Shown in pieces: positions 1 through 64,000 of a stretch of 64,000 nt of DNA. This stretch comes from Anaerolineae bacterium (GTDB taxonomy: Bacteria > Chloroflexota > Anaerolineae > Aggregatilineales > Phototrophicaceae), in assembly GCA_021296065.1 (NCBI GenBank), contig JAGWBD010000003.1, positions 35,145-99,144 of the forward strand, in the 5' to 3' direction. Both the position numbers and the translations under genes were made by a program. The notes beneath the pieces are model-generated. The model had not been told where the DNA came from. It saw only the letters and a list, made by a program, of their open reading frames with translations, and ran no database searches. Position 1 is the stretch's first letter. Each line of letters starts with the position of its first letter.

Positions 1-22
1 CGCGCTGCTGCTCTTCCTCGGC

Positions 23-682
23 GTGCTCTTCAACGGCTTCATCGCCCAGGCCAACGCGGCGCTGTCCTTCGGCAGCGGCATCCCGGCCGACGCCGGTTTC
101 GCGCCCAACCTGCTGACCTTTCTCATGTTCCTCATCGCGCCGCTGCTGACCATGCGTCTGCTGGCCGAGGAAAGCCGCGAAGGCACACTGGAGGTATTGA
201 TGACGCTGCCGCTGCACGAGAGCAGCTTCATCATCGGCAAGTTCCTCGCCGCCTGGGCCTATTACACGGCGCTTTTGCTGCTCTCGCTGGTCTTTTACGT
301 GCTGCAGAGCTTCATCGGCGTGCCGGATGCGGGCGTGGCCCTCGGCGCCTATGGCGGCGCCTGGCTCTATGGCGGCGCCGTGCTGGCCATCACCATGATC
401 TGGTCGGCCGTGACCGAGGACCAGATCGTGGCGGCCTTTCTCGGCTCGGCCACCATCCTTGTGCTCTACCTGGCGGAGATCGCCGCCATCTGGATCGCCG
501 GCCAGGGCAGTTCCAGCCTCGTGGCCGATTTCGTGCGCGAACTGGGGCTGCAGGCCCACTTCTCCGTCACCCTGGCGCAGGGCATCGTGCGCGCCGAGGA
601 CGTCGTCTATTTCATCTGCGTGATCATCGGCGCCCTCTTCATCACCACCCGTCTGGTTGAAACCCGTCGCTGGAGAGCCTGA
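23..682 (+). CDS. ABC-2 type transporter permease (GldF-like), possibly 5'-truncated by the window start
   Basis: Multi-TM protein with 'LLAEESREGTLEVLMTLPLHESSFIIGKFLAAW', typical of ABC-2/GldF permeases; followed by GldG-like and DUF4340-like genes. Confidence 0.8.
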   Translation: MLFNGFIAQANAALSFGSGIPADAGFAPNLLTFLMFLIAPLLTMRLLAEESREGTLEVLMTLPLHESSFIIGKFLAAWAYYTALLLLSLVFYVLQSFIGVPDAGVALGAYGGAWLYGGAVLAITMIWSAVTEDQIVAAFLGSATILVLYLAEIAAIWIAGQGSSSLVADFVRELGLQAHFSVTLAQGIVRAEDVVYFICVIIGALFITTRLVETRRWRA

Positions 683-684
683 AC

Positions 685-2364
685 ATGCAAGACAAACTTT
701 CCGACGATCAGCCCTTCCTGCCACCCCGCAGCCTGCTTTTGCTGGCGCTGGCCGCCGGCCTGGCAGCGCTGCTGGCCTTTGCCGTCAATGCGGATGCCGT
801 CGTCGCCTGGGGCGCGCTGGGCATCGCAGTGCTGGCGCTGCTGGGCTGGGCCTTCACGGCGCCACAGCAAGTGCGCGCCGTACTCACCGGGCGCACGCTG
901 CGCTTCGGCGGCACCAGCCTGCTGGTCACCCTGGTCGTGCTGGCCGCGCTGGTCGCCATTTACACCTTCGTGCGCCAGGCCAACCTCAGCGTCACCCTGA
1001 GCGAATCCAACGAATACGCGCTTTCGAGCGAAGGGCGCGCCGCCATCGCTGCCATTGGCGCCGACCCCAGCTTGCCGCAGGTGCACGTGACCACCTTTAT
1101 CAGCGCCACCTCGGCGGGCATTCGCGACCAGCTGGAACTGCTGATGGCGGAATACGTGTCCACCAGCCAGGGCAAGGTGATCAGTGAATTCGTCGATCTT
1201 GACCGTAACCCCCTGCGCGCCGAACAGATGGGCGCCAGCAACCCCAACCAGCAATTCGTCACACGTCTCAATGCGGAGGGCGAGCCGGACATCGAGGAAG
1301 GCGAACTTTTGCGCTTCTTCAGCCAGGACGGCCTGACCAACGCCATCCTGCGCAACGCCGTCGCCGGCGACTTCCGCACCTGGTTCATCGAGGTGGAAGA
1401 CGGCCCGGCCATGAACGCTTCCGGGCCGGAGGGTCTCTCCACCCTCAGCCTCGGCCTGGAACAGCAACTGGACTGGACCAACCGCGAGGTGCCGCTGCTG
1501 GATTTCACGCGACCCGCAAGCGCGCTGCGCCTGAATGACCCGGCCATCGACGGCGAGATCATGATCATCGCCGGGGGCAGCCGGCCTCTCTCCGAACCGG
1601 AACTGGCGGTGCTGACCGACTACCTCGCCGGCGGTGGCAAGCTGATCCTGCTGGCCGCGCCCGGCCTGGAGACCGGCCGCGCGCCCCTGGCCGCCGATGC
1701 GGCGCTCGGTGACTGGCTCCACCAGCATTTCAGCCTGCGCTTCCGCAACGACATGGTGCTCGATCGCAGCCAGGCCTTTCAGAATCCGCTTTATCCGGTC
1801 AGCACGGAACTGGATACCTCCCATCGCATCACGCAACCATATTCGCGCGGCTTCGCGCTGGTCTTTGAGGCGCCGCACAGCATCGAAATTGCGGACGCGC
1901 CGCCGACTTCAGTGACCGTGACGACCCTGGCTTCCTCCTCGGCCGACTCCTACAACATGACGGACTTCAGCGCCGTGCTGGAAGGCAACATCGAGCCGGA
2001 GGAGACCAGCCTGACGGGGCCGCTGGTGCTGGCCGCGGCGGCCGAAAACAGCGAGACCGGCGCACGGGTGGTGCTCTTTGGCAGCACCTCGATGCTGGCC
2101 AACGGCTTCACCGGCATCAACGGCGTGGCCAACTTCGACGTGGCCGTTGACAGCATCTTCTGGGCCACGGACTTTGAGGACTGGTTCTCCCAGGTCAACA
2201 TCCAGAGCGCCGCGCGCCCGCAGGACGCACCGCTTTTCGCCGACGCACAAAGCATCGCGCTGATCAACGTCATCACCACGCTGCTGCTGCCCTTCGGCAT
2301 CCTGGCGATCGGCGCCCTGGTCTGGTTCAACAACCGCGAGAGCGCGCCACAGGGAGGGCAGTGA
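685..2364 (+). CDS. GldG-like ABC auxiliary protein (ABC-type uncharacterized transport system domain)
   Basis: N-terminal TM helices, long extracytoplasmic region, C-terminal TM 'LLLPFGILAIGALVWFNNR'; immediately follows the GldF-like permease. Confidence 0.75.
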   Translation: MQDKLSDDQPFLPPRSLLLLALAAGLAALLAFAVNADAVVAWGALGIAVLALLGWAFTAPQQVRAVLTGRTLRFGGTSLLVTLVVLAALVAIYTFVRQANLSVTLSESNEYALSSEGRAAIAAIGADPSLPQVHVTTFISATSAGIRDQLELLMAEYVSTSQGKVISEFVDLDRNPLRAEQMGASNPNQQFVTRLNAEGEPDIEEGELLRFFSQDGLTNAILRNAVAGDFRTWFIEVEDGPAMNASGPEGLSTLSLGLEQQLDWTNREVPLLDFTRPASALRLNDPAIDGEIMIIAGGSRPLSEPELAVLTDYLAGGGKLILLAAPGLETGRAPLAADAALGDWLHQHFSLRFRNDMVLDRSQAFQNPLYPVSTELDTSHRITQPYSRGFALVFEAPHSIEIADAPPTSVTVTTLASSSADSYNMTDFSAVLEGNIEPEETSLTGPLVLAAAAENSETGARVVLFGSTSMLANGFTGINGVANFDVAVDSIFWATDFEDWFSQVNIQSAARPQDAPLFADAQSIALINVITTLLLPFGILAIGALVWFNNRESAPQGGQ

Positions 2365-2367
2365 GTC

Positions 2368-3129
2368 ATGCGTCTCAGCCGCAACACCCTGCTGCTGCTG
2401 CTGGTCAGCGTCATCGTCATCCTTGCCGTTTTGCTCCTCAGCCAGGGCGAGGACGAGGAAGAGGCCGTCGCCACGCCCGTCGTGCAGGAGGAGGGCGGCC
2501 CCCTGCTGCCGGCGCTGTCAGAGGCGGATATCGTCAGCGTGGCGCTGCGTGACAACCAAAGCGGCAGCGCCATCCAGTTGACCCGCGCGGAGGATGTCTG
2601 GGCCCTCAGCGGCCCGGCCGACGCGGCGCAGCGCACAGTGGACCAGAGCGCGGCGCAAGAGACCGTCGCGGACCTGCTGCAACTGGCCGCCGGCAGCAGC
2701 TTCGAGATTGACGACACGAGCGCTTTCGGCCTCGACGCGCCGGCCTGGACCCTCGAAATCGACCGTGGCGAAGGACCGCTGGAGATCGTCTTCGTCGGCA
2801 ATCAAAACCCGCAGGGCACGCGCTACTACGTCATGCAGCGGCAACTGGACGCGGTCGCGTCCGCGCCCGACCTGGAACAGGGCAAGCAGGTCCTGCTGGT
2901 CAACAGCCGGCCCCTGGACGCGGTCCTCGACCGGATCGACGACCCGCCCTGGGAAGCGCTGCCGACCGCGACGCCCCTGCCCACGGCCACGCTCAACCCG
3001 CTGAGCGAGGTCGAGATCGCGACGGCCACGGCTGTCGCCCAGGCCACCGCCACCGCGGAGACCGGCGCCGTGTTGGCGACGGTGACGGCACAGGCCGCCC
3101 TGACGCCGACGCCGGAAGCCGCCGGCTGA
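2368..3129 (+). CDS. DUF4340-domain-like protein
   Basis: N-terminal TM, 'WALSGPADAAQRTVDQSAAQETVADLLQL...FGLDAPAWTLEI' pattern typical of DUF4340 downstream of GldG; low-complexity Thr/Ala tail. Confidence 0.65.
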   Translation: MRLSRNTLLLLLVSVIVILAVLLLSQGEDEEEAVATPVVQEEGGPLLPALSEADIVSVALRDNQSGSAIQLTRAEDVWALSGPADAAQRTVDQSAAQETVADLLQLAAGSSFEIDDTSAFGLDAPAWTLEIDRGEGPLEIVFVGNQNPQGTRYYVMQRQLDAVASAPDLEQGKQVLLVNSRPLDAVLDRIDDPPWEALPTATPLPTATLNPLSEVEIATATAVAQATATAETGAVLATVTAQAALTPTPEAAG

Positions 3130-3140
3130 ACAACGGCGCG

Positions 3141-3653
3141 TCAGTCGGGCGACCGCCAGAAGGCCCCCAACAGGGGGCCGGGGAACTCCGGCAGGGGATG
3201 CTGTGACTCGCCGGCCAGCAACTGGCGGGCCGCCATGACCTCGCCCAGGTGATACCAGTAATGGTAAATCACATGCAGCAGGCTGGAGCCAGTGTTCTCC
3301 ACCTGTCTCTCATCGCCGGGCAGGTATTCCTCCATCTGCGCTGACGTCAGGCTGTCCAGCCATGGGTCGGCGGCCTGGGTGATTTGCTGCCAGGCATCCC
3401 ACATTTCGTCCAGCGGCGGCGCGCTGGCCGGCTGGCCGTAGGCGCAACTGAACACTTGCGGCGCCGGCCCCTCCTGCTGTTGCCCCTCCACGAACCACAG
3501 GTATTGCTCGTGGCTGGCCAGATGGCCGACCATCCAGGAGATCGGGTTGATGCGCCCGTGGCGCTGCAGGGCCTGCTCCGCAGTGACGTCCGTCAGCCCA
3601 CGCTGCCAGTGCCGGCGCGTGAAACGCAACTGTTCAACCAGTACATGTGCCAT
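3141..3653 (-). CDS. DinB-family protein
   Basis: MAHVLVEQLRFTRRHW...HGRINPISWMVGHLASHEQYLW...YHLGEVMAARQLL; start chosen at internal Met conserved with the paralog at 3789-4295. Confidence 0.7.
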   Translation of the reverse strand: MAHVLVEQLRFTRRHWQRGLTDVTAEQALQRHGRINPISWMVGHLASHEQYLWFVEGQQQEGPAPQVFSCAYGQPASAPPLDEMWDAWQQITQAADPWLDSLTSAQMEEYLPGDERQVENTGSSLLHVIYHYWYHLGEVMAARQLLAGESQHPLPEFPGPLLGAFWRSPD

Positions 3654-3788
3654 GTCTTCCTCCCTGCTTCCTCGCGGCTGTCTTCGCTCTCGCTCGGGTC
3701 CAGTGTAAATCATTCACCCCGCCGGAGTCACCGGGCGGCTGGATGGGCGCAGCGCTCTGTGTTGTTGTGCCAGGGAAAGGACAGGGCG

Positions 3789-4295
3789 TCAGCCCGGCCG
3801 CCAGGGAGTCGCGGCCATCGAACCGACGAACTCTGGCAGGGGATGCTGCGACCGGCCGGCCAGCAACTGACGCAGGGCCAGGGCCTCGCCCAGGTGGAAC
3901 CAGTAGTGATAGTTGATGCGCAGCAGGCGGGTGCCAATGTTTTCCTGCCGGCTGGCGTCAGCGACCAGGTAGTCGCCCATCGATTCCGCAGTGAGTTCGT
4001 CCAGCCAGGGGTCGGTCATGGCCGTGATGCAATGCCAGGCCTCCCAAACCTCGTCCGGCGGGGGCGCGCTGGCGGGCTTGCCGAAGCCATAGGCCCCCAG
4101 TTCCGGCAGCGGGGTTGTCCCCTGCGCCAGGCGAAACCAGTAAAACTGTTCGTGCCAGGCCAGGTGGCCGATCATCCAGCTGATGGCGTTGATGCGCCCG
4201 TGGCGCCGGCGCGCACCCTCCGCGTCGACGTCCTGCAGGCCGCGTAACCACTCGCTGCGCGTGAAGCGCAGCTGCTCGACGAGCATGTGTGCCAT
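3789..4295 (-). CDS. DinB-family protein (paralog of preceding gene)
   Basis: MAHMLVEQLRFTRSEW...HGRINAISWMIGHLAWHEQFYW; colinear with 3141-3653 product. Confidence 0.7.
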   Translation of the reverse strand: MAHMLVEQLRFTRSEWLRGLQDVDAEGARRRHGRINAISWMIGHLAWHEQFYWFRLAQGTTPLPELGAYGFGKPASAPPPDEVWEAWHCITAMTDPWLDELTAESMGDYLVADASRQENIGTRLLRINYHYWFHLGEALALRQLLAGRSQHPLPEFVGSMAATPWRPG

Positions 4296-4316
4296 GCCAA
4301 CCCCCTGTCACCGCTG

Positions 4317-5825
4317 CTACGAAGCGTCACCCGACTGTTGCGCCGCGATCTCCCCGTTGCGGCGTACCCGCAACCAGGCAGGGCGCCGGCGCCCGCCATG
4401 GGCCGTTTCGCCTTGCGGCGGCAGTGCCGGCGTTTCCTGCACCAGCGGCAGGCGCACACGGAACGTGGTGCCCTTGCCGGGCGTACTGTCAAGATCAATA
4501 CGTCCCTGATGCGCGTCCACGATCCACTTCACGATCGAGAGACCGAGGCCCGCATCCTGGCCGTGTTGTTGCGCGCGCCGCCGCGAGGGGTCTGCCTGCC
4601 AGAAACGGTCGTAGATGCGTTGCCGGTCCTCAGGCACGATGCCGATGCCGCTGTCGGCAACCTCCAGCACGGCGTCGTGGGCGTCGCGGTACAGGCCCAG
4701 TGTAATACGGCCGCCGTCGGGCGTAAACTTGATCGCGTTGTCCACCAGGTTTAGCAGCAACTGCTTGATGCGGTCGGCGTTGCCCCTGGCGCGCAGGGGT
4801 TCCAGGCGGCGCATCTCAATGTCCAGATTGCGCTCTCCAACGAGTAGTTTCGCCTCCCGCCCCGCCTCCAGCAAGAGCGTGTCGAGGTCCAGCGTTTTCA
4901 GCTCCAGCACCAGACCGCCATAGTCCGCGCGCGCCAGCAGCAGCAGATCGTCGACCATCCGCGCCATGCGCCCGGCCTCGCCCTCAATGGCCTCCAGCGA
5001 GGGTTCGTCCATACCATAGCGTCGGATGAGATCCAGATTGCCGTGGATGGCGGTCAGCGGCGTACGCAGTTCGTGGGACACATCGGCGACGAAGCGTTGT
5101 TGCACGCTGAAGAGGCCCTGCAGGCGCGCCATCATGTCATTGAAGACCGAGACGAGACGGCCCAGGTCGTCACTTGGCCCCTGCCATTCCAGACGGGTAT
5201 TCAGGTCGTCCGTTCGCGCGATGGAGGCCGCCGCCGCCGCGATGCGACGGATGGGACGCAGGGCGCGCTGCGAGAACCACAGGCCGGCGGCGATCGAGGC
5301 CAGTACGACCAGGCTGCCGCCCAGGCCCATGACGAGTAGCAGATTCTGTCGCGTTTCATGCATGGCGCGCAGAGACATGACCAGTTGCACGTTGGCCAGC
5401 AACTCGCCACCGGCGCTCATCGGGCTGGTCAGTACGCGCATGGCATGCTCGTTCAGCGTGACGTTGGCGTAGACCGGCTCCGTCGCGCCCAGTGCGCTCT
5501 CGTTAAGCGGCAACTCCCTGGCGGCAATGTTGTTGGAGGAGGCTTCCAGTTGTGGTGGATCGCGATCGACGGACCAGACCTGCACGCCGACGCCCGGAAA
5601 GCTGAGGACATCAAGGCGGGGCAGCACGATGACGCGCTGGGTGCTCACCAGGGAGGACAGGCCGCGGCTGTTGTTGATGACCAGGGTGGCGGTCTCTTCC
5701 AGCCGGCGATCGACGGACTGCATCAGGGCGCTGTCCAGCACTGCGTAAACGAGCACGCCAAAGACCAGGATGAAAATGGCCAGCAGGCCGGAAAAGTAAA
5801 GGATGAGCCGCTTGCGAAAGGTCAT
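4317..5825 (-). CDS. Sensor histidine kinase (HAMP, HisKA, HATPase)
   Basis: 'FVADVSHELRTPLTAIHGNLDLI' H-box, 'LLLNLVDNAIKFTPDGG' N-box, 'GLGLSIVKWIVDAHQG' G-box. Confidence 0.93.
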   Translation of the reverse strand: MTFRKRLILYFSGLLAIFILVFGVLVYAVLDSALMQSVDRRLEETATLVINNSRGLSSLVSTQRVIVLPRLDVLSFPGVGVQVWSVDRDPPQLEASSNNIAARELPLNESALGATEPVYANVTLNEHAMRVLTSPMSAGGELLANVQLVMSLRAMHETRQNLLLVMGLGGSLVVLASIAAGLWFSQRALRPIRRIAAAAASIARTDDLNTRLEWQGPSDDLGRLVSVFNDMMARLQGLFSVQQRFVADVSHELRTPLTAIHGNLDLIRRYGMDEPSLEAIEGEAGRMARMVDDLLLLARADYGGLVLELKTLDLDTLLLEAGREAKLLVGERNLDIEMRRLEPLRARGNADRIKQLLLNLVDNAIKFTPDGGRITLGLYRDAHDAVLEVADSGIGIVPEDRQRIYDRFWQADPSRRRAQQHGQDAGLGLSIVKWIVDAHQGRIDLDSTPGKGTTFRVRLPLVQETPALPPQGETAHGGRRRPAWLRVRRNGEIAAQQSGDAS

Positions 5826-5835
5826 GTCGGCGCGG

Positions 5836-6516
5836 CTATTCCTCCCTTAGCACGTAGCCCACGCCACGCACGGTATGGATCAGGCGCGGCTCGTTGCCGG
5901 CCTCGCTCTTTTGCCGCAGGTAGCGCACATAGACCTCAATGATATTACTGGCGCCACCGAAATCATAATCCCAGACGCGATCGAAGATGACGTCACGCGT
6001 CAGCACCTGGCGCGGATTGCGCATGAAAAGTTCCAGCAGTTCGTATTCCTTGGCCGTCAGGTCAATCATGCGCTCGGCGCGTTGCGCCCGGCGCGTACCG
6101 GTATCCAGCGAGAGATCGGCGAAGCGCAGCACGTCGGGGCGGCTGGCGGGCGCATTGCGCCGCAATAGCGCACGGATGCGGGCCAGCAACTCCTGGAAGG
6201 AGAAGGGCTTGACGAGGTAGTCGTCCGCGCCGGCGTCAAGGCCCTGTACGCGGTCGCTCACGTCGTCGCGCGCGGTCAACATCAGCACCGGCACGCTGCT
6301 GGCCCTGCGCAGGCGCTTGCACACTTCCAGTCCATCCAGGCCTGGTAACATCCAGTCAAGGACGACCAGGTCCGGCGGCTCGTCGCGCGCGGCCGCAAGG
6401 CCACTGTGGCCGTCGTGACGTATGACGGGACGGTAATTTTCGAAGATCAGGCCGCGTTCGATGAAACGGGCGATGGCCACTTCGTCTTCGATTACCAGTA
6501 TGCGTTCGCCGGTCAT
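5836..6516 (-). CDS. OmpR/PhoB-family response regulator
   Basis: '[18 protein letters not shown]', '[22 protein letters not shown]', winged-helix C-terminus ending '[15 protein letters not shown]'. Confidence 0.95.
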
Positions 6517-6652
6517 GTCCAGCTCCTGCTTGTGAATTGCTGTTCACCCTTTGTAACGCCACTTTAAGGATAACGGATTAATGGCTGCTGAACTGGTTCT
6601 GTGACGGAGGCGGATCGGGCGCGTATACTGGGCAGGATATGGTGAGCGAAGT

Positions 6653-7147
6653 ATGAACACCAATGTACGCTGGCGACTGATGCAACTGTTACTGCGGACG
6701 GGTGACGCGCAGTTGCGCCAGGCCCTGTGGCGTCTGCTGCGGGAGGGGCGCTGGCAGCAGCGCGTCGGCGACCTGGCGACGGAACTGGCCCGTTCCCTGC
6801 CGCAACTGCAGGACGGCGGGCAAATCCGTGAGCTCAAATTGCTGCGCCGTCTGCTGCTGGACGAACGCGTACCCCTGTGGCAGAAGGCCATCCCGGTCGC
6901 GGCGGCGCTGTACCTCGTCTCACCGCTGGACCTGATTCCGGACTTTTTGCCCTTGCTGGGCCAACTGGATGACCTGGCAGTGCTTTGGGGTAGTATGCGC
7001 CTTTTCCGCTCGCTGGTACCGCCCGCCCTGATTGAGGAGCATCTGGCCTACATTGATGGCGAACGCGTTGACGCGCCCGGCTGGCGTACCGGATCCGTCC
7101 CCGGCTCCGGCACAGGCACAGGCACCGGGAGCCTGGATGCGCGTTGA
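6653..7147 (+). CDS. DUF1232 (YkvA-like) domain protein
   Basis: 'VPLWQKAIPVAAALYLVSPLDLIPDFLPLLGQLDDLAVL' is the DUF1232 signature. Confidence 0.85.
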   Translation: MNTNVRWRLMQLLLRTGDAQLRQALWRLLREGRWQQRVGDLATELARSLPQLQDGGQIRELKLLRRLLLDERVPLWQKAIPVAAALYLVSPLDLIPDFLPLLGQLDDLAVLWGSMRLFRSLVPPALIEEHLAYIDGERVDAPGWRTGSVPGSGTGTGTGSLDAR

Positions 7148-9140
7148 GGCCATGCGGCGCGCGGCAAGTAACGCGCGCGCACTGTCGCTGCAGCCGGAAC
7201 GGCACTTTTGGCTCATCGTCGGCCTGATCATCTTCGGCGGGCTGGTGTTGCGGGTGCTGGTGCATGACTTCGGCCTGCCCTGGTTCGAGGAAGTCGACGA
7301 ACTGCGTATCTGGTTCACCGGACGCATCGCGCGTGACATGCCCGTGGTCATGGGGCCAAAGTACGATCCGGGCTCCTACCCGCCGCTGAACATCTGGTTG
7401 CATCGACTGGCGCAACCTTTCGCCGAGGCGCAGGGACGCCCACTGGCGGTGGACGCGGTGCTCGATTTGCGGCGTTTCATGCTGCTGTTCAATACGCTCG
7501 GCGCGATCTGGTTCGCGATGCTGGGCCGGCGCTGCGGTGGCGCCCTGGCCGGCATCATCGCCGCGGCCCTGTGGGCCTTCGACGCCGACGTGCTTGAGGT
7601 GATGATCTACGCCATTGGCGAGTCGCTGGTCATCCCCCTGCTGATGCTCAGCGTTTTGCTGGCCGCAAAGTCACTGGATTCTCCCCGGCGCTGGTGGCTG
7701 GCATTGGCCAGCATGGCCCTGGGCCTGCTGTGCTTCCTGGCCGAGTACCGCCTGCTGGTCGCCATTGTGCCGGGCTTCGCTGCGCTGGTCTGGCAGGCAT
7801 GGCGCCACTATCGACCGGGTTGGCGCCTCGTCCTGCTGTTGAGCGGCGCCAGCCTTGTGCTCGGCATCACTGCCGGCATCCTGATTCTGGAGCGCCTGCC
7901 GGCACGTTTCCAGACCCATGCGCAGGAGGCGCTCAGCACTTACCTGTGGGACATGGACGCCTTTTTTCTGTTCCTGGAACGGAGCTTGCAGCTGGCCCAT
8001 CCCCTTACCCTGCCGCTGGTCCTGTTGCTTGTCCTGCTGGCGCTGCGCGACCGTGCCGCGCGAGCCGCCGCTCCCCTGTCCATCCCTGCACTGCTGATGG
8101 TGACCGTCATCATGTTCCTGACGACCTGGGCGACCAGTTCCATCCGCCCTTACGGACCGGATTCACTTGAACGCATCTGGCCGCGCCATCTGCTGCCGGC
8201 AACCCTGATGCTTTACCTCCTGCTGGCCACGACGGTTGCGCAACTCCTGTCCAACTTGCGGCAGACGCGCATTCGCCGCATCGCGCAGGCCCTGCTGCCG
8301 GCTTACGCGCTGTTGTTGCTGCTGCCGCCTGCCCTGCGCCTGGTGCAGGACTACCGCGTTCTGCCCTGGCCTGTCATCGTGCGCAACTGGGTCGACGACA
8401 ACCTTGAGTCCTCCAACATCCTCGTCTACCAACCCACCGAACGCTTCTTCAACCCTGTCCGCAGCAGAATGCCGCATCGGGTCTGGTTCAACTGGTGGAA
8501 GGTCGACGACATCCGCGAAAAGCCGCTGCAGGCGTGGATCGACGACTACCACCTCACCTGGGCCCTGATCCCCGCCACCATCCACGACAATCAGTTAAGC
8601 AATGACGCGGAAGGACAGGCCTTGCTGGCCCAGATGCTGCTGATAAGGGAATTTACAGCCCCGCCCCAACGCCGCGACAACGAAAGCGTCCTTTACCGCC
8701 TGTGGCGCATGCAGCACGAGACCGACGTCCGCTTCGGTGAGCACATCCGCCTCAGCGGCTACGACCTGCACACCCCTGACCCACGGCCCGGTGACGAGTT
8801 CAGCGTCACGCTTTACTGGAATGCGTCCTCCGCGCCAGCCGAAAACTACTCCTTCTTCCTGCACCTCGGCGCCCTCGACGACCCCCGTCCGCTCGCCCAG
8901 GTCGACGGCAACCCCGCCGTCCCCGCCCGCCTGACCCGGACCTGGGAACGCCCCGAAGAGACCCTCATCAGCCCGCGCTTCTTTTTCACCCTGCCCGAGG
9001 ACCTGCCGCCTGGCGACTACCGCGTCACGCTCGGCCTCTACAACTTCCGGACCGGTGAACGCCTGCCGGTGCGCGATGAAACGGATGCGCCCCCGGGCGA
9101 CGCCTGGGAACTGCTGCGGCTGAGCATCCCGGGCTCGTAA
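7137..9140 (+). CDS. Membrane glycosyltransferase-like protein (GT39/ArnT-like topology)
   Basis: About 10 TM helices after 'ELRIWFTGRIARDMPVVMGPKYDPGSYPPLNIWLHRLAQPF'; start at ATG 7137 overlapping the upstream stop rather than the longer ORF start at 7032. Confidence 0.65.
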   Translation: MRVEAMRRAASNARALSLQPERHFWLIVGLIIFGGLVLRVLVHDFGLPWFEEVDELRIWFTGRIARDMPVVMGPKYDPGSYPPLNIWLHRLAQPFAEAQGRPLAVDAVLDLRRFMLLFNTLGAIWFAMLGRRCGGALAGIIAAALWAFDADVLEVMIYAIGESLVIPLLMLSVLLAAKSLDSPRRWWLALASMALGLLCFLAEYRLLVAIVPGFAALVWQAWRHYRPGWRLVLLLSGASLVLGITAGILILERLPARFQTHAQEALSTYLWDMDAFFLFLERSLQLAHPLTLPLVLLLVLLALRDRAARAAAPLSIPALLMVTVIMFLTTWATSSIRPYGPDSLERIWPRHLLPATLMLYLLLATTVAQLLSNLRQTRIRRIAQALLPAYALLLLLPPALRLVQDYRVLPWPVIVRNWVDDNLESSNILVYQPTERFFNPVRSRMPHRVWFNWWKVDDIREKPLQAWIDDYHLTWALIPATIHDNQLSNDAEGQALLAQMLLIREFTAPPQRRDNESVLYRLWRMQHETDVRFGEHIRLSGYDLHTPDPRPGDEFSVTLYWNASSAPAENYSFFLHLGALDDPRPLAQVDGNPAVPARLTRTWERPEETLISPRFFFTLPEDLPPGDYRVTLGLYNFRTGERLPVRDETDAPPGDAWELLRLSIPGS

Positions 9141-9146
9141 TTCGAC

Positions 9147-10445
9147 ATGCAAGAGCGACTTTCCAGGCTGGCACAGCTCCCGCGAGGCCGGCGCGGCACA
9201 CTGCTGGTGGCCCTGACCCTGCTGGCTCTGGCGCTGCGCCTGGCCTGGGGATGGGGAGCACTGGCGCATGACCTGTCGCTTGTTGACCAGGGCGATTATG
9301 CGTCCTACAGACAGGCCGCGCGGCACTTTCTGAAGAGAGGAGATTTCAACAACAGCCATTTTCTTGTGCGGCCGCCGGCCTTCCCGCTACTGATTGCCCT
9401 CGCCGGGCAGAACGTCACGCTGATCATCACGTTCAACGCGTTGATCGGCACATTGTTGACTCCCCTGACCTGGTTGCTGGCGCGTCGTCTGGCTTTGGGA
9501 CAGGGGAGCGCCCTGCTGGCCGCGTTGCTGGTCGCCGTCGACCCGCTGGGCATCCGCTATACCGCTTTCCTTGGTCCGGGTTCGCTGGCCTTCGTTGGCG
9601 CGCTGGCGATGATGCTCGGCCTGGTGGCCCTGGTGCAGGCGCGCACGCAAGGCCGCGTCTTCCTGTGGGCTGTCTTCGCGGCCCTGATGCTTTTGCTGTC
9701 GGTTTACGCGCGCCCCTCCATCTATGCCCTGCCGCTCATTCTGGTGCTGTGGCTGCTGTGGACAAGTCGCCGTCACTGGCCCGCGATCGTTGTCTTTGCG
9801 CTCATCAGCCTGGCGGGCATGCAATTGTGGGTCAACCACAACGCAGCTGTTTTCGGCAACCCGACTTTCTCCACTGTGGGCACCTGGACCCTGGCCTGGT
9901 ACCGCGCCGTGCCGGTTCTGCGGCTGGCAACCGGCATGAGTGTGCAGGAAAGCGAGGCGCAGGTTCTCGCTGCGGTACAGGCAAGGATCGGCGGCGACCC
10001 GATGAGCGCGAACAGACACGACTGGCTCGCCGCCGGGCCGGAAGTGGAACAGGCGCTGCTAGGCGTCAGCCTGGAAATATTCAGGGACCATCCCTTCGCC
10101 TGGCTGGCGACCTTCCCGACGGGTTTCCTGCGACTCTATGGCCTTGTCCCGCCGCTGTCGCCACGCAGTGAGGTGTTTAACCCCGTCCACTATCCCCTGC
10201 TTTTGTGGAACTGGAGCCTGATGCTGCTTGCGGTCGTCGGCCTGTGGCGTCTGTTGCGCGAGCGACACTGGATCGTTTTCTGGTGCCTGTTTCTGATCAT
10301 CGCCTACTTCAGCGCTGGTACACTGCTGGTCAAGTCCGCCGGCATGATCGGGCGTGAGAGCCGCATTGTCCTGCCCTTCCTCGCCATTGCAGCGCTCTAC
10401 GGCGCGCCCTGGCTGCTGGCCCGCTTGCGAGGACGGGGCAAGTGA
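9147..10445 (+). CDS. Membrane glycosyltransferase-like protein (GT39-like)
   Basis: 'LVDQGDYASYRQAARHFLKRGDFNNSHFLVRPPAFPLLIAL' followed by many TM helices. Confidence 0.65.
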   Translation: MQERLSRLAQLPRGRRGTLLVALTLLALALRLAWGWGALAHDLSLVDQGDYASYRQAARHFLKRGDFNNSHFLVRPPAFPLLIALAGQNVTLIITFNALIGTLLTPLTWLLARRLALGQGSALLAALLVAVDPLGIRYTAFLGPGSLAFVGALAMMLGLVALVQARTQGRVFLWAVFAALMLLLSVYARPSIYALPLILVLWLLWTSRRHWPAIVVFALISLAGMQLWVNHNAAVFGNPTFSTVGTWTLAWYRAVPVLRLATGMSVQESEAQVLAAVQARIGGDPMSANRHDWLAAGPEVEQALLGVSLEIFRDHPFAWLATFPTGFLRLYGLVPPLSPRSEVFNPVHYPLLLWNWSLMLLAVVGLWRLLRERHWIVFWCLFLIIAYFSAGTLLVKSAGMIGRESRIVLPFLAIAALYGAPWLLARLRGRGK

Positions 10446-10564
10446 GCACTCACTGCCGACAATTGTCGCAAGGCGGCGCGCCGGCGACGCCATAGAATCT
10501 GCTGATGTGAACCACGGCCTTGCGCTATACTCTGGCGCAGAATTTCCCGCAAGGAGAGGCTCTC

Positions 10565-11014
10565 ATGACGACCTGGCATCAAACCATCATCGTAGGCAAC
10601 CTGGGACGTGACCCCGAGCTGCGCTATCTCCAGAGTGGCACGGCTGTTTGCAACCTGAACGTGGCCGTTAGCGAAAGCTGGAACGACCGTCAGAGCGGCG
10701 AACGGCGTGAACGCACGACCTGGTACCGCGTGTCAGTCTGGGGCGGCCAGGCCGAGACCTGTAACCAGTATCTCAGCCGTGGCAGCCGCGTACTGGTGAC
10801 CGGTACGGTCAGCGCCCGCGCCTACACCAACAACGCCGGCGAGCCGGCCGCCAGCCTGGACCTGCGCGCGCGCGACGTGCGCTTCATGAGCAGTCGCCAG
10901 GACGACGCCGGCGGTGGCGGGGGCGGTTATGGCGGCAGTCAGGCGCCGCGTCAGCGCGACGGCGACGGCGATTTCGCCCCGCCGCCCTCCGACGTCGGCG
11001 AGATCCCCTTCTAG
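10565..11014 (+). CDS. ssb: Single-stranded DNA-binding protein
   Basis: 'IIVGNLGRDPELRYLQSGTAVCNLNVAVSESW', Gly-rich linker, acidic C-terminal tip '...GEIPF'; AAGGAGAGG SD. Confidence 0.95.
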   Translation: MTTWHQTIIVGNLGRDPELRYLQSGTAVCNLNVAVSESWNDRQSGERRERTTWYRVSVWGGQAETCNQYLSRGSRVLVTGTVSARAYTNNAGEPAASLDLRARDVRFMSSRQDDAGGGGGGYGGSQAPRQRDGDGDFAPPPSDVGEIPF

Positions 11015-11029
11015 CCTGACGCGGCCATT

Positions 11030-11075
11030 TCAGCACTTGTGCTGACACCCCTTCCAGGATAAACGGCGAAGGGGT
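11030..11075. terminator. Two hairpins between convergent ssb and metallopeptidase genes (putative bidirectional terminator)
   Basis: TCAGCAC-TT-GTGCTGA (11030-11045) and ACCCCTTC-N13-GAAGGGGT (11047-11075), both perfect stems. Confidence 0.5.
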
Positions 11076-13015
11076 CAGTAAAGCGTCAGGCGCAACGCAT
11101 AGTCCACCGCTTCGGTCGTCAGCGCCGCCATGGGTGAGAGCGCCAGCGTCACCTGGGTCGTGTCCGGCTGCAGAGACAATGTCCAGACGCCGGGCTCCGT
11201 CACCAGCCAGCGCTGCAACTGCGGCTCGCCGGCGCCCCTCTGCAGGGCCTGCAGCCACATGCGCTGCGGCACCCGGTTGTCGCTCCAGACCCAACCGCGC
11301 GCCTGCCAGCCGCCATCGTCCATCTCGAAGTCGCTGTCGTAGCCCAGCTCGGGAATACGGACGTCATCAAGCAGCATGCCGGGTTGGGTGATGGCGTCGT
11401 CGGTCAGCACCTCAAAGCGCAGCAGCACCTCCCGCCCGGCCCAGGCATCCAGCGGGATGCGCTCCTGCAACCAGCCCTCGCTGCGGCCCGTGTAACCCGG
11501 ACCGATGGCGTTGCCATGCGGGTTGGCGCGGGTCATGGCGGGGCTTTCCAGCACCTGCCAGCGCTGCCCGCCGTCGTAGCTGAGCAGCACGTGGCCGTAG
11601 TCCCAGAGTGCTTCCATGTGGTACCAGAGGCTGAAGTGCAGCGTGGCCCGGGACAGACCGCGCAGGTCGAAGGCGCGCGTCAGCGTGGTGTCGCTGTTGT
11701 CCTGGCGCTTGCTGTACCACAGACGCCGGCCGCTGGCGGCCTCCGTCGGCGCCAGGCGCGCCTGCGCTGGCAGTTCCAGCGCGATCTCCAGCGCTGCTGC
11801 GCCCCGCAGCCCGTCCAGTTGCAGATAGTCCGTCGCGTACTGCGCCAGGCTGGCCGCGCGCCTGAAGGGGTAGCTGTCGACCCTGGCGACCGGCGGCGGC
11901 GGCCGCAGCGACAGCGGACTGCGATAACCGTAGCGGCCGTCCGCAAGTTGCGCATCCTGCAACCAGTTGGCCAGCACCCAGTCCGCGAAGAAGGTATCGG
12001 CATTTGGCTCGCCGAGGTCGGCCAGCAGGGCTTCCAGCGCGCTCAAACCGGCCAAGGGATGCTGCGACAACTGCCGCAGCGCCTGCGGCCCGTAGCGATC
12101 GTGCAGGTAGGCTACGAAGAGCAGGCCGGCGCCGTAGTGCGGGTAGGTGTCGCCGGTCTCCGGCCAGGTGTTAAGCTGCGTGCCCGGTCGCGCCAGAAAG
12201 GCGTTCGCCTCGGCCTCCGTGCCAAAGTTGAAACCGCCATGCAACTCGGCGAAGCCGGAAAAACCCTCGTTGAGCCAGACGTTTTCGTTGGGGTCCTGGT
12301 GCGCCTGGATCATGTGCTGGAACTCGTGCGCGGCGAGGCCGGCCAGCGCGGTGGCGTCGACTTCTGTCCCCAACACGTCCAGGTTGAAGATGACCATCTC
12401 GCGCTGGTTGCTGGTGGGGACGGCCGCGCGCGGCCAGCTGTGCTCGCTGGAGAAGTAACCGGCCACGCGCGGGCCCAGGCCCCGCGTGAAGAGCACGTAA
12501 ATGCGCGGGTCGCCGTCCACGCCCGGTTTGTTCTCGCTGCCAAAAAGCTCGCGTAGCGCGCCGTAGATTTGCCGGTCGAAAATCTGCGCCAGCGCCTGCA
12601 GTCGCGACAGATCGACGTCGACGCCCGCTTCGACCCAGAGCCAGGCGTGCTCGCCGCTGGCGCGCAGGCTGGCCTCGACATCGAAACGGCGGTTCTCCTG
12701 CTCGTTGGTGACGTTGAAGGACAGCAGGTCGCCTGGTTGCCAGTCCGGCGCAGCGGCTGGCGCGGCGAAGGCAGTGGGCGGGCGCTCGACGAGGCCGATG
12801 ACGCGGCGCGCCAGCTCCACCCGATCGCGCGGCGGGACCTCCGCGACGGCCAGGGCAGCGAGCGTGTCCGGTTTATCCCCGGAGCGGCGAAGCGAAGGGG
12901 ACGGTTCCGGGGGCTGCGCCGTCAGCGGCGCGACGCCCAGCAGCAGAATGAGCAGCAGAGTCAGCAGCAGCGCCCGGAGGATCAATACCTTTTTCCTTCT
13001 TGTTCCTGAATGCAT
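11075..13015 (-). CDS. Secreted metallopeptidase (immune inhibitor A / M6- or M30-like)
   Basis: Signal peptide-like N-terminus, 'AAHEFQHMIQAHQDPNENVWLNEGFSGFAE' HExxH zinc motif, C-terminal jelly-roll-like region. Confidence 0.75.
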   Translation of the reverse strand: MHSGTRRKKVLILRALLLTLLLILLLGVAPLTAQPPEPSPSLRRSGDKPDTLAALAVAEVPPRDRVELARRVIGLVERPPTAFAAPAAAPDWQPGDLLSFNVTNEQENRRFDVEASLRASGEHAWLWVEAGVDVDLSRLQALAQIFDRQIYGALRELFGSENKPGVDGDPRIYVLFTRGLGPRVAGYFSSEHSWPRAAVPTSNQREMVIFNLDVLGTEVDATALAGLAAHEFQHMIQAHQDPNENVWLNEGFSGFAELHGGFNFGTEAEANAFLARPGTQLNTWPETGDTYPHYGAGLLFVAYLHDRYGPQALRQLSQHPLAGLSALEALLADLGEPNADTFFADWVLANWLQDAQLADGRYGYRSPLSLRPPPPVARVDSYPFRRAASLAQYATDYLQLDGLRGAAALEIALELPAQARLAPTEAASGRRLWYSKRQDNSDTTLTRAFDLRGLSRATLHFSLWYHMEALWDYGHVLLSYDGGQRWQVLESPAMTRANPHGNAIGPGYTGRSEGWLQERIPLDAWAGREVLLRFEVLTDDAITQPGMLLDDVRIPELGYDSDFEMDDGGWQARGWVWSDNRVPQRMWLQALQRGAGEPQLQRWLVTEPGVWTLSLQPDTTQVTLALSPMAALTTEAVDYALRLTLY

Positions 13016-13096
13016 TGTAGCCTGCCCCGGCGTTGTCCTGACGCCTGCAGGCGCCTACAATCGGCGCTCGTTGTCACGCAGGCAAGGAGCGCGACC

Positions 13097-13822
13097 CTGG
13101 GCGGCACCCTGCTCAACGCCATTGCAGTGCTCTTCGGCGGCCTCGCCGGCCTGCTCATCGGCCAGCGCCTCAACGAACGCCTGCGCGGGGCGGTGGTCAG
13201 CGGCATCGGCCTGGTGACCGTCGTGGTGGGCGTCAGCAACGCCGGCCAGAGCGGCAACATCATCATCCCGCTGGTCAGCATCGTCAGCGGCGTGGTGCTC
13301 GGCGAACTGCTGGATATCGACGGGCGATTGCAGGGCTTCGCCGCCTGGCTGCAGGCGCGTGTGGGAGATGCTTCGGACAGCGAAGCCAGATCGCGCTTCA
13401 TCAACGGCTATCTCTCGGCCAGCCTGGTCTTCTGCATCGGGCCGTTGACCTTCGTCGGCTCGCTGCAGGACGGCATGGGGCTGCCGATCGGCTTTCAGCA
13501 ACTGGCCATCAAGAGCGTTCTGGACCTGATCACGGCGGCGACTTTCGCGGCCAGCATGGGCGTCGGCGTGCTCTTCAGCATCGTGACCATCCTGGTCCTG
13601 CAGGGCGGCCTGGCGCTGCTGGGCAGCACGCTCGGCGAGGTGATGAGCGTCGCCATGATCGCCGAGATGACGGCCGTCGGCGGCGTCATTCTGATCGGTC
13701 TGGCGCTGGTGCTGCTGGAGTTGCGGCCGCTGCGGGTGGCCAACTTCCTGCCGGCGCTGGTGATCGCGCCGCTGCTGGTGGCGCTGGCCGAGGCGACGGG
13801 CGTCATCCTCTACCCTTTTTGA
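13097..13822 (+). CDS. DUF554 family membrane protein (likely CTG start)
   Basis: 'LGGTLLNAIAVLFGGLAGLLIGQRLNERLRG' DUF554 N-terminus; AAGGAG at 13084-13089, 7 nt before CTG 13097; the ORF-track ATG at 13010 overlaps the divergent gene. Confidence 0.75.
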   Translation: MGGTLLNAIAVLFGGLAGLLIGQRLNERLRGAVVSGIGLVTVVVGVSNAGQSGNIIIPLVSIVSGVVLGELLDIDGRLQGFAAWLQARVGDASDSEARSRFINGYLSASLVFCIGPLTFVGSLQDGMGLPIGFQQLAIKSVLDLITAATFAASMGVGVLFSIVTILVLQGGLALLGSTLGEVMSVAMIAEMTAVGGVILIGLALVLLELRPLRVANFLPALVIAPLLVALAEATGVILYPF

Positions 13823-13944
13823 TATCCGGCGGCGGACATCCGGGTCAAGGCAGCGCCTGGCAGGCCGCGGCCGGCCGCGTCAACTTCCACCCTTTTTAAA
13901 TATCCGATGGCGGACGTCCGCGTCAAGGCAACGCCTGGCGGGCC
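13813..13944. repeat. Imperfect tandem direct repeat, two copies of about 54 bp
   Basis: ccctttttgatatccggcggcggacatccgggtcaaggcagcgcctggcaggcc vs ccctttttaaatatccgatggcggacgtccgcgtcaaggcaacgcctggcgggcc. Confidence 0.75.
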
Positions 13945-13979
13945 GGACAGGCGCAGGGGCACCCGCCCGTTTAACGGCT

Positions 13980-14006
13980 GCGGCCCAGGGGGTTAGCCTG
14001 GGCCGC
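13980..14006. terminator. Perfect 10-bp stem hairpin (terminator-like, no T-tract)
   Basis: GCGGCCCAGG-GGGTTAG-CCTGGGCCGC. Confidence 0.45.
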
Positions 14007-14078
14007 AATTTGCGAAGGTTGGGTGGGCGACACCGCTCCGCGGTGTCCACTCACCCCCGTGTTACTGAGGTGAGTACC

Positions 14079-14117
14079 CTAGCGGAGCCGTACCTCCACC
14101 TTACCTTGATCGCTCAT
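14079..14117 (-). CDS. Candidate 12-codon micro-ORF (MSDQGKVEVRLR) with 12-nt Shine-Dalgarno
   Basis: Minus strand AGGAGGTGATCC (14131-14120), exact complement of the 16S 3' end GGATCACCTCCT, 8 nt from AGGAGG to ATG; ends TAG at 14079. Confidence 0.4.
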   Translation of the reverse strand: MSDQGKVEVRLR

Positions 14118-14154
14118 CAGGATCACCTCCTCGTCTACCTTGACAGATGGCGCC

Positions 14155-14182
14155 AGTATAACGCCTTCTCGCCAGCGTGCAA
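14155..14182 (-). promoter_or_regulatory. Putative sigma70-type promoter reading leftward
   Basis: Minus strand TTGCAC (14182-14177) - 16 nt - TATACT (14160-14155). Confidence 0.5.
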
Positions 14183-14283
14183 GTAATCAATGTCACCACT
14201 TCAACTGTTCCACAGTTGCCAAGCGCGATACCGGTGACCACCCTCCTGTGCCAACAGTCAAGGGTCATGCTATACTGCCGTTG

Positions 14284-14355
14284 TGGAGCGGTCGGGAATT
14301 GAACCCCATACACACAGGTGGGTAGCCGAATGTTGGAACCATCCACCGCCCCTTG
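14284..14355 (-). other. tRNA-like structure, possibly degenerate
   Basis: Minus strand GGGGCGG...TGGGGTTCAATTCCCGA-CCGCTCC-A: 7-bp acceptor-like pairing plus T-arm-like element, but no canonical anticodon arm. Confidence 0.35.
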
Positions 14356-14382
14356 GACCCCCGAGAGTTGGATTCTCGGGGG
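14356..14382. other. Perfect 10-bp stem with 7-nt loop hairpin
   Basis: ACCCCCGAGA-GTTGGAT-TCTCGGGGGT. Confidence 0.7.
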
Positions 14383-14445
14383 TTCGCATTCCAGACAGCC
14401 TATCGTTTTGTCCGTTTGTTGTCAAGTACGTAGCAAGTTCCCATT

Positions 14446-14473
14446 TTGACATGTTTCCGTTTCGTGTTACAAT
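14446..14473 (+). promoter_or_regulatory. sigma70-type promoter for the 14503 gene
   Basis: TTGACA (14446-14451) - 16 nt - TACAAT (14468-14473), then a GAGGTGA SD and ATG at 14503. Confidence 0.65.
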
Positions 14474-14502
14474 ACGGCATGTGTTGTGAAATGAGGTGAA
14501 TC

Positions 14503-15246
14503 ATGGTTGCGAAGCCCCGGAGTCCCAGCTACCCGAGCGTTGATCTGGAAACAGCCCTTGATCTTTTGCGCAAGCTCTACGACAAGGTCCATAGGGGTCA
14601 GTTCATGGCGATCGATGCCGCCAGCGCCTGGGGTTATAAAAGCGTCAGTGGACCGTCAAAGAGCAAGATATCCACATTGAGGCAATATGGACTCCTTGAA
14701 GGCAAAAAGGGAGGCAAGAACACAGAAAAGCCAAAGATATCTCGGCGAGGATTGACCTTTGTAATGCGACATCCCGCATCTAGAGAATATCAAGCAGCAT
14801 TAAAAACCGCTGCCCTTTCGCCTCCGCTTTTTCGTGAAATCTTTGACGCCTTGCCCGAAGTCACTGACGGAGTGTTGCGAGAATATCTGCTCTTCGACAA
14901 GAACTTCACCGAAAGCGGTGCCGAGCGTTTTATCGACGTCTACCGCGCTACTATTCAGCTTGTCAATCTCGATGATGATGGTGAAATGTCAAAACCGGTG
15001 AGTGACAACAGCAATCACAATGTCGAGATTGGTGTAACCGAATCTAGCCCTGAGCTTGGAGTTTCTGGCGGGCAGCCTCCTCTAGTGAGGATTACCCTTT
15101 CTACGCAGGGAGAGTACGCCATGCTCTTGCCACAGATGACATCCGATGAATGGGATCGGAAGGCTGCGCTCTTTGACGCACACAAGGATATTTTTGTACA
15201 GAAAACAATCGAGCCTCAGACTCCGCCTGAACAGAACACTTCGTGA
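14503..15246 (+). CDS. Hypothetical protein with N-terminal winged-helix-like region
   Basis: 'PSVDLETALDLLRKLYDKVHRGQF...AASAWGYKSVSGPSKSKISTLRQYGLLEGKKG'; visibly lower GC than neighbours; own promoter, SD and terminator. Confidence 0.75.
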   Translation: MVAKPRSPSYPSVDLETALDLLRKLYDKVHRGQFMAIDAASAWGYKSVSGPSKSKISTLRQYGLLEGKKGGKNTEKPKISRRGLTFVMRHPASREYQAALKTAALSPPLFREIFDALPEVTDGVLREYLLFDKNFTESGAERFIDVYRATIQLVNLDDDGEMSKPVSDNSNHNVEIGVTESSPELGVSGGQPPLVRITLSTQGEYAMLLPQMTSDEWDRKAALFDAHKDIFVQKTIEPQTPPEQNTS

Positions 15247-15256
15247 CTGAATTGCG

Positions 15257-15287
15257 AACGCCCCGGCATGCCGGGGCGTTTCTCTTG
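15257..15287 (+). terminator. Rho-independent terminator
   Basis: Perfect 24-nt palindrome AACGCCCCGGCATGCCGGGGCGTT followed by TCTCTTGT, 10 nt after the 15246 stop. Confidence 0.8.
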
Positions 15288-15324
15288 TCCGTATAACTGT
15301 CCTGCGTCACGCAAATGCCTTGTT

Positions 15325-15627
15325 TCACGCGTTGACGCTGGCCGTCATGAATTTGACGTTGGAGGCCTTGCGCACGCCCTCGTTGGCCTTGCGGAAGGCC
15401 ACCATGTGCGCCGGCGGGTTGTCGGCCGAGAGGTGGGCGTCGAGGTGCGCCTGGCTCTCCCATTCCTCGTAAACGAGGAAGCTGTGCTCGTCCTCAAGGT
15501 GGGCGAAGAAATTGTAGCGGATGCAGCCGGCTTCCTGCTGCGTGGCGTGGGCCACGGCGATCATGGCCGCGATGGCCTGCTCACGCGTGCCTTCGTTGAC
15601 GACGATGTCTCCTGCAACGACGATCAT
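15325..15627 (-). CDS. Antibiotic biosynthesis monooxygenase-like (YgiN/ABM fold)
   Basis: 'REQAIAAMIAVAHATQQEAGCIRYNFFAHLEDEHSFLVYEEWESQAHLDAHL'. Confidence 0.9.
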   Translation of the reverse strand: MIVVAGDIVVNEGTREQAIAAMIAVAHATQQEAGCIRYNFFAHLEDEHSFLVYEEWESQAHLDAHLSADNPPAHMVAFRKANEGVRKASNVKFMTASVNA

Positions 15628-15657
15628 AAAATATCTCCCGTGTGAACTCGATAAGGG

Positions 15658-16290
15658 TCAGGCCGACTCGCCCACGCGGCGCTCCGTGCCGGCCAGCAGA
15701 CGGCGTATGTTGCCCAGGAAGCGGATGTAAATGAGCAGGGCGCCCGCTATGGCGTAGACGTTGTAGATCTCCGGCAGTTCACCGGCGTTGACCATCACCA
15801 GCACCCAGGCCATCACCAGGGTGACGCCGCTCAGCACGGCCAGCGACATGTAGCGCGTCAGGCGCAGCAGCGCGAGGCCCAGCGCCAGGCTGACGATGAA
15901 CTGCAGCGGCGCGACCAGCAGCAGCGAGCCGAAGAGGACGGCGGCGCCCTTGCCGCCGCGCAACTGGCGGGTCAGCAGCAGTACGATCACTGACCAGTTG
16001 TGGCCGACCATGCAGGCCAGCGTGGCCAGCACGGTCGCCCCGGCCTCGTCCCCCGGCGCCAGGGCCCGCGCGATCAGGATGGCGACGATGCTCTTGGCCA
16101 GGTCCATCACGCCCACGATCTGGCCGGCGCGCGGGCTCACGGCGCGGGCGACGTTGGTGCCGCCCATGTTGCCGCTGCCGACCTCGAAGATGTTGACGCC
16201 GTGCAGGCGCGCGATCAGCCAGGCCGAAGGGATGCTGCCCAGCAGGTAACCGATGATGGCGACGAGGACCCAGGTCGTGTTGTCGGTCAT
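15658..16290 (-). CDS. plsY: Glycerol-3-phosphate acyltransferase PlsY
   Basis: 'YLLGSIPSAWLIARLHGVNIFEVGSGNMGGTNVARAVSPRAG', multi-TM. Confidence 0.9.
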   Translation of the reverse strand: MTDNTTWVLVAIIGYLLGSIPSAWLIARLHGVNIFEVGSGNMGGTNVARAVSPRAGQIVGVMDLAKSIVAILIARALAPGDEAGATVLATLACMVGHNWSVIVLLLTRQLRGGKGAAVLFGSLLLVAPLQFIVSLALGLALLRLTRYMSLAVLSGVTLVMAWVLVMVNAGELPEIYNVYAIAGALLIYIRFLGNIRRLLAGTERRVGESA

Positions 16291-16323
16291 GCCTTGCCCT
16301 CCCTTACTTCAGCGTCTGGCCTT

Positions 16324-16689
16324 TCACTCCGCCCAGGCGCTGTAGATGCGTTGCAACTCGCGTTCGTGGAAGCTCCGTTCGGCCGCGCGCGAGGCGTCGG
16401 GCGCCAGCCGGCCCAGCGCGCGCGCATGGCGGAAAAAGCCGGCGCCGGGCAGGCCGTCCGCCTTGCGCACGACCAGCGCGCCCAGCAGCGGCCAGCCATC
16501 GGCCGCCTCGTCCGCGTTGACGGCCTCCACCAGTTGCGGCAACTGGCGCAGCAACACGTAGCGCTGCGGCGGCAGGCCGACGCGCTGCGCCAGCTCGCTG
16601 TAGCTGATGGTGCGGCGCGCGCAGGCGCGGCGCATCAGCGCATCGCGCACGGCCTCCTGACAGCGATCAACCTGCGCCTCGTTCTGCAT
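16324..16689 (-). CDS. Hypothetical protein
   Basis: 'RTISYSELAQRVGLPPQRYVLLRQLPQLVEAVNADEAADGWPLLGALVVRKADGLPGAGFF'; internal Met start keeps it clear of the divergent promoter at 16709-16737. Confidence 0.6.
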   Translation of the reverse strand: MQNEAQVDRCQEAVRDALMRRACARRTISYSELAQRVGLPPQRYVLLRQLPQLVEAVNADEAADGWPLLGALVVRKADGLPGAGFFRHARALGRLAPDASRAAERSFHERELQRIYSAWAE

Positions 16690-16708
16690 CGCCCCCGCTC
16701 CGGCGCGC

Positions 16709-16737
16709 TTGACTCCGCGCCTGGCCGCGATTATACT
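16709..16737 (+). promoter_or_regulatory. sigma70-type promoter for the cysteine synthase leader
   Basis: TTGACT (16709-16714) - 17 nt - TATACT (16732-16737). Confidence 0.65.
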
Positions 16738-16743
16738 CGCAGT

Positions 16744-16977
16744 ATTGATAAGCCGTAATGAAGGCAATTAACCGGTGACCGCACTTTGTGTCTGTCTGAA
16801 GCAGGGCCGTTAGCAGCCACTTCAGACGACAACCCCCGGCAGACCGCCGCCGACTGAAAGGCTGCGAACGTCCCTGAGCGATGGACTTGCACCCCATCGC
16901 CCGCGCGGAAACGAGACGTTTGCGCCTTTTTTGTTTTGTGGACGGTCTGTTTTTTGTTTGGCAGGAGAAGGACGGCT
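16744..16977 (+). promoter_or_regulatory. Long structured 5' leader with terminator-like hairpin (candidate riboswitch/attenuator)
   Basis: Stem GTCTGAAG/CTTCAGAC (16794-16827), stem GCGATGG/CCATCGC (16878-16900), terminator-like GCGC-GG-AAACG-AGA-CGTTT-GCGC + T6 (16903-16932). Confidence 0.5.
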
Positions 16978-17937
16978 ATGGCACTTGCGCTGACGATGGA
17001 CGCAGCCCCGCCCGCTACCTCTGGCGGCGTTAACCTGGCGCAGCAGATCGGCAACACGCCGCTGCTGGATTTACCCCTGCCCGGCACGCGGCTGCCGCAG
17101 GACGTGCAGCTGCTGGCCAAGGCCGAGTGGTACAACCCGGGCGGCAGTGTCAAGGACCGCCCCGCCCTGGCCATCATGCAGCAGGCCATCGCCAGCGGCG
17201 CCCTGCGGCCGGAGACCCCGCTGGTCGACAGCACCAGCGGCAACACCGGCATCGCCTACGCCATGATCGGCGCGGCGCTGGGCTATCGCGTGCGCCTCTA
17301 CCTGCCAGAAAACGCCAGCCCGGAGCGCATCGCCATCCTGCGCGCCCACGGCGCCAAGCTGGTGCTCACCGACCCGCTCGAGGGCAGCGACGGCGCCCTG
17401 CTGGCCGTGCGCGACCTGATCGCGCGCGAGCCGGGACGCTGGTTTTACGCCGACCAGTACAACAACCCGGCCAACGTGAACGCGCATTACGAGACCACCG
17501 GCGTCGAGATCTGGCAGCAGAGCGGCGGCGCCGTCACCCACCTCGTGGCGGGCCTGGGCACCAGCGGCACCTTCACCGGCACCGGCCTGCGGCTGCGCGA
17601 TTACAACCCCGACGTGCAACTGGTCTCGGTGCAGCCGGAGTCGCCCTTCCACGGCCTTGAGGGCCTCAAGCACATGGACTCGGCCATCCGCCCCGGCCTC
17701 TACGACCCGGCCCTGGCCGACCGTCAGTTGCGCGTCAGCACCGAGGCGGCCCATGAACTGGCGCGGCGTCTGGCGCGCGAGGAAGGCTGGCTGGTGGGCA
17801 TCAGCGCGGCGGCGGCGCTGGTCGCAGCGCGCCAGATTGCGCTGGAACAGGCCGACCTGGGGCAGCCGGCCGTGATCGTCACCATCCTGCCGGACAGCGC
17901 CCACAAGTACCTCTCCGAATCCTTCTGGCAGGTCTGA
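16978..17937 (+). CDS. Cysteine synthase (PLP-dependent, CysK/CysM family)
   Basis: 'QQIGNTPLLDLPL', 'NPGGSVKDRPALAIM', 'TSGNTGIAYAMIGAALGY'; start ATG 16978 after AGGAGAAGG. Confidence 0.93.
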   Translation: MALALTMDAAPPATSGGVNLAQQIGNTPLLDLPLPGTRLPQDVQLLAKAEWYNPGGSVKDRPALAIMQQAIASGALRPETPLVDSTSGNTGIAYAMIGAALGYRVRLYLPENASPERIAILRAHGAKLVLTDPLEGSDGALLAVRDLIAREPGRWFYADQYNNPANVNAHYETTGVEIWQQSGGAVTHLVAGLGTSGTFTGTGLRLRDYNPDVQLVSVQPESPFHGLEGLKHMDSAIRPGLYDPALADRQLRVSTEAAHELARRLAREEGWLVGISAAAALVAARQIALEQADLGQPAVIVTILPDSAHKYLSESFWQV

Positions 17938-18024
17938 GCGAAGATCCTGCCGCGCGCGCGGGCGCGAGCAGCAAGCAACTGTTGTATACTCGCCCCGTCC
18001 GCAACAGAACCTCTTCTCACGCGC

Positions 18025-18879
18025 ATGGATCGTGAAGCACCCGTCCCCGCCGGCCGGTACACCGAGGAATACTTTCGCACGGCCTGCGAGGGCTACGATG
18101 AATTTAACGCCAGCGAAGGCGAGCAGCTGTCGCGGCGCTTGCGGGCGGCCTTTGAGTTGGCCGGGGTGCTGCCGGGCATGCGGGTGCTCGACGTCGGCTG
18201 CGGCCGTGGTGAAATTCTGTTGCACTGCGCGCAACCGGGGGCCTTCGCCTGCGGCGTGGACTACGCGCCGGCGGCCCTGCGCCTGGCGCAGCAGGTGGTG
18301 ACTTCGCTCGACCCGCAGACGCCGGGGCGCATTGCGCTCGGCCAGGCCAATGCCCGTCAACTGCCTTTCGCCAACGCCAGCTTTGATCGCGTCATGCTCT
18401 TCGACGTGGTCGAGCATCTGCACCCCTGGGAGTTGCAGGCCGCGTTGCTGGAGGTGCGGCGCGTGCTGAAGCCGGATGGCCGCCTCATCGTCCACACCGC
18501 GCCCAACGTCTGGTACGACCGTTACGCCTACCCAATGGTGCGGCTCGTGCGCCGCCTGATGGGCCAGGGCGCGCAGTACCCGCGCGACCCGCGCCAGTTT
18601 CTCGTCGACGTCAACACCCACGTGCACGTCAACGAGCAGTCCCTGCTGAGCATGCGCCGTGTCTTGCGCCGGGCCGGTTTCCACGGCCGCGTCTGGCTGG
18701 ACAGCCCGCCGCAGCAACGCGACGAGGGCCTGCCGCTGACGCTCCTGCGCCGGCTGGCCTTTGACGTGCCGCCCTTTCGCTGGTTCTTCGAGCGCGAGGT
18801 CTTCGCCGTCGCCGCCCCGGCTCACTCGCTGCGCAGCGCCAGCGCCGTGACCAGACGCCCCAGACGCCAGGCCGGGTAG
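18025..18879 (+). CDS. Class I SAM-dependent methyltransferase
   Basis: 'MRVLDVGCGRGEILLHCAQPGAFACGVDYAPAAL', 'FDRVMLFDVVEHLHPWELQAALLEVRRVLKPDGRLIVHT'. Confidence 0.9.
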   Translation: MDREAPVPAGRYTEEYFRTACEGYDEFNASEGEQLSRRLRAAFELAGVLPGMRVLDVGCGRGEILLHCAQPGAFACGVDYAPAALRLAQQVVTSLDPQTPGRIALGQANARQLPFANASFDRVMLFDVVEHLHPWELQAALLEVRRVLKPDGRLIVHTAPNVWYDRYAYPMVRLVRRLMGQGAQYPRDPRQFLVDVNTHVHVNEQSLLSMRRVLRRAGFHGRVWLDSPPQQRDEGLPLTLLRRLAFDVPPFRWFFEREVFAVAAPAHSLRSASAVTRRPRRQAG

Positions 18880-21374
18880 ACCCCCGCCAGCAGCGCCGCG
18901 CCCACGGCCACCGCAAAGGCCGTCGCCAGCGATTCCGGCTGCAGCGTCGGCGTCAGCGCCCAGCCGAAGGCGCGCAGATTCACGACCCGCACCATCACCA
19001 GCGCCACCAGCGCCCCGACCGGCAGGGACAGGGCGCCGGCCGTCACGCCCATCAGCCCGGTCTGCAGCAGCGTGTAGCGCCAGAGCTGGGCGGGCGTCAT
19101 GCCACAGGCGCGCAGCACGCCGTACTGCCGCGTGTGTTCCAGCTGCAGGGCCAGCAGCGCGCTAAGAATGCCGATGAAGGCCACCAGGGTCGCCAGCAAC
19201 TGCAGCGCGCCGGTGATCAGGAAGGTGCGCTCGAAGAGCACGAAGACGTCGGCGCGCAGTTCGCTGTTGGCGCGCGCCAGCAGGTTTTTGTCGGCCAGGA
19301 TGTCTGTACGCAAACGCTCCAGCAGCTCCGGCAGCGACGCCTCGTCTTCAAGAATGAGCCCCAGCGAGGAGATCCAGGGGTCGTCGTAAAGGGCGCGGTA
19401 CGTGGCGTCCTCCATCAGCACCGTGCCCTGGTCGCTGGAGTAATCGTAATACACGCCGGCGACGGGGAAGGACCGCGGCCCGCGCTCCGTCTGCAGCCTC
19501 AGGCGGGCGTTTTGCGGGTCGATGCCGCGGCGGAAGGCGAAGGACTCGGAGACCAGCAGCTGCCCTTCGGTCAGCGCCGTCCAGGCGTCTTCCACCTGCA
19601 GCCAGGCGTAACGGCGGCGGCCCTGCGTGACGTCAGCGGAGACCACGTCCAGGTTCACCGGCGGCAGTTGTGGGTAGTCCGGCGCGTCCACGGCGACCGC
19701 GCGCACGTGGACCGTCTGCGCGACGCCGGGCAGGGCCTCAACCTCATCCAGGATGGCCGGATCGACGTCGCGGGTGTCGCCCTGGCTGCGGTTGCCGGCG
19801 AAGAGCGTCGTCGAGACGTAGATGTCCGCCGCGAGGGTGACGTCCAGCCAGTTGGAGACGGCGTTGCGATAGCTGCCGATGGTCATACCGACGCCGACGA
19901 TCACGCTGACGGCCACCGTCAGGGCGGCCACGGCCACGGCGCTGCGGCTGAGCGAGCGAAGCACGGCACGCGGCGCCATGCGTCCGCTGACGCCGAAGAG
20001 TCGGCCAGTCACCGGCGTCAGGGCGCGCAGCAGGAGGGTCAGTGCCAGCGGCGCCAGCGCGGCGCCGGCGACGATGAAGGCGGTCAACGCGATGAAGGCG
20101 AGGCGGATATCCCCGCCAGGCAATTGCAGCAATGTCAGCGCGAGAAGCGCCAGGGCGAGGGCCGCCATGCTGGCCATGGGCAGCAGACGGCGCGCGCGTC
20201 CTTCAAGGCCGGAGCGCAGCATGGCCCCGGCCGGCGGGGTGAAGCTCGCCTCAAGAGCCGGCAAACAGGCCGCGCCGAGGCTGGCCAGCACGCCCGCCGC
20301 GATGCCGCGCAGCAGGGTCAGGGGCGCCACCGGCAGGCCCTGCACGTTGACCGAGAAGTAGAGGTCGCTGATCGTCTGCGTGACGAGGGCGACCGTCACG
20401 CGCCCGAAAATCAGCCCCAGTCCGATCCCCGCCAGGGTCCCCAACGCGCCGGCGATCAGGGCCTCGCCGAGGATGAAGGCGAAGATCTGGCGGCGGCTGG
20501 CGCCCAGGGCGCGCAGCGTGGCGATCAGGGGTCGCCGCTGCACCACGCTGAAGACCACCGTGTTGTAGATCAGGAAGACGCCCACCACCAGCGCCATCAC
20601 GCTCAGCGACTCAAGGCTGATCTCAAAGGCCTCGGTCATTTGCGACAGGCTGTCGTCGCTTTGCCGCGCCTCGTTCAGCGTCACACCGGGCGGCAACAAC
20701 GCGCGCAACGCGGCGAGGTCCTGCTCCGGCGGCAGCAGCAGGTCGATGCGTGTGATTCGCCCGGCCTGACCGAGCAGTTCCTGGGCCGTGGCGATGTCGG
20801 TCAGCAGCAGGTCGTCCAGCGCCTGGCTGCTGACGCGGTCCGTGGGTTGCAGCAGCCCGGCCACCCGCACCGTGGCGATACGATCGCCGCTGCGCAGCGT
20901 CAGTTCGTCGCCTGGCGCGACCCCGAAGCGATCGGCCAGGGGCTGGCTGGGCAGCACCAGCCCGGGCTCGCTGACGAGGCGCGTGAAGACCCGCACGTCA
21001 AGGCTGCCCGAATCCGTCAGATAGTCGCGGAAAGGCGCCTCGGCGAAAGGGTCCACGCCCAGCAGGCGCAGGGCGCGCTCACCGAGGCCGTCGACGCGCA
21101 CCTGACGGCTGATGACCGGCGCTGCGTTACGCAGGCCGGCCTCGCGGCGCAACTGCGTGTAAAGCGACGTGGGCAGGCCGCCCGGCCCGCCGGAAATGCT
21201 GTGCGTGGCGCGGCCGCGTATGCTGCGCGCACTGAGGGCGAAGGCCTGGCTGGCGGCGCTGTTGGCGAGGTCGATGGCGATCACCATGGCCACGCCCAGC
21301 GCCACGCCCACCAGCAGCAGGCTGGACTGCAGGAAGCGTTGCGCAAGGGAGCGCTGTACCAGACGCAGAATCAC
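18822..21374 (-). CDS. FtsX/MacB-like ABC transporter permease (two FtsX domains)
   Basis: '[46 protein letters not shown]' and '[33 protein letters not shown]'. Confidence 0.9.
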
Positions 21375-21438
21375 AACGCGGCGGGCTCCTGTGGCGATTG
21401 CGCTGCGTTACGGGGGCGAGTTGCCGGCGCTATCGGGT

Positions 21439-21861
21439 TCAGGCCTCCGGGCTGGCCGGTTCGGGGCCGCAGCCGAGGCGCTGCAAGGCTTCCATGGCCG
21501 CTGCGCGCAGCTTGCCGTCGGCGGAACCGGCGATCAGCAACAGGGGTGCGATGGCGCGGTCGTCGCCGAGGCGGCCCAGCGAGCGCGCCGCGTGCAGCGG
21601 CGTCTGCATGCCGGGCGCGTCCAAAGCGTTGATGAGCGGCTGCACGGCGCGCGTGTCCCCCAGGCGCCCAAGCATCAGCGCCGCGCGGCCGCGCACGATG
21701 AGGTCCTCGTTGCGGTTCTGCAGCGCCATGATGAGCGCCTTGACGGCCTCGTCGCCGCCGACCAGACCCAGTTTCATGACGGCCGTGCGGCGGCGGTCCT
21801 TGTTGTAATCGCTCAACTCGCTCAGGTACTGGTGGATTTGTGTCGGGTCCGGCCTGCTCAT
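21439..21861 (-). CDS. HEAT-repeat protein
   Basis: Repeats '[52 protein letters not shown]...[19 protein letters not shown]'. Confidence 0.85.
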
Positions 21862-22607
21862 GATGAGCGCCCTCCTGCGTCTGTCCCCGCCGCCACGACG
21901 CCCGCCTGGGGTTGCTTTCCGCCGGCCGTCACCGTCAACGCGCCATCCTCAATGCGAGCGACGCGGTCCGCCAGTTTCAGGGTGGCCATGTCGTGCGTGG
22001 CCATCACCAGCGTCTTGCCGGCGTCGCGCGTCAGGGTCAGCAGCAGGGTCATCACGCGCGCGGCGCTGTCGCTGTCGAGGTTGCCGGTGGGCTCGTCGGC
22101 AAGGACGAGCGCCGGCTCGCGGATCAGGGCGCGCGCGATGGCCACGCGTTGCTGCTCGCCCGCGCTGAGCAGGTCCGGGAACTGGTGCGCCAGCGACTCC
22201 AGGCCGGTCTGCGCCAGCAGGTCAAGTCCGCGCGCGCGCAGGGCCGGGCCGCTTTCGCCGGCCAGCTCCGCCGGCAGGACCACGTTCTCCAGCACGGTCA
22301 GGATGGGGATCAGGTTGAAGAACTGGAAGACGATGCCGATGTGATCGCGACGGAAGCGCGTGCGTTCGCGTTCGCCCATTGCGCCGAGATCGTGGCCGCC
22401 AATACACACAGTGCCGGAATCGGGCCGGTCGATGCCGCTCAGCATGTTGAGCAGGGTGCTCTTGCCGCTGCCGCTGCGACCGAGGAAGACGAGAAACTCG
22501 CCTTCGTCCACGCGCAGGTCGACCTCGTCAAGGACGACGCGGCGGCGCTCGCCCGCGCCAAAGGCGCGGCTGAGGCGGCGCAGTTCAACGACCGGCGCGG
22601 CGTTCAC
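21858..22607 (-). CDS. ABC transporter ATP-binding protein (LolD/MacB-type)
   Basis: Walker A '[17 protein letters not shown]', signature '[33 protein letters not shown]'. Confidence 0.95.
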
Positions 22608-23440
22608 GTCGCCCGGTCCCGCGTCAGCAGGCGCTGCGCCAGTTGCAGGGCGCCGAGGGCGATCAGAGCGGGCAGGGCCAGCGGCAGCAGCAACTCGAGT
22701 ATGATGCGCCAGGGCGCCGACAGCTCCAGCAGGCGCGGCATGTTGATGAGCAGGAAGTAGAAAAAGATCTGTCCGCCGATGGCGAGGTTGGCGTGGACGC
22801 GCACCGGCGCCAGCGCGCCGGTGGCCAGCGCCAGCGCCGCGACCATCAGCGGCTCCAGCATCAGGCGCAGCAGGGCCGACAGCAGGCCGAGCATGAGCGT
22901 GACGCGCGAGACGAGCGAGTGGTCCTCAAAGGGCCAGTACTGCGCGTAGATCAGGCCGATGATCGGCAGGGACAGCAGGGAGGCGGCCATGATGATCAGG
23001 CCCAGGTCCTCCACCTGGCGCCACACGCCGGCGGCCGCCTTGCTGTAGAGGATCTGCCGCAAGGACATGGGCGTCGTGCGCAGCAGGGTCAGGGTGTTGT
23101 CGCGCTGTTCCTCCACGACCAGCTGCACGGTAAAGAAGCCGACGCGCAGCAGCAGCCGGGCGTAGAGCGCGAAGATCACCGGCAGCAGCACAAAGGCGAC
23201 CGGCAGCAGGGTGAAGATCAGCGGCAGCAGCAAAGGCACCAGCACGGAGAGGGCCAGCAGCGCCGCCTGTGCGAGGATGATGCGCGCCAGCAGGCCGGAT
23301 TCGAGCGGCAGTATTTTCCAGTGAATGCCGAGGTGCCGGCGCACCAGGGGGTTGGAGCGCCGCGCCCAGTGAGGCAGGCGCCGGTCCAGCATGGGAACAA
23401 AGGTGACGTTCCAGAAGGCCGATCCTGCGACGCTGTTCAA
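22604..23440 (-). CDS. ABC-2-like multi-TM permease component, probable TTG start
   Basis: Multi-TM, 'VEEQRDNTLTLLRTTPMSLRQILYSKAAAGVW'; the reported longer ORF runs into the divergent nitroreductase gene. Confidence 0.65.
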   Translation of the reverse strand: MNSVAGSAFWNVTFVPMLDRRLPHWARRSNPLVRRHLGIHWKILPLESGLLARIILAQAALLALSVLVPLLLPLIFTLLPVAFVLLPVIFALYARLLLRVGFFTVQLVVEEQRDNTLTLLRTTPMSLRQILYSKAAAGVWRQVEDLGLIIMAASLLSLPIIGLIYAQYWPFEDHSLVSRVTLMLGLLSALLRLMLEPLMVAALALATGALAPVRVHANLAIGGQIFFYFLLINMPRLLELSAPWRIILELLLPLALPALIALGALQLAQRLLTRDRAT

Positions 23441-23539
23441 GGCGTTGTCCCTGTTCCCGATGATTGCAGTGTAGCAAAAAGGCACAACTCCGGCGAGATA
23501 CAGTACAATCCACCAACTGCCTGATTTGATGAGGTTTTC

Positions 23540-24058
23540 ATGAACGTCAGCGAAGCCATTCGCAACAAACGGGCCATTCGCGCCTTTCGCGACGAGCCCC
23601 TGTCGGCGGCGCAGGTGAGCGCCATTCTGGATGCGGGCCGGCGCTCGCAAAGCTCAAAGAACAGCCAGCCCTGGTCTTTCATCGCCGTGCAGGAGCGCCA
23701 GCGGCTGCAGGCCATCGCCGCCCTGGGCGACAACATCGGCCACGTGGGCGGGTCGGCGCTTTGCGTGGTCATCGTGGTGCCGCAGGAGAACGAGCGCACC
23801 CTGTGGCACTTCTTCGATACCGGCCAGGCGGCGGCCTACATGCAGCTCGCCGGCCAGGAGTTGGGCATTGGCTCCTGCCTCGGCACGGTCTACGACCCGG
23901 ACGGGCTGCGTGAGTTGCTCGGCTTCCCGGCAGAGTATCAGGCGCAGTTGCTGATCTCTTTCGGCTTCCCGGCCGAACAACAGCCGCGCCGCGGCCTGGG
24001 CGCGGGCGGGCGGCGGCAATTCGCAGACGTGGTACACCACGAGACCTGGGGCAGCTGA
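23540..24058 (+). CDS. Nitroreductase-family protein
   Basis: 'MNVSEAIRNKRAIRAFRDEPLSAAQVSAILDAGRRSQSSKNSQPWSFIAV', 'DTGQAAAYMQLAGQELGIGSCLGTVYD'. Confidence 0.93.
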   Translation: MNVSEAIRNKRAIRAFRDEPLSAAQVSAILDAGRRSQSSKNSQPWSFIAVQERQRLQAIAALGDNIGHVGGSALCVVIVVPQENERTLWHFFDTGQAAAYMQLAGQELGIGSCLGTVYDPDGLRELLGFPAEYQAQLLISFGFPAEQQPRRGLGAGGRRQFADVVHHETWGS

Positions 24059-24095
24059 AGCCCCTCACGGAAGCCCTGTTCAGGGAGGAACGACG

Positions 24096-24536
24096 ATGAA
24101 ATACAGCTGCGAGTTGATGATTGATCTGCCGCGCGACGAGGTCGTCGCGCTCTTCGACGACCCCGACAACCTGGTCAAATGGCAACCCGGCCTGCAGAGC
24201 TTCGAGCACCTCAGCGGCGAGGCGGGGCAGCCGGGCGCGAAGTCACGCCTGCTCTACGACGAGGGCGGACGCCGCATCGAGATGATCGAGACCATTTTGA
24301 CGCGCGATCTGCCGGAGACTTTCTCCGGCACCTACGAGGCGAAGGGCGTCTGGAACGAGATCAGCAACCATTTCCTGGAGGAAGATGGCAAGACGCGCTG
24401 GGTGATGGACAGTGACTTTCGTTTCAGCGGCTTCATGTTGCTGATGTTGATCTTCATGCGCGGCGCCTTCCGCAAACAGACCGTGAAGACCATGCAGCGC
24501 TTCAAGGACTTCGCGGAAGGGCGCGAGGTGGAATAG
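24096..24536 (+). CDS. SRPBCC-family protein
   Basis: 'MKYSCELMIDLPRDEVVALFDDPDNLVKWQPGLQSFEHLSGEAGQPGAKSRLLY'. Confidence 0.85.
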   Translation: MKYSCELMIDLPRDEVVALFDDPDNLVKWQPGLQSFEHLSGEAGQPGAKSRLLYDEGGRRIEMIETILTRDLPETFSGTYEAKGVWNEISNHFLEEDGKTRWVMDSDFRFSGFMLLMLIFMRGAFRKQTVKTMQRFKDFAEGREVE

Positions 24537-24544
24537 GGCGCCGC

Positions 24545-25264
24545 TCAGCCCTCGATATCGCAGCCGAGGAAGCGTCGCCCCTGCTGCTGACAGGCCTCCA
24601 GCACGGAGAAGCTGCCGGCGGCGGGGTCGATGACCACGTCGCCCGGCTCACTTACGGCCGCGATTAACCTTCCCTGCAGTTCAAGCGGTTTGCGATGGGC
24701 ATGCAAGCCGCGTTCGACGCGCTCGCGCCAGACGTCGGGGATGTCATGCGCCGTCCAGACGCCGCGGGCGCGACGCTGCTCTTTCTGCAGCACCACCAGG
24801 TGCTCGCCCTGCCGCCGCGTGCGGTAGCCCATGCCCATGCGCCCTTTATCCCAGGTGACCATGTCGACCACCGTCAACTGCGTCCCCGCCAGCCAGGGCG
24901 CAAAGCCGCTGCAGAGGTGGAACTTGTCCAGCCACAGGAAGAGGTGGCCGCTGGCCCGCAGGACGCGGTCGATACCCTCGATGAAGGCCGCGATGGTGGC
25001 CTCGTCCATCTGCTGCAGCGCGGCCCGCTGCCGGCCGCGATTGACGCCCTCGTTGCCGTAGGCCAGTTTGTCGAGCACGCCGCGGTACTGCGGGTCGAGG
25101 AAGGCGACGGGGGCCGCCTCGTCCGGCAATTGCGCGAGAAAATCAAGCCCGTCCATCTTCAGGCGCGTGTCGAATTGGAGGTTGGTGGGTAGGGTGAATG
25201 ACATCGGTGCCGCGCCATCAAGCGCGGACCCGACAACTCTGCCACTATGACTGTTGTTGTTCAC
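24545..25264 (-). CDS. Site-specific DNA methyltransferase (N6A/N4C type; DPQY motif)
   Basis: 'APVAFLDPQYRGVLDKLAYGNEG' (motif IV) and C-terminal 'PGDVVIDPAAGSFSVLEACQQQGRRFLGCDIE' (motif I/X); GTG start overlaps upstream gene by 20 nt, or ATG at 25204. Confidence 0.8.
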   Translation of the reverse strand: MNNNSHSGRVVGSALDGAAPMSFTLPTNLQFDTRLKMDGLDFLAQLPDEAAPVAFLDPQYRGVLDKLAYGNEGVNRGRQRAALQQMDEATIAAFIEGIDRVLRASGHLFLWLDKFHLCSGFAPWLAGTQLTVVDMVTWDKGRMGMGYRTRRQGEHLVVLQKEQRRARGVWTAHDIPDVWRERVERGLHAHRKPLELQGRLIAAVSEPGDVVIDPAAGSFSVLEACQQQGRRFLGCDIEG

Positions 25265-26063
25265 GGTGCGCTTTTAACCCCTGGAGGCGCCTGGCGAGTT
25301 CTCTTCTTAGTCTTGTCGCGTTTTCGTAGAAAATAACTGGATAGTCTTTTACATCAAACTCCAATTCTGTGCCCTGCCGTGCGACATAAATTGGTGTTTT
25401 TTCCTGCCCGTGTGCGAAACCAGCTTCCCAGTAGACATTCGGTCTTGAATGAGTCAAGTCTGCCACCATGTAGTCGGCATCGGCAATGGCTTTCAGAATG
25501 CGGTCAGTGATTTTCTCGTTGCTGATTTGTTCATCTATACGTTCTGCCTTTAGTCCTGCGTCGCTGGCAGCATCTTTAATGGCTTCGTGGATATCTTCGA
25601 GCTGTGGGTCTTCGGGTGTCATCGGCATTGCGATGAATACATCACCTTTGCCGCTGGATTGACTCTTCGACTCTTGTGCTTTTTTTGCAGCCATTTCTGC
25701 TTTGCGTGCTGTTTTCAAATACCCAATGCCTTCATCGATCACGTCAAGTGTTAAATCGAGGATTTTCTCGTCCGTAATATTTGTCATAAAAGCCGACCTC
25801 TGTGTTTTAGACGTTATTAAATTTAGTAGAGGAATTTTTATCACTGGCGCTCTAGATCCAATAGCTGGCGGAGGAAACTCGACCATTTCCGTCTCGGCCC
25901 CGCTTTCTCTCAGTAATTTTGACGCCTTTGATTTCATTTCATTAATCATTCGCCGTTGTTCAAGAGTTTCGCTTTCAGTACTCCCTGAATTGCCTCGCGT
26001 CAGATACCCACCGACCAATGATCTGAACTGTTCAAGAAACTTGACGTCTTCGCTTCTATCCAT
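25245..26063 (-). CDS. Protein with C-terminal TIR-like / nucleoside 2-deoxyribosyltransferase-fold domain
   Basis: 'DVFIAMPMTPEDPQLEDIHEAIKDAASDAGLKAERIDEQISNEKITDRILKAIADADYMVADLTHSRPNVYWEAGFAHGQEKTPIYVAR'; lower GC; start at ATG 26063 with AAAGGGG SD. Confidence 0.8.
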   Translation of the reverse strand: MDRSEDVKFLEQFRSLVGGYLTRGNSGSTESETLEQRRMINEMKSKASKLLRESGAETEMVEFPPPAIGSRAPVIKIPLLNLITSKTQRSAFMTNITDEKILDLTLDVIDEGIGYLKTARKAEMAAKKAQESKSQSSGKGDVFIAMPMTPEDPQLEDIHEAIKDAASDAGLKAERIDEQISNEKITDRILKAIADADYMVADLTHSRPNVYWEAGFAHGQEKTPIYVARQGTELEFDVKDYPVIFYENATRLRRELARRLQGLKAHREQQQS

Positions 26064-26397
26064 CGTTGACTGACCCCTTTGCACGAAAGACCGGGCTGCA
26101 TGCGGCCCGGCCTTCCCTTTCGAACCTGACATACCCCCGCGAATGCCCTGCGACACCAGGATGCCGCAGAGGCGGGTTAACGCCAGGGTGCATGACAGGT
26201 TCAGGATAAGTCAGTTCCCTGGCCATGACAAGTTTCCTGCCCGAAAATCGCCATTCGTGCCTGGCCTGTAACCTTCTGATCCAGCGGCAAAAGTCCACAA
26301 ACAGCAACAGCCTGCCACCGCTTGCACAAATGCGATAACGGTTAGAATAATCGCCTGTTCCGACGAGACCGAAGCGCGCCTGCAAGGAGAGTGCCGC

Positions 26398-28083
26398 ATG
26401 CCCCCGAAAACCTTCCCGCCCTCGCGGGCCCCGCAGTACCGCTTCGCCGACACCCTGGCCCAGCAGGAACGCCAGCTGGCGACCAACCCCCTGATGCAGC
26501 GCATGCAGGCCGCGCGTGAGGCGAAGGCCGCCGACCCCTGGCGCCCGCTCTATCACTACGTCAACCCGGAAAACACGCTCAACGACCCCAACGGCCTGTG
26601 CTTCTGGCAGGGGCGCTGGCACCTCTTCTACCAGGCCGTGCCGCCGGAGGAAACGCGCCAGCACTGGGGCCACGCGGTCAGTGACGACCTGATTCACTGG
26701 CGCGACCTGCCCTATGCGCTGCATCCCGGGCCGGAGGAGCGCTGCTATTCCGGCACCGCGCTCGTCGAAGAGGACCGGGTCGTCGCCATCTATCATGGCG
26801 TCCGGTACGGCAACATGGTCGCCGTCTCCCACGATCCCCTGCTACTGAACTGGGAAAAGCTGCCGGACTACCCTGTGATTCCTTTCGCCGGCGCGGACGA
26901 GGAGCCCCCGCCCTATGGCGTCTTCGATCCCTGCATCTGGTCCAGTGACGGCGCGTATTACGCCCTCGCCGGCGGCATCATTCCCGACAGGCCCGAAGGT
27001 AAACATATCGCCACCGACTACCTCTTTCGCTCACAGGACCTGGTGAACTGGGAATACCTCCATCCCTTCATCGAGAATGACCGTTTCACCGTCCTCGGCG
27101 ATGACGGCGCCTGCCCCTATTTCTGGCCGATCGGCGATCGCCACATCCTGCCCTTCTTCAGCCACATGAGCGGCGGCCAGTACTGGCTCGGCGACTATGA
27201 CCGGCAACGCCAGAAATTCGTCGTCGACGCGCACGGCCGCTTCAACTTCGGCGCGACCTTCCCCGCCGGCGTGCACGCGCCCACAGCCGCGCCCGACGGT
27301 GTGGGCGGCGTCATCGTGCTCTTCAACATGAACCCCGGCAAACCCACCTACCGCATGAACGACTACCTGGGCGATTTCTACGGCGACGGCCAGGTGGACG
27401 ATGACGCCGCCCTTCCTGCGCGCCACTGGGACCAGATTCTGACGCTGCCGCGGCGCCTGACACTGCGCAACAAATACGAGCTCAACATCGAACCGGCCGG
27501 CGACCTCGAATCGCTGCGCCACGACCACCGCCAGGTCGGCCGCAGCGTCCTGCCCGCCAACCGCGAGGTCCTGCTCGACGACATCCAGGGCAACGCCATT
27601 GAGTTGCAGGTCGTGTTCGACCCCGGACAGGCGTCAATGGTCGAGGTCGACGTCCTGCGCTCCGCGGAGCGCGAGGAATACACGCGCATCTGTTTCTTCC
27701 ACAAGCGCGGCTACCGCTATCGCGAGCCTTTCGCCGACGACCCGCAGGCGCATCGCGTCATGTCGACGATGCTGTCAAACCCGGTGCGCCACGAGAGCGT
27801 CATCTCGATCGACAGCTCCCTGTCGTCGACGTTGCCCGACGCGTTGTCGCGGCCGCCTGAGTCGGCGCCGGTCTTCATTGAACCCGGCGAACCGGTCCGG
27901 TTGCGCATCTTCGTCGATCGCAGCGTCGTCGAGGTCTTTGTCAACGACAGGCAGTGCGTGGCGCTGCGCGTCTATCCCGGCCGCGCCGACAGCACGGGCG
28001 TCGCGTTGCTGGCCCGCGGTCAGGACGCGGAACTGCTGTCGCTCGATTGCTGGCAGATGCGAAGTGTCTACGCGCCGCAGTAG
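26398..28083 (+). CDS. Glycoside hydrolase family 32 (beta-fructofuranosidase/levanase-like)
   Basis: 'YHYVNPENTLNDPNGLCFWQGRWHLFYQAVPPEETRQHWGHAVSDDLIHW' and C-terminal beta-sandwich 'LRIFVDRSVVEVFVNDRQCVALRVYP'. Confidence 0.95.
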   Translation: MPPKTFPPSRAPQYRFADTLAQQERQLATNPLMQRMQAAREAKAADPWRPLYHYVNPENTLNDPNGLCFWQGRWHLFYQAVPPEETRQHWGHAVSDDLIHWRDLPYALHPGPEERCYSGTALVEEDRVVAIYHGVRYGNMVAVSHDPLLLNWEKLPDYPVIPFAGADEEPPPYGVFDPCIWSSDGAYYALAGGIIPDRPEGKHIATDYLFRSQDLVNWEYLHPFIENDRFTVLGDDGACPYFWPIGDRHILPFFSHMSGGQYWLGDYDRQRQKFVVDAHGRFNFGATFPAGVHAPTAAPDGVGGVIVLFNMNPGKPTYRMNDYLGDFYGDGQVDDDAALPARHWDQILTLPRRLTLRNKYELNIEPAGDLESLRHDHRQVGRSVLPANREVLLDDIQGNAIELQVVFDPGQASMVEVDVLRSAEREEYTRICFFHKRGYRYREPFADDPQAHRVMSTMLSNPVRHESVISIDSSLSSTLPDALSRPPESAPVFIEPGEPVRLRIFVDRSVVEVFVNDRQCVALRVYPGRADSTGVALLARGQDAELLSLDCWQMRSVYAPQ

Positions 28084-28124
28084 CGTTTGAACTTCAACCT
28101 GGTTGTCAGGGGTTTGCGGGCGCG

Positions 28125-28146
28125 CCTGCGTCGCTAGCGACGCAGG
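28125..28146. terminator. Perfect 22-nt palindrome at convergent gene ends
   Basis: CCTGCGTCGCTAGCGACGCAGG, contains the TAG stop of the 28134-28391 gene. Confidence 0.5.
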
Positions 28147-28391
28147 GGCAGGATAAACAGCAGCAGGTGCCAGAGGGCCTGGCCGGCGTGGCGCAGCCGA
28201 CTGCGCAGACCGGCCCCGGGATGCATGCCTTTCACCTTGTGCAGCGCGTTGCGGGGGTCCAGCATCCAGAGGACGCTGCTCGCCAGGGTCACCAGCGAGA
28301 CCAGCCCGATCACTTCGGTGGGCTTGTTAAGCGCGCCAGCGCCGACGTCCGTAAACTGCCTCAGCGCTGCCGTCGCGCAACCTACACACAT
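28134..28391 (-). CDS. Small hypothetical membrane protein
   Basis: 85-aa ORF with one or two TM segments ('VIGLVSLVTLASSVLWML', 'ALWHLLLFILPL') in a gap between confident genes. Confidence 0.4.
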   Translation of the reverse strand: MCVGCATAALRQFTDVGAGALNKPTEVIGLVSLVTLASSVLWMLDPRNALHKVKGMHPGAGLRSRLRHAGQALWHLLLFILPLRR

Positions 28392-28441
28392 TTGCCGCCA
28401 TCACCTCTTGTATCCGCCGCCGAAACTCGCGCAAGTATAGA

Positions 28442-30406
28442 CTATCCCGTCTCCTCCGTTTCGTCAAATTCGTCCTTGTCTTCCTCTTCCGCTGTCTGAC
28501 CTTCACTGGCAGTGACTGCCGCTTCAGCGGTCCCCTCCCCGCGCGTGGCCGCTTCCATCAGCAGCAGCAGGCGGTCGGCCATGGCGGCCGGGTCCGGGTG
28601 CAGGCCATCCTGCAGCAGCGCCGTCTCGTAAAGCTGCTCGATGGTCGCGTCGATCACGGGGTCTTGCGACCGCGCTGCCAGCATGCCGCCCAGATTGTGC
28701 AGCAGCCTGTGACGCGGGTTCAGTTCCAGCGTCCGCACCGGCAACTCGACCTCGCGCTCCAGCAGGCGACTGACGCGGTAGAGATAACGTTCCTGGGCGC
28801 CCTCGGCGCTGACCAGGCGCGCCGGGCTGTCCACCAGGCTGTGGCTGACGCGCACTTCCTGCACGCGTTCGCCCAGGACGACGCGGAAGCGCTCCTGCAG
28901 GGCGTCGAAGTCGTTTTCGCCCAGGGCCTCGCCTTGCTCGCCTTCCGCTTCCTCGCCCGCTTCGCCGATGCCCTCAAGGTCGATGTCGGCCTCGTCCACG
29001 TTGCGCAGACGATGCTCCCTGTAACTTTCCAGTCCCATCAGCATAAAGGCGTCGACGGGGTCGGTGAAGTAGAGCACCTCGATGCTCCGGCGGCGGAAGG
29101 CATCCAGATGCGGGCTGCGGCGCGCGCTGTGGATGTCCTCGCCGAGGATGTAGTAGATGTCCGTCTGTCCTTCCGCAAGGCGGCCCGCGTAGTCCTGCAG
29201 GCTGTGCCAGCTATCGGCCTCGTCATCGCGCGTGCTGTTGAAAAAGAGCAGCGGCTCCAGCGTCTCGCGCTCTTCCTCGCTGACCGCCAGGCCCTGCTTC
29301 AGGTAGCGACCGAAGGCCTGCCAGACTTCCAGGTAGCGCTCGCGTTCCTTCTCCGCCATGCGCTTCAGCTCGCCCAGCAGCCGGCGCGTCAACGTTTGTT
29401 TCAGGCGCGCCATGACGCGCGTGGCCTGCACGCTCTCGCGGCTCACGCTCAGCGGCAGGTCCTCGCTGTCGACCACACCCACGACGAACTGCAGCCACTC
29501 CGGCAGCAGGTCACTGGTGGCCTCCTCGATAAGCACCTTGCGCGCGTAGAGTTTGAGGCCCGGATCGCGTTGCATGCCGAGCAGGTTGGGGCCGTCACTC
29601 TGCGGGATGTAGAGCAGCGCGTAGAACTGCAGCGGCACGTCCGCGCGCAGGTGCAGGTGTCCGCGCGGCTCGCCGAAATCCAGCGACAGCGTGCGGTAGA
29701 ACTCACTGTACTGCTCCGCGCTGATCTCGCCGGGACTCTGGCGCCACAGCGCCGTCTGCCGGTTGCTCGCTTCCTCTTCGTCGCCGACGTAGATCGGGAA
29801 GGCGATGTAGTCCGAGTGGCGGCGGATGACGTCCTTCAGGCGGAAGGGCTTGAGGAACTCTTGCGCATCCTCGCGCAGCGTGATGATGACGTCGGTGCCG
29901 CGCCGCTCGCGCTCCGCTTCCCCGATCGTCCAGGTCTCGTCGCCGCCCGATTCCCAGGCCCAGGCCGGCTCGTCCGGCAAATGGGAGCGCGAGACCACGC
30001 GCACGCGCTGCGCCACCATAAAGACCGAGTAGAAGCCGACGCCGAACTGGCCGATGACGTCCTGCGCCGTGCCATTGCCCTCCTGCATGGCGGCGACGAA
30101 GGCCTTCGCGCCGCTGTGGGCGATGACGCCGAGGTTCTGCTCCATGTCCGCCCGCGTCATGCCGATGCCATTGTCGCTGAGCGTCAGGGTGCCGGCCTCC
30201 TCGTCCATGGCGAGGCGGATCTCCGCCTCGGCGTCGGCGTCGAGCATGTCGTGCTGCGTCAGTTGCTCGAATTGCGCCCGGTTCAGCGCGTCCGATGCGT
30301 TCGAGATCAACTCGCGCAGGAAGATCTCGCGCTCGGTGTAGAGCGAATGCACGAGGATATCCAGCAACTGCCGGATCTCCGCCTGAAAGGCGCGGGTTTC
30401 AGCCAT
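28442..30406 (-). CDS. htpG: Molecular chaperone HtpG (Hsp90)
   Basis: 'FLRELISNASDALNRAQFEQL', 'DNGIGMTRADMEQNLGVIAHSGAKAF', 'VIGQFGVGFYSVFMVA'. Confidence 0.97.
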   Translation of the reverse strand: MAETRAFQAEIRQLLDILVHSLYTEREIFLRELISNASDALNRAQFEQLTQHDMLDADAEAEIRLAMDEEAGTLTLSDNGIGMTRADMEQNLGVIAHSGAKAFVAAMQEGNGTAQDVIGQFGVGFYSVFMVAQRVRVVSRSHLPDEPAWAWESGGDETWTIGEAERERRGTDVIITLREDAQEFLKPFRLKDVIRRHSDYIAFPIYVGDEEEASNRQTALWRQSPGEISAEQYSEFYRTLSLDFGEPRGHLHLRADVPLQFYALLYIPQSDGPNLLGMQRDPGLKLYARKVLIEEATSDLLPEWLQFVVGVVDSEDLPLSVSRESVQATRVMARLKQTLTRRLLGELKRMAEKERERYLEVWQAFGRYLKQGLAVSEEERETLEPLLFFNSTRDDEADSWHSLQDYAGRLAEGQTDIYYILGEDIHSARRSPHLDAFRRRSIEVLYFTDPVDAFMLMGLESYREHRLRNVDEADIDLEGIGEAGEEAEGEQGEALGENDFDALQERFRVVLGERVQEVRVSHSLVDSPARLVSAEGAQERYLYRVSRLLEREVELPVRTLELNPRHRLLHNLGGMLAARSQDPVIDATIEQLYETALLQDGLHPDPAAMADRLLLLMEAATRGEGTAEAAVTASEGQTAEEEDKDEFDETEETG

Positions 30407-30547
30407 GCGGGTGACTCCTGTCGGGTGACTTCTTCAATGTGTTTTTTGTACCACAGATCGATGCGCTTGTGACCTGGCAGTCGCCCGCCCAGGGCAAACG
30501 CTGTCCAGGGTACAATGCAGGCAGTGACCGTCACCCGGGGACGACCC

Positions 30548-30976
30548 ATGGCAGCAACCCACAGCGCGCGGGCCCAACGTTTGCGCGACGCCGGTTACCG
30601 CCTGACGTCAGCGCGTCTGGCCGTGCTGGAGGCGCTGGAACGTTCCCAGGGCCACGTCACCTCCGCCGAGCTGCTGCAGATGACGCCTGACGTCGGCCGC
30701 GCCAGCGTCTACCGCGCCCTGGATCTCTTCACGCGCCTCGCCATTGTTCGCCCCGCCTGGCTGCAGGACAGTTCGACGCCCCGCTATTTGTTGTTGCCGG
30801 ATGGCCACCATCACCACATCCTGTGCACCGCCTGCGACCGCGTCATCGACTTCGACGACTGCCATCTCGAGCCACTGCAGCGGGAACTGGAAACGCGTTA
30901 CGGCATGCGGCTGCGCGGCCACTTGCTCGAATTCTACGGGCGCTGCCCCGATTGCGTTGACAGGACGGAGGGCTGA
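30548..30976 (+). CDS. Fur-family transcriptional regulator
   Basis: 'LRDAGYRLTSARLAVLEALERSQGHVTSAELLQMTPDVGRASVYRALDLFTRLAIV...GHHHHILCTACDRVIDFDDC'. Confidence 0.93.
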   Translation: MAATHSARAQRLRDAGYRLTSARLAVLEALERSQGHVTSAELLQMTPDVGRASVYRALDLFTRLAIVRPAWLQDSSTPRYLLLPDGHHHHILCTACDRVIDFDDCHLEPLQRELETRYGMRLRGHLLEFYGRCPDCVDRTEG

Positions 30977-30984
30977 GGGCGCGC

Positions 30985-32124
30985 ATGCACGTCGCCCTCA
31001 ACGGCTGGTTCTGGCAAAAACCCCACAGCGGCAGCGGCCAGTATCTGCGGCAATTGTTGCGCGCCCTGACGCAATTGCCCGCGCCGCCCCAACTCACCCT
31101 GGTGCTGCCGGCCGGGGTCCCTGCCGGCAAGGACCTGCCGTCCGGCGTTAAAACGATCTCCACGCATGGCCGGCGCGGCCGCCTGGGCAAGCTGCTCTTT
31201 GAGCAACACGGCTTTCCGCGCGCGGTGGCCGCCTGCGGCGCTGACATCGCCCACGTGCCCTATCACGGCGCCCCCTTGCGCTCACCGGCGCCGCTGGTCA
31301 CTTCCGTGCTGGACGTCGTCGCGCTGGTCATCCCGGACTACGCACGGCGCCTGCCGGCGCGGCTCTATACGGCGCTGGTCAGCGCCAGCGCCCGCGGCTC
31401 CTCGCACATCATCACGCTCTCGCATGCGTCCAAAATCGATATTGAGGAGCACCTCGGCCTCCCAGACGAACGCATCACGGTGACCTGGCTGGCGCCGGAC
31501 GACGCCTGTCACCCGCGCCTGGGCGCGGAACGCGACCCCGCCGTGCGCATTCGTTACAAGCTACCTGAACGCTACGTCTTCGCCATCGGCGGTTTCGACC
31601 TGCGCAAGCAGTTCAAACAGTTGTTGCTGGCCTGGTCCTGGGTGGCGCAAGCCGAGGGCGCGGACTGCGCGCTGGTCATTGCCGGTCGCGAGCCGCGCTG
31701 GCGCGCGCCGCTCTTTCCGGACCTGCGCGCCCATGCCCGCGAGCTGGGCATCAGCGATCACATCCTGTGGCTCGGCGAAATCGACGACCAGGACAAGCCG
31801 GCCCTCTACCGTATGGCGCGCGTCTTCGCCTTTCCCAGCCGCTACGAGGGTTTCGGTTTACCCGTACTCGAGGCCATGGCCTGCGGCACACCCGTCGTCG
31901 CCAACGAGATTTCCTGTCTGCCTGAACTGGTGGAAGACGGGGCATTCCTCGTCGAACCCGGCAACGCTCGCGCCATGGCCGGCGCCATCATCGCCCTGCT
32001 CAACCAGGAACCCCTGCGCCAGGCCCAGCGCAACGCCGGTCTGGCGCGCGCCACACACTTCAACTGGCGCCGCACGGCGCAGCAGACCCTCAGTGTCTAT
32101 GAGCGGGCGCTGACAAGCCGCTAA
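30985..32124 (+). CDS. Glycosyltransferase family 4
   Basis: 'HILWLGEIDDQDKPALYRMARVFAFPSRYEGFGLPVLEAMACGTPVVANEISCLPEL'. Confidence 0.95.
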   Translation: MHVALNGWFWQKPHSGSGQYLRQLLRALTQLPAPPQLTLVLPAGVPAGKDLPSGVKTISTHGRRGRLGKLLFEQHGFPRAVAACGADIAHVPYHGAPLRSPAPLVTSVLDVVALVIPDYARRLPARLYTALVSASARGSSHIITLSHASKIDIEEHLGLPDERITVTWLAPDDACHPRLGAERDPAVRIRYKLPERYVFAIGGFDLRKQFKQLLLAWSWVAQAEGADCALVIAGREPRWRAPLFPDLRAHARELGISDHILWLGEIDDQDKPALYRMARVFAFPSRYEGFGLPVLEAMACGTPVVANEISCLPELVEDGAFLVEPGNARAMAGAIIALLNQEPLRQAQRNAGLARATHFNWRRTAQQTLSVYERALTSR

Positions 32125-32804
32125 AGACTGTGCGACTCGCCGGGCTGCAGCACAAGCGGCTCGCTGTCGGTCTCGCCGCGCACACGTTCCGCCCAGGCGT
32201 CCACGTCCACAGCCACCAGGTCAAAGGTGTTGTAGTGCATGGGCACCACCAGACGCGGCTTCAGGAGCTGCGCGGCCGCCACGGCGTCATCCGGCCCCAT
32301 CGTGAAGTTGTCGCCAATGGGCAGGAACGCCACGTCCAGACCACCCCTGCCGATCAACTGCATGTCCGAAAACAGCGCCGTGTCTCCGGCGACGTAAAGC
32401 CGTTGGCCCGCCGTCGTGGTAAAGACGAAGCCATTGGGATTGCCGCCATAGCTGCCATCCGGGAAGGATGAGCTGTGGAAAGCGATGGTCTGGCGGGCGT
32501 GTACGAAACCGAAGTCACGGCCGCCACCGGAATTCAGGGGATGCGCATTGAGCCCCTTGCCGCCTGCCCAGGTCGCGATTTCGACATTGGCTACCACCGT
32601 GGCCCCGCTGCGCGCCGCCACCACCTCCAGATCCGCGACGTGATCGCTGTGCGCGTGCGTCACGAAAATGAGTTCCGGGTTGAGGCTGTCGGGATCGACG
32701 TCCGTCACCGGGTTGTCGCTGATGAAGGGGTCCAGCAGTGTCTCATGCCCGTCAAAGTGGAACACAAAAGTGCCATGCCCGATCCAGGTAAAGGAAACGC
32801 CCAT
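32121..32804 (-). CDS. Metal-dependent hydrolase, metallo-beta-lactamase fold (UPF0173-like)
   Basis: 'TWIGHGTFVFHFDGHETLLDPF', 'IFVTHAHSDHVADLEVVA', 'AQLLKPRLVVPMHYNTF'. Confidence 0.9.
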   Translation of the reverse strand: MGVSFTWIGHGTFVFHFDGHETLLDPFISDNPVTDVDPDSLNPELIFVTHAHSDHVADLEVVAARSGATVVANVEIATWAGGKGLNAHPLNSGGGRDFGFVHARQTIAFHSSSFPDGSYGGNPNGFVFTTTAGQRLYVAGDTALFSDMQLIGRGGLDVAFLPIGDNFTMGPDDAVAAAQLLKPRLVVPMHYNTFDLVAVDVDAWAERVRGETDSEPLVLQPGESHSL

Positions 32805-32897
32805 GAAATTACCTCCCTTTTTTACTGTGCATGCTGTCGACCGGCCTGTCGTATGTCGCAGGACGTGGCTGCCTGTTCAAAAACTTGCCGGCAGAGT

Positions 32898-33245
32898 TGT
32901 CATTGTATTTAAAAATAGTAATAACAGCAGGGCCTGTCGATGATGTGCATAACGGAGACAGGGTGCCGGCGTGCGCGCGCATTTATCGCAGATTTTCGCC
33001 ATGAATCGCAGAAAATAACCAGATATCCCTGTTTATCCCCGGTGATATTGCAAGCTGGCACAAGCAGCCTGTGCACAAGGAACTGTGCACAAGGGCGACG
33101 ACTGTACACACTGTGTATAACTGCAGGCGCAACTGTGCACAGGCCGACAATAATACACAGCGTTAGAAGCGACTTATGAACAGTTACGGGCAGCTTTTTG
33201 GCAGGTTATCGACAGGTTGTGCACAGGTTGGTTGCGAAAAGCGGG
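32898..33245. other. oriC: Candidate chromosomal replication origin (oriC): AT-rich tract, DnaA-trio-like triplets, DnaA-box cluster
   Basis: AT tract plus TAG-TAA-TAA-CAG-CAG (32916-32930); TTATGCACA (minus, 32952-32944); TTATACACA (minus, 33120-33112); TTGTGCACA at 33078-33070(-), 33092-33084(-), 33217-33225(+); TTATCGACA 33206-33214(+); TAATACACA 33151-33159(+). Confidence 0.8.
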
Positions 33246-33338
33246 GAAATACCTGCCGAAAGTTGGGATATTTGGACGGGAGCGCATGCTATACTGCCTG
33301 GCCGGATCTTCGATCTGGCGAGGTAAAGAAATCCCCGT

Positions 33339-35213
33339 ATGTCCCTCCTGAGCGGCAGTGGGCTGGCCTGTTCCTTCGCGGCGGACGAGATTTTCGCGGA
33401 AGTCAACGTGGAGATTGCGCGCGCCGCCCGGATTGCGCTGGTCGGGCCCAACGGCGCCGGCAAGACGACACTGCTGCGCGTGTTGAACGGGCAGGAAGCG
33501 CCCGAGGCGGGTGTTGTGCGTGTGGCGGGCGGGACGCGGATTGGCTATCTGCCGCAGCGATCGGAACTGGCTGGTGTGCACAGCCTGGAAACAGAGGCGC
33601 GGCGCGGCTTCCGCGATCTGGAACGACAGGCGGCGAGGCTGGCCGGGCTGGAAGCGGCCATGGAAGACCCGGTGCGGCGCAAGGCGGCGCTGGCGCAGTA
33701 CGGGCCCTTGCAGGAAGGCTTTGAGCGCGCGGGCGGTTATACCCGTGAGAGCCGCATGCGCATGGTGTTGCGCGGCGTAGGTTTCGCGGAAGCGGATTTC
33801 ACGCGGCCGCTGACGCAGCTCTCCGGCGGGGAGAAGACGCGCGCCAATCTGGTGCGATTGCTGCTGCAGGCACCGGACCTGCTGCTGCTGGACGAACCCA
33901 CCAACCACCTGGACATCGACGCGATCACCTGGCTGGAAAAGTGGCTGGCGTCCTTTGCGGGCGCCGTGTTGCTGGTCAGCCACGACCGCTGGTTCATGGA
34001 CCAGTTTGCGCAGCAAATCTGGGAACTGGAGCAGGGCAGGCTGAGCGTGTATCTCGGCAACTACAGTCACTACGCCCGCCAGCGCGGGGAGCGCCGGCAG
34101 CGCCGCCGACTGGAGTACGAGGCGCAGCAGGAACGCATTGCGAAGGATGAAGCCTTTATTCGCAAACACATGGGCAGCCGACTGACGGCGCAGGCAAAAG
34201 GGCGGCAGAAGCGGCTGGCAACCCTTGAGAAGCGCGGTCTGCGGCTGGAACGTCCGACGGGTGAGCGGCGTCGGATGGGACTGGACATGGGCGAGACGCA
34301 GCGCAGCGGCGACGAGGTGCTGGTGACGCGCGACCTCGTGCTGGGCTACCCGGACGACGGCCTGCCGCTGCTGCGCGTGCCCGATATCACCCTGTGCCGC
34401 GGCGAGGTGGCGGCCCTGGTCGGCCCCAACGGCGTGGGCAAGAGCGCCTTTCTCAAGACCATCACCGGGCAACTGGCGCCTTTGGCAGGCAGCGTGCGGA
34501 CTGGCGCTGCGGTGCAGCCCGGTTATTTCGCCCAGGCCCACGAGAACCTGCGCGAGGACAGGTCCATCCTTGACGAGATTCTGGAGCGGAGGCCCCTGAA
34601 GGTCAGTGAAGCGCGCGACCTGCTGGGCCAGTATCTCTTCGGCGGCGACGACGTCTTTCGCCCGGTGCACACGCTAAGCGGTGGCGAGCGCGGCCGCCTG
34701 GCGCTGGCCCTGCTGGCCCTGGCGGGCGCCAATCTGCTGCTGCTGGACGAACCGAGCAACCATCTCGACATCGACAGTCAGGACGTGCTGCAGCAAGTGC
34801 TGGAGCGCTTCGGCGGGACGGTGCTGCTGGTCAGCCACGACCGCTGGCTGATCGACGCGCTGGCGACGCAATTGTGGATCGCGTCAGCGGGCGAGATTCG
34901 TCTGTTTGACGGTACCTGGGCGGAATACGCGCGGGCGCAGGAGGCGGTCGTGAAACAGCCTGCAAACGCCAGAGCGGCGCCGTCGCGACGGCGCAAGGAG
35001 CGGCCGCGAGGAAAGAAAGAGCAACGGCGCGCGCTGGAACTTGAAGCGCACATTCATGATCTCGAGCAGCAACAGGGCCGCGTGGCTACTGCGATCGAAG
35101 AAGCGAGCCGCGCGGGTCAGGGGGAGAAGGTGGCGGAGCTGGGGGCCTTGTGGGCGGAGGCGGATGCTGCGCTGGAAGCCGCACTGACGGAATGGAGTGT
35201 GCTGGCCGATTGA
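33339..35213 (+). CDS. ABC-F family ATP-binding cassette protein
   Basis: Two ABC domains: 'LVGPNGAGKTTLLRVLNG', 'LSGGEKTRANLVRLLLQAPDLLLLDEPTNHLD', 'LVGPNGVGKSAFLKTITG'; no TM; C-terminal coiled coil. Confidence 0.95.
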   Translation: MSLLSGSGLACSFAADEIFAEVNVEIARAARIALVGPNGAGKTTLLRVLNGQEAPEAGVVRVAGGTRIGYLPQRSELAGVHSLETEARRGFRDLERQAARLAGLEAAMEDPVRRKAALAQYGPLQEGFERAGGYTRESRMRMVLRGVGFAEADFTRPLTQLSGGEKTRANLVRLLLQAPDLLLLDEPTNHLDIDAITWLEKWLASFAGAVLLVSHDRWFMDQFAQQIWELEQGRLSVYLGNYSHYARQRGERRQRRRLEYEAQQERIAKDEAFIRKHMGSRLTAQAKGRQKRLATLEKRGLRLERPTGERRRMGLDMGETQRSGDEVLVTRDLVLGYPDDGLPLLRVPDITLCRGEVAALVGPNGVGKSAFLKTITGQLAPLAGSVRTGAAVQPGYFAQAHENLREDRSILDEILERRPLKVSEARDLLGQYLFGGDDVFRPVHTLSGGERGRLALALLALAGANLLLLDEPSNHLDIDSQDVLQQVLERFGGTVLLVSHDRWLIDALATQLWIASAGEIRLFDGTWAEYARAQEAVVKQPANARAAPSRRRKERPRGKKEQRRALELEAHIHDLEQQQGRVATAIEEASRAGQGEKVAELGALWAEADAALEAALTEWSVLAD

Positions 35214-35264
35214 TGGCCCGTCAATCCACTCCGTCGGCGCCGCAGGGGTGGCGACGGGGTGGAA

Positions 35265-35465
35265 TTATTCGACGGGCAGATTGCCGAACTTGCCGTCCCA
35301 GTCGCTTTTGCTGACAAACCTGGTGAGGTTGCGGCCGTCCGCCGTTTTGGCGCGGATGGCGTAACGCACCTGGCCGTTGCGGCCTTCGTAACTGGTGCGC
35401 TTGATGGCGCTTTCATCGATTTCGACACTCTCGCGGTTCTTCACATCATAGAAATTCTCGGCCAT
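35265..35465 (-). CDS. Small hypothetical protein
   Basis: 'MAENFYDVKNRESVEIDESAIKRTSYEGRNGQVRYAIRAKTADGRNLTRFVSKSDWDGK'; clean 66-aa ORF, no competing gene. Confidence 0.6.
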   Translation of the reverse strand: MAENFYDVKNRESVEIDESAIKRTSYEGRNGQVRYAIRAKTADGRNLTRFVSKSDWDGKFGNLPVE

Positions 35466-35675
35466 GTAACAAGCCCTCTTCCATGCTAGCGGCGGGTAAA
35501 TGCATCACCCGCCGTCGCGAACGCGCCGTCGTTATACATGAAAAGCGCGCGCGGCGCAATTCGGGAGTTGTGATTTCGCGGTAAGCCAACCCCGACGAAC
35601 AGGTCCACAAGGCAGGAGTAGACGCACAGGTTTCGCCCGCTGGCTACAGGGGGCAATGCCTGGTGGGGTTGAGGC

Positions 35676-38174
35676 TCAGGCCTGGTCCTGCTCCAGGTCC
35701 TGGTCGACGCGGGGCTGGGTCAGGGTCAGCCAGTCGGGGCCGGCGCCCTCGTGGCGCTCGAAGAGCAATTCGCCCTCCTGCTCGTCGATACGCACCAGAT
35801 CGCCGGGCGTAAAATCGCCGCGCAGCAGGCGGATGCTGAGCGGATTTTCGACGAAGCGTTGCAGGGCGCGCCGTAGCGGCCGGGCGCCGAACTGCGGATC
35901 GTAGCCGCGTTGCGCCAGCCAGTGGCGCGCGGCGTCCGTCAACTGCACGTCGACGCCCATCTCGCGCAGGCGATCGGCCACGGCGTGCATCTGCAGGTCG
36001 ACGATCTGCTCGACGTCCTCCTGCGACAGCGTGGCGAAGATGATGATTTCGTCGATGCGGTTCAGAAATTCCGGACGGAAGGTATCGTGCACGGCCTTTT
36101 CGATGCGGCCGTGGTCGGCGACGGCGAGTTCGTCGGCGGGTTGTACGAAACCAAGCGCGCCGCCCTTGCGCACGAAGTCCGTCCCCAGGTTGCTGGTCAT
36201 GATGATGACGGCGTTGCGGAAATCGACCACGCGCCCCTGGCCGTCGGTCAGGCGACCGTCCTCCAGGATTTGCAGCAGCGCGTTCCAGACGTCGGGGTGG
36301 GCCTTTTCGATCTCGTCAAAGAGCACGACGCGGTAGGGGCGGCGGCGCAGCGCCTCGGTCAGTTGACCGCCTTCTTCATAGCCGACGTAGCCGGGCGGCG
36401 CGCCGAAGAGGCGGCTGACGGTATGCTGCTCGCGGTATTCGCTCATGTCGATGCGCACCATGGCCTCCTCGTCATCGAAGAGGAAGCCGGCCAGGGCACG
36501 CGCCAGCTCGGTCTTGCCGACGCCGCTGGCGCCGAGAAAGATGAAGGAACCGATCGGCCGGCGCGGGTCCTTGAGCCCGCTGCGCGAACGGCGGATGGCG
36601 TCCGCGAGGGCCGAGACGGCCTCGTCCTGGCCGATGATTTGTTCGTGCAGCGCCTCCTCCATGCGCAGCAGCTTTTCGCTTTCGGTCTCCAGCATTTGCT
36701 GGACAGGGATGCCGGTCCACTGGGCGATGACCTCGGCGATGTCCTCGGCCTCGACCACCTCGTCAAGCGTATTCTCCTGCTGCCAGCGATCGCGCTGCTT
36801 GCCAAAGTCTTCTTCCAGTTGCAGGCGGCGCATCTTGAATTGCGCGGCGCTTTCGTAATCGCGAGAGAGGCTGGCGGCCTCCTCCTCGGCGGTGAGGCGG
36901 TCGATCTCGCTCTTGAGCGCCTTCAGGTCGTCGGGCAGGGAAAAGAGCGCCACGCGCAATTTGGCCGCCGCTTCATCAAGCAGGTCGATGGCCTTGTCGG
37001 GCAGGTTGCGTTCGGTCACGTAGCGGTCCGAAAGACGCGCGGCAGCGATGACGGCGTTGTCGGCGATGTTGACCTTGTGATGCGCCTCGTAGCGGTCGCG
37101 CAGGCCGCGCAGCATCTCGATGGTCTCGTCGACGCCGGGTTCCTCGACGTAGACGGGCGCGAAGCGGCGGTCCAGCGCGCTGTCCTTTTCGATGTACTGA
37201 CGGTATTCATCCAGGGTGGAGGCGCCGATGGCGTTGAGTTCGCCACGCGCCAGGGCCGGCTTCATCATGTTGCCGGCGTCGAGGGCGCCCTGGGCCGCGC
37301 CCGCGCCCACCACCTGGTGCAGTTCGTCGATGAAGAGGATGATTTCGCCCTGGGAGCGTTGCACCTCTTCGATGGAGGACTTGAGCCGCTCCTCGAATTC
37401 GCCACGGAAGCGGCTGCCGGCCAGCATGGCGCCCAGGTCCAGGCTGACGACCTTGCGCCCCAGCAGCAGTTCCGGCACGTCGCCGCTGTCGATCTTCTGC
37501 GCCAGGCCCTCGGCGATGGCGGTCTTGCCCACGCCGGCCTCACCGATCAGCACCGGGTTGTTCTTGGTGCGACGGCTGAGGATCTGGATGACGCGCAGAA
37601 TCTCCGCGTCGCGCCCGATAACGGGGTCGAGCTTGCCCTCGGCGGCGAGGCGCGTCAGGTCGCGGCTGTATTTCTCCAGGGTGCGCCAGCGGCTCTCGGC
37701 CTGGGGGTCGGTGACGCGCTGGCCGCCGCGCATATCGTGGATGGCGTTGTTGACGCGCTCGCGGTTGATGTTGTGGCCGGACAGCACGCGCGCGACGCTG
37801 GTGTTGCGTTCCTTGAGGATGGCGAGGAAGATGTGCTCGGTGGAGATGTACTCGTCGTTCAGCTGGTTGGCTTCCTCGGTGGCGAGGTCGATGATGCGTT
37901 TGACGCGCGGCGTGATGAACACCTGGCCGGTGCCGCCGCCGTAGATGGCGGCCTTGGGGCTGGCGCGCAACACCTCGTCAAGGCGGGCGCGAATGGCGTT
38001 GACGTCGCTGTCGAGCTGGTCCAGCAACTGTGGAATGGCGCCGTCTTCCTGCTCCAGCAGGGCCAGCAGGATGTGCTCGGTATCGACCTGGTTGTGGCCG
38101 TAACGCTGCAGGATCTCGTAGGCGCGGGCGGCGGCGTCCTGCGCGCGTTCGGTGAAACGTTCAAAGCGCATCAT
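35676..38174 (-). CDS. ATP-dependent Clp protease ATP-binding subunit (ClpC/ClpB class)
   Basis: Clp N domain '[34 protein letters not shown]', '[24 protein letters not shown]', '[35 protein letters not shown]'. Confidence 0.96.
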
Positions 38175-38353
38175 GGGCGGTGGTCTCCGGCAATGGCATG
38201 CAGCAGCGACCGGATGACAGCGTCACCCGAACGCTGCCTCAAGCATACACCGTTCCGGGCAGGAATTGTGTTTACGTTCTGTTAGTATTTCGGCCGAACG
38301 ACAGACATGGCTGCAGACGCCCTGCCAGGACGGGGAACGAAACGCATCGCCAT

Positions 38354-39391
38354 ATGAAGACCGTTGTCCTGCCCGTCAACCCGCGCTATCCCCAGGCGAA
38401 GGCCATCGCCGCCGCGGCGCGCGCGCTGCAACAGGGCGGCCTGGTGGCCTTCCCCACCGAGACGGTCTACGGCCTCGGCGCCAGCGCGCTGGATGAGGAC
38501 GCCATCCGCCGCCTCTACCAGGCCAAGGAGCGCCCGGCCAGCAATCCGCTCATCGTGCACGTCGCGGACCTGGAGCAGCTGGAGGGCCTGGTCAGCGAGT
38601 TGCCTGAGTCGGCCTTGCTGCTGGCTCGCGCCTTCTGGCCCGGCCCCCTGACCCTGGTGCTCCAGCGACACCCGGCGCTGCCGGACGTCATCGCGCCGGC
38701 GCGCGCGACCGTGGCCCTGCGATTGCCGGCGCATCCGGTGGCGCGGGCCCTCATTCGGGCCAGCGCTCGCCCGCTGGTGGCGCCCAGCGCCAACCGCTTC
38801 GCGCGCCCCAGCGCCACGCATGCGGCGCACGTGTTGGCGGACCTCGACGGCCGCATCGACCTGCTGCTGGATGGCGGGCCGACGCGCATCGGCCTCGAAT
38901 CGACCGTGCTGGACCTGTACAGCGAGCCGCCCCTCCTGCTGCGGCCGGGCGCGATCACGCTGGAGCAGTTGCGCGCGCAATTGCCCGACCTGCAGCCCGG
39001 CGGCGCCCTGCTGGACCTGGACGAGGACGACGCGCTGCCGGAGTCGCCGGGCCAGCATCGACGCCACTACTCGCCGCAGGCAGAACTGTTGCTCTTCGAC
39101 GGCGAGGCCCAGGCCGTGTTGAGCGCCATGCGCGCGGCCGCGCGTGAGCACCTGGCGGCCGGCGGGCGCGTGGGCCTGCTGGACGCTCTGGAAGGCTTCG
39201 CGGGCTGCGAGCAGGTCTCGCCAGGCGCGGACCCGCGGGCGATGGGACGCGGACTCTTCGCTGCGCTGCGCGAACTGGACGAACGCGGCGTGGACGTCAT
39301 TCTCGCGCGGCTGCAGGTGCCGGAGGGCCTCGGCGCGGCGATCAACGACCGGCTGCTGCGCGCGGCGGACGGGCGCATTATCCGGGTGTGA
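38354..39391 (+). CDS. L-threonylcarbamoyladenylate synthase (Sua5/YwlC type)
   Basis: 'ALQQGGLVAFPTETVYGLGASALDEDAIRRLYQAKERPASNPLIVHV' plus C-terminal Sua5 domain. Confidence 0.94.
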   Translation: MKTVVLPVNPRYPQAKAIAAAARALQQGGLVAFPTETVYGLGASALDEDAIRRLYQAKERPASNPLIVHVADLEQLEGLVSELPESALLLARAFWPGPLTLVLQRHPALPDVIAPARATVALRLPAHPVARALIRASARPLVAPSANRFARPSATHAAHVLADLDGRIDLLLDGGPTRIGLESTVLDLYSEPPLLLRPGAITLEQLRAQLPDLQPGGALLDLDEDDALPESPGQHRRHYSPQAELLLFDGEAQAVLSAMRAAAREHLAAGGRVGLLDALEGFAGCEQVSPGADPRAMGRGLFAALRELDERGVDVILARLQVPEGLGAAINDRLLRAADGRIIRV

Positions 39392-39400
39392 GGGCGGGCG

Positions 39401-40177
39401 TCAGCGCAGACGGCCCTGGTTGATAAAAGGTTCCGGGGCCGGATGACCCACGCGCGCGAAGTCCTGCAGCACGGCGGCGACGTCCCAGGGGACTCGACGC
39501 AACTCTACTGTCGCGACGCCATCCCTGAAGCTGAACAGCCCCCATTCGGCCATGCCCGGCGCCCCGAATGACCAGCCGACGCTGCCCACGTTGACGGCGC
39601 GCCAGTGACCGAGGTCGCGGTCCATCTGCAGATGGGTGTGGCCGCCGATGCCGAGGCGGCCCTCGCGGTCCAGCAGGGCGTCCAGCGCCTCCTCGGCGGG
39701 CGAGTCCGGGCGCAGGGCGCTTGATTCATCGTCGCCGGGGATGGCGTGGTAGCCGATCACGGGGCCGTAATCCGGCGCGCGCAGGGACAGCTCGCGCCCC
39801 AGGATACTGCGCAGGAAGTCGTATTCCTCCCAGGCCAGTTGCGCCAGGCTCCAGTTGAGCGCCCGGTCGCGCGCCGCCCAGGCGGGCGCCAACGCGCGCA
39901 GGGCGTCGGCATCCGCGGCGGCGGGCGTCCAGGCGGGCCGCATGCCATGCACCAGGTAGCGGTCGGTGTTGCCGCCGATGACGCGCAGCTTCTTCTCGCC
40001 CAGGTCCTCGCGCAACTCCAGGACGCGGCGCACACAGTCCGCCGGGCGCGGGCCGAAGGCCGCCAGGTCGCCGAGCAACCAGATTTCATCAAATTCACCC
40101 TGGGCCTGCAGGTCCGCCCAGGCGGCTTCCAGGGCCGTCCGGTTGCCATGAATATCCGCCAGCACCGCCAGTCGCAT
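39401..40177 (-). CDS. Metallophosphoesterase
   Basis: 'MRLAVLADIHGNRTALEAAW', 'EIWLLGDLAAFGPRPADCV', 'IGGNTDRYL', 'LGIGGHTHLQM'. Confidence 0.92.
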   Translation of the reverse strand: MRLAVLADIHGNRTALEAAWADLQAQGEFDEIWLLGDLAAFGPRPADCVRRVLELREDLGEKKLRVIGGNTDRYLVHGMRPAWTPAAADADALRALAPAWAARDRALNWSLAQLAWEEYDFLRSILGRELSLRAPDYGPVIGYHAIPGDDESSALRPDSPAEEALDALLDREGRLGIGGHTHLQMDRDLGHWRAVNVGSVGWSFGAPGMAEWGLFSFRDGVATVELRRVPWDVAAVLQDFARVGHPAPEPFINQGRLR

Positions 40178-40257
40178 GCGCGTCCTCCCCGTCGTCAATG
40201 AGTATAGCCGGCGGGGGGTATACTGGGGCAATCCCCGACAGCGCGAAGGCCAGCTCC

Positions 40258-42456
<2,199 letters not shown>

Positions 42457-42468
42457 AGCGGTGGCGCC

Positions 42469-43437
42469 TCAGCCGCGGCTGCCGTCGCGCTTCTGCAGGG
42501 CCAGAAGGGCGATGAACTCGTAGACCAGATTGGCCGCCAGCAGCGCGGTGATGCCGGCCGGGTCATGGGAAGGCAGCACCTCGACCATGTCGAAGGCGAC
42601 GAAGTCAAGGCCGCGCAGACCGCGCAGCAACTCGTGGCAGACCGCCCCGCTGAAGCCGCCGGTCTCGGGCGTGCCGGTGCCGGGCGCGAAGGCCGGGTCG
42701 ACGAAGTCGATATCAAAGCTGAGATAGCAATCACGGCCGCGCAGCAACTCCTGCACCTGCTGCAGCACGTCGTCAACGCCGCGGCGATGCAGTTCGCGCG
42801 CCGTCACCACCTGAAAGCCCAGATCATGAGAGAGTTGCACGTCGTGCTCGTCATAGACCGAGCCGCGCAGGCCGATCTGGATGGACTGGCGGGGGTCGAT
42901 CAGGCTTTCTTCCAGCGCGCGGCGAAAGGGCGTGCCGTGCGTGTCGAGGCCGCCGTAGTAGCCGCTCCAGATGTCGCCGTGCGAATCGAAGTGCAACAGC
43001 GACAGCGGCTCGTCACGGACGGAAGCGGCGGCGCGCAGCAGCGGCAGCGAGACGGAGTGATCGCCGCCCAGAAAGACCGGCGTGACCCCGGCGCGGAAGA
43101 ACGTTTCGGCGGCGGCGGCGATGTCCTGATGCGAGCGCGGCAGATAACCCGGCACGGTGGGCAGGTCGCCATAGTCGATGCCCGACAGCGTCGGGAAGAG
43201 CGCCACCGCCTGCTCCGGATGGTAGGGACGCAGCAGTACCGAGGCGGAGCGGATGGCCTCCGGGCCGAAGCGCGCGCCGACGCGGTAGGTGGCGCCGGTA
43301 TCGAAGGGCACGCCCGCCACGGCGAAGTCGACCCCGTCCAGTTGCGTCACCTGTGGCAGACGCATAAAGGTGCGCACGCCGCCGTAACGCGGCGAGCGCA
43401 TGCCGTCGGGCGGGTGCCAGGGCGGTCCGCTGCTCAT
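42469..43437 (-). CDS. Ureohydrolase (agmatinase/arginase family)
   Basis: 'VFLGGDHSVSLPLLRA', 'LLHFDSHGDIW', 'SFDIDFVDPAFAPGTGTPETGG'. Confidence 0.94.
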   Translation of the reverse strand: MSSGPPWHPPDGMRSPRYGGVRTFMRLPQVTQLDGVDFAVAGVPFDTGATYRVGARFGPEAIRSASVLLRPYHPEQAVALFPTLSGIDYGDLPTVPGYLPRSHQDIAAAAETFFRAGVTPVFLGGDHSVSLPLLRAAASVRDEPLSLLHFDSHGDIWSGYYGGLDTHGTPFRRALEESLIDPRQSIQIGLRGSVYDEHDVQLSHDLGFQVVTARELHRRGVDDVLQQVQELLRGRDCYLSFDIDFVDPAFAPGTGTPETGGFSGAVCHELLRGLRGLDFVAFDMVEVLPSHDPAGITALLAANLVYEFIALLALQKRDGSRG

Positions 43438-43511
43438 GGGGTCCGTCTCCGCTTGAGGTTTGCCGCGCGAGTGTAGCAGCCGGTCGGGTTGCGGGCGAAC
43501 CCTGGCGCGGG

Positions 43512-45120
43512 TCAGGCGTGCCCGGCGAGCACCAGGTCGGCGGCCTTCTCGCCGATCATGAGGCAGGCGGCGGCGGTGTTGGCGTTGATGAGGGTCGGCA
43601 TGATGGAGGCGTCGGCCACGCGCAGCCCGTCCAGGCCGCGCAGGCGCAGACGCGCGTCGACCACCGCCAGCGGGTCCTGGCCCATGCGGCAGGTGCCTGC
43701 AGGATGGTAGACGGTCGAGGCGAAGCTGCGCAGATAGTCAATCATTTCGTCGTCGGACTGCAGGTCCGGGCCGGGCAGAAATTCCGCGCCGCGCCAGGGG
43801 TCGAAGGCCGGCATGGTGGCGATGCGCCGGGCCAGGCGCAGGCCCGCCAGCAGGGCCTTCAGGTCGCGTTCGTCATCCAGCAGGGCGGGGTCAATCCGGG
43901 GCGGCGCGCAGGGATCGGCCGACTGCAGGCGCAGGTCGCCCACGCTATGCGTAACCACCACGCCGGGGTGCAAGGTGAAGCCGTGGCCGTCAGGCAGGTC
44001 GAGTGCATCGAGGGCGGACCAGTTGGGCGCGAAGTGCAGTTGCAGTTCCGGCACTTCGGAATCCTCGCCCAGACGATGGAAGGCGCAGGCTTCGGCGTTG
44101 CTGGAACTCAGCAGACCGCTGCGCTCGCGGCGGTAGAGCTCGAACTGTTCCGGATCGTTCTTCGCCGCCAGGGTGACCGGCTGCCTGCAGTGGTACGAGA
44201 CCGGCGCTTCCACGTGGTCGCGCAGGTTGCGACCGACGCCCGGCAGGTCGTGGACGACGGCGATACCGAGCTCGCGCAATTGTTCCGCCGGCCCCACGCC
44301 GGAGCAGAGCAGCAGTTGCGGCGAGTTGATGGCGCCGCCGCAGAGGATGACTTCACGCGTGGCGCGCGCCTGACGCTGGCGGCCCTCGTGCCTGAAATGC
44401 AGGCCGCGGCAGCGGCGGCCCGCGAACGCCAGCGCCGTCACCTGGGCGAAGGGGATGGCGCGGAAGTTGGGCCGGGCGAAGGCGGGTTGCAGATACGCGG
44501 CGGCGCTGCTGCGCTGGCCCTCGCGCTGGGTGACCTGGACCAGGCCGCAGCCCTCCTGTTCGCCGTCGTTGAAGTCCGGATTGGGGCGCAGACCGGCCTG
44601 TTGCGCGGCGGCGACGAAGACGAGGCTGAGCGGGTTGGGGTCGCGCAGGTCGGAGACGTGCACGGGGCCGTCCACCCCGTGGTGCGGCGATTCGCCGCGC
44701 GCCTGATGCTGCGATTTGCGGAAGAAGGGCAACAGGTCAGCGTAACTCCAGCCCGTATTGCCGAGGGCCGCCCACTCGTCAAAGCAGGCCGGATGGCCGC
44801 GCTGGTAGACCATGGAGTTGATCGAGCTGCTGCCGCCGTAGAGTTTGCCGCGCGGGACGGGCACGCGTCGTCCCTTCAAACCCGCCTGGGGGGCGCTCTG
44901 GTAGTCCCAGTCCATCGCCGTATGCAGCAGGTTGGGGAAGCGGCCGGGGATCTGTACGTCCTCGTGGTCGTCCGGCCCGCCGGCCTCCAGCAGCAGCACG
45001 CGCCAGCGGCCGTTCTCGCTGAGGCGCGCGGCCAGGGCGCAGCCGGCCGTGCCGGCGCCGACCACGATGAAATCGGCTTGCAGTGGCGCTTCCGACTCGC
45101 TGGCAGTTGGCGTCACGGGT

Positions 45121-45128
<8 letters not shown>
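43512..45128 (-). CDS. GMC-family oxidoreductase (choline dehydrogenase-like)
   Basis: '[33 protein letters not shown]', '[24 protein letters not shown]', '[43 protein letters not shown]'. Confidence 0.96.
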
Positions 45129-47579
<2,451 letters not shown>

Positions 47580-47583
<4 letters not shown>

Positions 47584-48923
47584 GGAGTCTCGTTTGTTCC
47601 GCTGAGTTCGGCGGGGGTGATGGCTTGCTCAATCTGCGTCAGGCGCTGCGCGAGGTCCTGCAGGAAGCGGGCGGCGGGCGCGCCATCCAGCACCTGGTGG
47701 TCGATCGTCAGCGACAGGCCGATGTGCGGCAGGAAGGCCACCACGGCGTTTTCCTGCACGGCCTTCAGGTGAATGGCGCCTGCGCCAAGGATGCCCGCCT
47801 GGGGCGGGTTAAGCACGGGCGTGAAGCTTTCAATGCCGTAACTGCCAAGGTTGCTCACGGTGAAGGTCGCCCCTTCCAGTTCCTCCGGGCGAATGGCGCC
47901 ATCGCGACAGGCGCGGGCCAGCCGCCGCGCCTCGTCGGCCAGTTGCTGCAGGCCGAGGCGATCGGCGTCGCGGATGACGGGCACGTAAAGACCGCGCGGC
48001 GTATCGACGGCGAAGCCCAGCTGCACGTGGCGAAAGCGCAGGATGTGGTCGTCGGCCAGTTGGGCGTTCAGCTCCGGATGCGCCGGCAGGCTGCGCGCCA
48101 CGGCGTAATGCAGCAGGTCGTTGATGGTGACCGCGCGTAGCGCCGGGCCAAACTCGCCCGCTTTCAGGCGTTGGCGCAAGGCCAGCAACGCGCGCACGTC
48201 GGCGTGGGCGTGCAGCGTCAACTGGGCCGTGGTCTGCAACGATTCCAGCATGCGGCGGGCGGTGACGCGCCGCGCGCCGCGCAAGGGCACACGTTGCATG
48301 TCGTCCGGCGTTGGCGCCGGGATGAGGTCGCGGCGCCGGATGCGCCCGCGCGGGCCGCTGCCGCGCGGCGGCAGGTTGTAGCCGCCTTCGCGCAGCATCG
48401 CCTGCGCCACGGGGGTCAGACGCGGCTGCCCCACAAGAGCAGCCTGCACGTCGCGTTCAAGGATGCGGCCCGCGGGACCGCTGCCATTCAGGCCGCTCAG
48501 CGCGATGCCCCTGGCCGCGGCCAGTTTGCGGGCGCGCGGCGAACTGGCGGGACGGCCACGGACCAGGGAGCCGGCTGACGCCGCCGGCGAGGGGATCCGC
48601 GCTGTTGGCTGCGTCATGGCCGGCGTTGGCGGGGCTGGCGCGGCGGCTGCCGTGGATTTGGGCCTCAGCTCGTCGATGTCCTCGCCGGCCGCGCCGATGA
48701 CGCCGATGGGCGCCATGACCTCGACCTCGTCGCCGACCTCATGGAAGCGCGCCAGCAGCAGCCCGTCGGCGGGGCTTTCGACCTCCAGCGTCGCCTTGTC
48801 GGTCTCGATCTCGGCCAGCAACTCGCCCTGCGCGACCGGGTCACCGACGGCCTTGTGCCAGGCGAGGATGAGCGAGCTTTCCACCGAGTTGCCCAGCTTG
48901 GGCAGAAGCACTGCGCTGGCCAT
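47580..48923 (-). CDS. 2-oxoacid dehydrogenase E2 (lipoamide acyltransferase)
   Basis: Lipoyl '[18 protein letters not shown]', E3-binding region '[32 protein letters not shown]', catalytic '[23 protein letters not shown]'. Confidence 0.95.
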
Positions 48924-48954
48924 GGGTATCCCCTTTGCTCCCTGTTGCTGCCGC

Positions 48955-50205
48955 TCAGGCCTGGTCCGGTCGCAAGGGCGCTTCCCGCCGCGGGCTCAAT
49001 GGCTCCGCCCCGTCGACGGTGATCAGGAAAGTCTCCTCAATGTGCAGCGAGGCCTCGCCGGCGAGGAAGCTGCTGGCCTCCAGGTTGACCACCATGTCGA
49101 CTTCCAGCGGCAGGTCGGCGGGGAGGTCGAGGCAGTCGTCACGGAGCCGCAAGCCATTGTTCGCCACAATAACCGGATAGTCACGCACTTCCAAACCGAG
49201 ACCGTGACCATGCGGCGCGGCCACGCGAATGTCGCTGCCGTCGATCACATCCTGCATGGCGGCGTGGGCCTGCGAGCCGCGCCGGCCAGGTCGCAGTTGG
49301 CCCACGCCGGCGTCGATGCAGGCGCGCAGCGCGTCGTAACGCCGCTGCAGCCCGGGTGACAGGGGGCCGAGCGCCAACGTCAGGCCGCTGTCCGAATAGC
49401 AGCTGCGCCAGCGGCAGCCGAAGTCCACGTACATGACGGCGCCGGCCGCCAGATGGTGTCCCGTTTCGGTGGCGATGCCGACGCCGTCGATGCCGATGGC
49501 GAAGTGGTCGAAGTCGGCGCCAGCCTGCGCGACCTGCGCGCGGTAGGCCAGCGAGAGTTGCGCCAGGCTGACGCCGGGAGCGGCCTGCGCCAGACTGGTC
49601 ATGGCGGCCGCCTCGCTGATCTGCGCCGCGCGCCGCAGGCGCTCGATCTCGTCGGCGGTCTTGACGGCGCGGACGTAGCGCAGCAGGTTGCTGCAGTCCA
49701 GCAATTGCGCCCGCGGCAGGGCGTCGCGCAGGGCCTGCAAGTGCCTTTGCGGCAGCTCCTCCATCTCGATGCCGAGGCGCCCCTCCTCCAGGACATGTTC
49801 GCGCAGCAGGTTGAGCAGGGCGTCGTTGGGCGTGGCGGACCAGACCGAGTCGGCCTGAGCCTGACGGATGCGCGGCCAGGCCTGCGGCTGCACGGGCGGG
49901 TCGCGCTCCTCGATGGTCGGCGCGCCGAAGGTGATCAGGTCCTGCACCCACAGGTCCGCGGCGTTGACGGCCATCATGGGCTCGACGACCAGCGCGGGCG
50001 GCCCTTCGCGCGGGAAGAGGGCGTAGCGCTGCATACGCCCGCCCCCTGCGCCCGGGTTGACCATGTACTCGCGGAAGAGGGGGTCCAGCCAGAGGGTGAA
50101 GTCGCTGAAGGCGGTGATGTTGACTGGCGTGCAGGCAATCAGCGCGTCGAGGCCGGCCGCGTCCATGCACTCGCGGGCGCGGGCCTGGTTAAGGAGCATG
50201 GGCAC
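48955..50205 (-). CDS. M24-family protein (Xaa-Pro aminopeptidase/creatinase fold)
   Basis: 'RYVRAVKTADEIERLRRAAQISEAA', 'YVDFGCRWRSCYSDSGLTLALG', 'PHGHGLGLEVRDYPVI', 'EVDMVVNLEA'. Confidence 0.9.
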   Translation of the reverse strand: MPMLLNQARARECMDAAGLDALIACTPVNITAFSDFTLWLDPLFREYMVNPGAGGGRMQRYALFPREGPPALVVEPMMAVNAADLWVQDLITFGAPTIEERDPPVQPQAWPRIRQAQADSVWSATPNDALLNLLREHVLEEGRLGIEMEELPQRHLQALRDALPRAQLLDCSNLLRYVRAVKTADEIERLRRAAQISEAAAMTSLAQAAPGVSLAQLSLAYRAQVAQAGADFDHFAIGIDGVGIATETGHHLAAGAVMYVDFGCRWRSCYSDSGLTLALGPLSPGLQRRYDALRACIDAGVGQLRPGRRGSQAHAAMQDVIDGSDIRVAAPHGHGLGLEVRDYPVIVANNGLRLRDDCLDLPADLPLEVDMVVNLEASSFLAGEASLHIEETFLITVDGAEPLSPRREAPLRPDQA

Positions 50206-50213
50206 TCACCCCG

Positions 50214-51017
50214 TTACTGGCAGGTGTAGCCGCCATCCACGAACAGGGCGGTGCCGGTCACCCAGCGCGATTCGTCGGAGGCGAGGTAGAGCGCCGCCCA
50301 GGCGACGTCCCCGGAGACGCCGATGCGGCCCAGCGGGTGCATGCGCAGCAGGTCGTTCCAGCTGATGCCCGGTGGGAACTTGCGATCGGGCTCGGCCTGC
50401 ATTTCACTGACCTGGTCGCGGTTCAGTTCAGTGAGCACCCAGGCGGGGCAGACCGAGTTGACGCGGATGTTGTCGGCGGCGAAATCCAGCGCGAGGCACT
50501 TGGTCAGCAACTCCTGGGCGGCCTTGGCGGCGTTGTAGGCGCCCTGTTTGGGCTGGCCCACGTAGGCGGAGATGGAACTGATGGCGATGATCGAGCCGCC
50601 GCCGCGTTCGCGCATCTCCGGGATGACGGCGCGGGCGCAGTACCAGCTGCCGCGGGCGTCGATATCGAAGGTGCGCTGCCATTCCTCGTCGTCGAGGTCG
50701 AGCAGGGTGCCGATGCTGGCGCGCACGCCGGCGTTGTTGATGAGGATATCAATATAGCCGAAGCGCTCTAGAGTTTGCTGCGTCAGGTTGGCGACGGCCG
50801 CCGCGTCGCTGACGTCGGTCGGAACCACTAGGGCATCGCCGCCCGCGCGGCGGATCTCGTCGGCCGTCTCCTGCAGGGTACTTTCCGTGCGGCCGCAGAT
50901 GGCGACGCGGGCGCCCTCGGCCGCGAAGAGGATGGCGATCGCCTTGCCGATGCCGGTGCCGCCGCCGGTGACGATGGCGACCTTGCCTGCGAGTCGTCCA
51001 GCCATGCCCGACCTCAA
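50214..51017 (-). CDS. SDR-family oxidoreductase
   Basis: 'KVAIVTGGGTGIGKAIAILFAAEGARVAICGR', 'INNAGVRAS', 'YNAAKAAQELLTKCLALDFAADNIRVNSVCPAWV'. Confidence 0.95.
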   Translation of the reverse strand: MRSGMAGRLAGKVAIVTGGGTGIGKAIAILFAAEGARVAICGRTESTLQETADEIRRAGGDALVVPTDVSDAAAVANLTQQTLERFGYIDILINNAGVRASIGTLLDLDDEEWQRTFDIDARGSWYCARAVIPEMRERGGGSIIAISSISAYVGQPKQGAYNAAKAAQELLTKCLALDFAADNIRVNSVCPAWVLTELNRDQVSEMQAEPDRKFPPGISWNDLLRMHPLGRIGVSGDVAWAALYLASDESRWVTGTALFVDGGYTCQ

Positions 51018-51805
51018 CCCGCCAGGCCACGGCGGACGTCGCCGAGGGCCTGCATCAGCGCGCCCGTCATGAAGCCGAGGTCGAGGCCGATCGAGACCAG
51101 CCGGCTGCCCCTGTTTGCCCAGGCCAGCACGGTCTCGAGCGGCGCGTCCGAAGGCAGGGGCACGCCGATGGGGATGTTCTGCGCCACGGCGACCTCGATC
51201 ACGCGCTCCATCGCCTGAATGACGTCCGGGTGATCGGGCGTCTCCAGCAGGCCCATCGAGCCCGAGAGGTCCATCGGCCCGAGGAAGGCAAAGTCCACCC
51301 CCTCCACGGCGAAGATGTTCTCGATGTCGTTCACGGCGTTGATGTGCTCGATCTGGATGCCGGCGAGGATCGTGCTGTTGGCCAGGCGCACGTAGTCATC
51401 CATCCTGCGGCCGTAGTAACTGGCGCGGCGCGGCCCGAAGCCGCGCGTTCCCTGCGGCGGGTAGCGGCAGGCGGCGACGGCCCGTTGCGCCTCCTCCACC
51501 GAAGCGACCTGTGGCACCAGCACGCCGCCGAAGCCCATGTCAAGACAGGTCTTGATGAGCACCTGGTCGTTCCAGCCGACGCGCACCAGCGAGACAGCCT
51601 GCGTTCCCTCGTAGGCCATCAGGATGCTGGCCAGGCTTTCCGGCGAGAAGGGCGCGTGTTCGGTATCCACAAGCACCCAGTCGAGGCCGGACCCGGCCAT
51701 GACTTCCGTCACAGCCGGGTCGGTCAGCGTTATCCATGCGCCCTGGGCCGACTCTCCGGCCGCCAGTTTCCGGCGCAGCGCGATGCCGTTCTCAAGCAGG
51801 GACAT
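51014..51805 (-). CDS. HpcH/HpaI-family aldolase
   Basis: 'GAWITLTDPAVTEVMAGSGLDWVLVDTEHAPFSPESL', 'GFGGVLVPQVASVEEAQRAVAACRYPPQGTRGFGPRRA'. Confidence 0.95.
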   Translation of the reverse strand: MSLLENGIALRRKLAAGESAQGAWITLTDPAVTEVMAGSGLDWVLVDTEHAPFSPESLASILMAYEGTQAVSLVRVGWNDQVLIKTCLDMGFGGVLVPQVASVEEAQRAVAACRYPPQGTRGFGPRRASYYGRRMDDYVRLANSTILAGIQIEHINAVNDIENIFAVEGVDFAFLGPMDLSGSMGLLETPDHPDVIQAMERVIEVAVAQNIPIGVPLPSDAPLETVLAWANRGSRLVSIGLDLGFMTGALMQALGDVRRGLAG

Positions 51806-51811
51806 GCGCGC

Positions 51812-53632
51812 CTACCATGTGAAGGATTTGGACGGGATGAAAACGTCCCGCTCGCTGACCTCGCCGCTGGCGGGTCGGTCGAAGAGCGGGTAGGTGGTGC
51901 CGCGCGGGTGAATGGCGACCACGTTGGCGCCGCGCATGTCCAGGCGGTAGGGGATCTCGCCGATGACGCGATGCAGCGTGCGCTCCAGCACGGGGAAGCG
52001 GATGTCAACCACGTCGCCGGGGTTGAGGCCTTCGAGACAGACCATGGGGCCGTCCAGGCTGAAGTCGGCGGCTGCGCCATTCACCGTGGCCGTGACCGCC
52101 TCCAGGTCGATCCACTCGGACATGCGCACGTAGACCTTCGGCGCGTCCTTGATGGTCAGTTGTACGCGGCCATCGACCGGCAGCCAGCTGGCCACGTCCA
52201 GCCAGGGCGAGGCGCGGTTGAGCAGGAAGTTGACGGTCGTGCTGCCGTCCTCGCAGCGCTGCACGGCGCTGTCCCAGACGCAGTAGAGGGTGCGCGCGCC
52301 GTTGGCGGTGCAGCAGTGCATGATGCCCTTGCGGGTCAGTTTGTATTCACCGTCTTCATTCCATTGCCGTTCGAAGCCCTCGTTGGCGCGCATCCAGCCG
52401 AGGAAGGAGCCGACCGAGCGCTCCAGCACGTTGTGGGTGTCCGGGTAGGGCGTGTCGTACTCGCCCTCGACGAAGCAGGAATGCGGGATGTCCTTGATGA
52501 ATTCCGCATCCAGCACCTGGCCCTCGGCATACATGTTGCGCACCCAGCGGTCGACGTCGTCGATGTATGCGCCGCCGCCGAAGCCCTCGCGCGTCAGCGT
52601 CAACGCCAGCCAGACCATGTCGGCGACCTCGCAGATCTCGACCGTGTTGCCCTGGCGCTCCAGATACAGCTCGGCGCCCGGCATGATTTCCGCGTAGAAG
52701 CCGATGAGGGGATCGCCCATTTCGCGGGCCCAGCGGTAACAGGCGTCGACGCGCTCCAGCACCTCGCGGTCCTGGGCCGCCACGCCGTATTCACAGACGG
52801 CCATCAGGGAATAGAGGCCGTGATGGAAGTGGTAGAAGTCGTAGTGGCCGTCCTCGTGTTTGAAGACGCGTTTCAGGGCCCAGCGCGCCAGGCCGCGCGC
52901 CAGTTCCAGCGCCGGCTCGTAGCCGGTGAGGCGATAGAGCAGCGCGGAGCCGTGACCCGAGGAGCCGACCGAGTAGATCAGGCTCAGGTCCCAGTCGTAT
53001 TTGTCGCCCAGCGAGCCATCAGGGATCGGGCCACTGGGTTCATCGGCGTCGGGCGGCGGCGAGGCGCCCCTGGGCCAGCGGCCGCGCCAGAAGAAGCGGT
53101 AGTCCTCGCGCTCGACGGAGAGTTCGAGCAGGCGGTCGACCTTGCGTTTGGCGGTCTCGAACCAGATCGGGTCGTCATCGAGCTGGCCGAGGAAGCACAG
53201 CGCCAGGATCAGGCGTCCCTCGCCCCAGATTTCGGCGAAGGGCCGCAGCGCCTCGTCCAGCTCGGGCAGGGTGTCCTCGGGGGTGTAGGTGAGGCCATCC
53301 TCGCCCAGCAGTTCGAGCTGGGTGCGCAGCACGGCCAGGTCGACGTCGATGTTCTGGTCGCTGCCTGAGACGCTGCGGCAGACGGTCAGCGCTTCAAGGA
53401 ACTTGGCGGGGATGTTGAGGTAGGCGTCGGTCAGGTGGTTGATCCAGATGACCGGCGGCTGGTGGGCGATGCTGACGTCGAACTGCAGGGCCCAGCGCTC
53501 TTCCGGCACAAAGGCGTTGGTGAGGGCGTTGATGGCCAGCCCCATCCGGTCGGCGAGGTTAAGGGTATCAGGGACGCTGGCGCTGTAACGCTCGCCCTCA
53601 AGGCAGCGTTCCATAGGGTTGTGATCAAGCAT
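51812..53632 (-). CDS. Glycosidase-like (alpha/alpha)6-barrel protein, GH127-like or uncharacterised
   Basis: 'GHYDFYHFHHGLYSLMAVCEYGVAAQDREVLERVDACYRWARE', 'CCTANGARTLYCVWDSAV'; start at internal Met 53632 with upstream GGGAGGG. Confidence 0.55.
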   Translation of the reverse strand: MLDHNPMERCLEGERYSASVPDTLNLADRMGLAINALTNAFVPEERWALQFDVSIAHQPPVIWINHLTDAYLNIPAKFLEALTVCRSVSGSDQNIDVDLAVLRTQLELLGEDGLTYTPEDTLPELDEALRPFAEIWGEGRLILALCFLGQLDDDPIWFETAKRKVDRLLELSVEREDYRFFWRGRWPRGASPPPDADEPSGPIPDGSLGDKYDWDLSLIYSVGSSGHGSALLYRLTGYEPALELARGLARWALKRVFKHEDGHYDFYHFHHGLYSLMAVCEYGVAAQDREVLERVDACYRWAREMGDPLIGFYAEIMPGAELYLERQGNTVEICEVADMVWLALTLTREGFGGGAYIDDVDRWVRNMYAEGQVLDAEFIKDIPHSCFVEGEYDTPYPDTHNVLERSVGSFLGWMRANEGFERQWNEDGEYKLTRKGIMHCCTANGARTLYCVWDSAVQRCEDGSTTVNFLLNRASPWLDVASWLPVDGRVQLTIKDAPKVYVRMSEWIDLEAVTATVNGAAADFSLDGPMVCLEGLNPGDVVDIRFPVLERTLHRVIGEIPYRLDMRGANVVAIHPRGTTYPLFDRPASGEVSERDVFIPSKSFTW

Positions 53633-53803
53633 TTTTAATCGCCCTCCCGGACGTAATGAAGCGTTGTGAAAAACTTGCGCGGCAGGAAACGGAATGTGAC
53701 GCAGCCATACATGGCGCCCTCCCGGACGCTGTGAATCTGTATGGGAAATCAACGGTGTAACAGATGCCGGAACGGGACAAGGCCGCCTCCGGAGCGCCCC
53801 GCG

Positions 53804-54763
53804 TCAGTAGCTGACTCTGCGGCGCGAGAAGAACCAGAACTGGATCAGACCCAGGGCCAGCATGACGAAGAACCAGATCACCGCAACGGACGCGGCGTAT
53901 CCCTGTTTGAAATTTTGCAGGCCTTGCTGGTAGATCAGCCAGATCACGGTGGAGGTGCTGCCGGCCGGGCCGCCCTTGTCCTCATGCGAGACCTGGCCGC
54001 CGGTCATGATGTAGACCGGCTCGAACATCATCAGGCCGCCGAAGGTGAGAATCACCACCACGAAGGCGATCGAGGGCATCAGCAGGGGCACGGTGATCTT
54101 GCGCAGGCGTTGCCAGGCGCTGGCGCCATCGATGGCGGCGGCCTCGTAGAACATGTCGGGGATGGTCTGCATGCCGGCCAGCAACAGCAACATGGCGTAG
54201 CCGATGCCGCCCCAGACGGCGACCAGCGCCAGCGAGAGCAGCGAGGTTTCCGCGGAGAGCAGCCAGCGACTGGTGGGCAGACCGAAGACATGCAGGATGC
54301 CGTTGAGGACGCCGTTGCTGGTGGGCGCCAGCAGGGTTTTCCAGAAGGTGGCGGCGGCCGCGAGAGGCACGATGTGCGGCAGGAAAAAGAGCGAGACCAG
54401 CAAGGTGCGGGTGGTGATGTTTTTGAAGCTGTTCAGCACCGCGGCCAGCAGCAGGCCCAGTATGGTGGTCGCCGGCACCACCATCAGCACGTAACGCAGG
54501 GTGACGCCGACGGCGTTGTTGAAGGCCCTGTCCCGCGCCAGACGCTGGAATTGCATGTCGCCCACCCAGGTGCGCTTCAGGGTCAGGCCGCGATGGAAGG
54601 ACATACTGAACTGGTCGAGGATGGGATACCAGAGCATGATGCCGTAGAAAATGAAGACGACGACGATGACCAGCAGCGCCAGTCGCGATTTCGGCAACAG
54701 GCCGGTCAGGCGCAGCCGCCCTGCTCGCGGCAGGCGACGTGATTTCACTGTCAGGGCAGTCAT
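53804..54763 (-). CDS. Carbohydrate ABC transporter permease (MalF/UgpA-like)
   Basis: Multi-TM, 'YEAAAIDGASAWQRLRKITVPLLMPSIAFVVV' EAA motif. Confidence 0.95.
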   Translation of the reverse strand: MTALTVKSRRLPRAGRLRLTGLLPKSRLALLVIVVVFIFYGIMLWYPILDQFSMSFHRGLTLKRTWVGDMQFQRLARDRAFNNAVGVTLRYVLMVVPATTILGLLLAAVLNSFKNITTRTLLVSLFFLPHIVPLAAAATFWKTLLAPTSNGVLNGILHVFGLPTSRWLLSAETSLLSLALVAVWGGIGYAMLLLLAGMQTIPDMFYEAAAIDGASAWQRLRKITVPLLMPSIAFVVVILTFGGLMMFEPVYIMTGGQVSHEDKGGPAGSTSTVIWLIYQQGLQNFKQGYAASVAVIWFFVMLALGLIQFWFFSRRRVSY

Positions 54764-54861
54764 GTCGGGGTCCCTCCCGCTTGTCGTCTGCGGTCGACCC
54801 CGCCCTTTTCAGGGACAGGGCCGACCGCGTGGGAATCTCGGGCAGCGTGGGCTGCCGGCGG

Positions 54862-56325
54862 TTAGCGCATCTGGGCCAGGGCGGCCTGCTCTTCGGTCAG
54901 GTAACTGGCGTGCACGTTGTCCCACCAGTCCTCGGCCGGGACCAGACCATCGGTCCATTCCGGATGCGCCTCGTAGTCGGCCCGCGTGAGGATCGTGCCA
55001 GGCAGGCTGTCCGAGAAGGCCAGGATCGAATCGGCCTCTTGCTGCAGTTCCTGCAGCACCTGACGCACGGGCTCGTTGTTGTCATAGACCCGGCTCCAGG
55101 CGGTGTTGGTGGCGGTCCACATTTCCGGGCTCCAGTAGCCAGGGGAGACCGAGTTGCCGGGCTGGTGTTTCTCGAAGGCGCCGGCCCAGTGCGGGTTATC
55201 GGCGGTGATGGGGTCCACACCCACGGCCTCGAGACGGCCGGGCAGGTAGTTGAGGGCGATGGCGTTGGCGTGGGTCCACTCGACGGAGTAGAGCGCCTTC
55301 CACAGCTCCCAGGCTGCGGCGAGAGCCTCGCCGCTCTGGCCGGAGGTGTTGCCCCAGCCGAGGTGGACTTCCTTCCAGCCGTAGGGCGGGCCGCCATTGG
55401 GCGTCGGATGGGTCATGACGCCCCAGTTGATCTCCGGATAGTCGCGGCGCAGCACGAAGCCGACCCAGAGCTGCTGCGACAGGAAGTAGGCGTTGCCGGT
55501 GTAGAACTTGTCCAGCGCGCTCAGACCAAAACGGGCGTCCAGTTGGAAGTCGTCAAACATGGAGAGCGTGATCTGCCACGCCTCTTCCCATTCGTCGCTG
55601 TCGAAACCGGAGCGTCTGTCTTCCTCCCACCAGAAGCCGCCGAGGTTGTCGACCAGCGCGGTGTAGAGGTCGAAGGTCGTGCCGCCCGCCAGCGGCCAGG
55701 CCGAGAGCGTCGGCTCTTCGGCGTCGTCCGGCCAGACGGTCAGCTCCTTGACGAAGGGGATCATGTCGGAGAGCTTGCGGGGCAGCTGGGTGTGGTCGAT
55801 GCCGGCGGCCTCAAGCAGGTCGATGTTGTAGAAGACGCCGCGTTCCCACCAGCCCCAGGGCAGGATGTAGATGGAGTCGTTGATACTCAGGAAGTCGTTG
55901 GCGAAGCTGCCGAAGGAGCCCACCACGTCGACCAGGCCTTCCGGCATCGCGTTGATGGCCTCCAGGTCCAGCATCGGCGGCACCCAGGTCTGGTCCACGT
56001 TGCTGATGTCGGGCGGGTTGCCGGCGGCGACCGAGGCCGTCAAACGGGTGAAGGTATCGCCCGTGGAATCGATCGTCTCGACGTTGACGTTGCCCGGCAA
56101 CATCTCCGGCAACAGGTTGTCGTAGAAGTTGGCCAGGGCGTCAATGCCCATTGGCCCGCGGGTATCGAAGGGCGGGCGCCAGAAGGTGAGGCTGACCTCG
56201 TCCTGGGTCGCCACGGGCAGGCTGGCAGCGAGGCCGACGGACGCGGCCGCGCCGCTGCCGACGATCTTGAGCATGTCGCGCCGGCTGAGCTTTTGGTTTG
56301 TCTGGTTCATTCCATTAACCTCCAT
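54862..56325 (-). CDS. Carbohydrate ABC transporter substrate-binding protein
   Basis: Tat-like 'KLSRRDMLKIVGSGAAASVGLAAS', 'NVETIDSTGDTFTRLTASVAAGNPPDISNVDQTWVPPML'. Confidence 0.92.
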   Translation of the reverse strand: MEVNGMNQTNQKLSRRDMLKIVGSGAAASVGLAASLPVATQDEVSLTFWRPPFDTRGPMGIDALANFYDNLLPEMLPGNVNVETIDSTGDTFTRLTASVAAGNPPDISNVDQTWVPPMLDLEAINAMPEGLVDVVGSFGSFANDFLSINDSIYILPWGWWERGVFYNIDLLEAAGIDHTQLPRKLSDMIPFVKELTVWPDDAEEPTLSAWPLAGGTTFDLYTALVDNLGGFWWEEDRRSGFDSDEWEEAWQITLSMFDDFQLDARFGLSALDKFYTGNAYFLSQQLWVGFVLRRDYPEINWGVMTHPTPNGGPPYGWKEVHLGWGNTSGQSGEALAAAWELWKALYSVEWTHANAIALNYLPGRLEAVGVDPITADNPHWAGAFEKHQPGNSVSPGYWSPEMWTATNTAWSRVYDNNEPVRQVLQELQQEADSILAFSDSLPGTILTRADYEAHPEWTDGLVPAEDWWDNVHASYLTEEQAALAQMR

Positions 56326-56382
56326 GATCAGAAGAATGTTCGTGCCAGCAATATTTTCTTATGCTTCCTCCTCTCACGCCCT

Positions 56383-57279
56383 TTATTTGAATCCGGTCAT
56401 ACCCAGGCCGGCGGTGATGTAGCGCTGGCCGAGCAGGAAGACGATGAGCATCGGGAAAATGACGAGCAGCGCGCCTGCTGAAAGCACGCCCGGGTTGACG
56501 CCGTAGCCGAAGGAGCGCGAGGCCAGCCAGACGCTGGCCACCTGCATGTCCCTGGAACTGGTGGCCACCAGCGGCCACAGGAACTCGCCGAAGAGGCCCA
56601 TGAAGATCAGGATGGCAAGCGTGATCGTCTGCGGCCGCACCACCGGCAGGGCGATCTGCCAGAAGGAGCGCAGGAAGCCGGCGCCGTCAACCTTGGCGGC
56701 GTCGAGCAACTCGTCCGGCACGGCCAGCATCGCCTGGCGCATCAGAAAGACGCCGAAGGCGTAAACGATCCTCGGCAGCAGCAGCCCCTGGAAGGTATCC
56801 AGCATGGGAATGCCGGTGAGGTTGGTGATGCGCTGCAGCAGGGCCACCAGGGTCACAATGTAGGAAGCCAGCGGCATCAGCGAGGAGGCCACGATGGTCC
56901 AGAAGAGGATGTCGCCGACGGTGGAACGGTGCTTGACGACCACGTAGCCGATCAGCGCGCTGACGACGACCGCCAGCAGGGTGCCGAAGGCGGCGTAAAA
57001 CAGGCCGTTGGCCATGGCGCGCGGGGCGCCCTCATTGAACACGAACTCGAAATGTTCCAGCGAGAAGCTCTGCGGAATGAAGGTCAGCGGCACGCGATTG
57101 GCTTCGGCGGCATCCTTGATGCTGGTGGTCAGCAGGAAGTAAAAGGGCAGGAAGGAAAAGAGCCCCAGGATGAAGAGCGCTGCGAAAAGCAGAAGGCGCG
57201 TGCCGCTGCCCTGCTTCTCGCCGGCCCACGTGGCGGCGACCATCTCATCCGGAGGTGTCAAAACATCCTGACGTGCCAT
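56383..57279 (-). CDS. Carbohydrate ABC transporter permease (MalG/UgpE-like)
   Basis: 'MARQDVLTPPDEMVAATWAGEKQGSGTRLLLFAALFILGLFSFLPFYFLLTTSIK...DELLDAAKVDGAGFLRSFWQIALPVVRPQTITLAIL'; the reported 862-aa ORF is extended over the divergent regulator. Confidence 0.95.
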   Translation of the reverse strand: MARQDVLTPPDEMVAATWAGEKQGSGTRLLLFAALFILGLFSFLPFYFLLTTSIKDAAEANRVPLTFIPQSFSLEHFEFVFNEGAPRAMANGLFYAAFGTLLAVVVSALIGYVVVKHRSTVGDILFWTIVASSLMPLASYIVTLVALLQRITNLTGIPMLDTFQGLLLPRIVYAFGVFLMRQAMLAVPDELLDAAKVDGAGFLRSFWQIALPVVRPQTITLAILIFMGLFGEFLWPLVATSSRDMQVASVWLASRSFGYGVNPGVLSAGALLVIFPMLIVFLLGQRYITAGLGMTGFK

Positions 57280-57352
57280 AAGCAAAACCTGTTCTCTAAC
57301 AATAGTTTCGTCTTGCCCGGGGATTGTACCCCGTCTTCTGCGCGCATCACAA

Positions 57353-57366
57353 TCTACACGCGTAGA
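57353..57366. promoter_or_regulatory. LacI-type operator candidate 1
   Basis: TCTACACGCGTAGA, shares TCTACNNGCGTAGA with operator 2; lies at the predicted transcription start of the ABC operon. Confidence 0.65.
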
Positions 57367-57374
57367 ATGGCACC

Positions 57375-57402
57375 ATTGTAACCGGCCCTTTTTGCTTGTC
57401 AA
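57375..57402 (-). promoter_or_regulatory. sigma70-type promoter for the ABC transporter/catabolic operon
   Basis: Minus strand TTGACA (57402-57397) - 16 nt - TACAAT (57380-57375). Confidence 0.65.
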
Positions 57403-57516
57403 ATAATGGCCGGCTTCCCCCGTGCCCGCTACCTGCGGAAAAGATTCCTTGCCGGGCTGCGACGCAGCGCATCCGGTTGACATGGCGCCGCCGGGCAAGT
57501 ACACTCTCCGCCTGAA

Positions 57517-57530
57517 TCTACGGGCGTAGA
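57517..57530. promoter_or_regulatory. LacI-type operator candidate 2
   Basis: TCTACGGGCGTAGA, 32 nt before the LacI-family gene start. Confidence 0.65.
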
Positions 57531-57561
57531 CCCCTGCCGCAACGCCCCGGAAAGGACAGGC

Positions 57562-58602
57562 TTGGCCGGAAAAGTCACGCGGGACGACGTCGCCAGACTG
57601 GCCGGCGTTTCCACCGCCACCGTGTCCTACGTCGTCAACAACGGGCCGCGCCCCGTGGCCCGGGCCACGCAGCAGAACGTGCTGGAGGCGATTCGCAAGC
57701 TCGGTTATGAGCCCGACGGCGTCGCCCGCAGCCTGGTCACACGCCGCACGCGCACCATCGGCTTCATCGTGCCCGACATTCTCAACCCGGCGCACACCGC
57801 CATCACGCGCGCGCTGGGCGACGCCCTCTGGAGCGCCGACTACAGCCTGACCCTGGGCAACAGTGATGAAAACCCCGAACGGGAACTGGCCTATCTGCGC
57901 GCCTTCCGCGGCAAGGGCGTGGACGGCGTCGCGCTGACGCCGGGCGGCGGCAATCTGGGCGCGCTCTTCGCGCTGCACGAGAGCGGCCGGCCGCTGGTGT
58001 TGCTCGACCGGCAGATCGAGGGCCTGCCGGCGGACTGCGTCCTTTTCGAAAATCGCGGCGGCACCCGCGCCGCCGTGGAGCACCTCATCGAGCTGGGGCA
58101 TCGCCGCATCGGCCTGATCAATCTGCCCGCCGCGTTGACGCCGGGCCGCGAACGCCGCGACGGCTATCTGGACGCCCTTGCGGCCGCCGGCCTGCGCGGC
58201 GACGCGGCGCTCATCCGTGAAGGCGGCTTCAAGGGTGGCGGTGACAACCCCGGTCGTCGCCTGGAAGGGCGTCTGCTGGCCGCCGACCTGCTCGACCGCA
58301 GCGACCCGCCGACGGCGCTCTTCGTCAGCAACAATCGCCTGATGCGCGGCGTGCTGCATTTGCTGCGTGAACGCGGCCTGCGCGTCCCCGCCGACCTGGC
58401 GCTGGCGACCTTCGACGACATGGAGTACTACGAGGACATCACGCCATCCATCACGGCGGTGGGCACCTCGCTGCAGGAATTCGGCCAGCGGGTCGCCCGG
58501 CTGTTGCTCGACCAGATTGAACCGGGGCAGAACGGCCGCGAGCCACGCGTCATCCGCGTCCCGTTCCGGCTGAACATCCGCGAATCGACGCGCGGGACCT
58601 GA
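57562..58602 (+). CDS. LacI-family transcriptional regulator (TTG start)
   Basis: 'VTRDDVARLAGVSTATVSYVVNNGPRPVARATQQNVLEAIRKLGYEPDGVARSL'; GGAAAGGA SD before TTG. Confidence 0.95.
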   Translation: MAGKVTRDDVARLAGVSTATVSYVVNNGPRPVARATQQNVLEAIRKLGYEPDGVARSLVTRRTRTIGFIVPDILNPAHTAITRALGDALWSADYSLTLGNSDENPERELAYLRAFRGKGVDGVALTPGGGNLGALFALHESGRPLVLLDRQIEGLPADCVLFENRGGTRAAVEHLIELGHRRIGLINLPAALTPGRERRDGYLDALAAAGLRGDAALIREGGFKGGGDNPGRRLEGRLLAADLLDRSDPPTALFVSNNRLMRGVLHLLRERGLRVPADLALATFDDMEYYEDITPSITAVGTSLQEFGQRVARLLLDQIEPGQNGREPRVIRVPFRLNIRESTRGT

Positions 58603-58662
58603 TTCAGGCCCGGCGCTTCTATAGAATGGCTGCCGCATGCGGCAGGCCAGGGAGGAAAGACC

Positions 58663-59724
58663 ATGCCCGGGAAGATCCGACTGGCGCTGGCAGGCGTGGG
58701 CAACTGCGCCAGCGCGCTGCTGCAGGGCCTCGCCTGGTACGCGCAGAGGGATACCGACGTCGGGCTGACGCAGCGGGTGCTCGGCGGCTACGACGTCTGC
58801 GACATCACGCCCGTGCTGGCCTTCGACGTCAGCGCGCACAAGGTCGGCCGCGACCTGGCGGAAGCCATCATGGCCCCGCCCAACTGCGCCTGGCAGGTGC
58901 CGGAGGTCTGCGTCGGCAAGACGGGCGTGGAAGTGCTCCCCGGCCCGGTCGCGGACGGCATGCCGCCGCACCTGGCGAAGTACGCGCCGCTGTCGGACGC
59001 GCCGGCGGTGGACCTGGTGCAGGCGCTGCGCGACTCAGGCGCGGAGGTGCTGCTCAACATGCTGCCGACCGGTTCGGCGAGGGCGTCGCGCCTCTACGCG
59101 CAGGCGGCGCTGGAAGCGGGCGTGGCCTTCGTCAACGGCATGCCGGAACTGATCGTCTGCGACGAAGACTTCGCACGTGAGGCGCAGGAGCGCGGGGTTC
59201 CCGTGGTCGGCGACGACGTGAAGAGCCAGCTGGGCGGCACCATTCTGCACCGCGCCATGGTGGAGGCGATGCAGGCGCGCGGCATTCACATCCGGCGCAC
59301 CTACCAGCTCAACTACGCCGGCAACACCGACTTCGACAACCTCGTGAATCGCGGCGAAAGCAAGGAGCAGACCAAACGCGAGGCCGTCGAGACCCTCATC
59401 CCCTACGAGACCGGCGTCTCGGCCGGCTTCGCCCACGTGCCGGTGATGGGCGACCGCAAGACCACGCGCTTCTACTTCGACGTGGTCAATTTCAGCGGCG
59501 CGCCGTTGCACATCGACGCCACGCTGGAAGTCGAGGACAGCGCCAACTTCGGCGGCACGGCCGTCGATGCCATCCGCTGTTGCCGCATCGCGCTGGACCG
59601 CGGCACGGGTGGCGTGTTGCAGTCGGCCTCGGCGCTGTATTGCAAGCATCCGCCGCAGCCGCTGTCGGACGCGGCGGCCGTAGAGCAGGTCGCCGAATTC
59701 GTGCAGGGCGAACGCGAGAGTTAG
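58663..59724 (+). CDS. ino1: Inositol-3-phosphate synthase
   Basis: 'IRLALAGVGNCASALLQGL', 'GGYDVCDITPVLAFDVSAHKVGRDL', 'SQLGGTILHRAMVEAMQARGIHIRRTYQLNYAGNTDFDNL'. Confidence 0.92.
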   Translation: MPGKIRLALAGVGNCASALLQGLAWYAQRDTDVGLTQRVLGGYDVCDITPVLAFDVSAHKVGRDLAEAIMAPPNCAWQVPEVCVGKTGVEVLPGPVADGMPPHLAKYAPLSDAPAVDLVQALRDSGAEVLLNMLPTGSARASRLYAQAALEAGVAFVNGMPELIVCDEDFAREAQERGVPVVGDDVKSQLGGTILHRAMVEAMQARGIHIRRTYQLNYAGNTDFDNLVNRGESKEQTKREAVETLIPYETGVSAGFAHVPVMGDRKTTRFYFDVVNFSGAPLHIDATLEVEDSANFGGTAVDAIRCCRIALDRGTGGVLQSASALYCKHPPQPLSDAAAVEQVAEFVQGERES

Positions 59725-59742
59725 GCAGGCGCGGGACGGACC

Positions 59743-60675
59743 ATGACAGGGGACACGCCGGAGATCGTCTTCACCGGCCACCTGGTGCATGAGATGATCC
59801 ACTTCCCGGAGCGGGAGCTGGGTCCTGTGCTGGGCAGCCCGGTGGCCTACGGCTCGCTGATGGCCAGTTGCCTTGGCGGGCGGGCCGGTCTGGTCTCGAT
59901 CGTCGGCACGGACATGCCGCAGGCGCTGTTGCAGCCACTGCGCAGGGCCTGTGTCGACCTCGCAGGCCTGCAGGTGCTGGCAGGAAATCACACCACCCGC
60001 TCGCAACTGATCTACGACGAGAGCGGCCACAAGCAGATCCGCTATCCGCAGCAGGCGCCGCCCGTGCTGCCGGATCACGTACCGCCGCAATTTCGCGACG
60101 CGCCGGTCTTCGCCGTGGTCACCATGGACCGCGACGTGCCGCTATCGACGATTCAGCGGCTTCGTCATCTGCCAGGCATGCTGGCGGTCGATCTGGGCGG
60201 ATACGGCGGGGCGCATTCGCGCGAACACCCCGACGCCGCGGCGCAGCGCGAACCGCGCGCCTTGCTGGAGTTGATCGGGTGTTTTGACATCGTGCGCGCC
60301 AGCGTGGAAGATTGCGCGCTGCTGCTGGGCCCGGCGGCCGTCGCCGATGACGCGGCCTTGCGCGTGACTCTGGCGGCCTGGCTGGCGCAGGGCCCGGCCG
60401 TCGCCATGATCACGCTGGGCGAGCGCGGCTGCCTGCTGGGGACGGCGGGTGGCATCCGGCAGATTCCGGCGCAGGCGGGCCCGGTGGTCGATACGACCGG
60501 CGCGGGCGACGCCTTTTTCAGCGCCTTTCTGCTGCACTATCTGCGCAACGATGACGCGGCAGCGGCGGCGCGCTTTGCGTCGGCGGCCGTGATGCACATG
60601 ATCGGGCGCAGCGGCGGCGCGCATCTGGCGCGTTTTCCGCAGCTGGCGGACGTGGCGATGCAAGCGGACAGCTGA
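59743..60675 (+). CDS. PfkB-family carbohydrate kinase
   Basis: 'VVDTTGAGDAFFSAFLLHYLR', 'LASCLGGRAGLVSIVGTDMPQ' type region. Confidence 0.92.
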   Translation: MTGDTPEIVFTGHLVHEMIHFPERELGPVLGSPVAYGSLMASCLGGRAGLVSIVGTDMPQALLQPLRRACVDLAGLQVLAGNHTTRSQLIYDESGHKQIRYPQQAPPVLPDHVPPQFRDAPVFAVVTMDRDVPLSTIQRLRHLPGMLAVDLGGYGGAHSREHPDAAAQREPRALLELIGCFDIVRASVEDCALLLGPAAVADDAALRVTLAAWLAQGPAVAMITLGERGCLLGTAGGIRQIPAQAGPVVDTTGAGDAFFSAFLLHYLRNDDAAAAARFASAAVMHMIGRSGGAHLARFPQLADVAMQADS

Positions 60676-60697
60676 GAGTCGGACAGGGAGGACCACA

Positions 60698-61882
60698 ATG
60701 GACAAGGTCAGGTTTGCTGTCATCGGCTGTGGCAGCATCGCCGAGATCGCCCACTTCCCCTCGCTGGCGCAGGAGGAGGCGGCGCAACTGGTCGCCTGCT
60801 GCGACCTCAACGCCGAAACCGCGCAGAAGGCCGCGGGCAAGTGGGGCGCCGCGGCCTGGTACAGCGATTACCGTCAAATGCTGGACGAGCGCAGGGACCT
60901 CGACGCTGCAATAATCGCCACGCCCAACAACGTCCACCGCAACCAGGCGGTGGCGGCGGCGCGCGCCGGGCTGCACGTCGTGGTGGAGAAGCCGCTGGCG
61001 GCCACCAATTATGAGGCCTGGGACATCGTGCGCGTCTGCCGCGAGGAGGGGGTCAAGCTGATGGTCGGCTGCGACCGCCGCTTCTGGACGCACAACCAGT
61101 GGGCCAAACAACTGATCGACGAGGGCGTCATCGGCGACGTGCTGATGACGCGCGCCTCGCTGCACGAGCACTGGCATCTCTACCAGAACAACGTGGCGCA
61201 TACCGCCTTCCGCCTCGACGCGGCGGTCTCCGGCGGCGCCGCGCTGACCGACACCGGCGCGCATGCCATCGACCTGCTGACCTGGCTGACGGGCAGCCGC
61301 GTCAAACGCACCGTCGGCATCGCCAAACGCCTGGCGATGCCGGCCGGGTACACGCTGAATGACGACACGGTCTGGCTGCTGCTGGAATACGAGAATGGCA
61401 GCTATGGTTGCGTCAGTTGCAACCGCTTTTCGCCGGTTGTCTCGCAGGCCACCGAACTCTACGGTACGGAAGGCACGATCTTCACCGCGACGGACGCCAC
61501 CAACCCCTTCCAGAGTTCGCCGATGGCCGTCTACAGCAACCGCGATTACTCCTTTGAGGAGTTGCCGCAGATCTTGAAGGACTATCGCTGGCCGCAGCAC
61601 TTCTGGGTCGAGGACCACATCGACGCACACGTGCCCAAACGCTGGATGCCGATCATGCCGCCGCGCCGACCCGGCAACTACGAGCGCATGACCGCGCATT
61701 TCGTGAGTTGCATCCTCAATGACACGCAACCGCTGGTCTCCGGCGAGGACGGCGCGCGCGCGGTGGAGGTGATGTGCGCGGTCATCAAGTCGATGGAGAC
61801 CGATGGCTGGGTCGAGCTGCCGCTGCCGCCGGGCGAGCGCATCGCCCCGCCGCACTATCAGCCCCTGCCCTACGAGGACTGA
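60698..61882 (+). CDS. Gfo/Idh/MocA-family oxidoreductase
   Basis: 'VRFAVIGCGSIAEIAHFPSL', 'VHRNQAVAAARAGLHVVVEKPLAAT', 'DTGAHAIDLLTWLTG'. Confidence 0.95.
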   Translation: MDKVRFAVIGCGSIAEIAHFPSLAQEEAAQLVACCDLNAETAQKAAGKWGAAAWYSDYRQMLDERRDLDAAIIATPNNVHRNQAVAAARAGLHVVVEKPLAATNYEAWDIVRVCREEGVKLMVGCDRRFWTHNQWAKQLIDEGVIGDVLMTRASLHEHWHLYQNNVAHTAFRLDAAVSGGAALTDTGAHAIDLLTWLTGSRVKRTVGIAKRLAMPAGYTLNDDTVWLLLEYENGSYGCVSCNRFSPVVSQATELYGTEGTIFTATDATNPFQSSPMAVYSNRDYSFEELPQILKDYRWPQHFWVEDHIDAHVPKRWMPIMPPRRPGNYERMTAHFVSCILNDTQPLVSGEDGARAVEVMCAVIKSMETDGWVELPLPPGERIAPPHYQPLPYED

Positions 61883-61898
61883 CGAAAGGGAGGCCAAC

Positions 61899-62891
61899 AT
61901 GACACGCAGCCTGGTGATTGGCGGCTCCGGTTACGTGGGCCGCGAACTGCTGCGGCAACTGGGCGCGCGCGACGCTGACGAGCTGCACGTGCTGGGACGC
62001 TCGCAGCCGGCGGCCGACCTGCCGGCGACCTGGATCGAGGCCGACATCACGCAGCGCGAGTCGCTGCGCGCGGCCCTGGCAGGCCGTGAATATGACGTCA
62101 TCTACCACCTCGCCTCGCTGCCGGGCGACACCGGCGACCCGCTGCAGATGGTCACGGTCAACCTGCTGGGGTTGACGCATGCGCTGGAGATCGCGCGCGA
62201 CATGCCCGGGCTGCAGCGCTTCGTGCTTTCCAGCAGCATTTCAGCCTACGAATGGTACCCGGCGACGAAGTTCCGCGCGCCGGCCTACCAGCCGGTCGAC
62301 GAGGAACACCCGACGCGGCCCGAGGACATGTACTCGGTGACCAAGCGGGCGCAGGAACTGATCGCCCTGACGTTCTGGCACCAGGACCGGCTGCCGGTGA
62401 CGGTGCTGCGCCTGACGGCGGTGATCGGCCCCGAGGGCAGCGGCGGCGGTCGCAGCTGGCGCATGTTCGCGCGCATGCTGGCAGAAGGTAAACGCGTGGA
62501 GATACCTTTCTTCTCAATGAAGGAGATCTGCCACTTCATCGACCTGCGCGACGCGGCCCGCATGCATATCGTCGCGGCGGAGCATCCCGCCGCGGTCGGG
62601 CAGATCTTCAACTGCTGCGGCGCGGAGTCGACCTCGGGCGCGGCGTTTGCGGCGGCGTTGCAGCGCCTGCGGCCGGGCATCGAGGTGGTCACCGGCTTCC
62701 CCTGGAGCATGGCCCAGGGCGACGTGATCGAGTTCGACATGCGCAAGGCGCGCGAGAGGCTGGGCTTTACGCCCGAATGGGGCATCGGCGACACCCTGGC
62801 GCATCTGCTGGCCTGGGTGGAGGGCGGCGGCCTCGAGCGCACGCCGGACCCCGACGAGGAGGTCAGCGACTCGGGCGTCGCGGCGGACTGA
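61899..62891 (+). CDS. NAD-dependent epimerase/dehydratase
   Basis: 'SLVIGGSGYVGRELLRQLG', 'DVIYHLASLPGDTG', 'MYSVTKRAQELIAL'. Confidence 0.94.
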   Translation: MTRSLVIGGSGYVGRELLRQLGARDADELHVLGRSQPAADLPATWIEADITQRESLRAALAGREYDVIYHLASLPGDTGDPLQMVTVNLLGLTHALEIARDMPGLQRFVLSSSISAYEWYPATKFRAPAYQPVDEEHPTRPEDMYSVTKRAQELIALTFWHQDRLPVTVLRLTAVIGPEGSGGGRSWRMFARMLAEGKRVEIPFFSMKEICHFIDLRDAARMHIVAAEHPAAVGQIFNCCGAESTSGAAFAAALQRLRPGIEVVTGFPWSMAQGDVIEFDMRKARERLGFTPEWGIGDTLAHLLAWVEGGGLERTPDPDEEVSDSGVAAD

Positions 62892-63014
62892 GGCAGCGAT
62901 TGCCGCCGCAGGGGCGGGCACGCCGCTGTGGTCAACGGGGTCAGTCCTCTCCCTGTTTGCGCGGGAATCACATGGCGGGTATGTTCTACTGTTCGATTCC
63001 CGTGGAGGAAGCGC

Positions 63015-63773
63015 TTGTCCGAAAATGGCGGCGCGCTGCTGCAAGTAGAGGAAGTCTCGAAGTCTTTTGGCGGCGTAGAGGCCCTGCGCAGCGGCTCGTT
63101 CACACTTTCGCGCGGCGAGATCATCGCCATTGTGGGCGCGAACGGCGCCGGCAAGTCCACCCTGATCAAAATCGTCGCCGGCGTCTACCGCCCGGACGGC
63201 GGGCGCGTGCTCGTGCGGGGTGAAGCGGTCGACCCGCGCCATCACACGGTCAGCCACATGCGCCATCTGGGAATCGAGGTCGTCTACCAGGACCTGGCCA
63301 TCGTGCCCAACATGAACGCGCCCTACAATCTCTTTCTCGGGCGCATCCCGCGGCGTCTCGGCATTTTTGTGGACGAAGGCGCGATGCGCCACAAAACGCG
63401 GGAAATCCTGGACGATCTGAAAGTGAAGACCGTGCAATCCCTGCGGGAGCCCATCTCGGCCATGTCGGGCGGTCAACAGCAGAGCATTGCGATTGGCCGC
63501 GCCATCGCCTGGGGCCGCGAAATCGTCATCCTCGACGAGCCGACGGCCGCCCTGGGCCCGACCGAGACTGGCGAGGTCGAGCGGCTCATGCACGAAATCC
63601 GTGAGCGGGGCACGGCCGTCATCCTGATCAGCCACAATCTTGAACAGGTCTTTCGTCTGGCGGACCGCATCCTAGTCGTCCACCACGGCCTGACCACGCC
63701 GGCCTTCCCGAAGTCCGCGGTGACGGGCGATCAACTGGTGCGGGCCATCACCCTGGGAGAACAGGTCGCTTGA
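63015..63773 (+). CDS. Sugar ABC transporter ATP-binding protein (RbsA-like, single domain), TTG start
   Basis: 'IVGANGAGKSTLIKIVAGVYRPDGG', 'MSGGQQQSIAIGRAIAWGREIVILDEPTAALGPTE'; GGAGGAA upstream of TTG 63015. Confidence 0.93.
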   Translation: MSENGGALLQVEEVSKSFGGVEALRSGSFTLSRGEIIAIVGANGAGKSTLIKIVAGVYRPDGGRVLVRGEAVDPRHHTVSHMRHLGIEVVYQDLAIVPNMNAPYNLFLGRIPRRLGIFVDEGAMRHKTREILDDLKVKTVQSLREPISAMSGGQQQSIAIGRAIAWGREIVILDEPTAALGPTETGEVERLMHEIRERGTAVILISHNLEQVFRLADRILVVHHGLTTPAFPKSAVTGDQLVRAITLGEQVA

Positions 63774-64000
63774 GCGGGCCGGAGCCAGGACGCGGCATGG
63801 ACGCGTCCGACGAGGCGCGCGCCGGCCGCGGCGAGTTGCTGCGCAACAACGTGCCCTACATCGCCATTGTGCTGGTCATTCTGCTCTTCACCATTGTGAG
63901 CGGCGACAGGTTCCTGTCGCTGCGTAACTGGACCTTCATCGCGCAGCAGACGCCGGTGCTGTTGTTGCTGGCCTACGCGCAGTTGATTGTGGTAACCACC
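63770..64000 (+). CDS. Sugar ABC transporter permease (RbsC-like), truncated by window end
   Basis: Manual translation from ATG 63797: MDASDEARAGRGELLRNNVPYIAIVLVILLFTIVSGDRFLSLRNWTFIAQQTPVLLLLAYAQLIVVTT; TTG 63770 overlaps the upstream stop. Confidence 0.85.
   Translation, partial: MSGPEPGRGMDASDEARAGRGELLRNNVPYIAIVLVILLFTIVSGDRFLSLRNWTFIAQQTPVLLLLAYAQLIVVTT

Follow-up and report, generated by a model that had tools for sequence, protein, structure and literature searches.

Does the 534-bp intergene at 32805-33338 of the window (the whole 64-kb stretch of DNA that was analysed) serve as the chromosomal replication origin (oriC) of this bacterium, with the initiator gene dnaA located elsewhere? 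Adjacency to dnaA (or dnaN) is common for oriC but is not a defining feature of it. With a probability that we put at about 95%, we predict that this intergene is the single chromosomal oriC of a member of the class Anaerolineae, that it is separated from dnaA and that it is opened in the manner of Bacillus subtilis. The functional prediction is drawn from sequence, namely the recognizable elements, their non-randomness, their uniqueness in the genome, their conservation and a switch in GC skew. The source assembly is a 2.82-Mb draft in 178 contigs (85% complete), in which the window belongs to contig C30, and our search of the literature found no paper on replication origins in this lineage.

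The intergene separates two divergent genes that are transcribed away from it: a UPF0173 metal-dependent hydrolase gene (32121-32804, minus strand; NCBIfam NF001911), which proved to be a syntenic marker of the origin, and an ABC-F ATPase gene (33339-35213, plus strand; NF000355), which forms the opposite flank in the window's genus. Between them are the DnaA boxes TTATGCACA (32944-32952, minus), TTGTGCACA (33070-33078, minus; 33084-33092, minus, a copy kept in the genus; and 33217-33225, plus), TTATACACA (33112-33120, minus), TTATGAACA (33174-33182, plus) and TTATCGACA (33206-33214, plus), along with the DnaA-box-like TAATACACA (33151-33159, plus); TTATACACA and TAATACACA are invariant across three congeners. 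A further box-like site, TTTTGAACA, is found at 32874-32882 (minus), past the trios described below. The first-pass annotation, which had proposed an oriC here from the letters alone, identified both neighbors correctly and gave every box that it listed at the right position and strand; it had omitted TTATGAACA and TTTTGAACA. The AT-rich tract that it placed at 32898-32924 in GC-rich DNA is equally real, the intergene having 50.6% GC versus about 66% for the window. About 7 kb from the origin there is another lower-GC stretch (24545-26156, minus), which encodes a type II-like N6/N4 DNA methyltransferase and, next to it, a protein weakly matching a TIR-like effector, possibly a restriction or defense pair.

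This clustering far exceeds random expectation. Eight box-like 9-mers fall within 282 bp (32944-33225), which thus holds half of the 16 sites in the 64-kb window that are at most one mismatch away from TTATNCACA. In 300 first-order random 64-kb sequences with the dinucleotide statistics of the window, no 300-bp stretch contained more than three such sites, and simulations with the intergene's own composition reached a maximum of five in 3000 trials versus the eight observed. The pattern TTRTNCACA has 49 sites in the whole 2.82-Mb assembly, five of them in 32805-33338, and elsewhere at most two occur close together, so that the assembly has no second comparable cluster. Two other kinds of element were considered for this region: Rfam gave no structured-RNA match at the origin region, and a promoter reading was set aside, as the sole promoter-like site in 32600-33500 (32940-32912, minus) sits on the putative unwinding element and is no better than chance.

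The AT-rich end of the intergene and its outermost box together probably constitute an unwinding element of the B. subtilis type. Read on the minus strand from 32952, the anchoring box TTATGCACA is followed by TCATCGACA (32935-32943), a degenerate second box of a tandem pair whose counterpart in relatives is TTTGAACA or TTTCGACA, then by the GC-rich spacer GGCC (32931-32934; CCC or GCCC at the same place in relatives), and finally by seven in-register DnaA-trios, CTG CTG TTA TTA CTA TTT TTA (32910-32930), which overlap the AT-rich tract, have an A at the center of each triplet on the complementary strand and are the likely site of unwinding. In the published rule for finding such basal unwinding systems (BUS), the first trio follows the better box at a distance of no more than 16 nt, most often 10-13, and at least three N-A-N trios are required (PMC8287927); here the gap is 13 nt and the trios number seven. 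The same element recurs across the family with canonical CTACTACTA trios (the G061 counterpart reads GTTTTGAACAGTTTGAACAGCCCTACTACTACTACTA), than which the window's own CTG CTG TTA are less canonical, and in the congener G002 the trio register breaks after three. A box at -15 from the element, with further boxes near -140/-155 and -220 to -345, is kept in most of the family origins that we read. A class-wide search with a strict trio pattern recovered few origins, which indicates that such a pattern does not accommodate the variation of the element.

Homologs of the locus define its reach. Used as a query, the intergenic DNA matched the same genus only, aligning at 76-79% in two congeners (G001 and G002) with most boxes unchanged, and beyond the genus the origins of relatives were located by box-pattern and synteny searches. 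Most family origins escaped a search for TTATNCACA with one mismatch allowed, their boxes being TTTTGAACA or TTTTCGACA. Of the 24 genera, 14 had clusters by one variant of a three-box pattern applied to 98 family genomes and 21 by the other, and the same pattern run backward as a control over these 98 genomes found almost no matches. In a genome of another genus (G006), eleven box-like sites are found at the equivalent position, upstream of UPF0173; the cluster lies 342-2028 bp upstream of that gene in 28 family genomes, and in twelve the two are on separate contigs. Across many of the 24 genera, the layout is usually accompanied by a GAF histidine kinase, the UPF0173 hydrolase or both, with the GAF-HisKA-HATPase kinase typically between the cluster and UPF0173 and, in several genera (g13, g17, g22 and g37), dnaN on the opposite side; the origin locus of the window's genus has neither the kinase nor dnaN. 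Conservation across relatives, which the first-pass annotation had named as a check, thus extends to the cluster, its geometry and the unwinding element.

The GAF-HisKA-HATPase kinase (e.g., L074:12980-14311 in G045) is the most constant neighbor of the origin in the family and keeps this place also in genomes that have UPF0173 on a different contig (e.g., G015 and G048); a link of this kinase to the control of initiation is conceivable. In G055, a box-trio origin is found at C4:139627 and a joined kinase-UPF0173 pair on a different contig (C2:236234-238302), which suggests that the origin moved or that the region was rearranged. The genus g18 (about 30 genomes, including G019, G051, G056 and G059) has almost no three-box cluster. 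The DnaA C-terminal domain was without a match in the one g18 genome tested, and no kinase matched in four 14-kb stretches around UPF0173; of the two stretches scanned for boxes, the first (L310) had no cluster and the second no box at all. Possibly, the DnaA of this genus is divergent or absent.

The cluster coincides with a change of sign in the GC skew. Because the draft is in 178 contigs, the source genome's own skew covers only 84 kb, and whole-genome skew was read as sampled stretches of relatives. In the source, the skew passes at about 32-33 kb from negative (-0.020 over 53 kb on the left) to positive (+0.053 over 31 kb on the right). On a 696-kb contig of a congener (G001:C10), the homologous cluster has ten negative samples out of ten on its left and five positive ones out of the first five (to 498 kb) on its right, with the outer right part (513-637 kb) about zero or slightly negative. 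G045 is a member of the same family with a single contig of 5.63 Mb. There, all 17 samples taken from 3.92 Mb, across the end of the contig, up to 0.844 Mb are negative, and 19 of the 20 between 0.8447 and 3.66 Mb are positive. The sign changes at the box cluster (844.7 kb) and again near 3.7-3.9 Mb, which gives two arms of about 2.9 and 2.7 Mb. The dnaA gene of G045 lies at 1.1 kb, within a one-sign run, and that of G001 inside a negative-skew run of more than 600 kb, so that the sign change for which the first-pass annotation had proposed to look is at the cluster in all three genomes and not at dnaA in the two relatives. The G045 record, which starts at dnaA, therefore begins 844 kb from the predicted origin.

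As that annotation had also noted, dnaA and dnaN are outside the window: the former is on contig C110, between spoVS-like and leuS-like genes (named from sequence), and the latter on C37, which means that the intergene on C30 adjoins neither. Likewise, the family layout is not at dnaA in those genomes where both were located. Box-trio elements adjoin dnaA in other families of the class (L271 and L280), and this is maybe the ancestral place of the origin; from these few loci, we suggest that separation from dnaA may be a derived state of the window's family. The same loci lend some color to the idea that the true origin is still beside dnaA and that the window's cluster is a relic. We rejected an origin at dnaA and give the relic explanation almost no chance, as the source dnaA locus has no box cluster and a nearly uniform skew, and dnaA in both G001 and G045 sits within a long run of negative skew.

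Clusters of DnaA boxes are also carried by loci that titrate the initiator. Accordingly, the window's cluster, positioned as it is between two divergent genes, might be a datA-like titration site or a DnaA-regulated promoter region of UPF0173 or ABC-F, with the true origin elsewhere. This we regard as very unlikely, given that the skew switches at the cluster in three genomes, that the cluster is unique in its genome, that a unidirectional box-spacer-trio unwinding element is kept across genera and that the box layout is conserved while the flanking genes vary among them. An origin of a plasmid, chromid or integrated element might also be envisaged, since a draft assembly does not prove contig C30 to be chromosomal; the homologous clusters, however, lie inside the 696-kb contig of G001 and the single 5.63-Mb contig of G045, where the switch at the cluster splits the whole molecule into two arms, and such an extrachromosomal or mobile source has in our view a negligible probability. 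The intergene is, thus, very probably a chromosomal oriC, and the candidate away from dnaA advanced in the first-pass annotation is borne out by the box cluster, the skew sign change and the conserved geometry with its unwinding element.

Several further sites could supplement the boxes. ATP-DnaA boxes carry a C at position 7 (PMC8235120), as do ATATCCCTG (33023-33031, plus; conserved in G001 and G002) and TTATCCCCG (33033-33041, plus), which we predict to be weak sites of this type; TTATCCCAA-type sites are possibly ATP-DnaA boxes as well. Family origins are also enriched in the motif TTGGGATAW (complement WTATCCCAA), of which G007 has 12 copies in a stretch of 570 bp (C4:43765-44332) and G045 seven in one of 490 bp (C1:844545-845035). 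The window's copy, ATATCCCAA (TTGGGATAT on the plus strand; 33263-33271, minus), is one of only four in the source assembly. Since TTGGGATAW also has a C at position 7 in the register of the DnaA box, it is plausible that its copies are weak DnaA sites. Alternatively, it is possible that the motif is bound by another regulator, because copies occur away from origins too. Both G007 and G045 have more copies of it genome-wide than of the reversed pattern.

The boxes themselves depart from the standard in a family-wide manner. Those of the window's family avoid TTATCCACA throughout: 'CC' at positions 5-6 occurs in one of 429 boxes from family origins versus 38 of 46 in elements of other families, the family's letters there being mostly GA, CG, GC, CT or CA. 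We compared DnaA sequences from the source (G000 C110; L001 and L307) and from the DnaA loci L282-L309. At the position aligned with Escherichia coli Asp433, each of the 20 family genera read has S, T, K, A or R; because the genera are related, these are not independent events. Nine of 13 other sequences of the class have D there, with N or H in families f2, f3 and f8. In domain IV, helix 5 is in base-specific contact with the DNA (PMC5043019), and the equivalent of Asp433 is highly conserved in all classes (PMC8235120). That study assigns Asp433 to box position 7, which is unchanged in the family's boxes, so that the link of this residue to positions 5-6 is a putative one. The start-site sequences and DnaA appear to have changed together across the family. 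We lean, with some reserve, toward a switch of DnaA-box recognition by the whole family, in which Asp433 of helix 5 was replaced, the boxes went from TTATCCACA to TT(A/T)T(GA/CG/GC/CT)ACA and the origin came to lie away from dnaA, as a natural case of initiator-origin co-evolution.

By analogy with B. subtilis-type origins, we infer that DnaA, encoded at its separate locus, would bind both the box cluster (33070-33225) and the tandem pair (32935-32952), from which a DnaA filament would grow onto the trios (32930-32910) and melt the neighboring AT-rich DNA for loading of the helicase. Forks would then depart both ways, co-directionally with the divergent flanking genes. The prediction places oriC for a large, mostly uncultured lineage of Chloroflexota, where default tools seeking dnaA and TTATCCACA could miss it; a known origin enables estimates of growth rate from peak-to-trough coverage and a rational numbering of genomes. 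The paired change in residue 433 and box positions 5-6 also offers a comparative system for the evolution of an essential initiator and its binding sites.

In its predicted opening, the window's origin is closest to the BUS of B. subtilis (boxes #6/#7, GC-rich spacer and trios; PMC6669920, PMC8287927), with which it shares tandem boxes, a short GC-rich spacer, the 13-nt spacing, in-register trios with a central A on the bound strand and further boxes upstream. Unlike that system, it is not beside dnaA, its trios are partly degenerate in the genus and its boxes differ from TTATCCACA. Elements from other families of the class (L271, L280 and L273) share a common box-spacer-CTACTACTA organization; in contrast to the window's family, the origins there use TTATCCACA boxes and their DnaA keeps Asp433, with a dnaA gene adjoining L271 and L280 and lying within the 3-kb stretch examined at L273 and L278. 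Ori-Finder 2022 points out that species often have DnaA boxes of their own and that an oriC may lie at a distance from dnaA. Separation of the two is an already known situation, unusual only against the textbook rule; what would be new to the specialist is the family-wide change of the boxes together with DnaA. As in the dnaA-distal origins of E. coli and Yersinia, which lie between gidA and mioC, and others (PMC10225481), a functional-looking oriC stands apart from dnaA, but its neighbors are different: UPF0173 and ABC-F in the window, and the kinase and sometimes dnaN in relatives.
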